Shown one piece after another: positions 1 through 64,000 of a stretch of DNA of 64,000 nucleotides; within the stretch, counting starts at the first letter, position 1; each line of letters opens with the position of its first letter. The DNA is from Candidatus Anammoximicrobium sp. (GTDB lineage Bacteria > Planctomycetota > Planctomycetia > Pirellulales > Pirellulaceae), in NCBI GenBank assembly GCA_012515235.1, contig JAAYYU010000188.1:21232-85231 (forward strand), given 5' to 3'. Both the position numbers and the translations under genes were made by a program. The notes under the pieces are model-generated. The model did not search any database and had not been told where the DNA came from. It saw only the letters and a program-made list of their open reading frames with translations.

Positions 1-34
1 GCTGTCTCAGACGCTCATTCCGCTGCCAGCCCTG

Positions 35-784
35 TCAGCGATTGGTGGGCGAACCGGCATTGACGGTGCGCGTGTCGCCGGCGGACAGCGAACCGGCGTA
101 TTGGCTGGCGATCGTCTGGTTGAGGGCGGCCATACGTTCCATGATCTCCGGCTGGAATTGGTTCAGGCTGTAGGAACGCTGGTAGTTGGCCAAGGCCTGG
201 CTGTACTCGCCGCTTTGCTCGCGCAATCGCCCCAACGCGTTCCAGGCACGCGAGTTGTACTGGTCCAGGTTCACCGCCTCGGTCAGATAGGTCTTGGCAG
301 CCTCTGGATCGCCAAATTCTTCATACAGCCGCGCCAGTTCAATCCGCGCGTCCGCCACGCCGGGACTGCGCACTGCCCAGTTCTTCAGCAGATTGAAGGC
401 CTTGTCGGATCGGCCAGTCTCCACGAGCAGGACGGCCAGAGCCCGATGGCAATCGGTGTGATTCTCGTCCAAATCCAGGCATTGGTTGTACAGCGTTTCC
501 GCCTGGTTCAGCACGTTCTGGTCGTTGCGGGCAAGGCCCATCCGGTGCATCGTACAGGCCATGTTGTAATAGCCGTCGGCGTTGGTCGGGTCCGTGGCCA
601 CCGCCTTTTGGAATTTCTGCATGGCGACGTCATATTGGCCGCTCTGATACAGCCTCGCCCCCTGCAGGTTCTGGCCGTCCGCCGCCACCTTACAGCCCGC
701 CAAAGCTAACGTGACGAGCGCCAAGGTGACGATCTGCCGATAACCAACCCTCGTCAAGCGATCTGATCCACTCACGGCAGCCAT
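35..784 (-). CDS. TPR-repeat lipoprotein
   Basis: Signal peptide with lipobox-like LALAGC, followed by TPR-like repeats (YYNMACTMHRMG, AWNALGRLREQSGEYSQAL). Confidence 0.8.
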   Translation of the reverse strand: MAAVSGSDRLTRVGYRQIVTLALVTLALAGCKVAADGQNLQGARLYQSGQYDVAMQKFQKAVATDPTNADGYYNMACTMHRMGLARNDQNVLNQAETLYNQCLDLDENHTDCHRALAVLLVETGRSDKAFNLLKNWAVRSPGVADARIELARLYEEFGDPEAAKTYLTEAVNLDQYNSRAWNALGRLREQSGEYSQALANYQRSYSLNQFQPEIMERMAALNQTIASQYAGSLSAGDTRTVNAGSPTNR

Positions 785-931
785 GCCTTCTTGCTAGCAG
801 TCCTGAAAAAGACCCGTGACACCCCGCACCTTGGGCGGCAGAGACAAGCGGGGGGAGGTTAATCCCAAGCCGCCGGCTTGGCAAGACCAGTTTCTGGTTG
901 CCAGGTTTCGCCATGCCGAGGTGCATTTACG

Positions 932-965
932 AAAAAAGCCCGGCTTTTTGCGGAAAAGCCGGGCC
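932..965 (-). terminator. Rho-independent terminator for the 997..1311 gene
   Basis: Minus strand reads GCCCGGCTTTT-loop-AAAAGCCGGGC followed by TTTTTT, just downstream of the gene's stop. Confidence 0.75.
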
Positions 966-996
966 CGTTGCCCCCGGATGCTTTTTAGGGCAGCAA

Positions 997-1311
997 CTAA
1001 GCTTTTAAGGCCACCGACGGTTCCAACATCTGGGTGGCGGGCTGTTTGGCATAACCGAGATTGCGAATGACTTCCAGGATCTCGCTGCACGTGGGAAACA
1101 TCCGGCCGCTGGCTCGCTTGTAGGTGTCCAGGGCTCGCATGACTTCGATTTCGTCTTCGGTATAGTCGCGCTCGCATGTGGTGGGGTCGATTTGACGCCG
1201 CCGCTGAGCACTCCGCCGTTCCGCACTTCGCCGCTCCTCTACCACGGGGACATCCGCCTTGCGACGTTCGCCATCCGCTTGACGGCGGGAATTCAAGGCG
1301 CGACGTTCCAT
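997..1311 (-). CDS. Small Arg-rich protein with conserved-looking C-terminus ([39 protein letters not shown])
   Basis: ORF with good coding character and a terminator downstream; start chosen at [10 protein letters not shown], an upstream GTG is possible. Confidence 0.65.
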
Positions 1312-1558
1312 TTGCACTTCAACTTGGCTCGCAGTCTTGTCAACGGTCACAGGACGATCCTCCGGGCTTTGGCGAAAACGACAACAAACTTGAAAGGGTT
1401 GATAAGATGCGGCGAGAATTACGGCTAAAGATAAGTTAGCACGTAAAAGTGCATAGTCCAGGAAAGCGGCGAAAGATGCGGCCACTTTTTCGGTGATTCC
1501 GAAAGGCGGGACTATGCCAGTTATTCCGATTGGTGCTCAACGGGCCACCAGAACGGAA

Positions 1559-2248
1559 TCAGACCACAGGAGTGACCTGTTGGCGGGAGCTTTGTCGGAC
1601 GGAGTCGCCCGAGGGCGCCGATGAACGCTCGTTGCGGCCCAGCGGGATCGTGCGACGAATCTCCTGGACCGCCACCCCCAACGGTGCCGTGATGGGAGTC
1701 AATCCGCCTGCCAGCGTGTCGAGGGGGTCCCAGGTCTGAAGAGACCACGCGGCCGGCCAAGCTGTCCAGGGAAGGAGAAAGACCTGCCCGTCGGCGATCT
1801 GGCTTGCTGGAACTGCCAACGCTGGGCCGGCGGCCATGCCGCGCCGAAGAGCCCGTGTCCGGGTGCCTGCAAGCACCTCGGTTTGGTGGGCCGAGGGGCG
1901 TCCGGAGACCGGCGGCAGCGGCTCGCGCCGGGTCATGATCTGCGGCAACCAGGCCAGCACCAGGCTGGCGGCAACGGCCAGGATCGCTCCCGCCAGACGC
2001 CGCTTCGCCACAGGCGAACGGCGACGGAGTTGAAGTCCGGCGCGTCCCACGACGCGTTGCGCAAAGCCCTCGTCCGGCACAGGGAGTTCCAACAAGTCCA
2101 GACCATCGCCCAAGCGGGTACACGCGGCCAGCGTGCCTCGGCAACGCGAACAGACGCTGGCGTGGGCGCGGAGCGCAGGATCTCCGGAGGGCGGTTGCCG
2201 CCGATCCAAGCATCGCTGCAGTCGCTGTTCAAATTGCTCGCACCGCAT
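1559..2248 (-). CDS. Putative anti-sigma factor (zinc-finger HC2-like N-terminus, one TM segment)
   Basis: HASVCSRCRGTL motif, TM segment LAGAILAVAASLVLAWLP, overlaps the end of the ECF sigma gene. Confidence 0.7.
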   Translation of the reverse strand: MRCEQFEQRLQRCLDRRQPPSGDPALRAHASVCSRCRGTLAACTRLGDGLDLLELPVPDEGFAQRVVGRAGLQLRRRSPVAKRRLAGAILAVAASLVLAWLPQIMTRREPLPPVSGRPSAHQTEVLAGTRTRALRRGMAAGPALAVPASQIADGQVFLLPWTAWPAAWSLQTWDPLDTLAGGLTPITAPLGVAVQEIRRTIPLGRNERSSAPSGDSVRQSSRQQVTPVV

Positions 2249-2798
2249 GACGGCGACCTCCCACCACCTCGCGTTGCCGCAGTTGCGCGAGCAACTGCTG
2301 CCGGGCTTGATGAATCCACGTCTTGACCGTTCCCAAGGGCCTCTGGATGGCGACGGCGATCTGATCGTAAGTGAGGTTGTTCTCGTGGAACAAGACAAAC
2401 GTTTCGCGGTGTTCGGGCCGCAGCCGCAACAGCGCCAACTGGACTTCCTCGGCCAACGAGTGCAGCGCGCGCCAATCGGGCGTGCGATCTACCACTTGAT
2501 CCTCGTCCAACGGCCCGGTGGCCGGCCTCCGCTTGCGCGCCGCCAAAAGGGTCCGGCAGCGGTTTCCCGCAATAGCCAGCAACCAGGGCTCAAAATCGCG
2601 GCGCCGATCCCAGGCCGCCAGACCGCGGAGCACCCGCACGAACGTTTCCTGGGCGGCGTCTTCGGCATCTTGACGCTGGCCCAACATGCGATAGCAGAAG
2701 CGGAAAACCCGGTCGCGGTAGAATTCGACCAGGTCGACCATCGCCGCTTCGTCGCCCGCCAGACAGCGGTCAATGAGCTCCGGCAAGTGGCTGGTCAA
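2229..2798 (-). CDS. RNA polymerase ECF-type sigma factor
   Basis: Sigma-70 region 2 (FYRDRVFRFCYRMLGQRQDAEDAAQETFVRVLR) and region 4 (LTYDQIAVAIQRPLGTVKTWIHQARQQL). Confidence 0.93.
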   Translation of the reverse strand: MTSHLPELIDRCLAGDEAAMVDLVEFYRDRVFRFCYRMLGQRQDAEDAAQETFVRVLRGLAAWDRRRDFEPWLLAIAGNRCRTLLAARKRRPATGPLDEDQVVDRTPDWRALHSLAEEVQLALLRLRPEHRETFVLFHENNLTYDQIAVAIQRPLGTVKTWIHQARQQLLAQLRQREVVGGRRHAVRAI

Positions 2799-2810
2799 AG
2801 CAGGCTCCCG

Positions 2811-3524
2811 TCAACGCTTATTGAAGAACTTCTTCAACATTTCGGCGGCTGCATCGCGGGAGTTTTTCGGAGTTTCCTCCGGCCGCTGCGGCAATTTGCC
2901 GAACGTCTTCTTGCCCTTGGTCTTGCCGAAGGGCACCGGCGGTGTCTGCTCTGTCTCGCCCGTCGGCGTCTCCTCCGCGTCTTCGTCGGCTTGCGTTTCA
3001 GACCGCTTTTCGAGCCGCTTCTGCACGGAGAGCTGGTCGGTTTCGTCGAGTTTCAATTGGCGTGTTTCGGGAGCGACTCGGCGGCGAGCCCGCTCTTCCT
3101 CGTCGGCTTCCGCCAGCCAATCGCTGATATCCCCGTCGTTCAACTGCACGGTGTCTTTGCCGCTGGAGGTCGTGCGAGCCGCCGCTTCCTTGACGCTCGA
3201 GACTTTGGGCTTCTTTTCACCGCCCAAGCTGTGGTCGACCACAACTTCGAAGGCCAAGGGGCCGACTTGAAGGGTGTCGCCGCTTTTCAGCACGCGATCT
3301 TCGGTCAGCCGTTCGCCGTTGACCAGCGTCCCGTTCCTGCTCTTCAGGTCGCGGACGAGCAACTCGCCCTCTTTCAAGTAAATCACACAGTGCCGGCGGC
3401 TGATCGCGTCACTCTTGGGGCGCAGGTGGCAATCCTCGCCGCGCCCGATCAGGCACTTGGGCGTCGGGATCTTGATTTCTTTGCCTGCCTCGGAACCCTT
3501 GAGTAACTTCAGCTTGACCTTCAT
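2811..3524 (-). CDS. FHA domain protein
   Basis: CLIGRGEDCHLRPKSDAISRRHCVIYLKEGELLVRDLKSRNGTLVNGERL. Confidence 0.9.
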   Translation of the reverse strand: MKVKLKLLKGSEAGKEIKIPTPKCLIGRGEDCHLRPKSDAISRRHCVIYLKEGELLVRDLKSRNGTLVNGERLTEDRVLKSGDTLQVGPLAFEVVVDHSLGGEKKPKVSSVKEAAARTTSSGKDTVQLNDGDISDWLAEADEEERARRRVAPETRQLKLDETDQLSVQKRLEKRSETQADEDAEETPTGETEQTPPVPFGKTKGKKTFGKLPQRPEETPKNSRDAAAEMLKKFFNKR

Positions 3525-3706
3525 ACGTCGCCCTTCCTCCGCGCCGGCATCTTCGCATTCGTCGCGGACTGTGTGTCCACCCGAACGGCAACCGATCGTC
3601 CTCGTGGCGAGTCGCCTGCGGGACGGTTATCGACCGAATCCAAAACTTCCAAAAGCATACCAAACCGGGGTCTGCCCGTCAAAACGGGATTGCCCGCCAA
3701 CCCTGG

Positions 3707-4447
3707 TTATCTTCGATTTGTCCAGCCCGGTTGGGCGTATTGGCTGCGGCAAATCCGCGCCGCAGCCTCCTTTTCCCAAGGGGCGGGGGAGTCGGAGTGG
3801 AACGTCAAGCCGAGCTTCCCAGCCACCCGTTGGGCCCAGCGTTCCGCCAATTCCTTTGGATCGAGCAGGACGGACGCGAGTTCCCCAATTCCGGCCAACT
3901 CGGGGGCGACCGCCGACCGCCGCAAGAGCACGCTGCCATGCTGCAGCAATGCACCGTGCCGGCGACGCTGGGCGCTGCCGGCAATCTTGTGATCTCCCAT
4001 CAAGACATCCCCTTGCGCTCGCCGCAGGAAGCACAGGAACGGCTCTTCCGGCGGCTTCCTCGCGGGCGACGGGCACAGCCCGGCCACGATTCCGCGCTGG
4101 GCCAATTCCTCGACCAACGTCCCATGAAAGGCGTCGTAGTAATCCGCCAGACCGCCGCGGACGTGGGCCGGGACGCCCGTCGTAAAGCTGTACGTCAATT
4201 CCAGGTCATGGACAATCGCGCCGCCGCCCGTCGATCGCCGCACCAAGGGGCAGTGGCGGCTCGCGGCGTGCGTCTGGCGGTCTGCGGAACGCTGGAAGTA
4301 GCCCAGCGACAGCGTCGGCTCGCTCCAGAAGTAAAACCGCAAACACCCCCCCTGCCCTGCCCTGCCGGCGGACTCCAGGAGCGCCTCGTCCAGCGCCATG
4401 TTCCAAGCCCCGTCGGCGGGCTCGTCGATCATTAGTCGGCATTCCAT
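3707..4447 (-). CDS. lplA: Lipoate/biotin-protein ligase A-like protein
   Basis: NMALDEALL...PTLSLGYFQ...LVRRSTGGGAIVHDLELTYSF; overlaps gcvPB by 16 nt. Confidence 0.83.
   Translation of the reverse strand: MECRLMIDEPADGAWNMALDEALLESAGRAGQGGCLRFYFWSEPTLSLGYFQRSADRQTHAASRHCPLVRRSTGGGAIVHDLELTYSFTTGVPAHVRGGLADYYDAFHGTLVEELAQRGIVAGLCPSPARKPPEEPFLCFLRRAQGDVLMGDHKIAGSAQRRRHGALLQHGSVLLRRSAVAPELAGIGELASVLLDPKELAERWAQRVAGKLGLTFHSDSPAPWEKEAAARICRSQYAQPGWTNRR
4346..4366 (-). repeat. G-rich microrepeat copy A (GGCAGGGCAGGGCAGGGGGGG on minus strand)
   Basis: Read directly; inside the lplA-like CDS. Confidence 0.85.
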
Positions 4448-5886
4448 CGAAGCACCGGCTTGCGCGCCGCCTGGACCTCATCGGGACGACTTACGGGCGT
4501 GGTGTGCGGAGCGTCGTGCAACGCCTCCGGCTCTTCCTCGGTCAACCGCCACAGCGCCGCGGCGAACGCATCCAGCGTTTCCTTGCTCTCGGTTTCCGTG
4601 GGTTCAATCATCATCGCTTCCGGAACGGTCAGCGGGAAGTACACGGTCGGCGCGTGAAAGCCCTCGTCCAGCAACCGCTTGGCGAGGTCCATCGCCGTGA
4701 CGCCTTTCGCCTTCTTCAACGCCGCCGCCGAGGCGACGAATTCGTGCATGCAGCGGTCGCCTTGAGGTACGGGCAGAATGTGCTGGACGCGGCTGAGCAG
4801 ATAGTTGGCGTTCAGCACGGCGTTCTCCGCAACGGCCCGCAGCCCTTCCGGACCGTGGGTGCGGAGGTAACAGTACGCGCGAATCAGTACGCCCACGTTG
4901 CCAAAGAAACTGCGCACGCGGCCGATCGACTTGGGACGCTCGGCATCCAGCCGATACCGGCCCCCGTCGCAGGCGACCACGGGCGCCGGCAGATAGGCTC
5001 CCAACTTCTCCGTCACACAGATCGGCCCCGCGCCGGGACCGCCGCCCCCGTGCGGACCGCTGAACGTCTTGTGCGGATTGAAGTGCATCATGTCCGCCCC
5101 GAAATCGCCGGGACGCGTGACGCCCAAAATGGCGTTCATGTTCGCGCCGTCCAGGTAGATCAGTCCGCCGCGGGCGTGGACCCAGTCCGCGATCTGTCCC
5201 ACCTGACCGTCAAACAAACCCAGGGTGTTGGGATTCGTAATCATGAACACGGCGATGCGCTCGTCCAACTTGCCGCGGAGGTCGTCCAGATCCACGGCGC
5301 CGCCGGCCGTGCTGCGGACCGTGACCGTCTCGAATCCGGCCATCCGCGCGCTGGCCGGATTGGTCCCGTGGGCGCTGTCCGGCGCCAGCACCTTGGTGCG
5401 GCGCTGGCCGACGTCACGGAAATACGCGGCGGCCACCATCAGCGCGGTCAACTCGCCGTGCGCTCCCGCCGCCGGCTGCAGCGACACCGCCGGCAAACCT
5501 GCGATTTCGCCCAACATCTGCTGCAATTCGAACAGCAACTGCAGCAGGCCTTGCAGCGTGTCCTCCGGCTGGTAAGGGTGCAGGTCGGCAAAGCCGGGCA
5601 GGGCCGACAACCGCTCGTTCCGCTTGGGATTGTACTTCATGGTACACGAGCCCAGCGGATAGAAGTGCGTGTCGACGGACATGTTCAAGGTCGACAGGTT
5701 GGTGAAGTGCCGCACCAGATCCGGCTCGGCGATCTCGGGCAGCGGCGGCGGCGCGTCGGCCAGCCAGTCCGCGGGCACCGTCTCCGCAGACGGCTGCTGC
5801 GGCACGTCGCAAACCGGCAACCGCGCCGCACGCCGTCCGGATTTGGACAACTCAAACAAGGAATGCACCGCTTGTGTATTTCGCAT
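4432..5886 (-). CDS. gcvPB: Glycine dehydrogenase (decarboxylating) subunit 2
   Basis: NMSVDTHFYPLGSCTMKYNPK; DGANMNAILGVTRPGDFGADMMHFNPHKTFSGPHGGGGPGAG. Confidence 0.97.
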   Translation of the reverse strand: MRNTQAVHSLFELSKSGRRAARLPVCDVPQQPSAETVPADWLADAPPPLPEIAEPDLVRHFTNLSTLNMSVDTHFYPLGSCTMKYNPKRNERLSALPGFADLHPYQPEDTLQGLLQLLFELQQMLGEIAGLPAVSLQPAAGAHGELTALMVAAAYFRDVGQRRTKVLAPDSAHGTNPASARMAGFETVTVRSTAGGAVDLDDLRGKLDERIAVFMITNPNTLGLFDGQVGQIADWVHARGGLIYLDGANMNAILGVTRPGDFGADMMHFNPHKTFSGPHGGGGPGAGPICVTEKLGAYLPAPVVACDGGRYRLDAERPKSIGRVRSFFGNVGVLIRAYCYLRTHGPEGLRAVAENAVLNANYLLSRVQHILPVPQGDRCMHEFVASAAALKKAKGVTAMDLAKRLLDEGFHAPTVYFPLTVPEAMMIEPTETESKETLDAFAAALWRLTEEEPEALHDAPHTTPVSRPDEVQAARKPVLRWNAD

Positions 5887-5952
5887 CGTTCGTCCTCGGC
5901 TCGTTGAACCGCACCCTCACGGGGAGCACGTGGCTGACGGCCCGCCCAAGCG

Positions 5953-7326
5953 TTACCCGTTGGGATGCGGCGAAACGACTCCTGTTGCCTCCCTCAGGCA
6001 CTGCGCCAGCGCGTCGATCTCCTCCCGCGTCCGTTTCTCCGTCACCGCCACCAGGAAGCAGTCGCTCAACTCCGGGTACCAGCGTCCCAACGGCACGCCG
6101 GCCAGAGAACCTGCCGCGGATGCTTGCGCCAGCAACCTTTCCACCCCCCCTGCCCTGCTCCGCACCACGAATTCCTTGAACGTGGGCCGGTCGAAAGCTA
6201 ACTCGAACCGCTCGCCAGCCGTGATCTGAGCCGCCGCATAACGCGCCTTCTGCAGGCACAATTCGGCCGTCTCCCGCAATCCCTGCGGCCCCAACGCCGA
6301 CAGGTAAATTGCCGCCCGCAGGGCGATCAAACCTTGATTCGTACAGATGTTGCTGGTCGCCTTGTCGCGGCGAATGTGCTGCTCGCGGGTCTGCAGCGTC
6401 AGTACCCAGCAGGGTTGGCCGCGCCGATCCGTCGTCTGGCCGGCGATGCGGCCCGGCAAGCGGCGAAGAAACTGCTCGCGGCAGGCCATGATGCCCAAGT
6501 AGGGACCGCCGAACAGCATCGGCGTGCCCAACGCTTGACCCTCCGCCACCGCGATGTCGGCGCCCAGTTCCGCCGGCCGCTTCAGCAGCCCCAGGCTGAT
6601 CGGATCGAACGCCTGGACCAACAACGCGCCGGCATCGTGCGCAATTCTTGCGGCGGCTGCCACGTCCTCCAGGCAACCGAAGAAGTTGGGATGCTGGATC
6701 AGAACGCACGCCGTGCGGTCGTCTACGGCGGCCGCCAACGTTTCCAGGTCGGTGCTCCCCTGCCCTGCCCCAACCGGGACGCATTCCGTCTCCAGACCAG
6801 CCAAGTACGTCCGCAAGACCTGACGATACTCCGGATGCACGCCGCCCGCCACGACGACCTTGCTTTCCCGCCGCGTGACGCTCATGGCCATCAGCACCGC
6901 TTCGACCGCCGCCGTGCCGCCGTCGTACAGGCTGGCGTTGGAGACGTCCATGCCCGTCAGCCGGCAGATCAGCGTCTGGTACTCGAACATCGCCTGTAAG
7001 GTGCCCTGGCTGACCTCCGGCTGATATGGCGTGTAGGACGTATAGAACTCGCCGCGCGAAGCGAGCGCGTCCACCACCGCGGGCACGAAATGGTCGTAGC
7101 TGCCGCCGCCCAGGAAACAAACCCGCTGATCAGCGTGGACGTTCCGTTCCGCCAGGGTCGCCATGTGCCGCGTCAATTCGAGTTCGGTCAGCGCCGGCGG
7201 CAAGGCCAACGGACGCGACAGGCGGAACTGGGCCGGAATCGCCGCAAACAACGCGTCGATCGATCCAACGCCGATCGCCTGCAGCATCGCACGCTGATCC
7301 TCAGCAGTGTTGAACAAGTAAGGCAT
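5953..7326 (-). CDS. gcvPA: Glycine dehydrogenase (decarboxylating) subunit 1
   Basis: FLGGGSYDHFVPAVVDALASRGEFYTSYTPYQPEVSQGTLQAMFEYQTLICRLTGMDVSNASLYDGGTAAVEA. Confidence 0.97.
   Translation of the reverse strand: MPYLFNTAEDQRAMLQAIGVGSIDALFAAIPAQFRLSRPLALPPALTELELTRHMATLAERNVHADQRVCFLGGGSYDHFVPAVVDALASRGEFYTSYTPYQPEVSQGTLQAMFEYQTLICRLTGMDVSNASLYDGGTAAVEAVLMAMSVTRRESKVVVAGGVHPEYRQVLRTYLAGLETECVPVGAGQGSTDLETLAAAVDDRTACVLIQHPNFFGCLEDVAAAARIAHDAGALLVQAFDPISLGLLKRPAELGADIAVAEGQALGTPMLFGGPYLGIMACREQFLRRLPGRIAGQTTDRRGQPCWVLTLQTREQHIRRDKATSNICTNQGLIALRAAIYLSALGPQGLRETAELCLQKARYAAAQITAGERFELAFDRPTFKEFVVRSRAGGVERLLAQASAAGSLAGVPLGRWYPELSDCFLVAVTEKRTREEIDALAQCLREATGVVSPHPNG
6144..6157 (-). repeat. 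G-rich microrepeat copy B
   Basis: Plus strand CCCCCCCTGCCCTG, in gcvPA. Confidence 0.7.
6757..6771 (-). repeat. G-rich microrepeat copy C
   Basis: Plus strand CCCCTGCCCTGCCCC, in gcvPA. Confidence 0.8.
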
Positions 7327-7398
7327 GGGTGTGTCGGTGATCGGTATCTGGTAATCGGCGGTCAGTAATCGGCGGTCCCGTCCTGCGTCCCTCAGCCT

Positions 7399-7815
7399 TC
7401 ATCCTTCCCCCGCCTCCGCACACTGCTTCTGGTACGCGGCGTAGTCCATCAGCTTGGACAGTGCCGTCTCGTCCGTCAGCCGCACTTTGACGATCCAGCC
7501 GGCGTTGTAAGGATCTTGGTTGAGCGTCTCCAGTCTGTCCGGCAAGTCGCGATTGACGTCGATGATCTCGCCATCCACGGGGCTGTACAGCGGGCTGACC
7601 GCCTTGACCGATTCCACCTCGCCCAGTTCCTGGCCCGCCGCCACGAACTTGCCGACCGGCGGCAATTCCATGAACACGAGGTCCGTGAGTTGTTCGACGG
7701 CGAACGCCGAGATGCCGATCGTGGCCACTTTGACACCGCCCTCGTCTTGGACGCGGACCCACTCGTGAGTTTCGCTGAACAGCAGTTCTTCTGGCTTCAC
7801 GGCTCCATTCCTCAT
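7399..7815 (-). CDS. gcvH: Glycine cleavage system H protein
   Basis: FSETHEWV...GISAFAVEQLTDLVFMELPPVGK...GEVESVKAVSPLYSPVDGEIIDVN; start at 7815 inside a longer ORF. Confidence 0.97.
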   Translation of the reverse strand: MRNGAVKPEELLFSETHEWVRVQDEGGVKVATIGISAFAVEQLTDLVFMELPPVGKFVAAGQELGEVESVKAVSPLYSPVDGEIIDVNRDLPDRLETLNQDPYNAGWIVKVRLTDETALSKLMDYAAYQKQCAEAGEG

Positions 7816-7853
7816 GTCCGTAGTTTTCGACGTTCTCACATCCTCAGTGGCAC

Positions 7854-7957
7854 GGCCTACTTGTTGGCCGTGTCTGTCACTCCCCATCGCACGGCCTGCT
7901 CGTTGGCCGTGACCAGCCCTTTGCACAGCGCGGCCCAGTCGTCGGCCGTGCCCGGCA
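7854..7957. repeat. Three related short palindromes (CACGGCC-N8-GGCCGTG type) in the gcvT-gcvH gap
   Basis: cacggcctacttgttggccgtg, cacggcctgctcgttggccgtg, gcggcccagtcgtcggccgtg. Confidence 0.8.
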
Positions 7958-7958
7958 T

Positions 7959-9086
7959 TCATGCTGTCTGTCGGCCCCGCCGGTAGAACGGCAACTCCAC
8001 CACGCGGGCGGACTCCCGTCGGCCGCGGATCTCCACGGCCAGTTCTGTGCCCGGCGCGGCGGCGTCCGCCCGCACGTAGGCCATCGCAATCGGCTTGTCC
8101 AAGGTGGGCGAAAACGTCCCGCTGGTGACCTCGCCTACCCCTTGCCCTTCGGCGAGCACCGCATAGTGTTCGCGGGGCACGCGCCGCCCGGCCACAGTCA
8201 GCCCGATGCGTTTCGGCTGCTGCGGATCGCCCTGCAGACGCCGCAAGGCTTCGGCGCCGACAAACGAACGGTCTGGCAGGTTGACAGCAAAGCCCAATCC
8301 GGCCTGGTACGGGTTGATGCTCTCCGACAGTTCGTGGCCGTACAGCGGCATGCCGGCCTCCAAGCGTAACGTGTCTCGAGCGCCCAGGCCAGCCGGCCTC
8401 AGTCCCGTGTCGCGGCCAGCCCGGAACAGGTTGGCACACAACTCGACGGCATCCTCGGCCCGCACGATCAATTCAAAGCCGTCTTCGCCCGTGTAGCCCG
8501 TGCGCGTCACCGTACACGGGCGGTCAAAGGACTCCGTCACGACGCCCGTATAGTAGCCCATTCGCTCCAGATCGGCCTTCACCAGGCGGCCGACGACCTG
8601 TAAGGCTTGGGGGCCTTGGACCGCGATCATCGCCGTCTCGGTCGTCCGGTCGGCCATCTCGACGTCGCCGTCCGCCGAGTTCAGTTGCGAGCGGAACCAG
8701 GCGACAAGTTTCTCCCGGTTGCAGGCGTTCACGACCAGCAGGTAATACCGCTGGCCGCTGGGCGTCTCCAACTGCGACGCGAGAATGTCGTCCAGGATGC
8801 CGCCCTGCTCGTTGGTCACCAGGGAGTACCGGATCTTGCCCGGCGGGAGATCGGCCACGCGCCGCGTCAGCACCCGGTCCAGGAACCGGCCGGCGTCCTG
8901 GCCGTCGAAACGCAACCGGCCCATGTGCGAGACGTCGAAGACCCCCGCCGCCCGCCGAATCGCGTGATGCTCCTCGACGATCGACGCGTACTGGACGGGC
9001 ATGGACCAGCCGGCAAAGTCCACCATGCGCCCCCCCTGCTCGACATGCCAATCGTACAACGGTGTTTTCGCTGGTTGTTGGTTCAT
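7959..9086 (-). CDS. gcvT: Glycine cleavage system aminomethyltransferase (T protein)
   Basis: TPLYDWHVEQGGRMVDFAGWSMPVQY...FDVSHMGRLRFDGQDA...TGYTGEDGFEL. Confidence 0.97.
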   Translation of the reverse strand: MNQQPAKTPLYDWHVEQGGRMVDFAGWSMPVQYASIVEEHHAIRRAAGVFDVSHMGRLRFDGQDAGRFLDRVLTRRVADLPPGKIRYSLVTNEQGGILDDILASQLETPSGQRYYLLVVNACNREKLVAWFRSQLNSADGDVEMADRTTETAMIAVQGPQALQVVGRLVKADLERMGYYTGVVTESFDRPCTVTRTGYTGEDGFELIVRAEDAVELCANLFRAGRDTGLRPAGLGARDTLRLEAGMPLYGHELSESINPYQAGLGFAVNLPDRSFVGAEALRRLQGDPQQPKRIGLTVAGRRVPREHYAVLAEGQGVGEVTSGTFSPTLDKPIAMAYVRADAAAPGTELAVEIRGRRESARVVELPFYRRGRQTA

Positions 9087-9339
9087 GCGGGCATTGTAGC
9101 CATTTCAAAGTTCGTTGCCAGGGCCGGTGCGAGCCACGGCAAGAGGCGGGCGGGCCTGCCCGGCGGATCTGATCAGCCGCCGCTTGATTGGCTTCGGGAA
9201 GAGAAAGCGGCAGTGAAGACGGGGCTCTTGGCCTGCCTTCAAGCGTGGACAGCCGGACTGGGGCAAGGTATGCTGCGCGTGCCGTCCGTGGCCAGATCTT
9301 GGAATGTGACAGATATCGTCCGCCAAGTCAAAAAGGCAG

Positions 9340-11436
9340 GTGCCCCCAATGATTCGCATGACGCTCGTGTGCATCCTGGTCGGGATGAGTACCCAGGCTT
9401 GGTCGGCCGGGGAGTCCTGCGTGTCGGCCATCAACAAGGACTTCACGGTCGTCGACTGCGGCACGCCGATCCGGGTGCTGAAGCTGTACGCCGGCACGCT
9501 GTACAAGCACCCGGAGACGGCGAAGTTGCACCTGCTGCTGGAGTTCGGCAACAACAACGGCTACCGCATCGGCGAGCAGGAGTGGGAGGACGTCTGGCAC
9601 CGCCTGGTGGACGTGGAGTTGGAAAGCGGCCAGACGCGGCAGACCAACGGCAGCGACGGGGTCACGTCGCTGCACTTCCTGCACCCCAACGGGCTGATCT
9701 ACCTGTTCGAGGGCAAGACCCGTCCGGCGAGCCTGGGCGAGTACGACCCGCGCACGGGCAAGTACCGCCGGGTCGGGGCCTTGGGCGACAGCCCGTACAA
9801 GGTCGTGCTCGCGCCCAGCGGCCGAGTGTACGTGGGCGAAGTGAACGGGGGCGTGTCCGTCTGGGACCCCGCCGGGCGGGCACTCATCCACTACGACAGG
9901 CCCGCCGGCCGCAAGATCCATTGGGGCGTGTACACGATGGAGGTCGAAGAGCCCTGGATCTACTGCGGCATGACGAACCAGGGCAAGTGGTTCCTGACAG
10001 CCATCGACACCCGGACCGGCAAAGCCACGAGCTACTTCGACGTCGAAAGCGGGCAGGAGCCGGCCAGGGCCGGGGGGAACAGCGTGACTCGGACGACGGC
10101 GGGCAATCTGTTCTTCGGCCCCTACCCGCTGAAGGACGGCCAGCCGCAGAGGGACGCCCAGGGCAACCCGCTGAAACGGAACCCGCCCGGCGAAAGCAAA
10201 CCCGACAAGAGCCCGCCGCTGGAAGGCAACCGCTCCTGGCCGAACATGTGGAAGGTCGCCGGCTACGCGGGCTCGCGCTCCAAGGAGGCCGAAGAACAAC
10301 TGGGCATCGAGTTCGATCTGACCGACGTCGAGCCGAACAACTGGAACGGCGCCGTCGCCACCGTGCGCTGGCGCAAGAAGGGCGAGGCCGCGTGGCGGAC
10401 GGTGCAGATCAAGGGCTTGGAGCCGGTCGGCATGTCGACCGAGTGCCTGGGCGTAACGCCCGACGGCAAGCTGATCGGCGTGGCCGCCTTCTATGGCTCC
10501 GTGTTCCGCTTCGATCCGCTGACCGGCACGAGCGAACGGCTCGGCCTGGCCCCGGGCAGCGTCTACCAGATCCTGCCCACCGCAGGCCACACGTACTTCT
10601 GCGGCTACGTCTCGTTTCTGGCCGACTACGACCACAGCCAGCCGTACCTGGTCCACAAAGACGGGACGCCGAGCACGAATCCAAAGAACTTCAGCACGGG
10701 CGTCAAGTGGACCCACTGCATGACCCAGGGTCCGGACGGACGGATCTACCTCGGCGGCTACGACGGTCGCCACCGGACCGGCGGCGGATTTTCCATCTTC
10801 GACCCCAAGACCCGGGAGATGAAAAACCTCCGCGAGCCCTGGTTCGTCCACCAAGGCGTGCGCTGCCTGTGCCTGATCCACGGCGGCAAGACGCTGGCCA
10901 TCGCCACGCGCCCCGTCGGCCAAAAGGTGCCGGACCCCAAGGGGCGCATTTTCTTGTTTGACCTGCAGACGCAAGAGATCGTCCGCGAGGTCGTCCTGGA
11001 CGAACTGCCCACGAACCCGGACCAGTTGTTCGTAGCCGGCGAGCGAGCCGTGATCGGCGTCTCCCGCGCCACGGAACCCGACTCGAACGGGCGCGAACAG
11101 GACGTGACGCTGGTCTACGGACTGGACGCGGACAGTGGCAAGGTGCTGTTCCAGAAACGGTATCCGGGCCGCGCCTTCACCGGCATCTGCCGTTACGACC
11201 ACACCGACGTGGTCCGCGGCCCCGACGGCTGCGGTTGGCTGTTCGTCGACGAGTCGTTGTGCCGCATCCACCCCGACGGGACCTTGGAGACGGTTCGCCC
11301 CCAGATCGACTACCGCGGCAAGATGCTCTGGCATGGCAAGACGCTGTACATCTGGAACGGCGGCCGAGTCTACTCCCGCCTGTTCGCCAACGTCGTGCGA
11401 ATCCCCGATTTGTTCGGGGCGTCCGGCGCGCCTTAG
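9340..11436 (+). CDS. Secreted beta-propeller-type protein
   Basis: N-terminal signal peptide and repeated blade-like segments (GKYRRVGALGDSPYKVVLAPSGRVYVGEVNGGVSVWDPAGRALIHYDRP); start may be 9340 or 9349. Confidence 0.65.
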   Translation: MPPMIRMTLVCILVGMSTQAWSAGESCVSAINKDFTVVDCGTPIRVLKLYAGTLYKHPETAKLHLLLEFGNNNGYRIGEQEWEDVWHRLVDVELESGQTRQTNGSDGVTSLHFLHPNGLIYLFEGKTRPASLGEYDPRTGKYRRVGALGDSPYKVVLAPSGRVYVGEVNGGVSVWDPAGRALIHYDRPAGRKIHWGVYTMEVEEPWIYCGMTNQGKWFLTAIDTRTGKATSYFDVESGQEPARAGGNSVTRTTAGNLFFGPYPLKDGQPQRDAQGNPLKRNPPGESKPDKSPPLEGNRSWPNMWKVAGYAGSRSKEAEEQLGIEFDLTDVEPNNWNGAVATVRWRKKGEAAWRTVQIKGLEPVGMSTECLGVTPDGKLIGVAAFYGSVFRFDPLTGTSERLGLAPGSVYQILPTAGHTYFCGYVSFLADYDHSQPYLVHKDGTPSTNPKNFSTGVKWTHCMTQGPDGRIYLGGYDGRHRTGGGFSIFDPKTREMKNLREPWFVHQGVRCLCLIHGGKTLAIATRPVGQKVPDPKGRIFLFDLQTQEIVREVVLDELPTNPDQLFVAGERAVIGVSRATEPDSNGREQDVTLVYGLDADSGKVLFQKRYPGRAFTGICRYDHTDVVRGPDGCGWLFVDESLCRIHPDGTLETVRPQIDYRGKMLWHGKTLYIWNGGRVYSRLFANVVRIPDLFGASGAP

Positions 11437-11476
11437 AGTCCCAATTCGTAGGACCCGCTCGCCGTGCGCGCATCCG

Positions 11477-13417
11477 TCACTTTTCCGGTTTGCGATGCAA
11501 CACAACCTGTTCGACCCACGTGGTCTTTCCCCCTCCCCCCTGCCCTGCCCCGGCGGCGAGGGGCTTGGTGGCGTCGATCGCCAGGCCCGTGAGCCCCGCC
11601 AGCAGAAAGGCAGCGGCGCAGGCCAGGAACGCCGCCATCCAGTTCTGGCTGGGGCCGATGATCCAGATCAGCAGCGGCGGCGTGACGGCCGCGCCGAAGT
11701 TGCCCCACATGTTGGTCCAGCCCAACACGGAGGCCGTCTGCCGTCCGCCGATGTCCTGGCAGAACGCCCACACCGTCCCCTGACTCCAATCGGTCAGGAA
11801 CGCCACCAGCGAGAACAGCACGACCGCGCCCCACGGCGAGGGCTCGAACAAGAAACCCAGATAGGCGCCGACCGCCAACAGCCGCGACAAGCCGATCGGC
11901 AGCGAGCGGCTCCACCGCAAGCCCATCGTCCGCAGCAGATAATCCGTCCACAGGCCGCCCAGCACGGTGCCGAACCAGCCGACCAGGGGCGGAATCGAAA
12001 CCAGCAGCGCCCGCTCCTCGACCGGCAACTGGTGAACGCTCTGAAAATAACGCGGGGCCCAAGTCACGATGAACACCCAGCCGACGTTGGTGAACAACTG
12101 CGAAGCGGAGAGCAACCACAGACTGAGACTGGCGGCCAGGCGGGCGAGGGCGGCGGCGGGCGCCCCCCTGCCCTGCCCTGGATCTGGGGTCAGACGCACA
12201 GAATTCAATTTTCGCGGCCCATCGTCCTGCCCGGTGGAAGATTCAGTCCCCGCGAAAATTGAATTCTGTACGTCTGACCCCAACGGCGGAGTCGCAGGAG
12301 CGCGGTTTTCGATCAGGGACCGTTCGGCGTCGTTCACGCCGGTGTGGTCCGCCGGGTGGTTGCGGCACGTCCACCACACCAGCGCAGCGACCGCCAGTCC
12401 CAGGCAACCGTAGACGAACATCATCGGACGCCAGCCTGCGCCGTAAAGTCTCCGCACGGTGTCGCGGTGGGCGGCTTCCAGGATCAGGCGGTTCAGCCGC
12501 TGGACCTGCCGCTCGTCCAACTCTTCCGGCCGCTGGGCCAGCAACCGCCTGGCTTCTCGCTCCAGCGGCAACGACGACGCGGCGGCGCGGCGGAAGAACC
12601 CGCGCCGCGAGATCATGCCGTTCAGGTCGGCGGTGAGTTGCCCGGCGTCGAGACCGGGCGGCGCGGCGAGGGGAACCACGTCGGCCCCCCCTGCCCTCCC
12701 CTGCCCCGGCGCCTTCCGGCGCTCTGTCTCGGCATTCCGCTCCGCTCGATATGCGGTCGCACAGTCCGAGACGGCAGACCGCGTAGTCGTCGGCAGAGCG
12801 TTCAAAATCTTGGCGTTGACGACCGCCGCCACGTCGGCGTCGCCGCCTGGAGCGGAAAGCTCGTAGCAGAACCGCGGCACGTCCAGCAAATCCCGCGGCC
12901 GGAGCGTGGCGGGCGTCGCAGCCGGCGTCAGCCACACGATCAGCGGTCCGCTGGCAAACAGCGCCAGCCAGCCGCCCACGCGCCCGCCGACCGACACGAG
13001 GCTGCTGGCCGTGGCCCGCGCCGACACGGGCATCCACCTGCCGATGAGGCTGGCGCCCGTCGGATACGCGCCGGCCTGCGCGATGCCGAATCCCAATCGC
13101 AGCAGGATCAGCATCCCGAAGCCCGCGGCCACACCGGTCAAGCCGGTCAGCAGCGACCAGCCCAGAACGTAACTGGTCAGCATGAGCCGCGGGCCGAAGC
13201 GGTCCGTCAGCCAGCCGGAAGGGACTTGGCTCAGCGCGTACGTCCAGAAAAAGGCGCTCAGCATCCAGCCCACCTGGCTGTCGGTCAGGCCCAAGTCCTC
13301 CTTGATAAAAACTTCGGCAAAGGAAATGCAGAAGCGATCCAGGTACAACAGCACCGCCATCAGGGCCGTGACGGCCACGACGAGATAGCGGACGCGTGTG
13401 GGGGACGAAGGCGGCAT
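11477..13417 (-). CDS. MFS transporter with expanded central loop
   Basis: LYLDRFCISFAEVFIKEDLGLTDSQVGWMLSAFFWTYALSQVPSGWLTDRFGPR...GWVFIVTWAPRYFQ; contains in-frame palindromic element at 12186..12281. Confidence 0.9.
   Translation of the reverse strand: MPPSSPTRVRYLVVAVTALMAVLLYLDRFCISFAEVFIKEDLGLTDSQVGWMLSAFFWTYALSQVPSGWLTDRFGPRLMLTSYVLGWSLLTGLTGVAAGFGMLILLRLGFGIAQAGAYPTGASLIGRWMPVSARATASSLVSVGGRVGGWLALFASGPLIVWLTPAATPATLRPRDLLDVPRFCYELSAPGGDADVAAVVNAKILNALPTTTRSAVSDCATAYRAERNAETERRKAPGQGRAGGADVVPLAAPPGLDAGQLTADLNGMISRRGFFRRAAASSLPLEREARRLLAQRPEELDERQVQRLNRLILEAAHRDTVRRLYGAGWRPMMFVYGCLGLAVAALVWWTCRNHPADHTGVNDAERSLIENRAPATPPLGSDVQNSIFAGTESSTGQDDGPRKLNSVRLTPDPGQGRGAPAAALARLAASLSLWLLSASQLFTNVGWVFIVTWAPRYFQSVHQLPVEERALLVSIPPLVGWFGTVLGGLWTDYLLRTMGLRWSRSLPIGLSRLLAVGAYLGFLFEPSPWGAVVLFSLVAFLTDWSQGTVWAFCQDIGGRQTASVLGWTNMWGNFGAAVTPPLLIWIIGPSQNWMAAFLACAAAFLLAGLTGLAIDATKPLAAGAGQGGGGKTTWVEQVVLHRKPEK
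11535..11551 (-). repeat. G-rich microrepeat copy D
   Basis: Plus strand CCCCCCTGCCCTGCCCC, in the MFS gene. Confidence 0.85.
12163..12180 (-). repeat. G-rich microrepeat copy E
   Basis: Plus strand CCCCCCTGCCCTGCCCTG, 5 bp from palindromic element 1. Confidence 0.85.
12186..12281. repeat. Long-inverted-repeat element, copy 1 (96 bp, ~32 bp arms)
   Basis: Arms ggggtcagacgcacagaattcaattttcgcgg / ccgcgaaaattgaattctgtacgtctgacccc match at 31 of 32 positions; related to 34271..34366 and 31194..31290. Confidence 0.9.
12685..12707 (-). repeat. G-rich microrepeat copy F
   Basis: Plus strand CCCCCCCTGCCCTCCCCTGCCCC, in the MFS gene. Confidence 0.8.
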
Positions 13418-13430
13418 GGGGGAGGAAGAA

Positions 13431-13470
13431 AGTCAAAAAGTCAAAAAGTGAAAAAGTGAAAAAGTGAAAC
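13431..13470. repeat. 8-bp tandem repeat (AGTCAAAA/AGTGAAAA x5)
   Basis: agtcaaaa agtcaaaa agtgaaaa agtgaaaa agtgaaac, just upstream of the MFS start codon. Confidence 0.85.
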
Positions 13471-13655
13471 GGGGTCTGGTTGGTCAGTTTTCACTCTGCA
13501 CTTTACACTTTCTTCCAACAATTCCAACTGCCTCGTTTACTCTGGGAGACTCGGTCGGAACGTACGGCGGAGAACGTCTGCTGTCGCGATGACGGTCCTT
13601 GGGTAGAATTACGGCGGCGCAGACGTTTTCGAATTTCGTCCTCAGGGACACACCG

Positions 13656-14441
13656 ATGGAGATCCCAACTGCTGGCAAACTGTTTCTGGGGGGCTCGCTG
13701 GGGGCTTGCGGAGGCGCTGTCGGGTTGGTGCGTTTGGGCACTGCCCCGTTACTCGTTTTTCGCGACGTCTTTGCCGTGCGCGCCGGCGGGTCCTTGCCGG
13801 AGTCGCTGCAGTATTGCGGCGCGTTGGCCCTGTTCAGTCTGCTTTTTGGCGCGGCGAGCCTGGTGGCGCTGACCGGTCTGATCCAGTTGGCCCGTATGGC
13901 CACTTTCAGTTCGCTGGCGCTGATCCTGCTGATTGCCGCCGGCGCGGCAAGTGCCGCCGGCGGTGGCGGATTATGGCTGGGAGCCTCCCGCCAGTTGGCT
14001 TCGTTCCGCGTCGCCGCGCCGTCGGAAGCAGGGCCCAAGCCGCACGAAGTGGCCACGGCGGCTGAATACGCCTTGGCCCCAGCGCGCGTGGGATTCGCGG
14101 GCCTGCTGGCAAGTTCCGCGCTGCTGCTGGTGCTGTCCTGCGGCAGTCTGAAGGGCAGTCCGAACGGCGCGCGGCCGCGCGTTGCCGTAGGCGTTGTCGG
14201 CCGGTTCTCCGCCGCCAGTGTCACGGGCTTCGCCCTCGTGCTGGCGGCCACGTGGTTTCCGATGCACAAGCTGACGACTGCGCTGACGTCCGGCGGCACG
14301 GTGAAGCCGGACGAGATTGCGCTGTCGATCTCCCGCACGCTGCAGTTGAGCGTGCTGGCCGCCGCCCTGCTGCTGATGCACGGAGTCCTGCTGATTGGGT
14401 TCGGCATCCTGGTGCGGCGAGTGCCAGGCCCGACGAAGTAA
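13656..14441 (+). CDS. Multi-spanning membrane protein of unknown function
   Basis: Several hydrophobic segments; start chosen at MEIPTAGK, ORF extends upstream to 13599. Confidence 0.55.
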   Translation: MEIPTAGKLFLGGSLGACGGAVGLVRLGTAPLLVFRDVFAVRAGGSLPESLQYCGALALFSLLFGAASLVALTGLIQLARMATFSSLALILLIAAGAASAAGGGGLWLGASRQLASFRVAAPSEAGPKPHEVATAAEYALAPARVGFAGLLASSALLLVLSCGSLKGSPNGARPRVAVGVVGRFSAASVTGFALVLAATWFPMHKLTTALTSGGTVKPDEIALSISRTLQLSVLAAALLLMHGVLLIGFGILVRRVPGPTK

Positions 14442-14453
14442 GGACTTCGTGGT

Positions 14454-15908
14454 TCAGCTTCCTTCGCAAAACTGCAACGAATAGAGGTCGGCGTCCTGCA
14501 GTTCAAACCGCAGGCGGACCGTCTGGCCGGCGAGTTTGCTGACGTCCGCGCCGGACTTCCAGTTCACCGTGTGCTCGATGCGGTCGCCGATGATCTCCGG
14601 GCAGTCTGCCAAGGAAAAACCCTCGATCGGTTTCCCGTCAGCCGTCTGCAACTCGACGCGCAGCCCGCCGGCCGCCGATGTCGAGTAATTGATGTTCAGC
14701 CGATTGCCGGAAAAGACGAACGGCTTGGTGATCATCTGCCCGCCGCCATACGGGCCGGACACGGAAACAAAGCCGTCCGGCCGCAGCGAGTATCGCCGCA
14801 CGTGATTGCTGGGGTATCCGGAGTGGTGCTTCACGTACAGCGACAATTCCCGCTCGCCCGTCTGGACGATGCCGCGAGCCGCGTAGTTGGCGCGCGACGT
14901 CCAGTTCTCCAGGTCGAATCCCGGCCGGACGTAGGCTTCCAGGAACGTACGCTTGAAATCGACCCCGCCGCGGGCCGAAGCCAGCAGGATGTCGGTACAG
15001 TCGTTGGCGTAGTTCCACTCCTTCGGCGTGCCGATACGGAAAGCCTCCTCGTCGGTCACCACCCGCCGCCCCGGCAGGAATCGCGTGGGCAGCCCCAAGT
15101 ACAGATGGGGCGCACGCACGTACGGGTCGATTTGGTTCGTATACAGGTGCTGCCGCGGCTTGCCGTCCAGCTCCAAGTCAACCGGCTCGGTCCAGTGAAT
15201 GAAGTCCTGCGAAGTCGTGCGGGCGATCCACCGCACGCTATCGCGGAACACGCGGAAGTAGCACACGTACTGCTTTTCGCTCTCCGACCAGAACGCGTTG
15301 TTCTGCGAATCGAAGGCCCCCTTGGTGATCACCGGCTCCGGTTGCAGTTCCCGCCAGTGGATCCCGTCGGGTGAGGCAAAGGCGATCAGGCCAGGAGCGC
15401 CGGTTCCGCCGAGTGCTTTGTAACGCTGGTCGGCCGGGGCGTCTGGGTTCGCGTCGATGAAGGGCGCAAAGTTGTGACAGCCCCGATGCCGCGCCAGCAC
15501 GACGTTGTTGTCCTTCGTCCCCTGCACCTCGAACAAGCCCAGCTTGGGCCGCGTCCAGTTGACGCCGTCGCGACTCTCGGCGACGCAGGTGACCTCCACG
15601 TCCAGCGTATGCCGCGCGGCCGGCATGCCCCGGTAGTAAAACCGGAACAGGTCGCCGTCCTTCAGCACCGTCTCGTAGCCGCAGTACAGTCCTTCCCACG
15701 GCTGGTCGAACTTCAGCACAATCTCCCGCGGTTGCGGGGCATGCAATTCGAGCCGGGCTCCCTCCAGCCGGTCGATCAGCAGTTGATCGACAAACAACTC
15801 GCGCCGGGCCCCGATGTTGATTTCTCCCTCGGCCGCAGCGGCCGAAACCAGCCGCGCCACGCACCAGCCAGCCAGCAGACCCACCATCAACTTGTTTGCT
15901 CGCGACAT
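14454..15908 (-). CDS. Secreted glycosidase-like (five-bladed propeller type) protein
   Basis: Signal peptide at MSRANKLMVGLLAGWCVARLVSA; CVAESRDGVNWTRPKLGLFEVQGTKDNNVV, IAFASPDGIHWRELQPEPVI. Confidence 0.6.
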   Translation of the reverse strand: MSRANKLMVGLLAGWCVARLVSAAAAEGEINIGARRELFVDQLLIDRLEGARLELHAPQPREIVLKFDQPWEGLYCGYETVLKDGDLFRFYYRGMPAARHTLDVEVTCVAESRDGVNWTRPKLGLFEVQGTKDNNVVLARHRGCHNFAPFIDANPDAPADQRYKALGGTGAPGLIAFASPDGIHWRELQPEPVITKGAFDSQNNAFWSESEKQYVCYFRVFRDSVRWIARTTSQDFIHWTEPVDLELDGKPRQHLYTNQIDPYVRAPHLYLGLPTRFLPGRRVVTDEEAFRIGTPKEWNYANDCTDILLASARGGVDFKRTFLEAYVRPGFDLENWTSRANYAARGIVQTGERELSLYVKHHSGYPSNHVRRYSLRPDGFVSVSGPYGGGQMITKPFVFSGNRLNINYSTSAAGGLRVELQTADGKPIEGFSLADCPEIIGDRIEHTVNWKSGADVSKLAGQTVRLRFELQDADLYSLQFCEGS

Positions 15909-15997
15909 GAAAGGGACTCCTTTGTTTTCGGTGTTCTGCAAAGTCATCGTCTGGGTCTCCGGGACAGGCACAGTTCCCGGCTCAACCTTTACCCGCG

Positions 15998-16040
15998 AGC
16001 ATTTTGGAGTGCGGCGCCTTGTCGCCGCTTTGGCTCGATG
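15998..16040. repeat. Dispersed repeat (GGAGTGCGGCGCCTTGTCGCCGC[T/C]TTGGCTCGATG), copy 1
   Basis: Near-identical to 52383..52424. Confidence 0.8.
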
Positions 16041-16217
16041 CCGATGCGACGACCGGCCCTGTGTGTTCAGATGCGTAGCCCCTTGACGGTGTTGTCGAGT
16101 TCGCCGTCCACAACTAGGTCGGTAATGCGCCATGCCATACGGGTATCGTACCCACAGACCACCACCAGCGAAAGAAGCCCGACGTCGTCCGACTCCGCAC
16201 AAGGGAGCCAAGCCCGC

Positions 16218-17339
16218 TCACGCCTTTGCGGTTTGGTAAGCCGTAAGGTGTTCCCTCTCGAACACGGCCGATGGCGGCCCGAACAAGAATCCCCCTTCGA
16301 CGCTCCATTCAAGTTCGATAGTGTTTTCTTCGAAGGTGGCCTTTGCAGCAGATCGAAGATGAAGTTCCCCCGGTCGGTTCACTGTTCGGCTTTTCCTGCA
16401 CGACGTCAACACGACGGTCCAACCCGCATCGAGAAAGTCGGCCAGAACTTCACGATCGGGTAATGCATCCCTCTCGCCTGCCGAAACCGCCGCTACCTTG
16501 GCCTCGGCGTCGTCGCCGCCAAGCCTGCACAAGTCCGTGAAATGGTTCTTGAGGGAACCGTGGTGCGGAACCTTGATCGATTGGAAGTGGGCTGCAGTGG
16601 ATCGTTCCTGAGCGTGGTCGCGCCAGACCTTCAGCGCCCGCGAGATACCCGCGGACGAGGCATCGGCCGCGAGTAGGACATTGAATTTCATGTTTCCATC
16701 GTTCACCGCAAGAACTACGACGAGCGACAACTCGTTTGCCTCCAATTTGGCATTCGGGTTCTTTGCGTAAGCCTCGATACTTGCCTCCGTTAGCCGACGT
16801 TTCGCCTTCGCGTCCGGTCCGATAGGCACGAAATCAATCCGTCCACTACTGCCCTTTGGCGAGACGGAAGGACGTTCGGCATCCAACTCACGCCAGTCAA
16901 GATCTCCCTGTTCGTCCCACGCTCGGAGTGCCTGCTGAAGCCGCCGGTACTCGCGTTGCCCCGGACGTTTCGGCTGCACTAGCAGTTCCCTGATCTGCTG
17001 CGCCGTCAAACCGCTGTCGAAGTAAAACCCCACAGACTTCCCATCGCTCTCGATGAAATGCCTGAGAACATCGTGCATTCCCAGAAAGTGATCGTAGTCA
17101 GGATGCGTTTGGAAGACGAGCGCCAGAGTTTGGATTTGTTTCTCCTGGACGAAATCGAAGAAGCGACTTCGCACTCCGCCGGTCTTAGGCAAGTAACAGT
17201 CGACGAGCACCCAACGTCCGTCGGGCAGGCGAACGAGGATCGTATCGCCGTGGCCACAGGCAAACAAGTAGACCTCGATACGGCTCCGGTCAGAACTCGA
17301 TCGGACCGGTGACTTTTTTTCTTTCGCAGGGTTCGTCAT
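16218..17339 (-). CDS. ComEC-like metallo-beta-lactamase-fold hydrolase
   Basis: FACGHGDTILVRLPDGRWVLVDC, QTHPDYDHFLGM, IKVPHHGS; start MTNPAKEKK overlaps the upstream gene. Confidence 0.85.
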   Translation of the reverse strand: MTNPAKEKKSPVRSSSDRSRIEVYLFACGHGDTILVRLPDGRWVLVDCYLPKTGGVRSRFFDFVQEKQIQTLALVFQTHPDYDHFLGMHDVLRHFIESDGKSVGFYFDSGLTAQQIRELLVQPKRPGQREYRRLQQALRAWDEQGDLDWRELDAERPSVSPKGSSGRIDFVPIGPDAKAKRRLTEASIEAYAKNPNAKLEANELSLVVVLAVNDGNMKFNVLLAADASSAGISRALKVWRDHAQERSTAAHFQSIKVPHHGSLKNHFTDLCRLGGDDAEAKVAAVSAGERDALPDREVLADFLDAGWTVVLTSCRKSRTVNRPGELHLRSAAKATFEENTIELEWSVEGGFLFGPPSAVFEREHLTAYQTAKA

Positions 17340-18018
17340 CGAGTTCTTCCAATGGCTCCGAATCATCTCGTCCATCGACGGAACCGTGCACAACGTGAAC
17401 GTACACGGCAAGGCAGTCACCCTTGTTGGGGAGTTTTCCGTCGGTGAACTGGCTTCGGGTGTACGTGTGCTCGACAACGTCGTCGTCCGTGTCGAATACG
17501 ACGGTGGCGGTGTCGCCGTGGATATGTTCGACGACGCCTTCGTAGGACTCGATCATTTTCAGATGGCCGTGCTTTCGGTCCAGCAACAGAGCGAGGGTCG
17601 CGTCGATGGCCTCGTTTCGCCCCTTCAAGATGTCCAACAAACTGTCATTCTGAGCACGCAACTTGTCCAGTTCGGAGAGCAGTTGGTCGTATCGTTGCGT
17701 CTCTCGTGCGGCATTTCTCCGCGCTTCCGCAACTCGCGACTGCAACAACTGGTTCTCCAAGCGAAGTTGGCTGCACCGCTGCTCCAACTCCAACAACGTG
17801 TTCTTCTCGTCTCGGACAGTCAGCCCTTTTTCACGTCGGGCGGGAGACGTCTCCCCTTCGGCCCGGCGCATGGACTCTACGGCCGTCCTAAACTCGGCAA
17901 GTCGTTTGAACAGGTCGGTCTTCCCAGAACCGCCGTGACTCAAGAACAGCAAAGGACGGCCCGGTGCCTGCAGGAACGCGGCCTGCGCTTCGTCCAGAAG
18001 TTCCGATAGCTCAGCCAT
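17290..18018 (-). CDS. Coiled-coil protein of unknown function with P-loop-like N-terminal motif
   Basis: LLFLSHGGSGKTDLFKRLAEF then long coiled coil (LLELEQRCSQLRLENQLLQSRVAEARRN); overlaps both neighbours. Confidence 0.7.
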   Translation of the reverse strand: MAELSELLDEAQAAFLQAPGRPLLFLSHGGSGKTDLFKRLAEFRTAVESMRRAEGETSPARREKGLTVRDEKNTLLELEQRCSQLRLENQLLQSRVAEARRNAARETQRYDQLLSELDKLRAQNDSLLDILKGRNEAIDATLALLLDRKHGHLKMIESYEGVVEHIHGDTATVVFDTDDDVVEHTYTRSQFTDGKLPNKGDCLAVYVHVVHGSVDGRDDSEPLEELDDEPCERKKVTGPIEF

Positions 18019-18778
18019 TTTCCACCTCGGACTCGTTGTCGTGTGTCGTCAAGAGCCGCTTCTTTGCAGCGTCAAGCCGGAGCATCAGCAAGTCAATGTC
18101 GGATTCATCGCACTCCAATTCAAAACTCTCCAGCCCGGATTGCGGAAAGGGGAGCGGGATGTCCTCCCCGAAGAAGATCCGCAGGAAGGCAGTCTGAGCT
18201 TCCGTTCCTTTGGAGTAGCGTATCTTGAGCCGCACGAACGGGGTATCCACCCGCTCATTGCGGGAAGAGGCAAGCCGCTCTTCCACAATCTCAAAATCCA
18301 ATTCTTCCAAGCAAGCTGCCGTAGCGGAATTGAGCCGCAGCGACCGAGTTCTCAGCGCTTCGGTAAACAATTGTTCCGCAACAAGGGCAGCCTTTTTCTC
18401 AACCTGTTCCCGGAATTGCTCTTTGGCAGCCCCTTTCAGATCCTTCAACCGGTCGCCGGAAATCATTCTCGTGAACATTGTAACGACAGCTTCACTGCTT
18501 CCCATGTTCACACGCGCCGAAAGGTGGCGGCGTATCTCGTCGAGGACTTCCTTCGTCTCTTCTGGGGACAACTCTTGGCCCTGCTGCCTGGATGACAACT
18601 CAGCACGAAATACCTCTACGTCGCCGACAAACTGCGCTGACCGCTTGCGTCCCAGGAAAATGAGAAACTTGCCGCGATCTCGCAGTTCCGCCAGCGCGCG
18701 TACCCCTGCCTCAAATTGTTCAAGCGGAACTTCAGGAAGTTCCACTTTATCCGCCTTCTTGTCCGAAGTCTTTGCCAC
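18011..18778 (-). CDS. Protein of unknown function, first gene of the MBL-fold operon
   Basis: ORF with overlapping stop/start with 17290..18018, AT-richer than surroundings. Confidence 0.7.
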   Translation of the reverse strand: MAKTSDKKADKVELPEVPLEQFEAGVRALAELRDRGKFLIFLGRKRSAQFVGDVEVFRAELSSRQQGQELSPEETKEVLDEIRRHLSARVNMGSSEAVVTMFTRMISGDRLKDLKGAAKEQFREQVEKKAALVAEQLFTEALRTRSLRLNSATAACLEELDFEIVEERLASSRNERVDTPFVRLKIRYSKGTEAQTAFLRIFFGEDIPLPFPQSGLESFELECDESDIDLLMLRLDAAKKRLLTTHDNESEVENG

Positions 18779-18889
18779 GACGATGTTTCCGTAATATCAA
18801 CGTGTGAATTCCGACCGTCCAAACCGACAGTATATTTTAACCATCGGCCGAAGACAATCGAGTACTGCTGCCGTATTCATCGGGATAAT

Positions 18890-19968
18890 CTAGCCGAAGG
18901 CCATTTGTGGTCCGAGCCGCCCGTTTGGCGTCCCAGATCGCTTCCGGACCGGGCGGAAGATAGGATCGTGCGGCACAGGCCGCGCAAGCCTCGCAACGAA
19001 CGTACAGCGGTGAGGAACCACGTCTCGCGATACGCCAGCGCGACGATCACGACGCCCGTTGCACTCGAAGAGGTTGAGCTGCCGTTCGTGGCTCACGTCG
19101 CTGAGGGTGCTGCTGTCCGGCGCCAAGTGGTTCTGACGCAACAGTTGTCCGGGCGTGAACAGCTTGTCGCGCAACATACTTCGGCCAGCCTCGTCGAGGT
19201 GGCCGATCCGCGTCAATCCATCCTGGTTGTCGACTGCAAGGATGGATTCGGTCGGGATATCCGAATTGTCCAGCAGGTCGGGGCTGTGGCTGGTGACCAG
19301 GATCTGACAGTGTTGGGAACGTTCGCGGAGGGAGGACAGCAGCACGCCTGCGGCTGCGGGATGCAGGGCATCTCCGGCTCCTCCAGGCCGATCAGGCTCG
19401 GTGGCAGGCGGCCCTCGCGAGCGGCCTTGGCCTGAAAGACGGCCAGCAAGATGCCGAAGGCGCGGAGGGCGCCATCCGACATGTCGCCGGCGAGGAAACG
19501 CCAGGGATGCTCCTGGCCCTTGACCGACTGCCGGAATTCGATGGTCTCCTGGGAACCCAGCGTCTTGGTCTCTGCGTCCGACACGCCCGGTACGATGCGC
19601 GACAGGTTAACCGTCACGCGTTGGCGGATGTCGGCCGAGAATTGCTGCAGCACGCTGGCAGCGTTGCTGCCGTCTCGGCGGAGTCGGTCGCCGGGATCGG
19701 ACTTCTGCATCGCGCCGATCTCGCGTGGATTCAGATTGTAGACTTTGATCCGTGACAACGCGTCCAACACGGGCCGCAATTCGGGGACGCTCGATGCGGC
19801 CACCAGGAACAGACGGTCGGGAAGCGTTGCGGGCAGGCGGCGGCCCGCTGCGGCACCGGCGCTTGTGCGGTTCGGCACCGCAAACGGGCGAGGACTCGAC
19901 GGGACCAGCGTCAGTTGCGATAATGATTGTGAAGTGCGTAGTTTGCCTCGTTCGAGGGAGCGGACCAC
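18890..19968 (-). pseudogene. Decayed AAA_21-type ATPase fused to a DUF4276-like remnant
   Basis: Walker B/D-loop area reads GLEEPE in one frame and continues ALHPAAAGVLLSSLRERSQHCQILVTSHSPDLLDNSD in another (apparent 1-nt deletion near 19370); no Walker A N-terminus; 3' part has ALAYRETWFLTAVRSLRGLRGL. Confidence 0.75.
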
Positions 19969-19969
19969 G

Positions 19970-20938
19970 ATGAGCGAATTCGATAGCCCGTGGAAGGAAG
20001 CGCTGGAGGTTTTCTTGGAGCCGTTTGTCCAGTTCTTCTACCCCGACGTGCATGCCGACGTGGATTGGAGCCGGGGGTACGAGAGTCTGGACAAGGAGTT
20101 GCAGCAGATCGTGCGCGAGGGCGAGTTGGGGCCGCGGTTGGCGGACAAGTTGTTCAAAGTTTTCCCGAAGGACGGCGGGGAGTTGTGGCTGCTGGTCCAC
20201 GTCGAGGTCCAGCATCAGCGGGACGACCAGTTTGGCGAGCGGATGTACATCTACAATTACCGCATCTACGACCGGTTTCGCCGGGGCGTTGTCAGTCTGG
20301 CAGTGCTGGGAGACGAACACCGCCGCTGGCGGCCACGGCAATTCGAGTTTCGCCGTTGGGGATTCTCGTTGCGAATGCGGTTCCCCATGGTCAAACTGTT
20401 GGACTACCGCTCGCGGATGAGCGAGTTGGAGGCGAACCGGAACCCGTTTGCCGCCGTTGTGCTGGCGCACTTGAAGACCCTGGAAACCCGACGCCTGCCG
20501 GCGGAGCGTTGCCGGTGGAAGTTGCGGCTGGTCAAAGGGTTGTTTGAGCGCGGGTTGACCGCCGAGGAAATTCGACAACTGTTTCGGCTGATCGACTGGC
20601 TCATGGACCTGCCGCCGGAATTGGAACAGGAGTTTGAGGAACAACTGTACGCTTTCGAGGAGGAACGGAAAATGCCGTACATCACAAGCGTCGAACGACG
20701 GGCCCGCGAAAAGGGACGTCAGGAGGGACGCCAGGAGGGACGTCAGGAGGGCGAGATTAGTGGCCTGCAGGAGGGAATCGAATTGGCGCTGGAGCTGAAG
20801 TTCGGATCCGACGGCTTGGCGTTGATGCCGCTGGTGCGGCAAGTTCAGCAGCCGGACGTCTTGCGCAGCGTTCGGCAAGCGCTGCGAACCGCGGACACGC
20901 CGGAACCGATTCGGGCGCTGCTGTCGCAACCAGAATGA
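19970..20938 (+). CDS. Rpn/PD-(D/E)XK nuclease-family (transposase-like) protein
   Basis: FLEPFVQFFYPDVHADVDWSRGYESLDKELQQI...LVHVEVQHQRDDQFGERMYIYNYRIYDRF; C-terminal KGRQEGRQEGRQEG repeat. Confidence 0.75.
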   Translation: MSEFDSPWKEALEVFLEPFVQFFYPDVHADVDWSRGYESLDKELQQIVREGELGPRLADKLFKVFPKDGGELWLLVHVEVQHQRDDQFGERMYIYNYRIYDRFRRGVVSLAVLGDEHRRWRPRQFEFRRWGFSLRMRFPMVKLLDYRSRMSELEANRNPFAAVVLAHLKTLETRRLPAERCRWKLRLVKGLFERGLTAEEIRQLFRLIDWLMDLPPELEQEFEEQLYAFEEERKMPYITSVERRAREKGRQEGRQEGRQEGEISGLQEGIELALELKFGSDGLALMPLVRQVQQPDVLRSVRQALRTADTPEPIRALLSQPE

Positions 20939-21189
20939 TGAGGTCCGGATTGCCAAGCTCGACGGCCGCGGCGAGACATGCCGGCTCGGTCAGCGGGCGG
21001 GCGCGGCGTAGGCGCTGAAATCGCAAGCCGAGAGCTTGACCGTTCCCTGGTCCGCTGTGATCCAGGACATTTACCGTTTGCTGCTCTTGCGTTTGACCGC
21101 GAGTCAGACGCCCGACCCGCCGGCCGCGGACACGGCGCCGGGCCATCGGGCGGGTACTAGCCAGCACACGCTCTGAGGGGAATACGACG

Positions 21190-24100
21190 ATGGACTCGAT
21201 GATACGGTTTTTGATTTCCTGCAGCTTTCTTGGGGCGGGCACCCTCGCCGCGGCCGCACCGGTCGCGCTGTACGTGTCCCCGGATGGCGCGGACACCAAT
21301 CCCGGTACGGCGGAGAAACCGTATCGAACGCTCCACTGCGCCCAGGAAGCTGCGCGGCAGGCAGTCCCGTCGATGGACGGCGAACTGATCGTGAATCTCC
21401 TGCCCGGCGAATATCGGCTGGACAAAACACTGGAATTCACCCAGGCGGATTCCGGGCGAAACGGGTTCCGCGTGATCTATCGCAGCGTCGGGGGGCCAGG
21501 CCAGGCTCGGATTCTCGGCAGCCGTCCCCTGGTCGGCTGGCAGCCGCATCGCGACGGGATCTGGAAGATTGCGGTGCCGGAAGGGGGGCGGTTCCAGACG
21601 CTGTACGAGAACGGCCGGCGCGCGTGGAAGGCAAGGTTCCCCAATTACGAGCATCACCCAAACATGCCGACGGCGCGCGGGCGGTACCTGGTGAGCGTCG
21701 AGGGCAGCCCCCAGCCGGCCGCCGACAAACGTGAACCGACGGGCTGGCTCGTCTATCGGCCCGAAGACGCTCCTCCCGTGACGGCGCCGGCCACGATGGA
21801 CATCCTGCTGTTTGCCGAAGGCAAGTGCGACTGGATGCGCACGCTGCGCAAGGTCGTGGCGATCGACCCCCAACAGCGCCGGATCACCATCGCCGGAAGC
21901 TTCTGGATGGGCGTGAAAGCGCAGGCCCGCTTCTTTCTCGAAAACGAGTTGGGCTTCCTCGATGCGCCCGGCGAGTTTTGCCTCGATGCGGTTGAGCACA
22001 CGCTGTATTACAGACCGTTGGGCGAGGGGCATCCGGACTCGCTGGGTATCGCCGCGCCCGTCTTGGGACGGCTGATCCAATTCCAGGGCGTCTCCCCCGA
22101 ACAGTGCGTCGAAAACGTCTCGCTGGTGGGCCTGATGCTGGCCGAGACGGATGACGCGCCGCAGGCCGGCTGGTGGGCGACCCAGTACGGGCGACGGGAC
22201 GGCGCGCTGGTCTGGATGAGCAACACGCGAAACGTCGAGATCCGCGATTGCCACCTGAAGAACAGCGGGCGCAGCGGCATCATGATGATTGGGCAGAACG
22301 CCGACAATCTCGTCACGGGATGCTGGATCGAGCACCTGGGCGTCAACGGCGTGACGCTCTGCAACCGCTTTTCCGGCCCGGACAAGGCGAAAGCGACCGA
22401 AGACCGCTGCGAGCGCAACCGGGTTTTGAACTGCCGCATCCACCACGTGGGCGAAATCCACTGCTACGCCGCCTGTGTGAATGCGTTCAACGTGAGCGAC
22501 AACGAAGTAGGATACTGCGAGCTGTCCGATTCCGTCCGCTACGCCGTCACGGTCCGCGGCAACAGCGGAGAGCAATACGGCCCGTTGGTTTTCGAAGCGA
22601 ATCTCCCATTTTGCCGGGGCAACCGGTTTCACCATCTGTGCATCTACCGCTGCGGCCAGGACAGCGGCGACATGGGCGCGCTGCACGCCGCGAACTTGAA
22701 CATCCCCGGCGGCGACGCGGTGAACACCTTCGAGCAGATCACCGTGGCCGACTGCCGGGCAATCCCCTCCATGCAAGACATCGCTCCCGATGGCATCTTC
22801 CTGGACTGGCCCCAGATGGCCATGCACCAGGTCTTCCGCCACGTGCAGATCGTCCGCATGCAAGGCCGGCAGCTGCGCAGCCACGGGCCGGAGAACGGCG
22901 CGTCGGCCGCGACGGAGAATGTGAGCTGGGAAGCGGACTTCGACGCGAGCCGGATGGAGTACGACGCGATCGGTCTGCGTCCCGATTTTCCGCAGGAATA
23001 CGGCGGTGCGTCCCCCGCGCCGCTTCCGCCTCCTGGGGATTTCCAGGCAAAGCCCCTGGGGCCGGACTGCGTTCAAGTGAGTTGGCAATCCGCGGTGGCG
23101 GCGGGCCAGCCAGCGGCGCTGTACGTGGTGTATCGCGACGGCGTTCCGGTGGCGACCACGACGTCCACGTCGCTGGAGGATCACGGCTTGACCGAACGCA
23201 CGGTCTATCGCTACAGCGTCGCGGCGCGGGTCCGGGAGTTCGCTCCGGTTGGACCGCGCAGCCCGGAATGTGAAGTGGTTACGCCGGCCGACACGACGCC
23301 GTTACTGCTGCGCGGCGTGCTGGCGGGCGATGATGCGGAGCAGGTCTGGGTGCGGTTCAGCAAACCCGTTGATCCCGCCACCGCCGGCTTGGCCGCCAAC
23401 TATCAGATCGACCAGGGCGTGCAGATACGGGAGGCCCAGCCGCAGGCCGTCCCCGCGCTTGTGCGGCTTCGTACGACACCGTTGACGCCGGGCACGACGT
23501 ATCGCTTGACCGTCCACGGCGTCACGGATACGGCGGCGGCCCGTAATCTTGCGGCGCCGGACGCGCAGGTCACCTTCGGCGCGGACCGGATGGTGCTGCA
23601 CTACACGATGGACACAAGCGACGGAGACACGGTGGTAGACGCCAGCGGCAGCGGTCGGCACGGCCGGCTGAAGGGCCACGCGGCCTGGGCGCCGGACGGC
23701 GGCCGGATTGGCGGCGCGTTGCTGCTGGACGGCAAAGACGCCTCTGCCGAGGGGCCCGCCGATTTCGAACTCGGCCAAGCCGATTTCACCTTGGCGGCGT
23801 GGATTTGGAAGGAACATGACGGGAACATGATCATTTTCGCCAAGGCCGACGGCTTCAAGAAACATGAATGGTCCTGGGGCTGGACTCCCTGCTGCTTTCG
23901 CGCAGAGAATCATCTGACGTTCCATCCCGACCCGGCGGATCTGGTCGCTCAGCGGTGGATGCACTTGGCGTTCGTGCGCCGCGGCAACCAGGGCCAGGCG
24001 TACGTCGACGGCCGGCCGAGCGGCGGCCAACACGATCTGTCCGTCCTGGGCGACTTGACCAGCGGCCAGCCCTTGCTGATCGGCCGGCGCCGCCACGAGG

Positions 24101-24198
24101 AGACACCCATCTGGTTCCAGGGCCGGATCGACGACGTACGGATCTACGACCGAGCGCTGACGGCGGACGAAATGGCCGTCCTGGCGGCGCTCCGATGA
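21190..24198 (+). CDS. Secreted parallel beta-helix protein with FN3-like and C-terminal LamG-like domains
   Basis: LYVSPDGADTNPGTAEKPYRTLHCAQEAAR; beta-helix repeats; LHYTMDTSDGDTVVDASGSGRHGRLKG...GRIDDVRIYDRALTADE. Confidence 0.85.
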   Translation: MDSMIRFLISCSFLGAGTLAAAAPVALYVSPDGADTNPGTAEKPYRTLHCAQEAARQAVPSMDGELIVNLLPGEYRLDKTLEFTQADSGRNGFRVIYRSVGGPGQARILGSRPLVGWQPHRDGIWKIAVPEGGRFQTLYENGRRAWKARFPNYEHHPNMPTARGRYLVSVEGSPQPAADKREPTGWLVYRPEDAPPVTAPATMDILLFAEGKCDWMRTLRKVVAIDPQQRRITIAGSFWMGVKAQARFFLENELGFLDAPGEFCLDAVEHTLYYRPLGEGHPDSLGIAAPVLGRLIQFQGVSPEQCVENVSLVGLMLAETDDAPQAGWWATQYGRRDGALVWMSNTRNVEIRDCHLKNSGRSGIMMIGQNADNLVTGCWIEHLGVNGVTLCNRFSGPDKAKATEDRCERNRVLNCRIHHVGEIHCYAACVNAFNVSDNEVGYCELSDSVRYAVTVRGNSGEQYGPLVFEANLPFCRGNRFHHLCIYRCGQDSGDMGALHAANLNIPGGDAVNTFEQITVADCRAIPSMQDIAPDGIFLDWPQMAMHQVFRHVQIVRMQGRQLRSHGPENGASAATENVSWEADFDASRMEYDAIGLRPDFPQEYGGASPAPLPPPGDFQAKPLGPDCVQVSWQSAVAAGQPAALYVVYRDGVPVATTTSTSLEDHGLTERTVYRYSVAARVREFAPVGPRSPECEVVTPADTTPLLLRGVLAGDDAEQVWVRFSKPVDPATAGLAANYQIDQGVQIREAQPQAVPALVRLRTTPLTPGTTYRLTVHGVTDTAAARNLAAPDAQVTFGADRMVLHYTMDTSDGDTVVDASGSGRHGRLKGHAAWAPDGGRIGGALLLDGKDASAEGPADFELGQADFTLAAWIWKEHDGNMIIFAKADGFKKHEWSWGWTPCCFRAENHLTFHPDPADLVAQRWMHLAFVRRGNQGQAYVDGRPSGGQHDLSVLGDLTSGQPLLIGRRRHEETPIWFQGRIDDVRIYDRALTADEMAVLAALR

Positions 24199-24315
24199 CG
24201 AGTGGTTTTGACGTGCAGAATTCCAGACTGGCGGTTGGCATCGTTCGAGGAATGAGTGGCGCAAGCTCCCAGTTTGCGCCGCGGCGTCGTGAAAGGATGC
24301 CGGGTCTTTTGGTCG

Positions 24316-24836
24316 GGGTATGTCGCCCTGGCCGAGTCCGATCCGCGAGCGGTCGTGATGCACGCGTTGATGGAGATCGAGCATCAGGAGGTCTTCCTGG
24401 AGATCCGGGAACTTGATCCGCTGCGGCGGCTGGTAACCTGCATCGAGGTGCTATCGCCGTTCAACCAGCGGGCTGGTTCGGCGGGTTAGCTGGAGTAGCA
24501 ACGGCGGCCGAAATAACTTTCCGAATTTTCGCCACCACGCTGGCAAGCAGCGTGGTGGCGCAGAGGAGGCTCCCCGCGCAAAGTCGCTGCGGATTCCACC
24601 GTGCGAGTCAGCGCGTGCCTTGGCTTGCCGCCAGTTCTCGCCGAAACGGGGAGGTTGTTTCGGCCTCCGTTGCTACGACCGCAAGCGTCAGGTGTTTCAG
24701 GAGCGCCATGTCAACCTGGTCGAGATCGACCTGTTGCGCAGCGGCCGCCGGCGGAGCATGGAAAAGCCTCGGCCGGACAGCCCGTACTACGTGCTGGCGA
24801 TACGCAAGAGTGCTGCTCCGTCTGGCCGTCGGTTTT
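24316..24836 (+). pseudogene. DUF4058-like gene, truncated and split
   Basis: EIEHQEVFLEIRELDPLRRLVTCIEVLSPFNQRAGSAG* then, in another frame after an insert, YDRKRQVFQERHVNLVEIDLLRSGRRRSMEKPRPDSPYYVLAIRK. Confidence 0.72.
24495..24676. mobile_element. 182-bp inverted-repeat-bounded insert within the DUF4058 pseudogene
   Basis: Left end GTAGCAACGGCGGCCGAAATAACTTTCCG, right end CGGGGAGGTTGTTTCGGCCTCCGTTGCTAC; internal palindrome CGCCACCACGCTGGCAAGCAGCGTGGTGGCG. Confidence 0.6.
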
Positions 24837-24959
24837 GATGCCGCTGTTGCAGAGGAAGCCGGGTTACAGGAAGTCGTGGGTTGTGTCGTCGAGGGGGCTG
24901 CTGCTTCGTCCCTCCGGCGCATTCTGAAATTGGTCGCGGACCTTCATCGTGGCTCCGTT

Positions 24960-26939
24960 TCAGAAGCGGTCCAAGGTGTCGATCCAGCGGACCAGTTCGG
25001 CTCGCTCTTGGTCGTCCAGCGGGCGCGGCTCGCCGGGGCGTTTCCGCAGGATGATCGGGTACTTCATGTCCTGCAGCCGCTTGACCTGCTCCTCGATGCG
25101 TTGGCCGCCAACGGGTTGTTTTTCGGCCACCGTCAGCATCAGCGCCAGGCGTTCAATCGGATCGTTGGCGGGGACTTGGATCCGGCCGGGCAGGACGGTG
25201 TCGGTGGCCGCGGCCGCGCGGATCAGGCTGCGATGCGAAAAAGCTGTCAGCAATGCCATGGCGCCGCCCGTTTGACGGCCGCAAGCCACAATCCGTGTGC
25301 GGTCGATGTGGTACTTGGCGATCACCTCGTCCAGCGTCTTGCGGAGGTAGTCGCTTTCGGTGGGCAGCCAGCGTTGCGGGTCGGCCGACTGCGGGACGAG
25401 AAGGATCAAGTCGTTTGCCTGGCAGACGCCTTTCCAGGTTTCGATCAGCTGCGCACGGTCGACGTCGCCCGGTTCGTGCAGCCACATCAGCAGCCCGTAG
25501 GCGACCTCCGGGTGATAGTTGTCGGGCACGTAGGCAAAGCACTCGTTCGTTTCTTCAGGCAGTTTGACGTTCACTGCGCCGACGGGCGGCCGCTGGGCGG
25601 CCGACGCCTGGACGGGCCTGCGGGCGGCCGGCAGGTGTTGCGGGATCGCCGTCGGCAGGCTTGCCAATTCCAGCTCGAATTCCCGTGTCTCGGCTGCGCG
25701 TTGGACGGCCGCCTTGATTCGTTGTTTGGGTTCGTAGTTGCCCAGGATTTCCCAGGCCGAAGCCACGTCCGCGACCGGTTTGTCCGACAATCGGACCAAG
25801 CGGTCTTCGGCCCGAAGGCCGGCTTTCGCCGCGGGGCTGCCGGGGTAGACGTAGCGAACCACCACGCCGGGCTTGGCGGCGGGCGAGCGATCGGGGAGCA
25901 AGCCGAGGAACGGGGTTTCGTACGGTTCCAGCCGGCCAGCCAACTCGACCACGATTTCCACGCGCCGCGCGCCGCGCAGAACGACCATGTTCAGTTGCTC
26001 GCCGGCATATCGCGGTCCCAGGGCGTGCCGCAACTGGGTTTGCCGCGCGATCTTGATTCCGGCGACCTCGACGATGCGATCACCGGCCTGCAGGCCCGCT
26101 TTCCTGGCAGGCGACTTGGGCTGGACCGCAGCGATCTCCGGCGGATCGGCGTAGATGTCGTTGCCCTGGAGCGTGATTCCCAGCAGGCCGGGATACAGCT
26201 CTTCGCCGCGTTTCAACTTGTCCAGATGCCGCAAGACATCGACCAGCGGAATCGCGAAACCGATCCCCGAATCGTACCATTCGGCGCCGGCGACTTCGTC
26301 CTGCTGCTGCGGGGACAGCGGCGCGAGCACGCCCAGCACGCGGCCGCGGATGTCGATCAGCGGGCCGCCATAGTTGTTCGGCGAGACCTTGGCGTCCGTC
26401 TGGATCGCCTTGCCCCAGATGCGGCTGGTGGCGCTGAGGATGCCCACGGAAACATTCGGCAACGGCTGGTCGAACGTGCGCCCGACGGCGATGGTCCATT
26501 GGCCGACGGCCATCTCTTCGCGGGGCACGACCTGGGGAACGGTCAGCAGTTCGTCGCTGGCGACCTTCAACAGCACGAGCATGCGACTGCGGTCGCGAGC
26601 CACGATCTGGGCCGTCGCCCGCCGGCCGCTGGGCAACGTGACCAGGATCGATGACGGCTGTTGAATGAAGTTGAACGCGCTGGAGATGATGTAGCCGTCG
26701 GGCGACACGGCCAGGCCGGTGGTCGCGCCGGTGCCGACCAGCACCCGTTCGACGCGTTCCAAGCCGCCGATGGTCTCGATCCGCAACACGGACGGCGCGA
26801 TCTTGGCGACCGCGGCTTTGATGGCTTGCTCTTCCAAGGCGACCAGGTCGTCTTGGACCGCGGGCGCGGACGGAGGCCAGAGCAGGGAGATGAGCCAGAG
26901 GGCGGGGGCGAAACGAAGGCTGCATCGCGTGTGGATCAT
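24960..26939 (-). CDS. Trypsin-like/PDZ protein fused to alpha/beta-hydrolase-like domain; predicted catalytically inactive
   Basis: HtrA-like fold cues (VSPNNYGGPLIDIRGRVLGV) and PDZ repeats; triad positions are F, M and Y; hydrolase motif reads GRQTGG instead of GxSxG. Confidence 0.83.
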   Translation of the reverse strand: MIHTRCSLRFAPALWLISLLWPPSAPAVQDDLVALEEQAIKAAVAKIAPSVLRIETIGGLERVERVLVGTGATTGLAVSPDGYIISSAFNFIQQPSSILVTLPSGRRATAQIVARDRSRMLVLLKVASDELLTVPQVVPREEMAVGQWTIAVGRTFDQPLPNVSVGILSATSRIWGKAIQTDAKVSPNNYGGPLIDIRGRVLGVLAPLSPQQQDEVAGAEWYDSGIGFAIPLVDVLRHLDKLKRGEELYPGLLGITLQGNDIYADPPEIAAVQPKSPARKAGLQAGDRIVEVAGIKIARQTQLRHALGPRYAGEQLNMVVLRGARRVEIVVELAGRLEPYETPFLGLLPDRSPAAKPGVVVRYVYPGSPAAKAGLRAEDRLVRLSDKPVADVASAWEILGNYEPKQRIKAAVQRAAETREFELELASLPTAIPQHLPAARRPVQASAAQRPPVGAVNVKLPEETNECFAYVPDNYHPEVAYGLLMWLHEPGDVDRAQLIETWKGVCQANDLILLVPQSADPQRWLPTESDYLRKTLDEVIAKYHIDRTRIVACGRQTGGAMALLTAFSHRSLIRAAAATDTVLPGRIQVPANDPIERLALMLTVAEKQPVGGQRIEEQVKRLQDMKYPIILRKRPGEPRPLDDQERAELVRWIDTLDRF

Positions 26940-26987
26940 AGCTGGCCAGTCATGCTTCCACCGACGCGAGGTCGGTGGGCAGCGGGG

Positions 26988-28055
26988 TTACTGCTTGGTT
27001 TCCAGAACCACGTCGGCCAGTTGCTGGCCGCGTTGGACGGTCAAGCGCACGGGGTCGATGTGGTCGATCAGCGACAGGGTCTCCACGACGCTGGCGCAGG
27101 AAGTGACGACGCTGTTGTTGACGAATAAGATCAGATCATCGGGCTGCAGCCTGGCCCGCGCGGCCGGGGAATCGGGCGTCACGGCGTCGATGAACGGAGG
27201 GGTGCGGGACAGCACGTCGGGCACCAGTCGCACGCCGACCCGCGCCAGCGTCCAAGGCTCCGCCGGTTTCTTAATCGAATCGTCGATCTTCCGGGGCAAC
27301 GTCTTGCCTGCCAGAATATCGTCCACGGGCGTCACCAATTCGCCCGCGGGAATGGCGTAGTTCAGCCACGTGTTGTTCAGGGCGTTGCGAAGTTCCTTGC
27401 CCAGGATGCCGACCAGGTTGCCCCGGCGGTCCGTCAAGGCGCCGCCGGCCGAGCCGGGGTTGTTGGTCATGGCATCGACCACGTACACGGGTCCGTCGTA
27501 CGGCGTCTCGAAGGCGCCGCGGCGAGCCGCCAGCTGCGTCTGGGCCGAGACAACGCCGTGCAAGACGCTGGCGTCCTCGTCGCCGGCGGCCACGCCGAAC
27601 AGATTGCTGAACGCCAGGACGCGATCCCCCACGGCCGGCTCGACCCCGTCGCTCAAGCGGAAGTGCGGCAGGCTGTCCGCGTCGATCTTGAGCACGGCGA
27701 TCTCGCGGCGCGGATCCGCTCCGACCAACGAGGCCTGGTATTTCCGGCCGTCGTCCAGCGTGACGACGACGTTGTCGGTGTCCAGCACGTAGCTCCAAAC
27801 CGTCAACACGTGCCCCGTGGGCGAGATCAGAAATCCGCTCTGATAGGCCTCCAATCCCTGCAGACCGCCAGCCCCGTAGATCTTGACCATCTTGGGCTGG
27901 ACGGACGCGGCGATGTCGATGAAGGCGCCGTCGGCGGCTCGGCAGACGCGAGACGCGGCGGGCAACAGCAGCGCGGCCGCGCACGCCAGCCACGCTGCGG
28001 CCGGCGGCCGAGGCCGGAGTGAACGGAACGCATTGCGTGTCAGGGTAGATGTCAT
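26988..28055 (-). CDS. Trypsin-like/PDZ protein, predicted catalytically inactive
   Basis: SGFLISPTGHVLTVWSYVL, DPRREIAVLKID, NNPGSAGGALTD; start at 28055 inside a longer ORF. Confidence 0.83.
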   Translation of the reverse strand: MTSTLTRNAFRSLRPRPPAAAWLACAAALLLPAASRVCRAADGAFIDIAASVQPKMVKIYGAGGLQGLEAYQSGFLISPTGHVLTVWSYVLDTDNVVVTLDDGRKYQASLVGADPRREIAVLKIDADSLPHFRLSDGVEPAVGDRVLAFSNLFGVAAGDEDASVLHGVVSAQTQLAARRGAFETPYDGPVYVVDAMTNNPGSAGGALTDRRGNLVGILGKELRNALNNTWLNYAIPAGELVTPVDDILAGKTLPRKIDDSIKKPAEPWTLARVGVRLVPDVLSRTPPFIDAVTPDSPAARARLQPDDLILFVNNSVVTSCASVVETLSLIDHIDPVRLTVQRGQQLADVVLETKQ

Positions 28056-28086
28056 GTGCGGTTCATGACAGGCTGGCAAGCCTGTC

Positions 28087-29955
28087 CTACTTGGCGGCCA
28101 AGGTGACGGACTCCAGTCTGATCCGGGCGAAGACCGTGTCGCCGTGACGGACCAGCAGGGCGTGTGGCACCTGGCGGCCGTCGACGGGGCGGTACTCGTC
28201 GAAATAAATCTCGCAAGGATCAACTTGAGCGTCGGGAAACAACTCCATCCCAGCCAACTGGCCGGTGGCGGGGTCGAACAGGAAGCGGGCTTCGACCACG
28301 TTGTGCGTCGCGACCAGCGCGTCGTGCAACCCCGCCCGATCCGGCACGGGCACGGTGCCCAGATAGTACACGTCGCCAAACTGTTGGGGGCCCAGCCGGA
28401 GCAGGCGTTGCCACAGGTGCAGGGCGACCAGCAGTCCGCCGCTGCCTTCCGGCGCCAGTTGCGAGTCCAAGTCCCGCGCGGGATCGACGTCCACCTGCTT
28501 GGCTGCAAAGCGGCCAGTGACTTTGTCGCCCGCCAGAACGATCTCGATCCGGCTGCCGGCCGAGTCGGTGCCCGCCAGCGTCCACGTTCCGGCCAGCGGC
28601 GCAAAGTCGCCGTGGGCCAGCAGCGTGCGCCAGACGCGGTTGCGGTTCAGCTCGTTGAAGTAGTAGTTGGCATAGCCCGGCCGCTTGACGATCAGTTTTT
28701 CCAGGTGCCGAGGCGCAGGCTCCTGGCGGCGCACCTTTTCCCGCGGCACGATGCGCGGCGGTTGAGGCTGCCCGCCCGGCACGGACTTGCCCTGTTCTCC
28801 GTGCGCTTTCGGCTTGGGTTTGTCGGCGTCGCCGGGTTGCTCGTCTTGGGGCAGCGGCTTGGGCAGAGGCGGCTCTTCGACGGGCAGGGCCCCTTCGGCC
28901 TTGCGCAGCAGTTCCTCCGTCCCGTGGACGCCCATCAGCCGCACAAAGACGTCGCGGCGTTCGCCGTCACGGCGGTAGCGGAGCGGCACGCGCCAACCCT
29001 TGGGGAAGATGCCGAGGACGTTCTTGAAGCCGTTCACCGACGTGACCGCCCGGCCGCCAAACGCCAGGAGTTCGTCGCCGTACCGCAAACCTCGGCGGAA
29101 AGCGTCGCTGGTTTCCAGGATGTCCGTCACGAGAATCCGGCCGTCCTCGTCACGGGACACGGTGGCGCCCAGCGTGGCGTGATCCACGACGCGACCGCTG
29201 CGAAGACAGCCCAGGAAGTTCTTGATCTGGTTGATCGAGATCGCGTAACCGACGCCTACGTTGACGCGGCCCCGCTTTTCAAACGAGCCGCGGCCGTTGA
29301 TGCCGATCAGTTGCCCGGCGGCGTTGAACAGGGGCCCGCCCGAGTTGCCCGGATTGATCGACGCGTCGGTCTGAATGCAGTCGGCGTACTCCAGCAGCGT
29401 GCCGGCGGGGTATTGGTAACGGTGGACGCCCGAAACGAGTCCATAGGTCACGGTGGGCTGAAAGTCGGTGGCCAGCAGGAACGGATTGCCGACGGCGAAA
29501 CACCAGTCGCCGACGCGCACGGCGTCGCTGTCGCCCAGTTCCGCAGAGGGGAAATCCTCGCGGCCCTGCAGCTTGATCAGCGCGACGTCGCCTGTCGGAT
29601 CGAGACCGACGAGCACGGCGTCATACAACTGGCCGTCGGCCATGCCGCACTGCATCCAATCGCCGGCGGGCTTGGTGACGTGAAAATTGGACAACGCATA
29701 GCCATCGGGCGTGATCACGACGCCCGATCCGCCGCCCTGGCCGTCGTTGGCAAACACGGCGACCGCGGTCTGGACCGCTCTGGCTACCGCGGCGATCCGC
29801 TGCTGTTCGGCCTGCAGGACCGCAGCGGACACCGGCTCGGCCTGGCCGACGCGGGCTGCGCCGACTGCCAGGCCAACCAGACCGAGGAAGAGAACGCCGA
29901 CTTGCGGCGCAGCACGGCACCCGAAGAGCCTCATTTCGTGATCCTCGCGTCGCAC
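28087..29955 (-). CDS. HtrA/DegP-like serine protease with PDZ domain and C-terminal extension
   Basis: SGVVITPDGYALSNFHVT, DPTGDVALIKL, TDASINPGNSGGPLFNAAGQLIGING (intact triad). Confidence 0.92.
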   Translation of the reverse strand: MRREDHEMRLFGCRAAPQVGVLFLGLVGLAVGAARVGQAEPVSAAVLQAEQQRIAAVARAVQTAVAVFANDGQGGGSGVVITPDGYALSNFHVTKPAGDWMQCGMADGQLYDAVLVGLDPTGDVALIKLQGREDFPSAELGDSDAVRVGDWCFAVGNPFLLATDFQPTVTYGLVSGVHRYQYPAGTLLEYADCIQTDASINPGNSGGPLFNAAGQLIGINGRGSFEKRGRVNVGVGYAISINQIKNFLGCLRSGRVVDHATLGATVSRDEDGRILVTDILETSDAFRRGLRYGDELLAFGGRAVTSVNGFKNVLGIFPKGWRVPLRYRRDGERRDVFVRLMGVHGTEELLRKAEGALPVEEPPLPKPLPQDEQPGDADKPKPKAHGEQGKSVPGGQPQPPRIVPREKVRRQEPAPRHLEKLIVKRPGYANYYFNELNRNRVWRTLLAHGDFAPLAGTWTLAGTDSAGSRIEIVLAGDKVTGRFAAKQVDVDPARDLDSQLAPEGSGGLLVALHLWQRLLRLGPQQFGDVYYLGTVPVPDRAGLHDALVATHNVVEARFLFDPATGQLAGMELFPDAQVDPCEIYFDEYRPVDGRQVPHALLVRHGDTVFARIRLESVTLAAK

Positions 29956-31127
29956 AAGTCCAGACAGTCGGCGATATCCAGTTGCTCGCCGAAATCCACC
30001 AGGATCTTCAGCCGCTTGACGCCGGTGATGTCGACGTCGATCGCCAGCGGCTCGTCGCTGCCCGTCATCGTTTGGGCGAACAGCTCGCGGTCATCGCCGC
30101 TGATCACCAGACGCACGTGACCGGCCGGACGGACGCGGTCGTCGATGCCCGCCACGGCCAGGAATCGGCGGAAGTCGCCGGCCAGCCGGTAGACCAATTC
30201 AGTGCGGCTGCGAACGGCCAGGCCGCGCTCGTACTCTTGGCCGGCCAGCACCAGGGGATGGCCACCCGGCGCCGCCGATCCGCGCGGCGCAAACAGGCGC
30301 GCGACCATTTCCTTGGGCAGCTTGGTCGGGATGAAGGGACGCCAGGAAACCGTCTGCGGTTCCAAGGCGTCCAGCCACTCGCTGTTTCCACTGGAAAAAT
30401 CGATCCGCTTGAGCTGCGCCAGGGGCAGCGAGACGGACACGCCTGCGACCGTCACGAGGTCCAACTGCCCGCCCGTCTGGCTCCACGATCTCACGCTCCA
30501 TTGCGATCCGCAAGCGTCCGTGACTTGGGCCGATCGCCGCGGCAACTCGCCGGCGGCAGGGTGATAGTACAGCAGCCCCTCCAATTTCGTCCGTTTGGCC
30601 TGGACGACGTCGCCGTCCGACTCAAACTGCACGGCCTCGTTGCTGACGTCGCGGATCGCACCGGTCAGCTGGTCCAGGCTGTCGCCGCGGCGGATCACGA
30701 GCGAATCGCCGGCGGCCTTGGCCTCCAGCAGTTCCTGCCAACGCTGGGCCAACTGAGGCGCGGAGGCGAAGTCGCGGAACCGCACTGCGCGGATCGCGGC
30801 GGTGCGAATCGGCAGTGACTGGCCGGCAAGCGTGCGGACGGTCGCGGTGCCCGCGGCAACCGCGTACCCGTCGCCGCGAATCAGCGAACCGTCCATCAGT
30901 TCGACCCACACGGTGACGGGGCGATCGGCCGCAGCCGGCGTCGGCGCGGCCGTCAGCTCCCACAGACTGGCAAGCGCCAGTCGCTGCGGGCCGGCTTCCG
31001 TTTGGACAACGACGGCCTCCGCGGAAAGTTCGACCAGTTGACCGCGGATGGACGGCCCGGCCAAGGGGCGTACCTCCACAGGCAGCGTGCTCAGGACGAT
31101 CAGAGAAATCAGGGTCAAAACGTGCAT
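29931..31127 (-). CDS. NPCBM-like domain protein
   Basis: C-terminal GLAVRSRTELVYRLAGDFRRFLAVAGIDDRVRPAGHVRLVISGDDRELF...LKILVDFG...DLCDARI. Confidence 0.68.
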   Translation of the reverse strand: MHVLTLISLIVLSTLPVEVRPLAGPSIRGQLVELSAEAVVVQTEAGPQRLALASLWELTAAPTPAAADRPVTVWVELMDGSLIRGDGYAVAAGTATVRTLAGQSLPIRTAAIRAVRFRDFASAPQLAQRWQELLEAKAAGDSLVIRRGDSLDQLTGAIRDVSNEAVQFESDGDVVQAKRTKLEGLLYYHPAAGELPRRSAQVTDACGSQWSVRSWSQTGGQLDLVTVAGVSVSLPLAQLKRIDFSSGNSEWLDALEPQTVSWRPFIPTKLPKEMVARLFAPRGSAAPGGHPLVLAGQEYERGLAVRSRTELVYRLAGDFRRFLAVAGIDDRVRPAGHVRLVISGDDRELFAQTMTGSDEPLAIDVDITGVKRLKILVDFGEQLDIADCLDLCDARITK

Positions 31128-31193
31128 TCGCGTCTTTCGTGGTCAAGGTCGCAAGGCGCTCGTGAGCCGTGCGGTGGTGCTGGGAGCGGGGCT

Positions 31194-31290
31194 GGGTTCA
31201 GGCTTACAGAATTCAATTTTGGCCGAGCAGGGTCGTACCATCTGGCTGACGCCACGATCGGCCAAAATTGAATTCTGTAAGCCTGAACCC
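31194..31290. repeat. Long-inverted-repeat element, copy 2 (97 bp, 33 bp arms)
   Basis: gggttcaggcttacagaattcaattttggccga and its exact reverse complement at the other end. Confidence 0.93.
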
Positions 31291-31331
31291 ATGCTGGACA
31301 GCGTCTCTCCGTGTCAGTTTCCCGTTTGGCG

Positions 31332-32363
31332 CTAGCTGCCCTCGCGGGCCAGTTTGCGGAAGTATTCTTCGATCACCTCGCGGTAGTGGGAAGGGAGGCC
31401 TTTGCTGATTTGCTGCAGAGCCTCTTCCCGCTGCTTGGGAGGCAGGTTGCCCCAGCCGGACTGGATGCCCGTGCGGCGCTGGTCCACGTCGCCCGGCCCC
31501 GAGCCGCCGCCCGGCATGCTGTCCGGCATCGGCTGTGCGGACTGCTTGCCGCCCTGGCTGCTGGAGGCCGACTGCTGCTGGGCCTGTTTTTCCAGTTCCT
31601 CGATCATCTTGTCCAGCTTGGCGATCACGTCGTCTTCTTGCTTGCGCACCCGCTTGCCGGCGCGGCCGAAACCCAGCCGCCGCTCGATGTCGTCCATCAT
31701 CCGGGAGACTTCATCCAGCGAATCGGCCTTCAGCGGCTTGAGGTCGGCTTCCATCAAGGCCGACAGCACCTCGAACCGCTTCGGGATGTTGCCCTTGTTT
31801 TCCTGCAAGCGGGACAGCGCCGCCAGGCAGGGTTCCTTCTGCAGCAGCCGATGGTGACAAGCGGCCTGGTAGAACAGGAGCGTCGCAGGATCGACGACGT
31901 CTGCCGGCTGGAGACCGTCGAGTTGCTCCAGAGCCTCGTCGTACAAAGCGTGCTGGGCCAGCCAGCGCCCGTACAGCAGCCGCAGGTTGTTCCTGACCAA
32001 CGGCGGCTGGTCCGTGTCCCGCAGCGCGGCAAGGCTGGACAGGACCAGGGGCGGTTGGCCGCCGCGGCACAAGGCCACGAAATCGCGCGTGGCGGGGACG
32101 GCCAGGGCGATGGTCTCGGCCAACCGGTCGAGGATGTCGGCGCTGACGGCCGGCAATTGATCCTCGGCCCACAGCGCAGCGAGTTTGGCCTGGGTTGCGT
32201 CCTCGTGGCTTTGGGCGGCCAGCCACTGTTCGACCGCGGCTTTGACCTCCGCTACCGGCGGCGGCTGCCACGTGGCGCGTTTCTGCAGCTCCTCGTCGGC
32301 CCGCAACGGCGCGACGACGGCAGCCAAACTCACCATCCAGAGGAGAAAGCGATTTGCTGTCAT
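31332..32363 (-). CDS. TPR-like secreted/periplasmic protein
   Basis: Signal peptide; LLYGRWLAQHALYDEALEQLDGLQPADVVDPATLLFYQAACHHRL. Confidence 0.65.
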   Translation of the reverse strand: MTANRFLLWMVSLAAVVAPLRADEELQKRATWQPPPVAEVKAAVEQWLAAQSHEDATQAKLAALWAEDQLPAVSADILDRLAETIALAVPATRDFVALCRGGQPPLVLSSLAALRDTDQPPLVRNNLRLLYGRWLAQHALYDEALEQLDGLQPADVVDPATLLFYQAACHHRLLQKEPCLAALSRLQENKGNIPKRFEVLSALMEADLKPLKADSLDEVSRMMDDIERRLGFGRAGKRVRKQEDDVIAKLDKMIEELEKQAQQQSASSSQGGKQSAQPMPDSMPGGGSGPGDVDQRRTGIQSGWGNLPPKQREEALQQISKGLPSHYREVIEEYFRKLAREGS

Positions 32364-32474
32364 CCACGTCTGCTCCTATCCTGGCCTGCGGCCGGAATCC
32401 AGCCAGGTTGGGACTCTGTTCCGACTCGGTCGGGCCGGAGTCCCCGCCTGCGAAGATGCGCACCGCAACCAACC

Positions 32475-34253
32475 TCACTTGTTCTTTCCCAACACGATGT
32501 CGCGTGTCAGGCGGTAGATCGTCTCCTGGCGTTCGGCCAACTTGATCAGCGCCTCGCGCAAGTCCTGATCGGTCGCCTGGCCGACCGGGTCCTCCACGTC
32601 CTTCAGCAGCCGAGCGTAGCGTTGGGTGCGGGTGTTGACCCGCAGCTGCAGTGCCCGGATCATTTTCAACTCGGCGATGGCATCGACCAGCGGCATGTCC
32701 TGGGGTTGGCCCGGCCGTGCCAGTTGTTGCTGCCGCTGTTTTTCCATGTCTTTTTGCGCCTTCTGCAGGGCTTCGATCATCTCCTGCAGCGCCGCGATGA
32801 CGTCCTGTTCGATGCCCTGCGTGATGTCCTCCACTTTGGCGGCGTCCAGCCGGTCGGCGACCTGCTGCATATCATCCCGCATCTGGCTGACCGTTTCGGG
32901 GAAAGCGACCGAGGAGCCTTCCTCCAGGAGCAGGTTCAGCGCCTTGTCGGCTTCGACGACCAGCTTGCGTTCATCCACCGCCAGCTTGCCGGCGGGAATC
33001 GGGATCTTCAAATCGCGTTCCGGCTCGTCAATCTCGTCGAGTCGCACGGTGTCTTCGTAGATCCGGACTTGGATTTCCAGCATCTTGCGAAAGCGGCTTT
33101 CGAGCAGCGCCAGCACGCGTTCGACTTCCTCCTCGCGCATCTGCCTCAGGATCCGCTCCAACTCGGCCTTGGCTTTCTCGAGTTCTTCCTTGGCTTTTTC
33201 TTGTTCGGCGACGGCGTCGTTGCGTTGTGCTTCCTCGAGCCGTTTCCGGGCTTCTCGCATCCGCTCCTGGGCGGCTTCGACGCGTTTGCGGGCCGGGTTG
33301 CCTTCGTCGGCTGGCGGTTGGTCTTGCGGCTGGTCCGGCTGGCCTTGTGCTTCCCCCTGGCTTTGGCCCTGTTGGCCGTGGCCCTGGCCCGGACTGGGCG
33401 GTTTCTTCGGCTGGTTCTGCCCGTCTCCCGGTTGGTCCGAGTCCCGTTTCTGGCCGGCCTCTTTCGCTTGGCCTTGAGCGGGGCTCTTTCCCTGTCCGGC
33501 TGCTTTGCCCTGCGGGGACTCCTTGTTCTGCCCCGGCTCTTTGCCTTCCGCCGCCTTACGGTCTTCGTGTTCGGCCTGCGGCTGTTCGCCGGGCTTGGCC
33601 TGGTCGCCGGAGTTGGCGTCGGTCTGCCGCGCAGCGCCGCCCTCCTCGTTTTCTCGGATCTGTTTTGCGAGTTCGCCGGTGCGGTCGGCGACTTTGGCTT
33701 GATCCTTGGCGAGTTCGCCTGGTTCGGCGCCGCCTTCCGTGCGGCCCTGGACGCTTTTCTGGAGTCGCAGGATGCGTTCCACTTCTTTGATGTATTCGCG
33801 GATCCGGTCCTGCTCGCGTTTCAAACGGTCGGAGCGGTTTTCGCTCAGCAGCAACTCGAGCAAGGCCTTGATCTCCTGATGGGCCTCGCGCTGCAGTCCC
33901 AGCACGCCCTCGCGTTCCGCCTTGTTCCTGGCCTCGAACTGTTCGAGCGACGTGGCGCACCTGTTCAGCTTGACGCCGGTCAGGTTCTGTTTGGACCGTT
34001 CCAGGGCTTTCATCAGCAGCGCCGCGCGGCGCGGGTCGTTGACAGCCTCGATGCGGGCCATGTCCTCGAACAGTTTCTCCAGCTTGGAGTACTTGTCCGC
34101 GATCGCCCCTTGATGGACCACCAATTGCTTGACGTCGGCGGCGACCGACGGCTTGATCTCCGGCCCCGGTGGCCCATCGGCGGCCGGCGCCGGCGGTCCC
34201 CAGATCAGGCAGACCAGGACGGCGAACCACATTCGCTTTCGTGAAGTTTTCAT
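32475..34253 (-). CDS. Secreted coiled-coil protein with G/Q/P/K-rich low-complexity middle
   Basis: Signal peptide; coiled-coil segments either side of GQGKSPAQGQAKEAGQKRDSDQPGDGQNQPKKPPSPGQGHGQQGQ. Confidence 0.75.
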   Translation of the reverse strand: MKTSRKRMWFAVLVCLIWGPPAPAADGPPGPEIKPSVAADVKQLVVHQGAIADKYSKLEKLFEDMARIEAVNDPRRAALLMKALERSKQNLTGVKLNRCATSLEQFEARNKAEREGVLGLQREAHQEIKALLELLLSENRSDRLKREQDRIREYIKEVERILRLQKSVQGRTEGGAEPGELAKDQAKVADRTGELAKQIRENEEGGAARQTDANSGDQAKPGEQPQAEHEDRKAAEGKEPGQNKESPQGKAAGQGKSPAQGQAKEAGQKRDSDQPGDGQNQPKKPPSPGQGHGQQGQSQGEAQGQPDQPQDQPPADEGNPARKRVEAAQERMREARKRLEEAQRNDAVAEQEKAKEELEKAKAELERILRQMREEEVERVLALLESRFRKMLEIQVRIYEDTVRLDEIDEPERDLKIPIPAGKLAVDERKLVVEADKALNLLLEEGSSVAFPETVSQMRDDMQQVADRLDAAKVEDITQGIEQDVIAALQEMIEALQKAQKDMEKQRQQQLARPGQPQDMPLVDAIAELKMIRALQLRVNTRTQRYARLLKDVEDPVGQATDQDLREALIKLAERQETIYRLTRDIVLGKNK

Positions 34254-34270
34254 TCCGCCGTCTCCGGGCT

Positions 34271-34366
34271 GGGGTCAGGCTTCCAGAATTCGGTTTTCGC
34301 GGCCGATCGTCCAGCCCAAGGGAACGACTGGTCCCCGCGAAAACTGAATTCTGTCAGCCTGACCCC
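34271..34366. repeat. Long-inverted-repeat element, copy 3 (96 bp)
   Basis: ggggtcaggcttccagaattcggttttcgcgg / ccgcgaaaactgaattctgtcagcctgacccc; central region resembles copy 1. Confidence 0.9.
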
Positions 34367-34377
34367 TTGTGCCGCTG

Positions 34378-36777
34378 TTACTCCAAATCGCGCAACAAGT
34401 TCTTCTGCAGTTCGGTATGGGTCTTCTGTGTCTCCCCGATCATCCGCTGCTGGTCATCCATCAATTGGCGGACGATGTCCAGCAGTTCGTTGAAGGTCTC
34501 CAGGTCCAGCATCTGCTGCAGGATTCGCTCCATTTCCGCCAGCACGTCGTTCGCCTGGCTCACCGCCGCGGCAGCTTCCTGCCGGCCGCTGTCCAAATCG
34601 TACTTCTTTGCGGCCAAATCGTCCAACAGGCGTTGTTCCAGCACCTCCTCGCGACGTTCCAGTTCCGGGAACATGGTTTCGCCGATCCACTGCATCGGAT
34701 CGGCGATCTGCTCTTTCAGACGCTTCTTGCGATCTTCCGTATCGACCCGGTTATTGATCAACTCTTCGCGGATGTCATGGAACCCGGCCGCCGCGCCCAG
34801 CAGCTCTTGAGCGCTTTTGCGCGTCTGTTGCAGCGCCTGTTGGACGCGGAGCAGGCGCAGGGATTGGGCCCGCTCGGCGGCCGTCGGTGCGTCCCCGGCC
34901 TTGTCGCCCGGTTCGCGGCCCGGACGCTCGGCGTCGCCCGGTTCCCGGCCTTCGGTTTGCGGCGGAGCTTGGACGCGGTTCAGGAAGTCGCGGGCCTGGG
35001 TCATTTCCTGGATGATCTGTTCGAAGCGGCGGCGGAGCCCGATTTCGCGGGCTTCCAGCATCGCCAGCAGGGTCTCCGGCGCCACGACGTCCAGCTGGTA
35101 CCGGTCGCCGCTGCCCACGTTGGGCCCTGCGTCCAAACCGCACTTGTCGGCAGCGCGAAGGGCCAACGACAACTTGTCCTTGGGCTTCAGTTCCACCTTG
35201 TCGGCCTGGGACCTCAGCTCGCGGAAGTCGACCGCGGCCTCGACTTGGCCGCCCTGGGCCAGGGGAAATTCGCGCGCCAACGGCTCGTCCTTCTGTTCGT
35301 TCTCGGCCACGGTTGCCCGCGTGAGGATCATGTCAAACCAGGCCTTGTCAACGCCGTAGTCGTCGGAGATCGTTCCCCAGGCGGGGATCATCACGTCCGG
35401 CGTCACCGCGGTGCCGATGCCCTTCAGCCGCACCTCGACCCGCGGAGCTTCGTCCGGAATCGCCGCCAGGAAGATCCGATACGGCCGCTCCGTCACGACG
35501 TCGTCCGCGTCGAACAGCGTCACGTCCAGCGTCAGGTTCGCCTCCAAGCGGCCCACGGGAACCACGAATTGCTGCAGGGCCGCAGGGTCGAATTCGCCGA
35601 GCGTGCGGATGTCCTGCGTCTGGACGTTGTACACGTCAACGCGTTTCAACGGCTTGTTGGTGTGCGCGCGGATGGTCACTTCCGTGCCCTGGGGCAACTG
35701 CGTCGAATTGGTCCAGGCGACGGTCCGCGGCAGCCACGAGCCCGCCTTCTGGTCGACCATGTACGCGGGGAATTTGCAGTCCAAATCGACGCCCACGACC
35801 GCCGGGCTGTCCACCACCTGGATCGTATAGTCGCGGACGCGGCAGTCGTAGCCCACGACGTCGAAGTGGATGTCCGTCAGGATGCCTTGCAGCGGCTGGC
35901 CCGAAAACGTGTACTGTTGGTACTCGTCCCGGCTCCGCTTCATGCGGTTCATGGTCACCCGTCCCCGCTGGCCGTCCGCCGCGTGGTAGTGAATCGTGCA
36001 GGTTTCGGGAACGACTTTGGCTTTGAGAGCGGCCCGCACTTTGAGCCGCAGGTTGGAGCCCTTGGCGACCTTCAGGCTGCCGTCGCGGAAGGGAATCAGC
36101 GGCACGTCGGCCGCGGCCTGCGGAGCGTCCTCCGGCCCCAGCAACTCGACGCCGACCACCTCGATCGACGCGCTCCGCGGCCAGGCCTCGTCGCGCAAGA
36201 GATACCCGCGCCGCGCCCAGACGGCCAGCGCCTGCCGGTTCTGCGCGTAGAACCCGACGATCGTTCCCAGCAGGACGAGGGCGCCAAGCAGGCTCCGGAC
36301 CAAGGGCCGGTAATTGAAGACGGCCCCCAACCGCACGCGGCCGGCATCCTCCAACGCCTCCCGGCCGGTGTGAGCCAGCATCGACGCATCGAACGTCTGA
36401 GCGTGGTCGGGTTGCTCGCTCAACTCGACCGACGTCACCAGGCTGTCGCGAAACATGCCGAACCGCCGCTCCAGCAGCACCGCCATGCTGCGGTTGGCCA
36501 GAGGCACGAAAGCGCGACGGAACACCCAGTGAAACAGAATGTAGGCCAAGCCCGCGGCGACAATCGCCAGCACCACCGCCCGCGCCGCGCGAGGCATCTC
36601 GCTGGCCCCCGCCAGCACCGGCAGATAGTCCAGGGCCAGCGCCGCCCAAAATGTGAAGCCCAGCCAGATCACGGCCAACGCCAGTCCCTCCAGCCAAACG
36701 TAAACACGAATCCGCCACCGCAGCCCCAGGAGCAGGCCACTCAGTCGCGGATCAAGTTGTCGGCTGGAGGTGGTCAT
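34378..36777 (-). CDS. Large membrane-anchored protein (DUF4175-like)
   Basis: N-terminal TM segments (LEGLALAVIWLGFTFWAALALDYL, AVVLAIVAAGLAYILFHWVF), long periplasmic part, C-terminal coiled coil. Confidence 0.7.
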   Translation of the reverse strand: MTTSSRQLDPRLSGLLLGLRWRIRVYVWLEGLALAVIWLGFTFWAALALDYLPVLAGASEMPRAARAVVLAIVAAGLAYILFHWVFRRAFVPLANRSMAVLLERRFGMFRDSLVTSVELSEQPDHAQTFDASMLAHTGREALEDAGRVRLGAVFNYRPLVRSLLGALVLLGTIVGFYAQNRQALAVWARRGYLLRDEAWPRSASIEVVGVELLGPEDAPQAAADVPLIPFRDGSLKVAKGSNLRLKVRAALKAKVVPETCTIHYHAADGQRGRVTMNRMKRSRDEYQQYTFSGQPLQGILTDIHFDVVGYDCRVRDYTIQVVDSPAVVGVDLDCKFPAYMVDQKAGSWLPRTVAWTNSTQLPQGTEVTIRAHTNKPLKRVDVYNVQTQDIRTLGEFDPAALQQFVVPVGRLEANLTLDVTLFDADDVVTERPYRIFLAAIPDEAPRVEVRLKGIGTAVTPDVMIPAWGTISDDYGVDKAWFDMILTRATVAENEQKDEPLAREFPLAQGGQVEAAVDFRELRSQADKVELKPKDKLSLALRAADKCGLDAGPNVGSGDRYQLDVVAPETLLAMLEAREIGLRRRFEQIIQEMTQARDFLNRVQAPPQTEGREPGDAERPGREPGDKAGDAPTAAERAQSLRLLRVQQALQQTRKSAQELLGAAAGFHDIREELINNRVDTEDRKKRLKEQIADPMQWIGETMFPELERREEVLEQRLLDDLAAKKYDLDSGRQEAAAAVSQANDVLAEMERILQQMLDLETFNELLDIVRQLMDDQQRMIGETQKTHTELQKNLLRDLE

Positions 36778-36793
36778 TCGTCAGTGGTCATTC

Positions 36794-36863
36794 GTCAGTG
36801 GTCAGTGGTCAGTGGTCAGTGGTCAGTGGTCAGTGGTCAGTGGTCAGTGGTCAGTGGTCAGTG
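36794..36863. repeat. 7-bp tandem repeat (GTCAGTG x10)
   Basis: Ten perfect consecutive units counted directly. Confidence 0.95.
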
Positions 36864-36880
36864 GTGCCTTCATCCTTCCC

Positions 36881-39598
36881 TCACGCCAGCCGGCTCAGGC
36901 GGCGCAACAGCCATTCCAGGCTCAGGGCGCCGCAAATCAGGGCCATCAGCCATCCCATCAGCCGCCGTTCGAAATCGGGGTCGGGCAGGCCGGGGAGATA
37001 GGTTACCTGGTCCTGCGGCTGCAAGACGTTCACCAGCGGCGGCTGGCTGCCGCTGCGGCCCATCGCCGGGTCGATACCCACATAATACGCACCGCCCGTT
37101 GTTTGGGCCATGTCCAGCAGCAGCGGGTCGTTCCGTTCCGGCTGTTTGATTTCGAGTTCCTCCGCCAGCACGCGGGTTTCACGGACCAGCAACTCGTCCA
37201 ATTCCCCGTGGGGCGGCCGCAGTTCGACGCGATAGTCGCCTTCCAGCACGGCCGTGAACTGGCCGGCGAAGGTTCCTTCGCGAACGCCGCCCTGGACGGC
37301 CCTCAGCGTCAGTTTCACCCGGCTGCCATCCGGCTGGATCAACGTCGCCACTTGCTCTGCCGAGGCGAGTGGCTGGCCCTGGGCGTCGGTCAGCATGGCT
37401 TGGACGGCGACGGTGTCGCCCAGCAGGCAGCGGTCCTTGTCGACCAGCAGCACGCCGTGCCGCGAATCCTGCAGCAGCCGGCCCTGGGCGACCCAGCGGA
37501 TGAGCTTGGTGTAGTAGCGTTCGAAGTAGGCTTCGTCCACCGTGCGCAGCCGCCACATTTCGCCGCTGGCCTGGAAGAACACGCGGCCGGCTCCGTAGAA
37601 ATGCGACGCCAGATAGATCGGCAACTGGCCGTCGATGGCCGTGTTGGGGTCGGAGAAACGGGCGTAAACGCGGGCCGCCGGCTTGGGATCCTTGACCGCG
37701 TAATACCCGAACACGCCCTCGAAGGACGCCCACGCCGCTTCGCTGGTCACGGCCGAGTCCTCCAGCCAGAGGAACTCGGACTCCAGCCCCTCGCGGGCGA
37801 ACTGCAGCGGCCACGGCTCCTCGCCGCCGAACCGGCCTACACCCAGCGTGGCCAGCCCGCTGCTGTAGAAGACGACCGGATACAACGCGCGGATCGTGTC
37901 CAGCCGCGAATCGCCCTGGCGGACGTTCGCCCATTGCGGCGTGTGGACCGGCCCGGCGACGACGATCAGGCCGCCCGCCTTGTCCGCCACCCATTGCTCC
38001 AGACTCTTGATCTGCAGCAGATCCAACCGCGTCCAATCGGGATCGAAGGCCACGATACAGTCGTACTCAAACAACTCTGCGGTGGTTTCGGGGAATTGGA
38101 GCAGCAGTTCGTCCGCTTCCTGCGAGATGCCCTGGACGCCCGTCTGCAGCCAGACGTCCGAGGCGATGTCCTTGTCGCGGTACAGCATGTTCCGCAAGAA
38201 CTGGTACTCGCGGGACGGGCCGCCCGCGATCAGCAGCACGCGCGTCTTGCGGTCCACGACCTCGACGTTGGCTGTCTTGAAATCGTCCCGAGGGTTGCTG
38301 TCGGGCGCCGTGTTCCGGATGGCCAGTTGAAAGGTGCGGCGGCCGGCTTCGTCCGGCGTGACCTCGAACTTGACGGCCACGATTTCGCCTGCGCCGCCCA
38401 GTTCGACGCGGTCCTCCTGCTCGACTGTCTCCGACCTCTCGCGATCCGGCGCGCCGGTGGGCGCGGAAGTGAGACGCACCTCGACCGAACGGCCTGCCAT
38501 GCCGGTGGCCTGGACGTAGCCGGTCAGCGTGAACCGGTCGCCGGGGTAGACCCGCTCCGGAGCCTCCAAGTCCACGACGCGGATGTTCGTCGGCTGGCGG
38601 TCGCTGCCCAGCCCCACCGGGTAGATGGCGATTTCGGCTTGCCGAGCCAGCGCCGCCGCAGCCGTATGCTCGACGCCTTCATTTCGCCGTCCGTCGGTGA
38701 ACACCACCAATCCCGCGATCGGGCCGCCGCGTTCCTTGTTGACCAGATACCGGACGGCGTCGCCCAACCGCGTTTGCAGTCCGCGGGCGGCCAGTTCGTG
38801 TTCCCAGTCGACGTCCTGCGGCTGACGCGATTGGTCCGCGGCCGGCCGCGCGTCGGTGGCTCGGTCCGTCGGCGAACCGGGGGCCAGCGGCGCTTTCCAG
38901 CCGATCATGACCAGGAACCTGACGTCCGGATTGCGGAGGCTGCCCACCGCCAACACGACCAATCCGAGAATCAGCAGGAAAACTCCCGCCGGCAAGGTCC
39001 AGGAGCCTCGCTCCGGGTCGGCGGACCGGCGGACCACGAACAGGAAGACGAGCACGAAGAACAGGCCCGAAAACAGCGCCAATCCGGCCACCGCCGCCGC
39101 TTGGCGCGCCTCGCGCAGCGAGCGCCGGAAGGCCTCTTCGGCCGAAACCTCAGCAGCGTCCGCCTGCTCCGCAACGCGCTGGGCAAACGAAGCTACTTCA
39201 ACCGGCCGGGACGCCTGGTCGAAACGATACACCGCCACGTCGTGCTGTCGGCGAAGCTGTTCCAGCAACGGACCTGCGGCCAATTCGCCCACCACTTGCT
39301 GGATGCGGGTCTTGCCCGCCGGCCCGCTGGACGGCGCACTGTCCTGCAGGCCCATGCTTTGACTGGTATCGACCAGCAGCACGACGCGGCTGTTCTTGAC
39401 CAACTGCCGCTCGGTGCGCTTCTCCAGTCCCAGGAAGTAAAACAGGACGCCTGCCAAAGCCGCCAGCCGCAGGGCAATCAGAGCCCAGGCCAGACCCCGC
39501 GACAGTTCGGCGCTGTCCTTGCGGTACATCCCGATCACGCATGCCAGCACCGCCGCGCAGAAAGCCACCAGCACCAGCCAATGCCACCACTGTGACAT
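36881..39598 (-). CDS. VWA domain / glutamine-amidotransferase-like membrane protein
   Basis: RVVLLVDTSQSMGLQD (MIDAS DxSxS), VLLIAGGPSREYQFLRNML; start at MSQWWHWLVLV (39598). Confidence 0.85.
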   Translation of the reverse strand: MSQWWHWLVLVAFCAAVLACVIGMYRKDSAELSRGLAWALIALRLAALAGVLFYFLGLEKRTERQLVKNSRVVLLVDTSQSMGLQDSAPSSGPAGKTRIQQVVGELAAGPLLEQLRRQHDVAVYRFDQASRPVEVASFAQRVAEQADAAEVSAEEAFRRSLREARQAAAVAGLALFSGLFFVLVFLFVVRRSADPERGSWTLPAGVFLLILGLVVLAVGSLRNPDVRFLVMIGWKAPLAPGSPTDRATDARPAADQSRQPQDVDWEHELAARGLQTRLGDAVRYLVNKERGGPIAGLVVFTDGRRNEGVEHTAAAALARQAEIAIYPVGLGSDRQPTNIRVVDLEAPERVYPGDRFTLTGYVQATGMAGRSVEVRLTSAPTGAPDRERSETVEQEDRVELGGAGEIVAVKFEVTPDEAGRRTFQLAIRNTAPDSNPRDDFKTANVEVVDRKTRVLLIAGGPSREYQFLRNMLYRDKDIASDVWLQTGVQGISQEADELLLQFPETTAELFEYDCIVAFDPDWTRLDLLQIKSLEQWVADKAGGLIVVAGPVHTPQWANVRQGDSRLDTIRALYPVVFYSSGLATLGVGRFGGEEPWPLQFAREGLESEFLWLEDSAVTSEAAWASFEGVFGYYAVKDPKPAARVYARFSDPNTAIDGQLPIYLASHFYGAGRVFFQASGEMWRLRTVDEAYFERYYTKLIRWVAQGRLLQDSRHGVLLVDKDRCLLGDTVAVQAMLTDAQGQPLASAEQVATLIQPDGSRVKLTLRAVQGGVREGTFAGQFTAVLEGDYRVELRPPHGELDELLVRETRVLAEELEIKQPERNDPLLLDMAQTTGGAYYVGIDPAMGRSGSQPPLVNVLQPQDQVTYLPGLPDPDFERRLMGWLMALICGALSLEWLLRRLSRLA

Positions 39599-39692
39599 GG
39601 CTTGCAAGCGAGCGAACTGGTGAAACGTGCTGGCCGTTTCAGCGGCCAGCAGCCAACACGGCGTCGTCAATGCGTTGATCCTTAACCAGGTA

Positions 39693-39767
39693 GGGCGGGC
39701 CAGGTCTTCGCGGCCCACCGGTTCACGTCAAACCCTTGTCGGTGGGCCGCGAGGACTTGGCCCACCC
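39693..39767. repeat. Imperfect inverted repeat (27-bp arms) upstream of the VWA gene
   Basis: GGGCGGGCCAGGTCTTCGCGGCCCACC vs reverse complement of GGTGGGCCGCGAGGACTTGGCCCACCC, 24 of 27 matches. Confidence 0.8.
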
Positions 39768-39805
39768 GACGAATGCCGTTTCCTGCGGCGGACTTCCCTC
39801 GCTCA

Positions 39806-42145
39806 TCATCCTGCCTTTCCCACCGCCGCCCGCGGCGGATGGTAGCTGGCCGAGTAGGCCATGACCTGTTCCAACAACAACAAGCCGATCAAGGCTGCCA
39901 TCAAAAGCAGGCTGCGGTTGTTGCCTTCCGTTCTGGTCCCATCGTACTCGTATTCCTCCGCATGCTTGTAATCAGCCTGGACCGGATCCAGCTTGTCCAG
40001 CAACGGTTTGCCGGCCAGCAGCGCCAAGTCGCCTTCGCTCGGTTCGACGTTCAAGGCGTGCCGCCGCACGTCCGCTTCTCCGGCCAGCGTCACGGGCCAG
40101 ACTTCGTAGACACCGCTGCGGTCCGTCTCGCCGGGACCGTTGGCTCCGCCGTTGCCGATGCGGGCCGTCAGGACCGTCGAATTCGGCCCGGTTTTGGCTG
40201 CGATCCGCTCGATCGCGTTCCGGGTTTCCGACGTGTCGCCCGGCGTCACGAACGTGACCTCCTGGCGGTATTGGTCGGCCTGGATGGCGACCGACACGGG
40301 GCTGCCCACCAGATCCTGCCGGACGGCCCGTTGTGCAAACGCCAAGTACGACTGGAGCTTGAGCACGACGACGACAAAACTGGGATCGTTGCCCCAGTTG
40401 TTCCACACGGGCGCGGCCGTGCTCAGAAACGCCATCACGCGGCCTTCGCCAAACTTCCGTTCCACGGCCAGCGGCAGGCGGTTGCGGAGCGCGGCGGCGA
40501 TCTGGACGGACAAATCCGGGGCCGGCTTCCAATCGTCCGGCGGGCGCAGGAAGCGTTCGACGGTGATCTGGCGAAGAAACGTATTCCGCTCGCCCAGAAA
40601 CACGCTGAACACCGGGTGCTCCGCGGGCTCGATGTCCGGCACTTTCTGCTCGTCATCCATCAGCAAGTCGGCCTCGCGGGCCAGCGGCAGCGGCATCAGC
40701 CCCCGCCCTTCTTTGTACAGTTGATTGGCATAGAAATTGAGGTTCACTTCCGGACCCACGAAGATCGCCAAGCCGCCGCCGCTGCGGACGTACGCTTCCA
40801 GGTTTTCGATCGCCCGATCGTCCAGGCGTGGCACGTCCAGCAGGTAGATCGCCCGGTACTTCTGCAGCATTTCCGGCAGCGTGTCGCGCAGGAAGGCAGG
40901 CGGATTGATCTCCGGCCGCACGCCGGTGTTGGCCCGACCTCCCGGCTCGAAAACCGACTGCAGGAAATAGGCGTGCCGCTGCTGTGGCGACCCGTCCACC
41001 AGCAACACCGGTTCGCCCTCCGGGAAGTCCATCACGCACCAGCGGCGGTTGTCCACGGCGACGGGGTCGTCTTGCAAGGCGGCTTCCACGACGTGCCGGC
41101 CCGGCTTGGGAAACAGCACCTGCACGCTGCGCGTCACGGTCTGGCCCGGCTCGATCTCGTTGATCAAGACCGTCGGCAACTCGTCCACTTTGGGTCGCAA
41201 CTGTTCCGGGGAAGCCGTCTGCTCCAGTTCCGGATCGTAGAAGTTCGTGCGGACTTTCAACTGGACGTTCCGCGCCGTGTCCGGGCCGAAGTTTTTGACC
41301 ATCGCGTTGACCATCAGCGGCACGCCCGCCGCCCGCGTTTCGTTCGCTGGACTCAGCGCGACCACCGCCAGGTTCTGGCGTGCTTCGCGCGCGCAGCCCA
41401 CCAGGTGGATTTCGGCCGGCGACTGCCGGACTTCCCGCAACAACTCCCGCGCCTCGGCGGGACTGTCCCACTGGCCCGTGCGAAAGTCGGACACGACGTA
41501 GACTCGCCGGTTCTCGTTGCGGGCCAGCGAAATCAATTCCTTCAACAGCCGCAGCGCCGGCGCGGGCCCCGAAGCCGCTTCCGTCACGGTCCAGGCGGTT
41601 CGAGTCGCCTCCAGCGCCACGTCGAATCCGGTGTCGACAATCCGGGCGTTGAAGTCCAGGACCTGGTCAAAATCGACGCCGGCTTCCAAGTCCGGAGCGG
41701 CTCGCGCGGCCTGCGAGAAGCGGATCAGCGTGAATTCCTGCGCGCCGCTCTGCGCCGCGGCCGTGATTCGCGCCCCGATCCGCTGGACGGCCGCCGACCC
41801 GATCTCGAAGGCGCTGGCCCCGCCCAACCGGTCGGACATCGAATAACTGTCGTCCAGCAAGACGTAGTGATGCGTCGGCTTGCCGCCCAACAAGTCCAGC
41901 CATTGGCCTCGCGAAATCCACTGGGCCAGCATGGCGACCGCCAACGCCACCGCGGCCATCCGCATCAACAGTAGGATCAGCTGCTTGAGCCAAATCCATT
42001 TGCGGTGCTTCTTGTAGCTCTGCAGCAAGAAATCCATCGCCGCCCATTTCACCCGACGATGCCGCATCATGTTGATCAGATGGATCAACAGCGGCACGAG
42101 CACCAGGAGGAAGCCCCAAGTCAGGGGCTGATGGACGAATTGCAT
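39806..42145 (-). CDS. BatA-type N-terminal domain / VWA protein
   Basis: MQFVHQPLTWGFLLVLVPLLIHLINMMRHRRVKWAAMDFLLQS; YVLLDDSYSMSD. Confidence 0.88.
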   Translation of the reverse strand: MQFVHQPLTWGFLLVLVPLLIHLINMMRHRRVKWAAMDFLLQSYKKHRKWIWLKQLILLLMRMAAVALAVAMLAQWISRGQWLDLLGGKPTHHYVLLDDSYSMSDRLGGASAFEIGSAAVQRIGARITAAAQSGAQEFTLIRFSQAARAAPDLEAGVDFDQVLDFNARIVDTGFDVALEATRTAWTVTEAASGPAPALRLLKELISLARNENRRVYVVSDFRTGQWDSPAEARELLREVRQSPAEIHLVGCAREARQNLAVVALSPANETRAAGVPLMVNAMVKNFGPDTARNVQLKVRTNFYDPELEQTASPEQLRPKVDELPTVLINEIEPGQTVTRSVQVLFPKPGRHVVEAALQDDPVAVDNRRWCVMDFPEGEPVLLVDGSPQQRHAYFLQSVFEPGGRANTGVRPEINPPAFLRDTLPEMLQKYRAIYLLDVPRLDDRAIENLEAYVRSGGGLAIFVGPEVNLNFYANQLYKEGRGLMPLPLAREADLLMDDEQKVPDIEPAEHPVFSVFLGERNTFLRQITVERFLRPPDDWKPAPDLSVQIAAALRNRLPLAVERKFGEGRVMAFLSTAAPVWNNWGNDPSFVVVVLKLQSYLAFAQRAVRQDLVGSPVSVAIQADQYRQEVTFVTPGDTSETRNAIERIAAKTGPNSTVLTARIGNGGANGPGETDRSGVYEVWPVTLAGEADVRRHALNVEPSEGDLALLAGKPLLDKLDPVQADYKHAEEYEYDGTRTEGNNRSLLLMAALIGLLLLEQVMAYSASYHPPRAAVGKAG

Positions 42146-43124
42146 GGGGGTTCGTAGTCAGTTACCGTAGGCCGCTCGCTCCGCGAGCGGGAAGCCGGAT
42201 GTTGATGGACGAATCGCATGGCGGTCAGTCGTGAAACGTCAGTTGCCGTTCGCTCAGTTCTTGTGGTGCATCCCCAGCCGGTTGCTCAGAAACGTGGCCA
42301 GGGCCGCGTCCAGCGGCTGGCTGGTGCGTATCAGGGCGTAATCGACGGTGTGCCCGGCACAGCCGCGGCGGATCCGGGCCAGGAACTCGTTCAGCGCTTC
42401 CAGATAGCCCTCCCGCAACGCCCGCGGGTTGCAGTTCAGGTAGTCCGCCGATTCCAGCCCCTCGAAGCGCGTCGGGCCGGCAAACGGGAAGTCCAGTTCA
42501 TCGTCGTCCAACAAATGAAGCACCAACACGTCGTGCCCCCGCTGCCGCAGCATCTTGAGGCCCCTCAGCGTACCTTCCACGTCGGCCAACAGGTCCGACA
42601 CCAGCACCATCATGCCCCGCCGCGGCAGGCTTTCGGCCGCCGCCCGCAAGATCGAGTACAAGTCCGTCTTGTCACGGGGCTCCGAGACGTTCAAGGATTC
42701 GACGATCGACAGGATGTGATTCTGCTTGCTGCGGCTGGGCACTCGCGTGCGGACCTGGTCGTCAAAAGCCAGGCAACCCACCGCGTCGTGCTGCCGCAGA
42801 ATCAAGTACGCCAGGCTGCCGGCCACCGTACAGGCGTATTCGTACTTGTTCAACGGCCCGCGGCCGTACGCCATGCTGTGGGAGACGTCCACCAGCATGG
42901 TGCAGCGCAAGTTGGTCTCTTCCTCGAACTGCTTGACGTACAGTCGGTCCTGCCGCGCCCAGACTTTCCAGTCCACATAGCGCAGATCGTCTCCGACCGT
43001 GTACTCGCGGTGCTGCAGGAACTCGACCGACTGGCCGAAGTACGGACTGCGATGCATGCCCGACAGGAAGCCCTCGACGACGTGCCGCGCCCGCAGTTCC
43101 AGCCGCGAGATCCGCTGGATCGCC

Positions 43125-44195
<1,071 letters not shown>

Positions 44196-44535
44196 AGTCT
44201 GAATGCCTTTCGTTGGGATAAGTCGCCCTGAATATGCAATGTTGCGTAATTATACCGATGACGGCTGACAAGTGCAGAGCCGCCCTTGCTCCCCGCCCGG
44301 TTCGCGAGCGGGGTCAGCCAGTATTGCTAAAGATACTCCAAACCGCCCAGACTTCCAGTGCGCGGCGGGTCAGGCGACGGGCAAAACGCGCTGACCAGCT
44401 GGGATAAACCCAAGCGTTCGGTTTTGCGAGGGGCATTGAAGTCGCCTTTCCTGGTCGCATATTGTGACACTCCGCTGATCGAACGAGCACAGCAGCAGGG
44501 AATACCAGGCCTACCGAACAAAGGAGACCAGATTC

Positions 44536-47500
44536 ATGCCTACGCGACAGAGAATCACCAGCATCCCCAGCATTCTCCGTTTGCTGGGCGCCGGCCTCGC
44601 AGTCCTGTCCCTGTGCCTCGCGCCGGCTGGAGCGGAAGACGCAAAACGGATCGTTCTGGGGCTGACCGCCGTAGATGCCGACAAACACAACGTCGAATTC
44701 CAGACCTACGACCGGATGATCCCCGTGTACCGGGAGAACGGCATCCGAGCAGCGCTGTTGGAGTCGTCGTTCTTCTACCGCCGCGATGGTTCGGAAGACC
44801 AACTGCTGGAATTGTTGAAGCGGTTTCACGTCGTCCATCTGGTTACGACCGAGGAGGGCGTCACGCGTTTCGACGAAAAACACCGCCGCCGCGCGGATGT
44901 CGTCGGACAGGCGCTGGCGCGGTATGTCGAGCAGGGAGGCGGTCTGTTTGTGCAGCCCCAGCCGGTCCGCTATCCCGGCGACGAAGACGAGTTGTATTGG
45001 AACGCGGTGCTGGCGCCGCTGGGCGCAAAGATCCTGCACGAAGGCGTGTTCGACAAGACGCGGGCCTTCGAGGGCCAGACGCTCGGCCAGGCGACCTTCT
45101 GGAAGACGAGCAACCTCCAGACGCATCCGGTCACCAGGGACGTGTCGTGCCTGGCGCTGCCGCTGCACAGCTACGGCCATTTTCCGGGGCTGGTCGCGAT
45201 GGACTACGCCGCCGAGTGGCAGGTTCTGGCGCGTGGTGAGACCGAAGCGCAAAGCTATCGGTCCAAGGCCGACAACGAGATCGACCTGGACGCGGCCGGG
45301 ACGTACTCGCAAGCGCCCCCGGTGCTGGCCGTGCGCAGGGTGGGCAAGGGACGCATCGTCTGCTACCCGCTCTCGCCGCTGTTCACCGGCTCCAACCATC
45401 GCAACCCGCTCTGGGCCGACATCGTGGAAACGCACGGCGATCGGGCGGCCGGCCAGCCGAGCCAGAGCATGAAGATGCAGATGAACGCGTACCGCTGGCT
45501 GGCCGAGCCGTCCGCCGACTTGAGCGATTTCGGGACCCACGTGGCGGAGCCCTATCAGCCTGTCGAGTTCCCGGCGGCGGTGGAGTGGGACAAGCACCGG
45601 TTTGGTCCGCCGGCCGCGGCGGACGCCGGCGCGACCGGCATACGAGGCATCTTTGGCATGCATTCCTCGTACAGCGACGGCAACGGATCCGTGGTCGAGT
45701 ATGTCTCGGCGGCTAAGGCGGCGGGGCTGTCCTTCATCGTGTTCGCCGACCCTCTGGAACAACTCACCCCGGAAAAACTCGAGCGTCTGAAGGCCGACTG
45801 CGCCGGGGCCTCGCAGGACGGCACCTTTTACGCCTGTCCCGGCCTCGAGTTCACCGACGGCATCGGCAACCGCTGGGCGTTTTGGGGCGAGACGCTCGTC
45901 TGGCCCGAAGCGTCGTTTGCCAGCGGCCGGTTCACCCACGCCCAGTGGGATGGCGAGCGTGTCCGCCATTACGGCAAGTTCGCCGTGGCCTGCCAGTTTC
46001 CCGGCAGCGCGCTGTTGGACTACCGGCAGTTGCGCCAAAACGGCGCGCACCCGGAAAACCTGTGGTGGTTCTTCCACTACCTGCCGCTGGTTTACGAGAA
46101 GGACCGGCTGATTGCGGACAATCAAGCCGACTATCTGTTCGGACTGCACGATTTGCGTTGGGCGGCGGTGGCCTCGTTTACGCGCATCCGGACTCCCGCC
46201 GACGTGGCGGCCGCGGCCGGCGCGTGCTTCACCGGCATGAAAGACCTGGCCAGCGCCAAGGCCGCGCTGAACACCCGCTGCACCGCCCACTGGGCCGGAA
46301 CCCAGGCCGGTCAATACGTGAGTCAAGGCCCGGTCATCGCGGTCTGGCAGGCGACGAATTCGCAGCTGGAGAGCAATTGGCGATATACCCGCGGCGCGCA
46401 GCGCGTTCGGCTGCACTTCGTCGTCCGCTCCGACGCAGGCGTCGCTGAGGTCAGCGTCCTGGACGCCGACCGCGGCCCCCTCCGGCGTTTTCTGGGCCAC
46501 GGCGAAAAAGAACTGTCGCGCGAGTTCGAACTGGTCCACGACCAGCAGCACTGCCTCACGCTGGAGGCCCTGGACACGGCCGGCAAGAAAGCCATCTCGC
46601 AGAACATCCTGATCTACTGCTACAAGGGCGGGCTCTTCCGCTGCGGCGACAATCTGAACATCCTCGGCCCCACGGCCATGTGCTGGCACCCGGACCGCAA
46701 CGAGTTCTTCAACGCGGCCAAGGACTTCCGCAACGGCTCCGATTACTGCCTGCGCGGCTGGGATACTTCGAGCGCCACGCTGGGCGTGCCCACGCCCCAG
46801 GCCCAACTGTGGGACATGGTCCAACTGAAGGAAGTCGAGGGCGGACGTTATCCCGACCGGTATCGCCTGGGAGCGATCGTCGGACGCCGGATGGACGTGG
46901 GCGTCAACAGCTACAACCTGCAGATTGCCACGATGCGCATGACCCGGCTTTCGGAAGCGTTTGACAACCAGCAGCGGCCGACGCCTGCCTTCGCGACGAT
47001 CGCCCGCGACGTGGGCGACCTAGAGTACTTCGACCGCACGCATACGCTGTACGCGCCGATGGAGCGAGTGGACATGTACGTCACCTGGAATCATCGCCGG
47101 GACCGCGAAGGGCGCAAGGACTACCGGGGCGCGATCCTCTGGCACGAAGGCGAGTTCCGTTTCAAGCAGGACGTGACGCTCCAGGGCCCGGTGCCGATTC
47201 CTCTGCTCTGGGACCGTTGCCCGACGGACGTGGCCAAGAACCTGGGCACCACGTTCGTCGTCACCGATGCCGACGGTTCCCTCCGGACCGGGACGGTGCG
47301 CGACGAGAAGCAGCCGGTGCGGAGCCAGGGGCGGATCCGGCCCGGCGGCTACGCGGCGCTGCTGACCACGCCGGTCGGCTATCACGGTTTGCTGGTGCCG
47401 GCGGACATGGATTTCGCCTATCAGGCCGCACTCCCCTCCTATTGGCCCGGACTCGCCGCCGGGCTGGGGCGGGACGGCCAGACGGTGAAGGCCGGTTCGG

Positions 47501-48096
47501 TGCTCAAGTACCGGTTTGGCGTCGCGACGTTTGCGGACGAACAAGCGGGTCCCACGGTTTTGGCGCACACGGCCAAGGCAATGAATCTGGGCGGCGGGCA
47601 CGCGGGCTATCCTGTGGAAATGCAGACAGGCACATTGGAGGATGCGGTTTTCTTCTTCACCGCTCGCGCCAAGGAACATGAAGCGGCGTTTGTCCTGGGC
47701 CCGCAGGCGTTGATGATCGAGCTGCCCGTGCGCGTGCGCGGCCTGGAAAACAACGGCTGCGCCGCCGTGTACAGCGCGCGGCGGCCGTGGTTCCGCTTCA
47801 TCCCGGTCGACGCCGAAGGCACGGCCTGGTTCCAGGAGCCGATCGACGAGAAAAATGAGCTGTGGGTCGGGAATGTGCTGGTGTGCGACAACAAAAACGT
47901 GAGCATCACACTGGTGGTGGACGGCCAGACGCCAGGCCAGCCGCCGTTTGCCGAAGTTCACAACCCGACGGACAAGGACATCGCCGCAACGCTGCGTTCG
48001 CCCGCCCACGCGCCTCTGTTCGGCGGCCTGACCGCCACGGTCAAGGTTCCCGCGGGCGAAAGCGTTCGATTCCCGATCGACGGCAGACAGGAGTGA
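44536..48096 (+). CDS. Large secreted protein with GATase-like N-terminus and degenerate PHP-like domain
   Basis: Signal peptide; GLFVQPQPVRYP; GIFGMHSSYSDGNGSVVEYVSAAKAAGLSFIVFADP...YACPGLEFTDGIGNRWAFWG. Confidence 0.75.
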   Translation: MPTRQRITSIPSILRLLGAGLAVLSLCLAPAGAEDAKRIVLGLTAVDADKHNVEFQTYDRMIPVYRENGIRAALLESSFFYRRDGSEDQLLELLKRFHVVHLVTTEEGVTRFDEKHRRRADVVGQALARYVEQGGGLFVQPQPVRYPGDEDELYWNAVLAPLGAKILHEGVFDKTRAFEGQTLGQATFWKTSNLQTHPVTRDVSCLALPLHSYGHFPGLVAMDYAAEWQVLARGETEAQSYRSKADNEIDLDAAGTYSQAPPVLAVRRVGKGRIVCYPLSPLFTGSNHRNPLWADIVETHGDRAAGQPSQSMKMQMNAYRWLAEPSADLSDFGTHVAEPYQPVEFPAAVEWDKHRFGPPAAADAGATGIRGIFGMHSSYSDGNGSVVEYVSAAKAAGLSFIVFADPLEQLTPEKLERLKADCAGASQDGTFYACPGLEFTDGIGNRWAFWGETLVWPEASFASGRFTHAQWDGERVRHYGKFAVACQFPGSALLDYRQLRQNGAHPENLWWFFHYLPLVYEKDRLIADNQADYLFGLHDLRWAAVASFTRIRTPADVAAAAGACFTGMKDLASAKAALNTRCTAHWAGTQAGQYVSQGPVIAVWQATNSQLESNWRYTRGAQRVRLHFVVRSDAGVAEVSVLDADRGPLRRFLGHGEKELSREFELVHDQQHCLTLEALDTAGKKAISQNILIYCYKGGLFRCGDNLNILGPTAMCWHPDRNEFFNAAKDFRNGSDYCLRGWDTSSATLGVPTPQAQLWDMVQLKEVEGGRYPDRYRLGAIVGRRMDVGVNSYNLQIATMRMTRLSEAFDNQQRPTPAFATIARDVGDLEYFDRTHTLYAPMERVDMYVTWNHRRDREGRKDYRGAILWHEGEFRFKQDVTLQGPVPIPLLWDRCPTDVAKNLGTTFVVTDADGSLRTGTVRDEKQPVRSQGRIRPGGYAALLTTPVGYHGLLVPADMDFAYQAALPSYWPGLAAGLGRDGQTVKAGSVLKYRFGVATFADEQAGPTVLAHTAKAMNLGGGHAGYPVEMQTGTLEDAVFFFTARAKEHEAAFVLGPQALMIELPVRVRGLENNGCAAVYSARRPWFRFIPVDAEGTAWFQEPIDEKNELWVGNVLVCDNKNVSITLVVDGQTPGQPPFAEVHNPTDKDIAATLRSPAHAPLFGGLTATVKVPAGESVRFPIDGRQE

Positions 48097-48294
48097 CGCA
48101 ACAACGGAAACCTCGCTGGGTCGTCCAACGGCCGACGCCATGCGCGATGCGACCGGCGCGGACATCGTCGTCAGCCCCCGCTCGCGGCGTCCGACGCGTT
48201 GGCCAACCGGCGAAGACGCGTTCGGTGATCGAGTGTCGCGTCGTGGTGAAACGCCGTTGGCGACGACGAGGGCATCGAATGGATTTACAACGGT

Positions 48295-50226
48295 TTAGGG
48301 GCGAGGACCGCCCGTGCCGGAGCGTTGGGTTGCGAGGAGCCACGAGGGAATCGCCGGTTCGCGGAAGGGGCCGGTCCGCAGGGCTTCGATTTGGGCGTCG
48401 TCGAGGGAGCCGTACCAGTAGAGGGCTACGCCGTTGCCGAGGAATTTCCGCTGGCAAAAACCGATCAGGTCGGCCACGAGCTGCGCGTCGCGGCTGACCA
48501 CTTGGCCCGCGTCCGTCTTCTCGTAGTTGCCCACGATGATCGCGGCGGCTTCCGGACGCTTGAGCTGGCTGCGGATGGCTTCGGTCTTCTGCCAGGACAG
48601 GCGGCGGGCGTAATCCATGCTGTAGATGACATCGACCCAGCCCTCCTGCGCCCACCAGAAGTCGTTGCGGCCTTGCGTGCCCGGCGTGTCGGTCGGGAGA
48701 TAGGGATGGCCGTCGACGCTGATCACCAGACCCGGCCGGGCCGTCCGGGCTTGGGCAGAGAACGAACGGACGATGTCGGCAATCGCGTCGTCTTGCCAGC
48801 GGACGAGGTTCGGATGCGGCCAGCCGTTGGGGCCGGTCTTCTTGATATCCTCCAGCAGTTCCGCACCGAATTGCCGGCGGTACGAGGCGCGGGCTGTGGC
48901 GCTGGTCGAGATGCCCTTGGTGCGGATATAGTCGAGGTTGATCCCGTCGACGTCGTACCGCCGCACGACTTTCATCATCAAATCGACGGCGAATCTGCGG
49001 AACGCCGGATTGTGGGCCTCGCACGCGCCGGCCGGCGTTCCTTCCTCGATAAACGGCGTCAACGGTTCCCATCGGGCGTCGGCATAGCAGACGCAGAACC
49101 ACGGATGCACCTCGATCCCGCGGGCATGCGCTACTCGAATCAAGTGCGCCAGCGGGTCGAAGCCCGGCGGCCCCTCGCCCACGGTCTTTTCGACGTCCGC
49201 CGCCATCGGCGTCAGCTGGCTGGGCCAGGACGCGCCGCGGCCGTGCCACACGCAGGGGATGTAGACATTGAAGCCGGCGCGGGCGATCCGCTCGATCACT
49301 TTCTCGGCCGCACTCGGCGCCGCCCAACGGTGCGACTCATCCAACAGGGCGCGGCTCTCCTGAATCCGCCCGGCGGCGTCGCGCTGCGGCGCATAAGGCT
49401 GCTCCAACACGTCGTGCAGCCACGCCTCTTGCCTGCGCTCGATTGCCCGCCAGTCCGGTTCCTGAGCGCGGAACAGCTCGCGGACCTCCTCCTTGCTCAA
49501 CGTGCGGTCAAGGATGCACAGGTGGTCAAACACGCCATCGGCCGAACGGCCCTTGGCCGAGGGCGTGCCCCGGTCGCTGCCGAGATACAGCACCGTGCGC
49601 GGCGCGGGCGCGGCCTCGCCGGGACCAACCGCGGCGGCGGCCAGCGTCCCGTCGACGTACAGCCGGGCCGACGCCTGTTTGCCGAATTGCCAAGTGACCG
49701 TGATCTGCCGCCACTGGTCCTTGACGAACGTCAGCGGGCAATGGCAGTGCAGGTAGCGCTGATTTTCGAAGACGAGGTAGGTATAGGGCGCGCCAGCCGG
49801 TTCCCACCAGCCGTCGCTGAGCACGCAGTAGCCCTGCTTGCCGTCGTCCCAGCCCCAGGAAAACAAGGTGTGCGAAGGTCCGCTTCCCGTGGTCGACCAG
49901 TTCGGCTTGAACCAGAACATGAGGGTGCCTTGCGGCGGCAGCAGATTGCCCGCGGTCGGAATGGCCAGGAAGCCGCCCGGCTTGATCTGCACGCCCTGGC
50001 CCCATTTGCCTGGGACGAGCGAAGCGCCTTCCGCCTGGATTTCCGGAGACCCGGCGGCCGCTGCGGCCTTATCGAGCGAGTCGAACTGCGTCAGAAACAG
50101 CGTGCCCTCGATCCGGTCCGGTTCGCCGCCGGACGCCGCCGCGGCGAGAAGGCTCGTCGCAATCGCTACGAGGACCAACCGTGAGACGAACCGCAAACTT
50201 GTTGATGGTGAACGTCTTTCAGGCAT
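48295..50226 (-). CDS. LamG-like plus GHL10-type glycosyl hydrolase-like lipoprotein/secreted protein
   Basis: Signal peptide; LamG-like N-terminus; GFNVYIPCVWHGRGASWPS...GIEVHPWFCVCYA...YDVDGINLDYIRTKG. Confidence 0.83.
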   Translation of the reverse strand: MPERRSPSTSLRFVSRLVLVAIATSLLAAAASGGEPDRIEGTLFLTQFDSLDKAAAAAGSPEIQAEGASLVPGKWGQGVQIKPGGFLAIPTAGNLLPPQGTLMFWFKPNWSTTGSGPSHTLFSWGWDDGKQGYCVLSDGWWEPAGAPYTYLVFENQRYLHCHCPLTFVKDQWRQITVTWQFGKQASARLYVDGTLAAAAVGPGEAAPAPRTVLYLGSDRGTPSAKGRSADGVFDHLCILDRTLSKEEVRELFRAQEPDWRAIERRQEAWLHDVLEQPYAPQRDAAGRIQESRALLDESHRWAAPSAAEKVIERIARAGFNVYIPCVWHGRGASWPSQLTPMAADVEKTVGEGPPGFDPLAHLIRVAHARGIEVHPWFCVCYADARWEPLTPFIEEGTPAGACEAHNPAFRRFAVDLMMKVVRRYDVDGINLDYIRTKGISTSATARASYRRQFGAELLEDIKKTGPNGWPHPNLVRWQDDAIADIVRSFSAQARTARPGLVISVDGHPYLPTDTPGTQGRNDFWWAQEGWVDVIYSMDYARRLSWQKTEAIRSQLKRPEAAAIIVGNYEKTDAGQVVSRDAQLVADLIGFCQRKFLGNGVALYWYGSLDDAQIEALRTGPFREPAIPSWLLATQRSGTGGPRP

Positions 50227-50307
50227 GGGTTGCTCCAGGATGGACTATGGCGATAACGACCGGCAGATGGCCCTTTTCTGGGATCTGCTTTTTCTGCGCC
50301 CGATTCT

Positions 50308-50766
50308 TCATCGCCCGTGCCCCGTGTCGGCAACGGTGTCCGACCGCACGACGCGTCCAGAAACGGCAAAGACCGACAGCGAGACGTCGAGAACTCCGTC
50401 GTGTTCTGCGACGACACGCACGATCTCCTCGTCAGGCTTGGGGTTCACCCATTCCCATTGGAACAAGTGCACCGGTGCGCCGTTGGCATCGTCGATGGTC
50501 CAGGCATAGCGGTTGTCCAGGGTCGCACGGCTGGCGCTGGCCGTGTCGAAGCGCTTGATGTTGTTCGTCAAACGCACGGGAAGGATCGCACGTGAACCAT
50601 CGGCATACTGTACCACGTAGTTCCCGCAGGGCCAGCCATAGATCCACTCCCGGATCCGCACGCCTGCGACGGTCTTGTCGTCGGGATCATGGACGAAGGC
50701 TGTGTGCAAGAAGACCAACTGGTCAGCAAGCTGGAGGAGCTGATCGCAGCCATCGCGGAGGCGCAA
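50308..50766 (-). pseudogene. Probable C-terminal fragment of a larger secreted protein
   Basis: Well-formed domain-like sequence (VAGVRIREWIYGWPCGNYVVQYADGSRAILPVRLTNNIKRFDTASASRATLDNRYAW) with no signal peptide or N-terminal context. Confidence 0.45.
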
Positions 50767-50802
50767 CGCGACGAGGGGGGCCTTGAATCGGGGCGTCTGG
50801 GC

Positions 50803-52350
50803 TCACGGCGCGACGGTGATTTCGGCCGGGGGTTCTGAGACGCGCCGGATGCGGACGGCGGCGGGATTTTTGGCAACGGCGGCGAAGAATTCGTCGGGGG
50901 TGACTACGGGCTGGCCGTCGACGTGCGAGAAGAGGGTTCCGGGTCGGAGTCCGGCTTTCCAGCAAGGGGAATCCCGTGCGACGTCCAACGCGGCCAGGCT
51001 GCCGGCAGGGAACTGCGGCCAGACTTGGCGCAGAAGTGTCTGCGGCAGCGCGGTGGCGTAGTCGACCCGCAGGCCGCGCCAAGCGGGATCGGGGCTCAGG
51101 GAGTAGGGCGGCCGCGCGCCGGACACGTGGCGCTTGGTGAGCTTGGCGCCGGCCTCCAGCAGGCGTCCGCGGCGGCCGACTTCGGCTCCCCGCTGGACCG
51201 TCAACCGGATCTCGGCCGCCACGGGCTGTTGGCCCAATTCGTGCAGCAGCGTATTGCGGTCGTACACGGGTTGGTCGTTGACGCGGGTCACGATGTCGCC
51301 CTTCTTCAGGCGCGCGGCAGCGGCCGGCGTGCCGGGAACGACGTGGGTGAGCAACGCACCGTGCTGGCCCGCGCGGCGCATCGCCTCGGGCAGGTCTTCG
51401 GGCGAGACGCCCAGAAAGCCGAATTCCGCTTTGTGACCCTTCTTCAGGGTCTCGACCGTCCGCAGGAAAACGTCGTTCACCGGAATGGCGAAGCCCAGCG
51501 ATCGCTCGTAGCCTTCGGAAGCGGCCAACGCGGTGATCAGGCCGATCATCTCGCCTTTCAGGTTCACCAAGGCGCCGCCGCTGGTGCCCAGGTTCAACCG
51601 CGCGTCGGTTTGGATCAAGCCGCCGTACTGATACAGCGAGTCTTTCGCCGGGTCGGGCCGGGACTCGTCGGTCGCCGACGGCAACGGCCGGCCCAAATTC
51701 GAGATGATGCCCCAACTGGCGCTGACCTGACCGTCCTTGGCAATGCCGTAGGGATTCCCCAGTGCGATGGCGAATTGGCCTTTGCGCAAGGCCTTTGTGT
51801 CGCCCCAGGAAATGGGCTCCAGGTCCGTGGCCTCGACCTTCAGGACAGCCAGGTCCGTCCAGGGGTCGCCGGCCGTGACGTGTTCGGCCTTCTGCACGCC
51901 GACGGCGGTGAACGGACGGCGCTGGACCCAGATCCGGTAATCGTTCTCGGCCGGGTCTCCCAGCACGTGGTAGTTGGTCAGGATGTAACCGCGGCGGTCG
52001 ATCACTACGCCGGTCGCGTATTCGTTCGGCGCGGTCTCTTCCAGCCCGCCGGCCCGGCCGGGTGCAAAGGGCGCGGGCTGCGCTCCGCCCTGGGCCGGCG
52101 GCAGGCGGCCCTTGCGATAGCGGGCGATCGCCACCACAGATCGTTCCGCGCGGGCGATCGCCTCGGCGACCGTCTTCTCCAGCGCCAGGGCCGACTCCAA
52201 AACCGTAGGCTCCTGGGCCTCGACGCGCAGCAGCGGTCCGGCCAACAGCGTCACCAGCGCTGCGACGGCAAGACGCCGCCCCAGGCACTGCAAGCCCGCC
52301 CCGTAACTTCTTGCCTCGACTACGAACTCCCACCCCGCGACCTGCGTCAT
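50803..52350 (-). CDS. Trypsin-like serine protease with PDZ domains
   Basis: GYILTNYHVLGD, GDPWTDLAVLKVE, LNLGTSGGALVNLKGEMIGL (triad intact); start at 52350. Confidence 0.9.
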   Translation of the reverse strand: MTQVAGWEFVVEARSYGAGLQCLGRRLAVAALVTLLAGPLLRVEAQEPTVLESALALEKTVAEAIARAERSVVAIARYRKGRLPPAQGGAQPAPFAPGRAGGLEETAPNEYATGVVIDRRGYILTNYHVLGDPAENDYRIWVQRRPFTAVGVQKAEHVTAGDPWTDLAVLKVEATDLEPISWGDTKALRKGQFAIALGNPYGIAKDGQVSASWGIISNLGRPLPSATDESRPDPAKDSLYQYGGLIQTDARLNLGTSGGALVNLKGEMIGLITALAASEGYERSLGFAIPVNDVFLRTVETLKKGHKAEFGFLGVSPEDLPEAMRRAGQHGALLTHVVPGTPAAAARLKKGDIVTRVNDQPVYDRNTLLHELGQQPVAAEIRLTVQRGAEVGRRGRLLEAGAKLTKRHVSGARPPYSLSPDPAWRGLRVDYATALPQTLLRQVWPQFPAGSLAALDVARDSPCWKAGLRPGTLFSHVDGQPVVTPDEFFAAVAKNPAAVRIRRVSEPPAEITVAP

Positions 52351-52387
52351 AACTCTGGCCCGCTTGCTTGTTTTCCGGCTCGCATTC

Positions 52388-52527
52388 TGGAGTGCGGCGC
52401 CTTGTCGCCGCCTTGGCTCGATGGCGACGCCAGGACCGCCGCATCGTGTTCCGGTCCTTGCCGGACCCAATCCGCAACAACGCTCCAGGCCGCTGTCCAA
52501 AGCGGGTGACAAGGCACCGCACTCCAA
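52388..52527. repeat. Repeat element bounded by inverted TTGGAGTGCGG[T/C]GCCTTGTC[A/G]CC arms, copy 2
   Basis: ctggagtgcggcgccttgtcgcc at one end, ggtgacaaggcaccgcactccaa at the other; left arm shared with 15998..16040. Confidence 0.75.
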
Positions 52528-52552
52528 GACTCGGTGAGAAGCCCGGCTTTGC

Positions 52553-53650
52553 CTAACCTTCGCCTTCGCCCGCTGCGCCGACGGTGGCGGCAGGCGAGGT
52601 GGGGGCCCCGGCGGCGAGGACCTTTTCCCGCAGTTCGGCCGTCAGTTGGGGGTTTTCGATCAGGAAGGCGCGAGCCTTTTCCTTGCCCTGTCCCAGGTAG
52701 CTTTCGCCGTACTTGAACCACGCGCCGCTGCGGGCGACAAGCTTGTTGGCGACCGCCAGGTCCAGCACGTCGCCTTCGTAGCTGATGCCGCTGGTGGCCA
52801 TCATGTCGAACTCGGCAACGCGGAACGGCGGCGCGACTTTGTTCTTGACCACCTTGGCCCGCACGCGCTGGCCTACGACGTCTTCGCCTTCTTTCAAGCT
52901 CCCGATGCGGCGGACATCGATGCGGCAGGACGAGTAGAACTTCAGCGCCCGGCCGCCCGGCGTCGTTTCGGGGTTGCCGAACATGACGCCGATCTTTTCG
53001 CGGATCTGGTTGATGAAGATCACGGCCGTCTTGCTCTTGGCGATCGCGCCGGTCAGCTTGCGCATCGACTGGCTCATCAGTCGCGCCTGGAGGCCGACGT
53101 GCGTATCGCCGATCTCGCCTTCCAGTTCCTGCTTGGGCACCAGGGCGGCGACCGAATCGACGATGATCACGTCTACGGCGTTGGACTTGATCAACATCTC
53201 GGCGATCTGCATCGCTTCTTCACCGGAGTTCGGCTGGCTGACCAGCAGCGTGTCCAATTCGACGCCCAGTTTCTTGCCCCAAACGGGATCGAAGGCGTGT
53301 TCGGCGTCGATGATGGCCGCAATGCCGCCCGTCTTTTGGGCCTGGGCGGCGACATGCAGCGCGAGCGTCGTCTTGCCGCTGGACTCCGGACCGAAGATCT
53401 CGATAATGCGGCCACGGGGAATGCCCTGGCCGCCCAGGGCGATATCCAGCGACAGGCTGCCCGTGGGAATGCCGGGGATCGGCCCGCGCCGGTCGGCGCC
53501 CAGAGGCATGATGGCCCCCTCGCCGAACTGCTTTTCAATCTGCCGCAGCGCCGTGCGCAGATTGACGTTCTCGTCCAGGACCGACTTCATTTTGCCGACG
53601 GCCCCTGTCTGTTCCACCGCTTCGTCGTTCTTGGCTGTTTTCTTGGACAT
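52553..53650 (-). CDS. recA: Recombinase A
   Basis: [43 protein letters not shown]...[48 protein letters not shown]. Confidence 0.99.
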
Positions 53651-54251
53651 GGCACGATTCGCTTGGGCTTGAGTGACTATTCGGAATTTCTCCCTTTATG
53701 AGAAACAGTCCGCCATCCCGCAAGTGGCGGCAGCTCGGCTGTGGCCAGGTTTTTCCCTCCGCCGCCGCCACCAGACACACGATTTATCGCCGGCGTTGGG
53801 ACACGGTTGGTCACTGGAACGCTGTGGAATCGCGGATTTCCGCTTTCTGCGGTAGAATGAAAGACACGGCAGGACCGCTTCCCGATGCGTTTTCCTCAAG
53901 TTCGGCAGATTCGATCGCTGACCGCTGGCAGGCCTCGTGACCTATAGTTGAGCGATCGGATCGGAAAAAGACCGCTTCGCCGCAAGCCTGGATGTCGCTG
54001 GCGTGCGATTGCGTTGCCGGCCCAGGGCGGGCGAAAAAGCCAGTTCGTGAGTCGAAATTCTCCCTGAGCCGGGGACATGGAGTGAGTTTTCTACAGGTAA
54101 CGGAATGAGGATCTGCACCGATCGGTTGCTGGTCCGGGAATCGCGGTGTAACTCCGGTCCCTGCAAAGTATAGTGGAGAGTGGCTTGCTGACGGTCGAGA
54201 GACTGTCGGTCGACATTTTGGAGCATCGCTGACGACAGCGGAGGTAGTACT

Positions 54252-57200
54252 GTGGTCCGGTTTTGCAGTCCTGAGCGAACCTTGAGAATCCGGTTGGGCG
54301 TGGCGTGGCTGCTGATGGTATGGCTGGGGACTTACAGCGCCGTTTCGGCCGCGGACCCGTCGTTTGTGGGCGTGTTGGCGCTGGCCGTCGACAAGGACGT
54401 CGCGGAGCGACTGGGGTTGTCTGACGAAGTGCGCGGCAGGTTGCGGCAACTGGTCAACGAGCGCGAGGATGCGGCACTGGAAATCGTGCTGGCGATCAAG
54501 GATCTGCCGCCGATGGAGCAGACCGCGAAATTGGCGCCCTTTGTGGCCGAGTCCGAGCAACTGGGGTTCGCGCTGCTGTCTGTCGCCCAACGGGAGAAGC
54601 TGCAACAGATCCGGTTGGCTCGAGAGGGCATGAGCGGACTGGCCGAGCCGGGTCTGTCGGGAGCCTTGGGCTTGTCCAGCGAGCAACGAGCGACCGTGGA
54701 ACAACTGTTGACACAGCGCGCGGTGGACATGACCAAGGGCGGCGAACGCGAGCGGCAGATCACTCGCGCAGTCTACGAAAACAAATTGGCGGCGATTTTG
54801 AACGAGTCGCAGCGTGCCGCCTGGCAGAAGATGGCGGGGCTGTCGGATGCTCCGGCCATTCCGGTCGTCGGCGCAGCGAAACCTGCGTCGCCGGCGGCGG
54901 AGACGCCCGCTGCAGAACCGCCCGCGGAAGGGGTCACCAAGCCGGAACTGGAGCCGGCACCGGAAAACGCGGCGCCGGTCGCCGCGCCGGCCGGTGAATC
55001 TGCGTCCGCACCTGCAACGGCGCCCGCCGCGGAACCGGCTGCACAGATGCCCGGCCCGGCGGAAAGCACGGTTGCGTCGCCAGCTGCGCCAGCCGGCGTG
55101 CCTGCCGCCTCCGACGCGATCCCGCCGGCCAGTCCCGCTGCTGCGGCGTCCGAATCCACACCGCCGGCGACCGCCGAGGCTCCCGCCGCGGACGCGCCGC
55201 CCCCGCAGGAGGCCAAGGAGGCCCAGGAAGCCAGCGCCATGAGGCCCGTGCGCATCGAGTATGTCGAAGCCTTGGACGGGTTCGTAATCCGCGGCAGCGA
55301 ACGGGACGTCGAACGCGTCAGGAAGATGATCGCCGAGATGGAGAGTTCGGCCGCCCCGATGCAGCCGGAGGCCGAATCCGCCGCCCCAGTCCCAGCCCCG
55401 TCTCCGTCTGCTGTCGAGCCGCCGCCGGAATCGGCGGCCCATCCGCAGACGATGTCCACGCTGCAGGGCGCGGCGCCGGCGGCGAGTCCCGCGCCGGCCG
55501 CGGAGCCTGCCCCCCAGGTTGAGCCATCGCCCGCACCGGCCACGGCGGTGGAATCGGCCGCCCCGCCGGCGATGGATGCCGCTCCCCCGACGGCGGACCC
55601 GTTCGCGGATCCGGTGCAGCCCGTCCAGATGCCTCCCGCAGGCGTCGTCCCCGAACAGGCGTTTCCAGCCGCCGGGCCGGCCGCCGCGGATTGGGCCAAG
55701 CCCCCACTGCCGCCGCAAAGTGCCGTACCGGGGTTGCTGTCCTTCCAGTTCGATGCCACGCCCTGGAAAGACGTGTTGGAATGGCTCGCCCAGCAGGCGG
55801 GACTCTCGCTGGCCATCGAGACCTTGCCGGTCGGCAGCTTCACCTATCGCGACGACCGGATGTACACGCTCGACGAGGCGCTGGATCTGCTGAACAGCTA
55901 CCTGCTGACCAAGGGCTATACGCTGGTCCGGCGCGAACGCATCCTGCTGGTCTTGGACGTCGAGAATCCCATTCCCGACGAACTCGTGACGTTGGTCACG
56001 ACGGATGAATTGGACAAGCGGGGGCGATTCGAGTTGGTCAAGTGCTTGTTTCCGCTGGCCCGGATGAAGGCCGAGGAAGCGGCGGCCATGATCAAGGACT
56101 TCGTCGGGCCGCACGGCAAAGTGATCCCGTTCGCCAAGTCCCGGCAGATTCTGGTCACGGAGACCGCCGGCAAGCTGCGGACGATTCGCGACATGATCGC
56201 CCGCTATGAGGATCCCCAGTCGGGCGGCGCGGAGCCGGTCGTCGAGATCACGCTGAAGCACGCTTCGTCGGAAGAGGTCCTGTCGATCGCGCGGCCGCTG
56301 CTGGGGATTCCGGAAGGGCAGAACTCCGGCAGTGACATCAACTTGTCGGTCGATTTGCTGGGCACGCGAATCTTTGCTTCGGGCAGCCCGGACAAGCTGC
56401 AGTTGCTCCGCGAACTGATTCCCAAGATCGACAAGGAGCCGGCCAAGGCGGGCGAGGACGCCAAGGAGCCGGAGAAGTTGGAGTTGAAGTCGTATTTCAT
56501 CAAGGCGGCCGACGTGCAACTCGTGCTGCGAGTGGCGCAGACGCTGCTGGCCGACCTGCCCGGCGTGCGCCTGGAGGTCGACACGACGTCCGGCAAGCTG
56601 GTCGCGTGGGCGCGCCCCTCCGAGCATCGCATCATCGAAGAAACGCTCCAGCAGCTGGAAGGCCAGGATCTGCAGTTTGAAGTCATCCAGCTGAAGAAGA
56701 CCGACCCGCAACTGGCCGTCGCGGCGATCAACAAATTCTTCAATCTGGGCACGGCGGCCGCCTCGAGCTCGAAGGACGCGGCCAAGACCGCGCCGCACGG
56801 CCCGATCGTCGACGGCGACCCGGTGACCATGCAGCTGTGGGTCCGCGGCACGGTGCTGCAGATCGAACAAGTGAAGGACCTGATCGAGAAGCTCGACGGG
56901 GCGGAAACGGAGGAGTCTTCCGGAGAGATGATCCGCACCATCCCGCTGTCGGGGCCGGCGGCCAAGTCGGCGCTGGAGACCATCGAGCAGTTCTGGACGC
57001 GAAAGAACAAGATCCGATTCGTTACGCCGTCGGCGCTGACGCCGTCCGCGGACATCAAGCTCCGCGTGATTACGCCGCTCGAGCAAGAGCCGGACGACGC
57101 CGAGTCCGAAGGCGCGCGGCCCGCGTTGCCTTTCGACGGCTGGCCCAAAACCCTGGCTCCGCCCGCCCCGCCAAAGACCGAGCCGCCGGCCAAGCCGACT

Positions 57201-58493
57201 TCCGGGAATCCGTCGCAAGACGATTCGGCGTCCGACAAGTCGGTCCGCCGCGGGCCGCCGGATTCCGCCGGCGCGCTGGCGGTGGCGGGCGAGCCGCGTT
57301 TTTTCTTGGTCAGCGAGCCGAAGCCGGTGGAGCAGCCGGCCGGCGAGGAAGCGGCCGGTCCTGAAACCCCGGAGACGACCGACGACGCCTCCGCCGGCGA
57401 AGCCCCCGAGATCCGTATCGCGGTCACGCCCAGTGGCATCGTGATCGCCTCGGAGGACACCAAGGCTTTGGACGAGTTGGAGAAGTTGCTCCGCACGGTC
57501 ACCGGCCCCACGGCCTTGCAGGGCCAGCGGGAGATCTCGGTTTTCTACCTGAAATACGCCAAAGCGGACGTGGCGCACCAGTTGCTGCAGGAGGTCCTCG
57601 GCGGCCACGCTTCGGAGGTGGGCGGCTCGCTGCTGGGCGACATGGCTTCAAACCTGTTGGGCGGCGGGCTGATCGGCGGATTGGTCGGCGGACTGGCTGG
57701 CGGAACCAGCAGCGGCGGTTCCAACTCCGCCGCCGCGCTTCAAGCCAGCGGACCCGTGACCATGATTCCCGATCCGCGGCTGAATGCCTTGATCGTCGAA
57801 GCGAATCCCACCGATCTGGCCTTCATCGAACAGATGTTGCGCGTGATCGACAAAGAAGGCAGTGAAACAGAGATCGAGACGGCCGGCGTCACGCGACTGA
57901 TCCCGGTGGTTTACAGCACGGCCGACGAGGTGGCGAACGTCGTCCGGCAGGCCTTTGCGGATCGCATCGGAACCACGCAGGGCGGAGGTCAGGGCCAGCA
58001 GCCTTCGCCGGAGGACTTCCTGCGGGCTCTGCGGGGCCAACGCTCCCGGCGCGAAGACTCCCAGACGCGGGGCGAACAGCAAAAGATGACCATCGGCGTC
58101 GACTCCCGCAGTAATTCGTTGATTGTGACGGGCCCGGAGCCGTTGTACCGTCAGGTCGAAGCGCTGGTTCGGGAAATCGACCAGCCGGGCAGTTCCGACA
58201 CGGATGTCGTCAGCGTCGTCCCGATCAGGGTGTCGGATCCGGAACTGGTGCAGAAGACGCTGAATTCGATCCTGGGGACGTCGAGCCGATCGGGCGTGCG
58301 TTCGTACAGCGGTCCGTCCTCGTCGGGCGGCTCTAGCGGCAGCCCCAGCGCGGACGATATCCGGCGGCGGATGGAGTTCTTCCAGCAACTGCGCGGCGGT
58401 GGAGGACCTCCTGGCGGATTCCGGCCTCCGAGCGGTGGAACGGGAGGAAGCGGAGGAAGCCGCTCTTACGGCGGCCGCACGCGCGGGCGATGA
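54252..58493 (+). CDS. Secretin N-domain (GspD N0/N1-like) repeat protein without C-terminal secretin barrel
   Basis: Signal peptide; Ala/Pro-rich linker; repeated N-domain motifs (VEITLKHASSEEVLSIARPLLG, ISVFYLKYAKADVAHQLLQEVLGG, VTMIPDPRLNALIVEANPTDLAFIEQMLRVID). Confidence 0.82.
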   Translation: MVRFCSPERTLRIRLGVAWLLMVWLGTYSAVSAADPSFVGVLALAVDKDVAERLGLSDEVRGRLRQLVNEREDAALEIVLAIKDLPPMEQTAKLAPFVAESEQLGFALLSVAQREKLQQIRLAREGMSGLAEPGLSGALGLSSEQRATVEQLLTQRAVDMTKGGERERQITRAVYENKLAAILNESQRAAWQKMAGLSDAPAIPVVGAAKPASPAAETPAAEPPAEGVTKPELEPAPENAAPVAAPAGESASAPATAPAAEPAAQMPGPAESTVASPAAPAGVPAASDAIPPASPAAAASESTPPATAEAPAADAPPPQEAKEAQEASAMRPVRIEYVEALDGFVIRGSERDVERVRKMIAEMESSAAPMQPEAESAAPVPAPSPSAVEPPPESAAHPQTMSTLQGAAPAASPAPAAEPAPQVEPSPAPATAVESAAPPAMDAAPPTADPFADPVQPVQMPPAGVVPEQAFPAAGPAAADWAKPPLPPQSAVPGLLSFQFDATPWKDVLEWLAQQAGLSLAIETLPVGSFTYRDDRMYTLDEALDLLNSYLLTKGYTLVRRERILLVLDVENPIPDELVTLVTTDELDKRGRFELVKCLFPLARMKAEEAAAMIKDFVGPHGKVIPFAKSRQILVTETAGKLRTIRDMIARYEDPQSGGAEPVVEITLKHASSEEVLSIARPLLGIPEGQNSGSDINLSVDLLGTRIFASGSPDKLQLLRELIPKIDKEPAKAGEDAKEPEKLELKSYFIKAADVQLVLRVAQTLLADLPGVRLEVDTTSGKLVAWARPSEHRIIEETLQQLEGQDLQFEVIQLKKTDPQLAVAAINKFFNLGTAAASSSKDAAKTAPHGPIVDGDPVTMQLWVRGTVLQIEQVKDLIEKLDGAETEESSGEMIRTIPLSGPAAKSALETIEQFWTRKNKIRFVTPSALTPSADIKLRVITPLEQEPDDAESEGARPALPFDGWPKTLAPPAPPKTEPPAKPTSGNPSQDDSASDKSVRRGPPDSAGALAVAGEPRFFLVSEPKPVEQPAGEEAAGPETPETTDDASAGEAPEIRIAVTPSGIVIASEDTKALDELEKLLRTVTGPTALQGQREISVFYLKYAKADVAHQLLQEVLGGHASEVGGSLLGDMASNLLGGGLIGGLVGGLAGGTSSGGSNSAAALQASGPVTMIPDPRLNALIVEANPTDLAFIEQMLRVIDKEGSETEIETAGVTRLIPVVYSTADEVANVVRQAFADRIGTTQGGGQGQQPSPEDFLRALRGQRSRREDSQTRGEQQKMTIGVDSRSNSLIVTGPEPLYRQVEALVREIDQPGSSDTDVVSVVPIRVSDPELVQKTLNSILGTSSRSGVRSYSGPSSSGGSSGSPSADDIRRRMEFFQQLRGGGGPPGGFRPPSGGTGGSGGSRSYGGRTRGR

Positions 58494-58602
58494 CCAGTGC
58501 CCGCGTCTCCGGCCGGAGCCTTCGTCCCAGAAGCCCGGCTTTGGAACGGGCGGTCCGAGGCCCCGGACGTGGTCGAACGCAACGGCCTGATGAAGGACAG
58601 TC

Positions 58603-59451
58603 ATGGATTTCGTCAACCGATTGATCGCCTGGGCTGCGTACGTCACCGGAGCGGTGCTGATCGGTACCGGCGCGTTTTTTGCGTTTCACTACTACCGCCA
58701 GACCGAAACCGCCGACGGAATCGGCTCGTTTTCAGCAATCGTCGCCGAGGGGGCGAGTGCCGAGTCCCGCGCCGGCGCAAGCGCCGTCGAACCGGGTTTG
58801 CCCGTGGAACAGATGTATCTCCAACGGGCTCAGATCCGGCGGCTGCAGACCTTGTTGGACCAGAAGACGAAACTGCTGCAACAGAGAACCGAACTGCTGG
58901 ATCAGAAGAACGCGGAACATCAAGCGTTGCGCGCGGAATTGGATGATGCGATCAACTTGTTGGGAGTCCTGGCTGCGGAAGTCGGGGGCCGGAACGCTTC
59001 GTCCAACAACCGGACGACGGACGCGCAAGTGCAAACAGAGCTGGAGCGACTCCGCAGTGAATCGAAAAAGAGCCGGCTGCTGGCCGAGCAACAGCAGGCG
59101 GAACTCGATCGTTTGAAAGACGAACTGGGAGTGACCGATCAAGGCATTTCGGAACTGGAGCAACAGGCCGAGACGGAATTCGAAGCGCTGGTCGCGGACA
59201 GAGCGGCCTTCGAGGCGGTTGTCTCGGAGACGCTGGCTCGGATCGGCGCCGAAGCGGTGCCCTCCTTGGTCTACCAACTCGCCCATTCGCGGGCCGGCGT
59301 CCGACAGTGGGCGGCGACCATGCTCGGCGAGTTGGGGCCGGCGGCCAAGGAGGCTGTGCCGCCCTTGCAGGAGGCCTTGAAGGACGCTGACGCCGCCGTT
59401 CGCAGCGCTGCGCGCCAGGCGTTGGAAAAGGTGGATCCGGTCCAGCGTTAA
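58603..59451 (+). CDS. Membrane-anchored coiled-coil protein with C-terminal HEAT repeats
   Basis: N-terminal TM; coiled coil LQTLLDQKTKLLQQRTELLDQKNAEHQ; VRQWAATMLGELGPAAKEAVPPLQEALKDADAAVRSAARQALEKV. Confidence 0.8.
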   Translation: MDFVNRLIAWAAYVTGAVLIGTGAFFAFHYYRQTETADGIGSFSAIVAEGASAESRAGASAVEPGLPVEQMYLQRAQIRRLQTLLDQKTKLLQQRTELLDQKNAEHQALRAELDDAINLLGVLAAEVGGRNASSNNRTTDAQVQTELERLRSESKKSRLLAEQQQAELDRLKDELGVTDQGISELEQQAETEFEALVADRAAFEAVVSETLARIGAEAVPSLVYQLAHSRAGVRQWAATMLGELGPAAKEAVPPLQEALKDADAAVRSAARQALEKVDPVQR

Positions 59452-59570
59452 TTGACGGAAGATACACTCTTGCATAGACTTGGGTTAAAGGTCCGGAGGG
59501 ACGATTAGGGTTAGTTCGGGGGTAGCCGGTCAAAATCCAGGCGGGTGCTCTGTCAGGCATCGCTGGACGG

Positions 59571-59619
59571 GTAGGGCGGAGTTCATTCCGCCCCCACGGC
59601 CGACCAAAGTTCGCCCTAC
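59571..59619. repeat. Nested palindrome in intergenic region (GTAGGGCGGA...TCCGCCC...CGCCCTAC)
   Basis: gtagggcggagttcattccgcccccacggccgaccaaagttcgccctac. Confidence 0.65.
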
Positions 59620-59677
59620 GAGCCGTCCGTGCGTGGTGGCTAGAGCACTCGGTGCGAGCGATGCGAGGATGATTGCC

Positions 59678-61081
59678 ATGCAATCGGAAAAAAGAAAACT
59701 CGTCTTGGTAATTGTCCTGTTGGCGGCAGCCGGCTGCGCTCGCGGGGCCGCGGCCCAAGGTCCGATCGACTTTCTCCGCCGCGCGGATGACAACGGGAAC
59801 GGGATGCTCGACCCCAACGAGTTGGAGGGTCGAACGGGCTCCTTCATCCGGCGGATGGCCGAAAACAATCCTCGGATTGATCTGTCGCGGCCCATCCCGC
59901 TCGATCGGCTGGCCTCCGAATTTGAACGCGCGCGGGAGGAACGGATGCGGAGCGGCGGCTCGCCATTTGGCGGCGGACCTCCGTTTGGCGGCGGACCTCC
60001 GTTTGGCGGCGGACCTCCATTTGGCGGCGGACCTCCATTTGGCGGCGACTGGCGCGGCCGGGATTCCGGGCGCGGCGTTCCGGGCGGCAACGAATCGTCT
60101 CCGTACAGCCCGCGCGCCACCAAGGTCGAGCCGTTGGTTCCGGGTTTTGGCGAGCCCACCGTATCGACGCCGCCGCCGGGATTTGGCTCCGAAGGGCAAC
60201 TGTTCACCGTCACGATCACCGAAGAGGATCGGCGCGAGGCGGAGCGTTCGTTCCGCTACTATGACCGGAACCAGGACGGCAAAATCGATTCGGGGGAAAT
60301 GAGCCGCAGCCGTTACGGCTCGGACCTGCCGATGTACGATCGGAATCGCGACGGCGTCATCACGATGAACGAGATGGAGTATCGTTACGCCCGGCGGCGA
60401 ATGGACAATATGCAGGACAGCCGCGGCCGTTCCGGGGCCCCAGGCGGCGACCGGCGTGAGGGCGATCGCGGCCGGGACCGCTCTCGCGACGGCGGTGGCG
60501 CGGGGCCGGCGGCGACGGAGACGGATAGTGCGGAGCGGAAGTCGTATCGGCGCAAGCCGCCCGTCGAGCGTCTGCCGGAGGGAATTCCCGACTGGTTTGC
60601 GCGCGATGATGCGGACGGCGACGGCCAGATCGCCATGAATGAGTTCGCTGCCTCGTGGACGGACGGAGTGCTGGCCGAGTTCAGCCAGTTCGATTTGAAT
60701 CGTGACGGACTGATCACGCCGTCCGAATGCATGACGGCCAAGAACCAGGGCGCGGTTCGCGGCGGCAGCCTTGGTCCGCCGCCTTCCGCCCCGGGCGCCG
60801 CGGCCGCGGCGCCGGACGCGGGAGCTTCCGGCGGCACGCCCGCGTCCGACGCGGCGCCCGCGGCCGCGGGGCCCGTCGCCTCTTCGGACAGGCCGCCGGA
60901 CATCGACGCCCGAAGTTACGAGTTTTTCAAGCAGATCGTCATCAAACACGACACGAACAACGACGGCGAGTTGACGCCGAACGAGTGGGCGAATATGTCC
61001 AAGAACCCGGAGGCGGCCGACGCCGACCGGAACGGCCGCATCACGGTCGTGGAGTACGCGCGCTGGAAACTGCAGCGCTAA
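59678..61081 (+). CDS. EF-hand repeat secreted/lipoprotein
   Basis: LLAAAGCARG signal; multiple EF loops (DDNGNGMLDPNELE, DRNQDGKIDSGEM, DRNRDGVITMNEME, DADGDGQIAMNEF, DTNNDGELTPNEW). Confidence 0.87.
   Translation: MQSEKRKLVLVIVLLAAAGCARGAAAQGPIDFLRRADDNGNGMLDPNELEGRTGSFIRRMAENNPRIDLSRPIPLDRLASEFERAREERMRSGGSPFGGGPPFGGGPPFGGGPPFGGGPPFGGDWRGRDSGRGVPGGNESSPYSPRATKVEPLVPGFGEPTVSTPPPGFGSEGQLFTVTITEEDRREAERSFRYYDRNQDGKIDSGEMSRSRYGSDLPMYDRNRDGVITMNEMEYRYARRRMDNMQDSRGRSGAPGGDRREGDRGRDRSRDGGGAGPAATETDSAERKSYRRKPPVERLPEGIPDWFARDDADGDGQIAMNEFAASWTDGVLAEFSQFDLNRDGLITPSECMTAKNQGAVRGGSLGPPPSAPGAAAAAPDAGASGGTPASDAAPAAAGPVASSDRPPDIDARSYEFFKQIVIKHDTNNDGELTPNEWANMSKNPEAADADRNGRITVVEYARWKLQR
59963..60050. 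repeat. 18-bp tandem repeat encoding GGGPPF (about 4.9 copies)
   Basis: cc[a/g]tttggcggcggacct repeated in phase. Confidence 0.95.
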
Positions 61082-61123
61082 CGGCGTTTCCTTCCTGCCT
61101 TTTCAGAACGGTGACCGGAATTC

Positions 61124-62854
<1,731 letters not shown>

Positions 62855-62863
62855 CGCGGCCTG

Positions 62864-62935
62864 TTGGAGTCCTGGCTTTAGCCTGAATTATTGTAGCGTC
62901 CGGCCCGCGGCCGCAGCCTGAAGGCTGGACTCCAG
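62864..62935. repeat. Imperfect inverted repeat (TTGGAGTCCTGGCTTTAGCCTGA ... CAGCCTGAAGGCTGGACTCCA)
   Basis: Read directly between gspE-like and gspF-like genes. Confidence 0.65.
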
Positions 62936-62984
62936 CGGGCGGCACCACTGGGAAAGATGCATGCTCAGAAACGACGAGTGAACC

Positions 62985-64000
62985 ATGCCCGAGTACGCTT
63001 ACATTGCACGTGACGCCGCTGGCCAGCGGGTGACCGGTTCGGTCGCCGCCGGTTCGGAGCGCGAAGTGCTCTCGATCCTGTCGGGCAAGGCCTTGTTTCC
63101 GATCACCGTGACGGTGGAGAAGGCCCAGAGCAGCACCCACAGCCGCAAGCGGGTCAGCGGCCAGCTGATGGCCACCACGTACAGCCAGCTGGCGTCCTTG
63201 ATCCGCAGCGGCGTGCCGCTGCTGCGGGCGATTCACGTCCTGCGCCAGCAGAGTTCCAACGCCCGCTTGCGCGAAGTGCTGGACGACATCTACCGCCGCG
63301 TCGAGGACGGGGCGACGCTGGGCGACGCGATGAGCCGCTATCCCCGCGTGTTCAGCGAAATGGCCATCAACATGGTCCGCGCCGGCGGCGAAGGCGGGTT
63401 CTTGGAGGACGCCCTGGAACGGGTCGCGCAGTTCACCGAGCAGCAGGAAGACTTGAAGAGCCGGACGGCGGGCGCGCTGGCCTATCCGATCTTCCTGGCG
63501 ATCGTGGGCCTGCTGGTCGTGGGCGGCCTGGTGATCTTTTTCGTCCCCCGCTTCGCCGTCATGTTCGACACGTTGCGGCAGCGCGGCGAATTGCCGGTCC
63601 TGACCGAGTGGCTGCTGTGGCTGAGCACGGTGCTGCGGCGGTATGCGATCGTCGTAGTGGCGGCGGGCGTGGTGCTGTTTCTTCTGATCCGGCAGCAACT
63701 GGAGACGGAAAAAGGGAAGCGTTGGCGGGACTACTTCAAGCTCCGCGTGCCGATGCTGGGACCGGTGTTCACCAGCCTGGCCGTGGCCCGCTTTTGCCGC
63801 GTGCTGGGAACGCTGCTGAAAAACGGCGTCCCAATTCTGCGCTCGCTGCAGATCAGCCGCGAGGCGGCGGGCAACCGCATCCTCTCGGAGGCCGTGGCCA
63901 AAGCCTCGGAGAACATCTCGTCGGGCCAGTCGCTGGCCCAGCCCCTGGCCCGCTGCGAGCATTTTCCAATCACCGTGGTCGAAATGATCTCGGTGGCGGA
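62985..64000 (+). CDS. gspF: Type II secretion system F protein, truncated by window edge
   Basis: MPEYAYIARDAAGQRVTGSVAAGSEREVLSIL...LASLIRSGVPLLRAIHVLRQQ...FCRVLGTLLKNGVPILRSLQISREAAGN; open at 64000. Confidence 0.93.
   Translation, partial: MPEYAYIARDAAGQRVTGSVAAGSEREVLSILSGKALFPITVTVEKAQSSTHSRKRVSGQLMATTYSQLASLIRSGVPLLRAIHVLRQQSSNARLREVLDDIYRRVEDGATLGDAMSRYPRVFSEMAINMVRAGGEGGFLEDALERVAQFTEQQEDLKSRTAGALAYPIFLAIVGLLVVGGLVIFFVPRFAVMFDTLRQRGELPVLTEWLLWLSTVLRRYAIVVVAAGVVLFLLIRQQLETEKGKRWRDYFKLRVPMLGPVFTSLAVARFCRVLGTLLKNGVPILRSLQISREAAGNRILSEAVAKASENISSGQSLAQPLARCEHFPITVVEMISVA

Follow-up and report, generated by a model that had tools for sequence, protein, structure and literature searches.

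At the level of sequence, the 96-bp palindrome at 12186..12281 of the window (the whole stretch of 64,000 nucleotides analysed here) is confirmed as a copy of a dispersed palindromic repeat that has entered an MFS transporter gene in frame, at a cytoplasmic loop, and been tolerated there. The repeat itself is very probably a high-copy, non-autonomous, REPIN-like hairpin element that is mobilised in trans by a TIRYT-type RAYT. This assignment follows from the ends of the element, the absence of target-site duplications, a flanking CT dinucleotide and the finding, in other planctomycetes, of transposase genes flanked by like elements.

A palindrome read through by a transporter gene

The palindrome (unstranded, with ends GGGGTCAG...CTGACCCC) is made up of a left arm at 12185..12217 and a right arm at 12250..12282, likewise unstranded, which pair with 97% complementarity over 33 nt around a spacer of 32 nt, and its span from GGGG to CCCC measures exactly 96 bp. 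The single strand is predicted to fold with an energy of -39.7 kcal/mol, compared to -11.2 +/- 2.3 kcal/mol for shuffled sequences (z = -12.2). An Rfam search of the region between 11 and 35 kb of the window returned no matches. The gene that reads through the element is an ORF of 646 codons on the minus strand (11477..13417), which is open throughout and whose 646-aa product matches Pfam MFS_1 (E = 9e-40). To this product the element adds GSDVQNSIFAGTESSTGQDDGPRKLNSVRLT and a junction residue, located in the loop between TM6 and TM7. The initial annotation had placed a palindrome here and proposed that it is read in frame by the open transporter ORF; both proposals hold, the peptide it named being present in the 646-aa translation.

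A comparison with orthologues from genomes of the same family was made at the protein level, as these sequences, with 40-63% identity across the matched segments, are too divergent for an empty site to be recognised in the DNA, and none is available from a close relative. Where the TM6-TM7 loop is complete, which applies to 17 orthologues, it always measures 32-35 aa, compared with 70 aa in the transporter of the window, and in the alignment all 17 have gaps throughout the insert. Of the about 36 extra residues, 32 are encoded by the element and the few others by a G-rich short repeat that abuts it. Such an alignment had been put forward as a check on the idea of a tolerated insertion, and the idea is borne out, the segment being absent in the orthologues and the transporter being free of signs of decay.

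The G-rich short repeat (CCCCCTGCCCTGCCC and close variants) is found at positions 4348, 6146, 6756, 11536, 12164 and 12687 of the window, with 7 occurrences of this type versus 0.5 expected. Three copies lie within the transporter ORF, one of which is the copy abutting the palindrome. The transporter and all its orthologues also possess an extra domain of about 130 residues between TM5 and TM6 (residues about 165-310), which is unusual for MFS proteins.

One alternative explanation is that the transporter is a recent pseudogene whose open frame is coincidental. This would fit with the retention of the element in a gene just once, and the gene is known from sequence alone, in a MAG with a contamination of 7.6%. 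However, the 646-codon ORF is intact and the coding score is strong on both sides of the element (0.57 and 0.57). The conserved residues have also been retained, as only two of the 81 positions that are invariant in the orthologues are changed; this is within the range of the orthologues themselves (0-6 changes in most, 22 in one distant outlier) and gives no sign of gene decay. A pseudogene is accordingly regarded as unlikely. Even less credence is given to the possibility of co-option, in which the insert would have acquired a selected role, for instance as a linker that regulates the transporter. Its location in the central cytoplasmic loop makes a part in MFS regulation conceivable, but no close relative shows constraint on the segment, and the inserted peptide is low in information and loop-like. 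The in-frame copy is best regarded as an accident that the loop tolerates, and we infer that the longer protein is produced and harmless.

A large family located between genes

Depending on the pattern used, the arm of the palindrome gives 385-455 hits across the 9.67-Mb genome while a reversed control pattern gives 0, which is far beyond chance and, with two ends per element, corresponds to about 225 copies. A search for the arm in 156 other genomes of the order had 0 hits. From the approximately 225 copies, 134 distinct and complete ones were retrieved together with their flanks, taking those with zero- or one-mismatch arms first and adding the best BLAST matches. They belong mainly to a 97-bp type (94 copies) and a 96-bp type (34 copies), the latter including the copy in the transporter gene. 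Two further copies in the window, pointed out in the initial annotation as lying outside genes, are also real and neither forms an in-frame part of a gene: one of a GGCC-type subfamily at 31193..31291, outside coding sequence by coding score, and one of the 96-bp subfamily at 34271..34366, between the minus-strand ORFs 32475..34253 and 34378..36777 (both copies unstranded).

The two arms are more alike within one element than between elements, and arm positions 9, 11, 18 and 28 covary on both sides. At position 18, for example, 19 copies have T-A and 15 have A-T; at position 11, T-A is seen in 25 and G-C in seven. End positions 1-8 are conserved in the 134 copies, with GGGGTCAG at nearly every end.

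Some copies are arranged head to tail in arrays of arm and spacer with a period of about 79-81 bp, the last unit being one complete palindrome. Such arrays, seen at L200 (G000:C126:14451-14707) and in the L223/L224 regions, resemble BIME-type clusters. Many copies of an AGATTTC type are in turn located inside a further repeat, with …TTCGTCCACCG-TCT preceding the element and CTCCGCGGAAACCGGGAAGTTATTTCGGTCA following it (L010, L012, L019, L024, L201, L227, L243 and others), and a larger composite unit around these copies may be spreading. An empty site within the repeat flanking one subgroup was sought, and none was found cleanly. Other repeats in the window are a tandem array of an AGTGGTC unit at 36755-36865, with a spacing of 7/14 bp and located between or within ORFs, and an 81-bp dispersed repeat (GCATTyTGGAGTGCGGCGCCTTGTCGCCGC) at 15988-16068 and 52371-52451, the two copies being 81% identical.

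In-frame copies, which the initial annotation had proposed to count genome-wide, were counted among the 134 retrieved ones by applying a codon-pair coding model to 240 bp on each side of the copies; 105 long ORFs served for its training. These include the transporter, and the resulting small bias leaves negative results unaffected. Of the 134 copies, 130 were scorable and four had too little flank. A coding frame shared by both flanks, combined with its staying open through the element, was found in a single one of the 130 scorable copies, that in the transporter. The family is thus intergenic, and the transporter copy is a rare exception. When the flanks were reduced to 60 bp, this looser test gave two further weak candidates, L202 and L185, which were rejected as both are located upstream of gene starts, L202 before a truA-like gene. 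Two loci considered as frameshifted gene insertions, L030 and L072, were also rejected, being gene-to-gene junctions. The orientation of neighbouring genes is near random (76 tandem, 27 convergent and 21 divergent), so a role of the family in termination is not indicated.

The exception is made possible by the length of the 96-bp type, which is divisible by three, and by a mean of 3.2 of its six frames being stop-free. The stops of the consensus arm all fall in one phase per strand, which leaves about half of the six frames open. That a palindromic repeat may reside in frame within a conserved gene, adding 20-30 aa (here 32), is a property shared with the Rickettsia RPEs and with intragenic REPs, and intragenic REPs of this general sort have already been published, for example from O. 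terrae and R. conorii (PMC3733652). The precedent of the RPEs, cited in the initial annotation, does not extend to the behaviour of the family: RPEs are found in frame in many genes, in contrast to one of 130 scorable copies here, and a designation of the element as an RPE was rejected for this reason. A family that invades genes as the RPEs do, adapted for in-frame reading in many proteins, would be compatible with the transporter copy, with the proportion of open frames and with a length of 96 bp. Against this, the next-best copies after the single in-frame one lie upstream of gene starts, and the commonest subfamily (94 of 134 copies) measures 97 bp, not a multiple of three, which renders such an adaptation highly improbable. 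It is equally hard to credit that both the 96-bp length and the stop-free frames were selected for harmless passage through genes and that the peptide by now serves a function in the transporter.

Element ends and the signature of insertion

The ends of the element, GGGGTCAG, fit GGGGWSAS, the motif of the inverted repeats located beside TIR-associated tyrosine transposase genes (PMC3733652). At the element edges of about 130 copies there were no matches of at least three bases that would represent a target-site duplication, and direct repeats of 2-8 bases were not overrepresented there. The absence of target-site duplications is as expected for single-strand HUH transposition. Among the oriented copies, 41 of 93 and 17 of 34 have a CT dinucleotide immediately before the GGGG end, versus 3.7 and 1.5 expected per position, an enrichment of about 11-fold over background. 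The transporter copy has this CT as well (12184..12185, plus strand, directly 5' of the GGGG end), which is the putative position of a TnpA-type cleavage site; the E. coli TnpA-REP cleaves at CT beside its REP (PMC8266576).

A MITE of a DDE-type insertion sequence would likewise be short, non-coding and present in high copy number with terminal inverted repeats. Such an origin has very little probability, however, considering the absence of target-site duplications, the Y1 (HUH) transposase genes flanked by like elements and the end motif, which is that of the TIRYT repeats.

With the REPINs and GTAG REPs that accompany RAYTs in Pseudomonas, E. coli and Stenotrophomonas, the family has in common two inverted units combined in a long hairpin, a high copy number and a mostly intergenic location, as well as a related HUH transposase, the lack of target-site duplication and the CT beside the element. 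It differs in its longer arms and A+T-rich mid-part, and in the absence of a GTAG (or GTGG) tag at the palindrome, which ends in GGGGTCAG. As no GTAG tetranucleotide occurs in the flanks or ends, the element was rejected as a GTAG REP.

The TIR repeats of the TIRYT group, described by Di Nocera et al. 2013 (PMC3733652), share with the family the GGGGWSAS end motif and the dispersal through the genome as single, paired or grouped copies. The published repeats also enclose, in inverted orientation, a Y1 gene with the motifs NHFH, FQ and Y[IV]HLN(P); here this arrangement was seen for elements of the same design in the Pirellulaceae MAG BS150m-G36 and in other genomes, and was not found for the exact arm in the genome of the window. 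In contrast to the published repeats, the flanking repeat is here a whole hairpin of about 96 bp with a spacer, the about 225 copies are far from 'moderately abundant', and the cognate gene was not found in the assembly from which the window derives.

Candidate transposases

When 85,462 species genomes were scanned for the element, close elements were identified in the Pirellulaceae MAG BS150m-G36 (L112); an Armatimonadetes MAG contained related ones. BS150m-G36 (G187) holds about 12 such palindromic elements, and at one locus (L132) a Y1_Tnp gene is situated between two palindromes of 96 bp (L132:1346-1441 and 2409-2504). These consist of GGGCTCAGAYGTACAGAATTCAAAATTGGCGG, a spacer and a right arm, the same design as that of the family in the window. 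The protein encoded between them carries the motifs NHFH, FQ and YVHLN and matches Pfam Y1_Tnp above the cut-off. Its best NCBIfam match is a REP-associated tyrosine transposase, below the curated cut-off (with NCBIfam RAYT scores of 60 and 80 bits, neither of which passes the cut-off of 80), and no meaningful relative was found among solved structures. Relatives in other planctomycetes (L265, L267, L268, L280 and L282) adjoin palindromes of about 100 bp that start with GGGGTC and have different arms. This suggests that arm and transposase vary together.

In the genome of the window itself, the nearest transposases (C373 and C122) are 55-64% identical to the L132 protein and carry a related but different end, GGGGTCAGGTCTTGACATTT; both are cut off at contig edges. 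The motifs of C373 are NHFH, FQ and YVHLNP; like those of the L132 protein, they fit the HUH NH[YF]H, FQ and Y[IV]HLNP set that characterises subclass 2.1 of the Y1 transposases. A transposase with exactly the ends of the family (GGGGTCAGGCTTACAGAATTC) was not found in the assembled genome, and the pattern of an autonomous copy, in which the arm is closely followed by ATGSCNCG, had no matches in its contigs. The cognate driver of the exact family may be lost or unassembled. The same genome also contains another Y1 transposase gene (L035, G000:C64:3465-3806), located between 22-bp inverted repeats (AAAAGCGGGACAGGTTCGCTTA), which constitutes a second TIRYT-like unit.

Proposed mechanism and significance

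In the proposed scheme, the element would consist of two inverted end units of about 32 nt around a spacer of about 32 nt, and an HUH tyrosine transposase of the RAYT/TIRYT kind would bind to the ends of the hairpin, cleave single-stranded DNA after the CT and integrate the element with no duplication of the target site. The majority of copies would persist solely between genes. The transporter copy, being of the 96-bp subfamily and thereby comprising 32 codons, would have landed in an open frame in the putatively disordered TM6-TM7 loop, so that the MFS protein would have gained a linker of 32 residues and been kept. Recent movement of the element was not seen directly; its mobility, at present or in the past, and the identity of the mobilising transposase are what we infer from the features described above.

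What is new is this family itself, the link between subclass 2.1 and planctomycete palindromes of about 96 bp, and the census of how rarely such elements occur in frame. The transporter gene offers a clean single case in which a transposase-dependent hairpin element has been turned into protein sequence, its rarity being set by the orthologues together with the census. The TIRYT group has been assigned to subclass 2.1 of the Y1 transposases, TnpA-Y1 (PMC6006769), a subclass reported without REP-like structures near the gene (PMC6006769). The high-copy palindromes of planctomycetes are here linked to this group, and this link makes the mode of spreading of subclass 2.1 testable.
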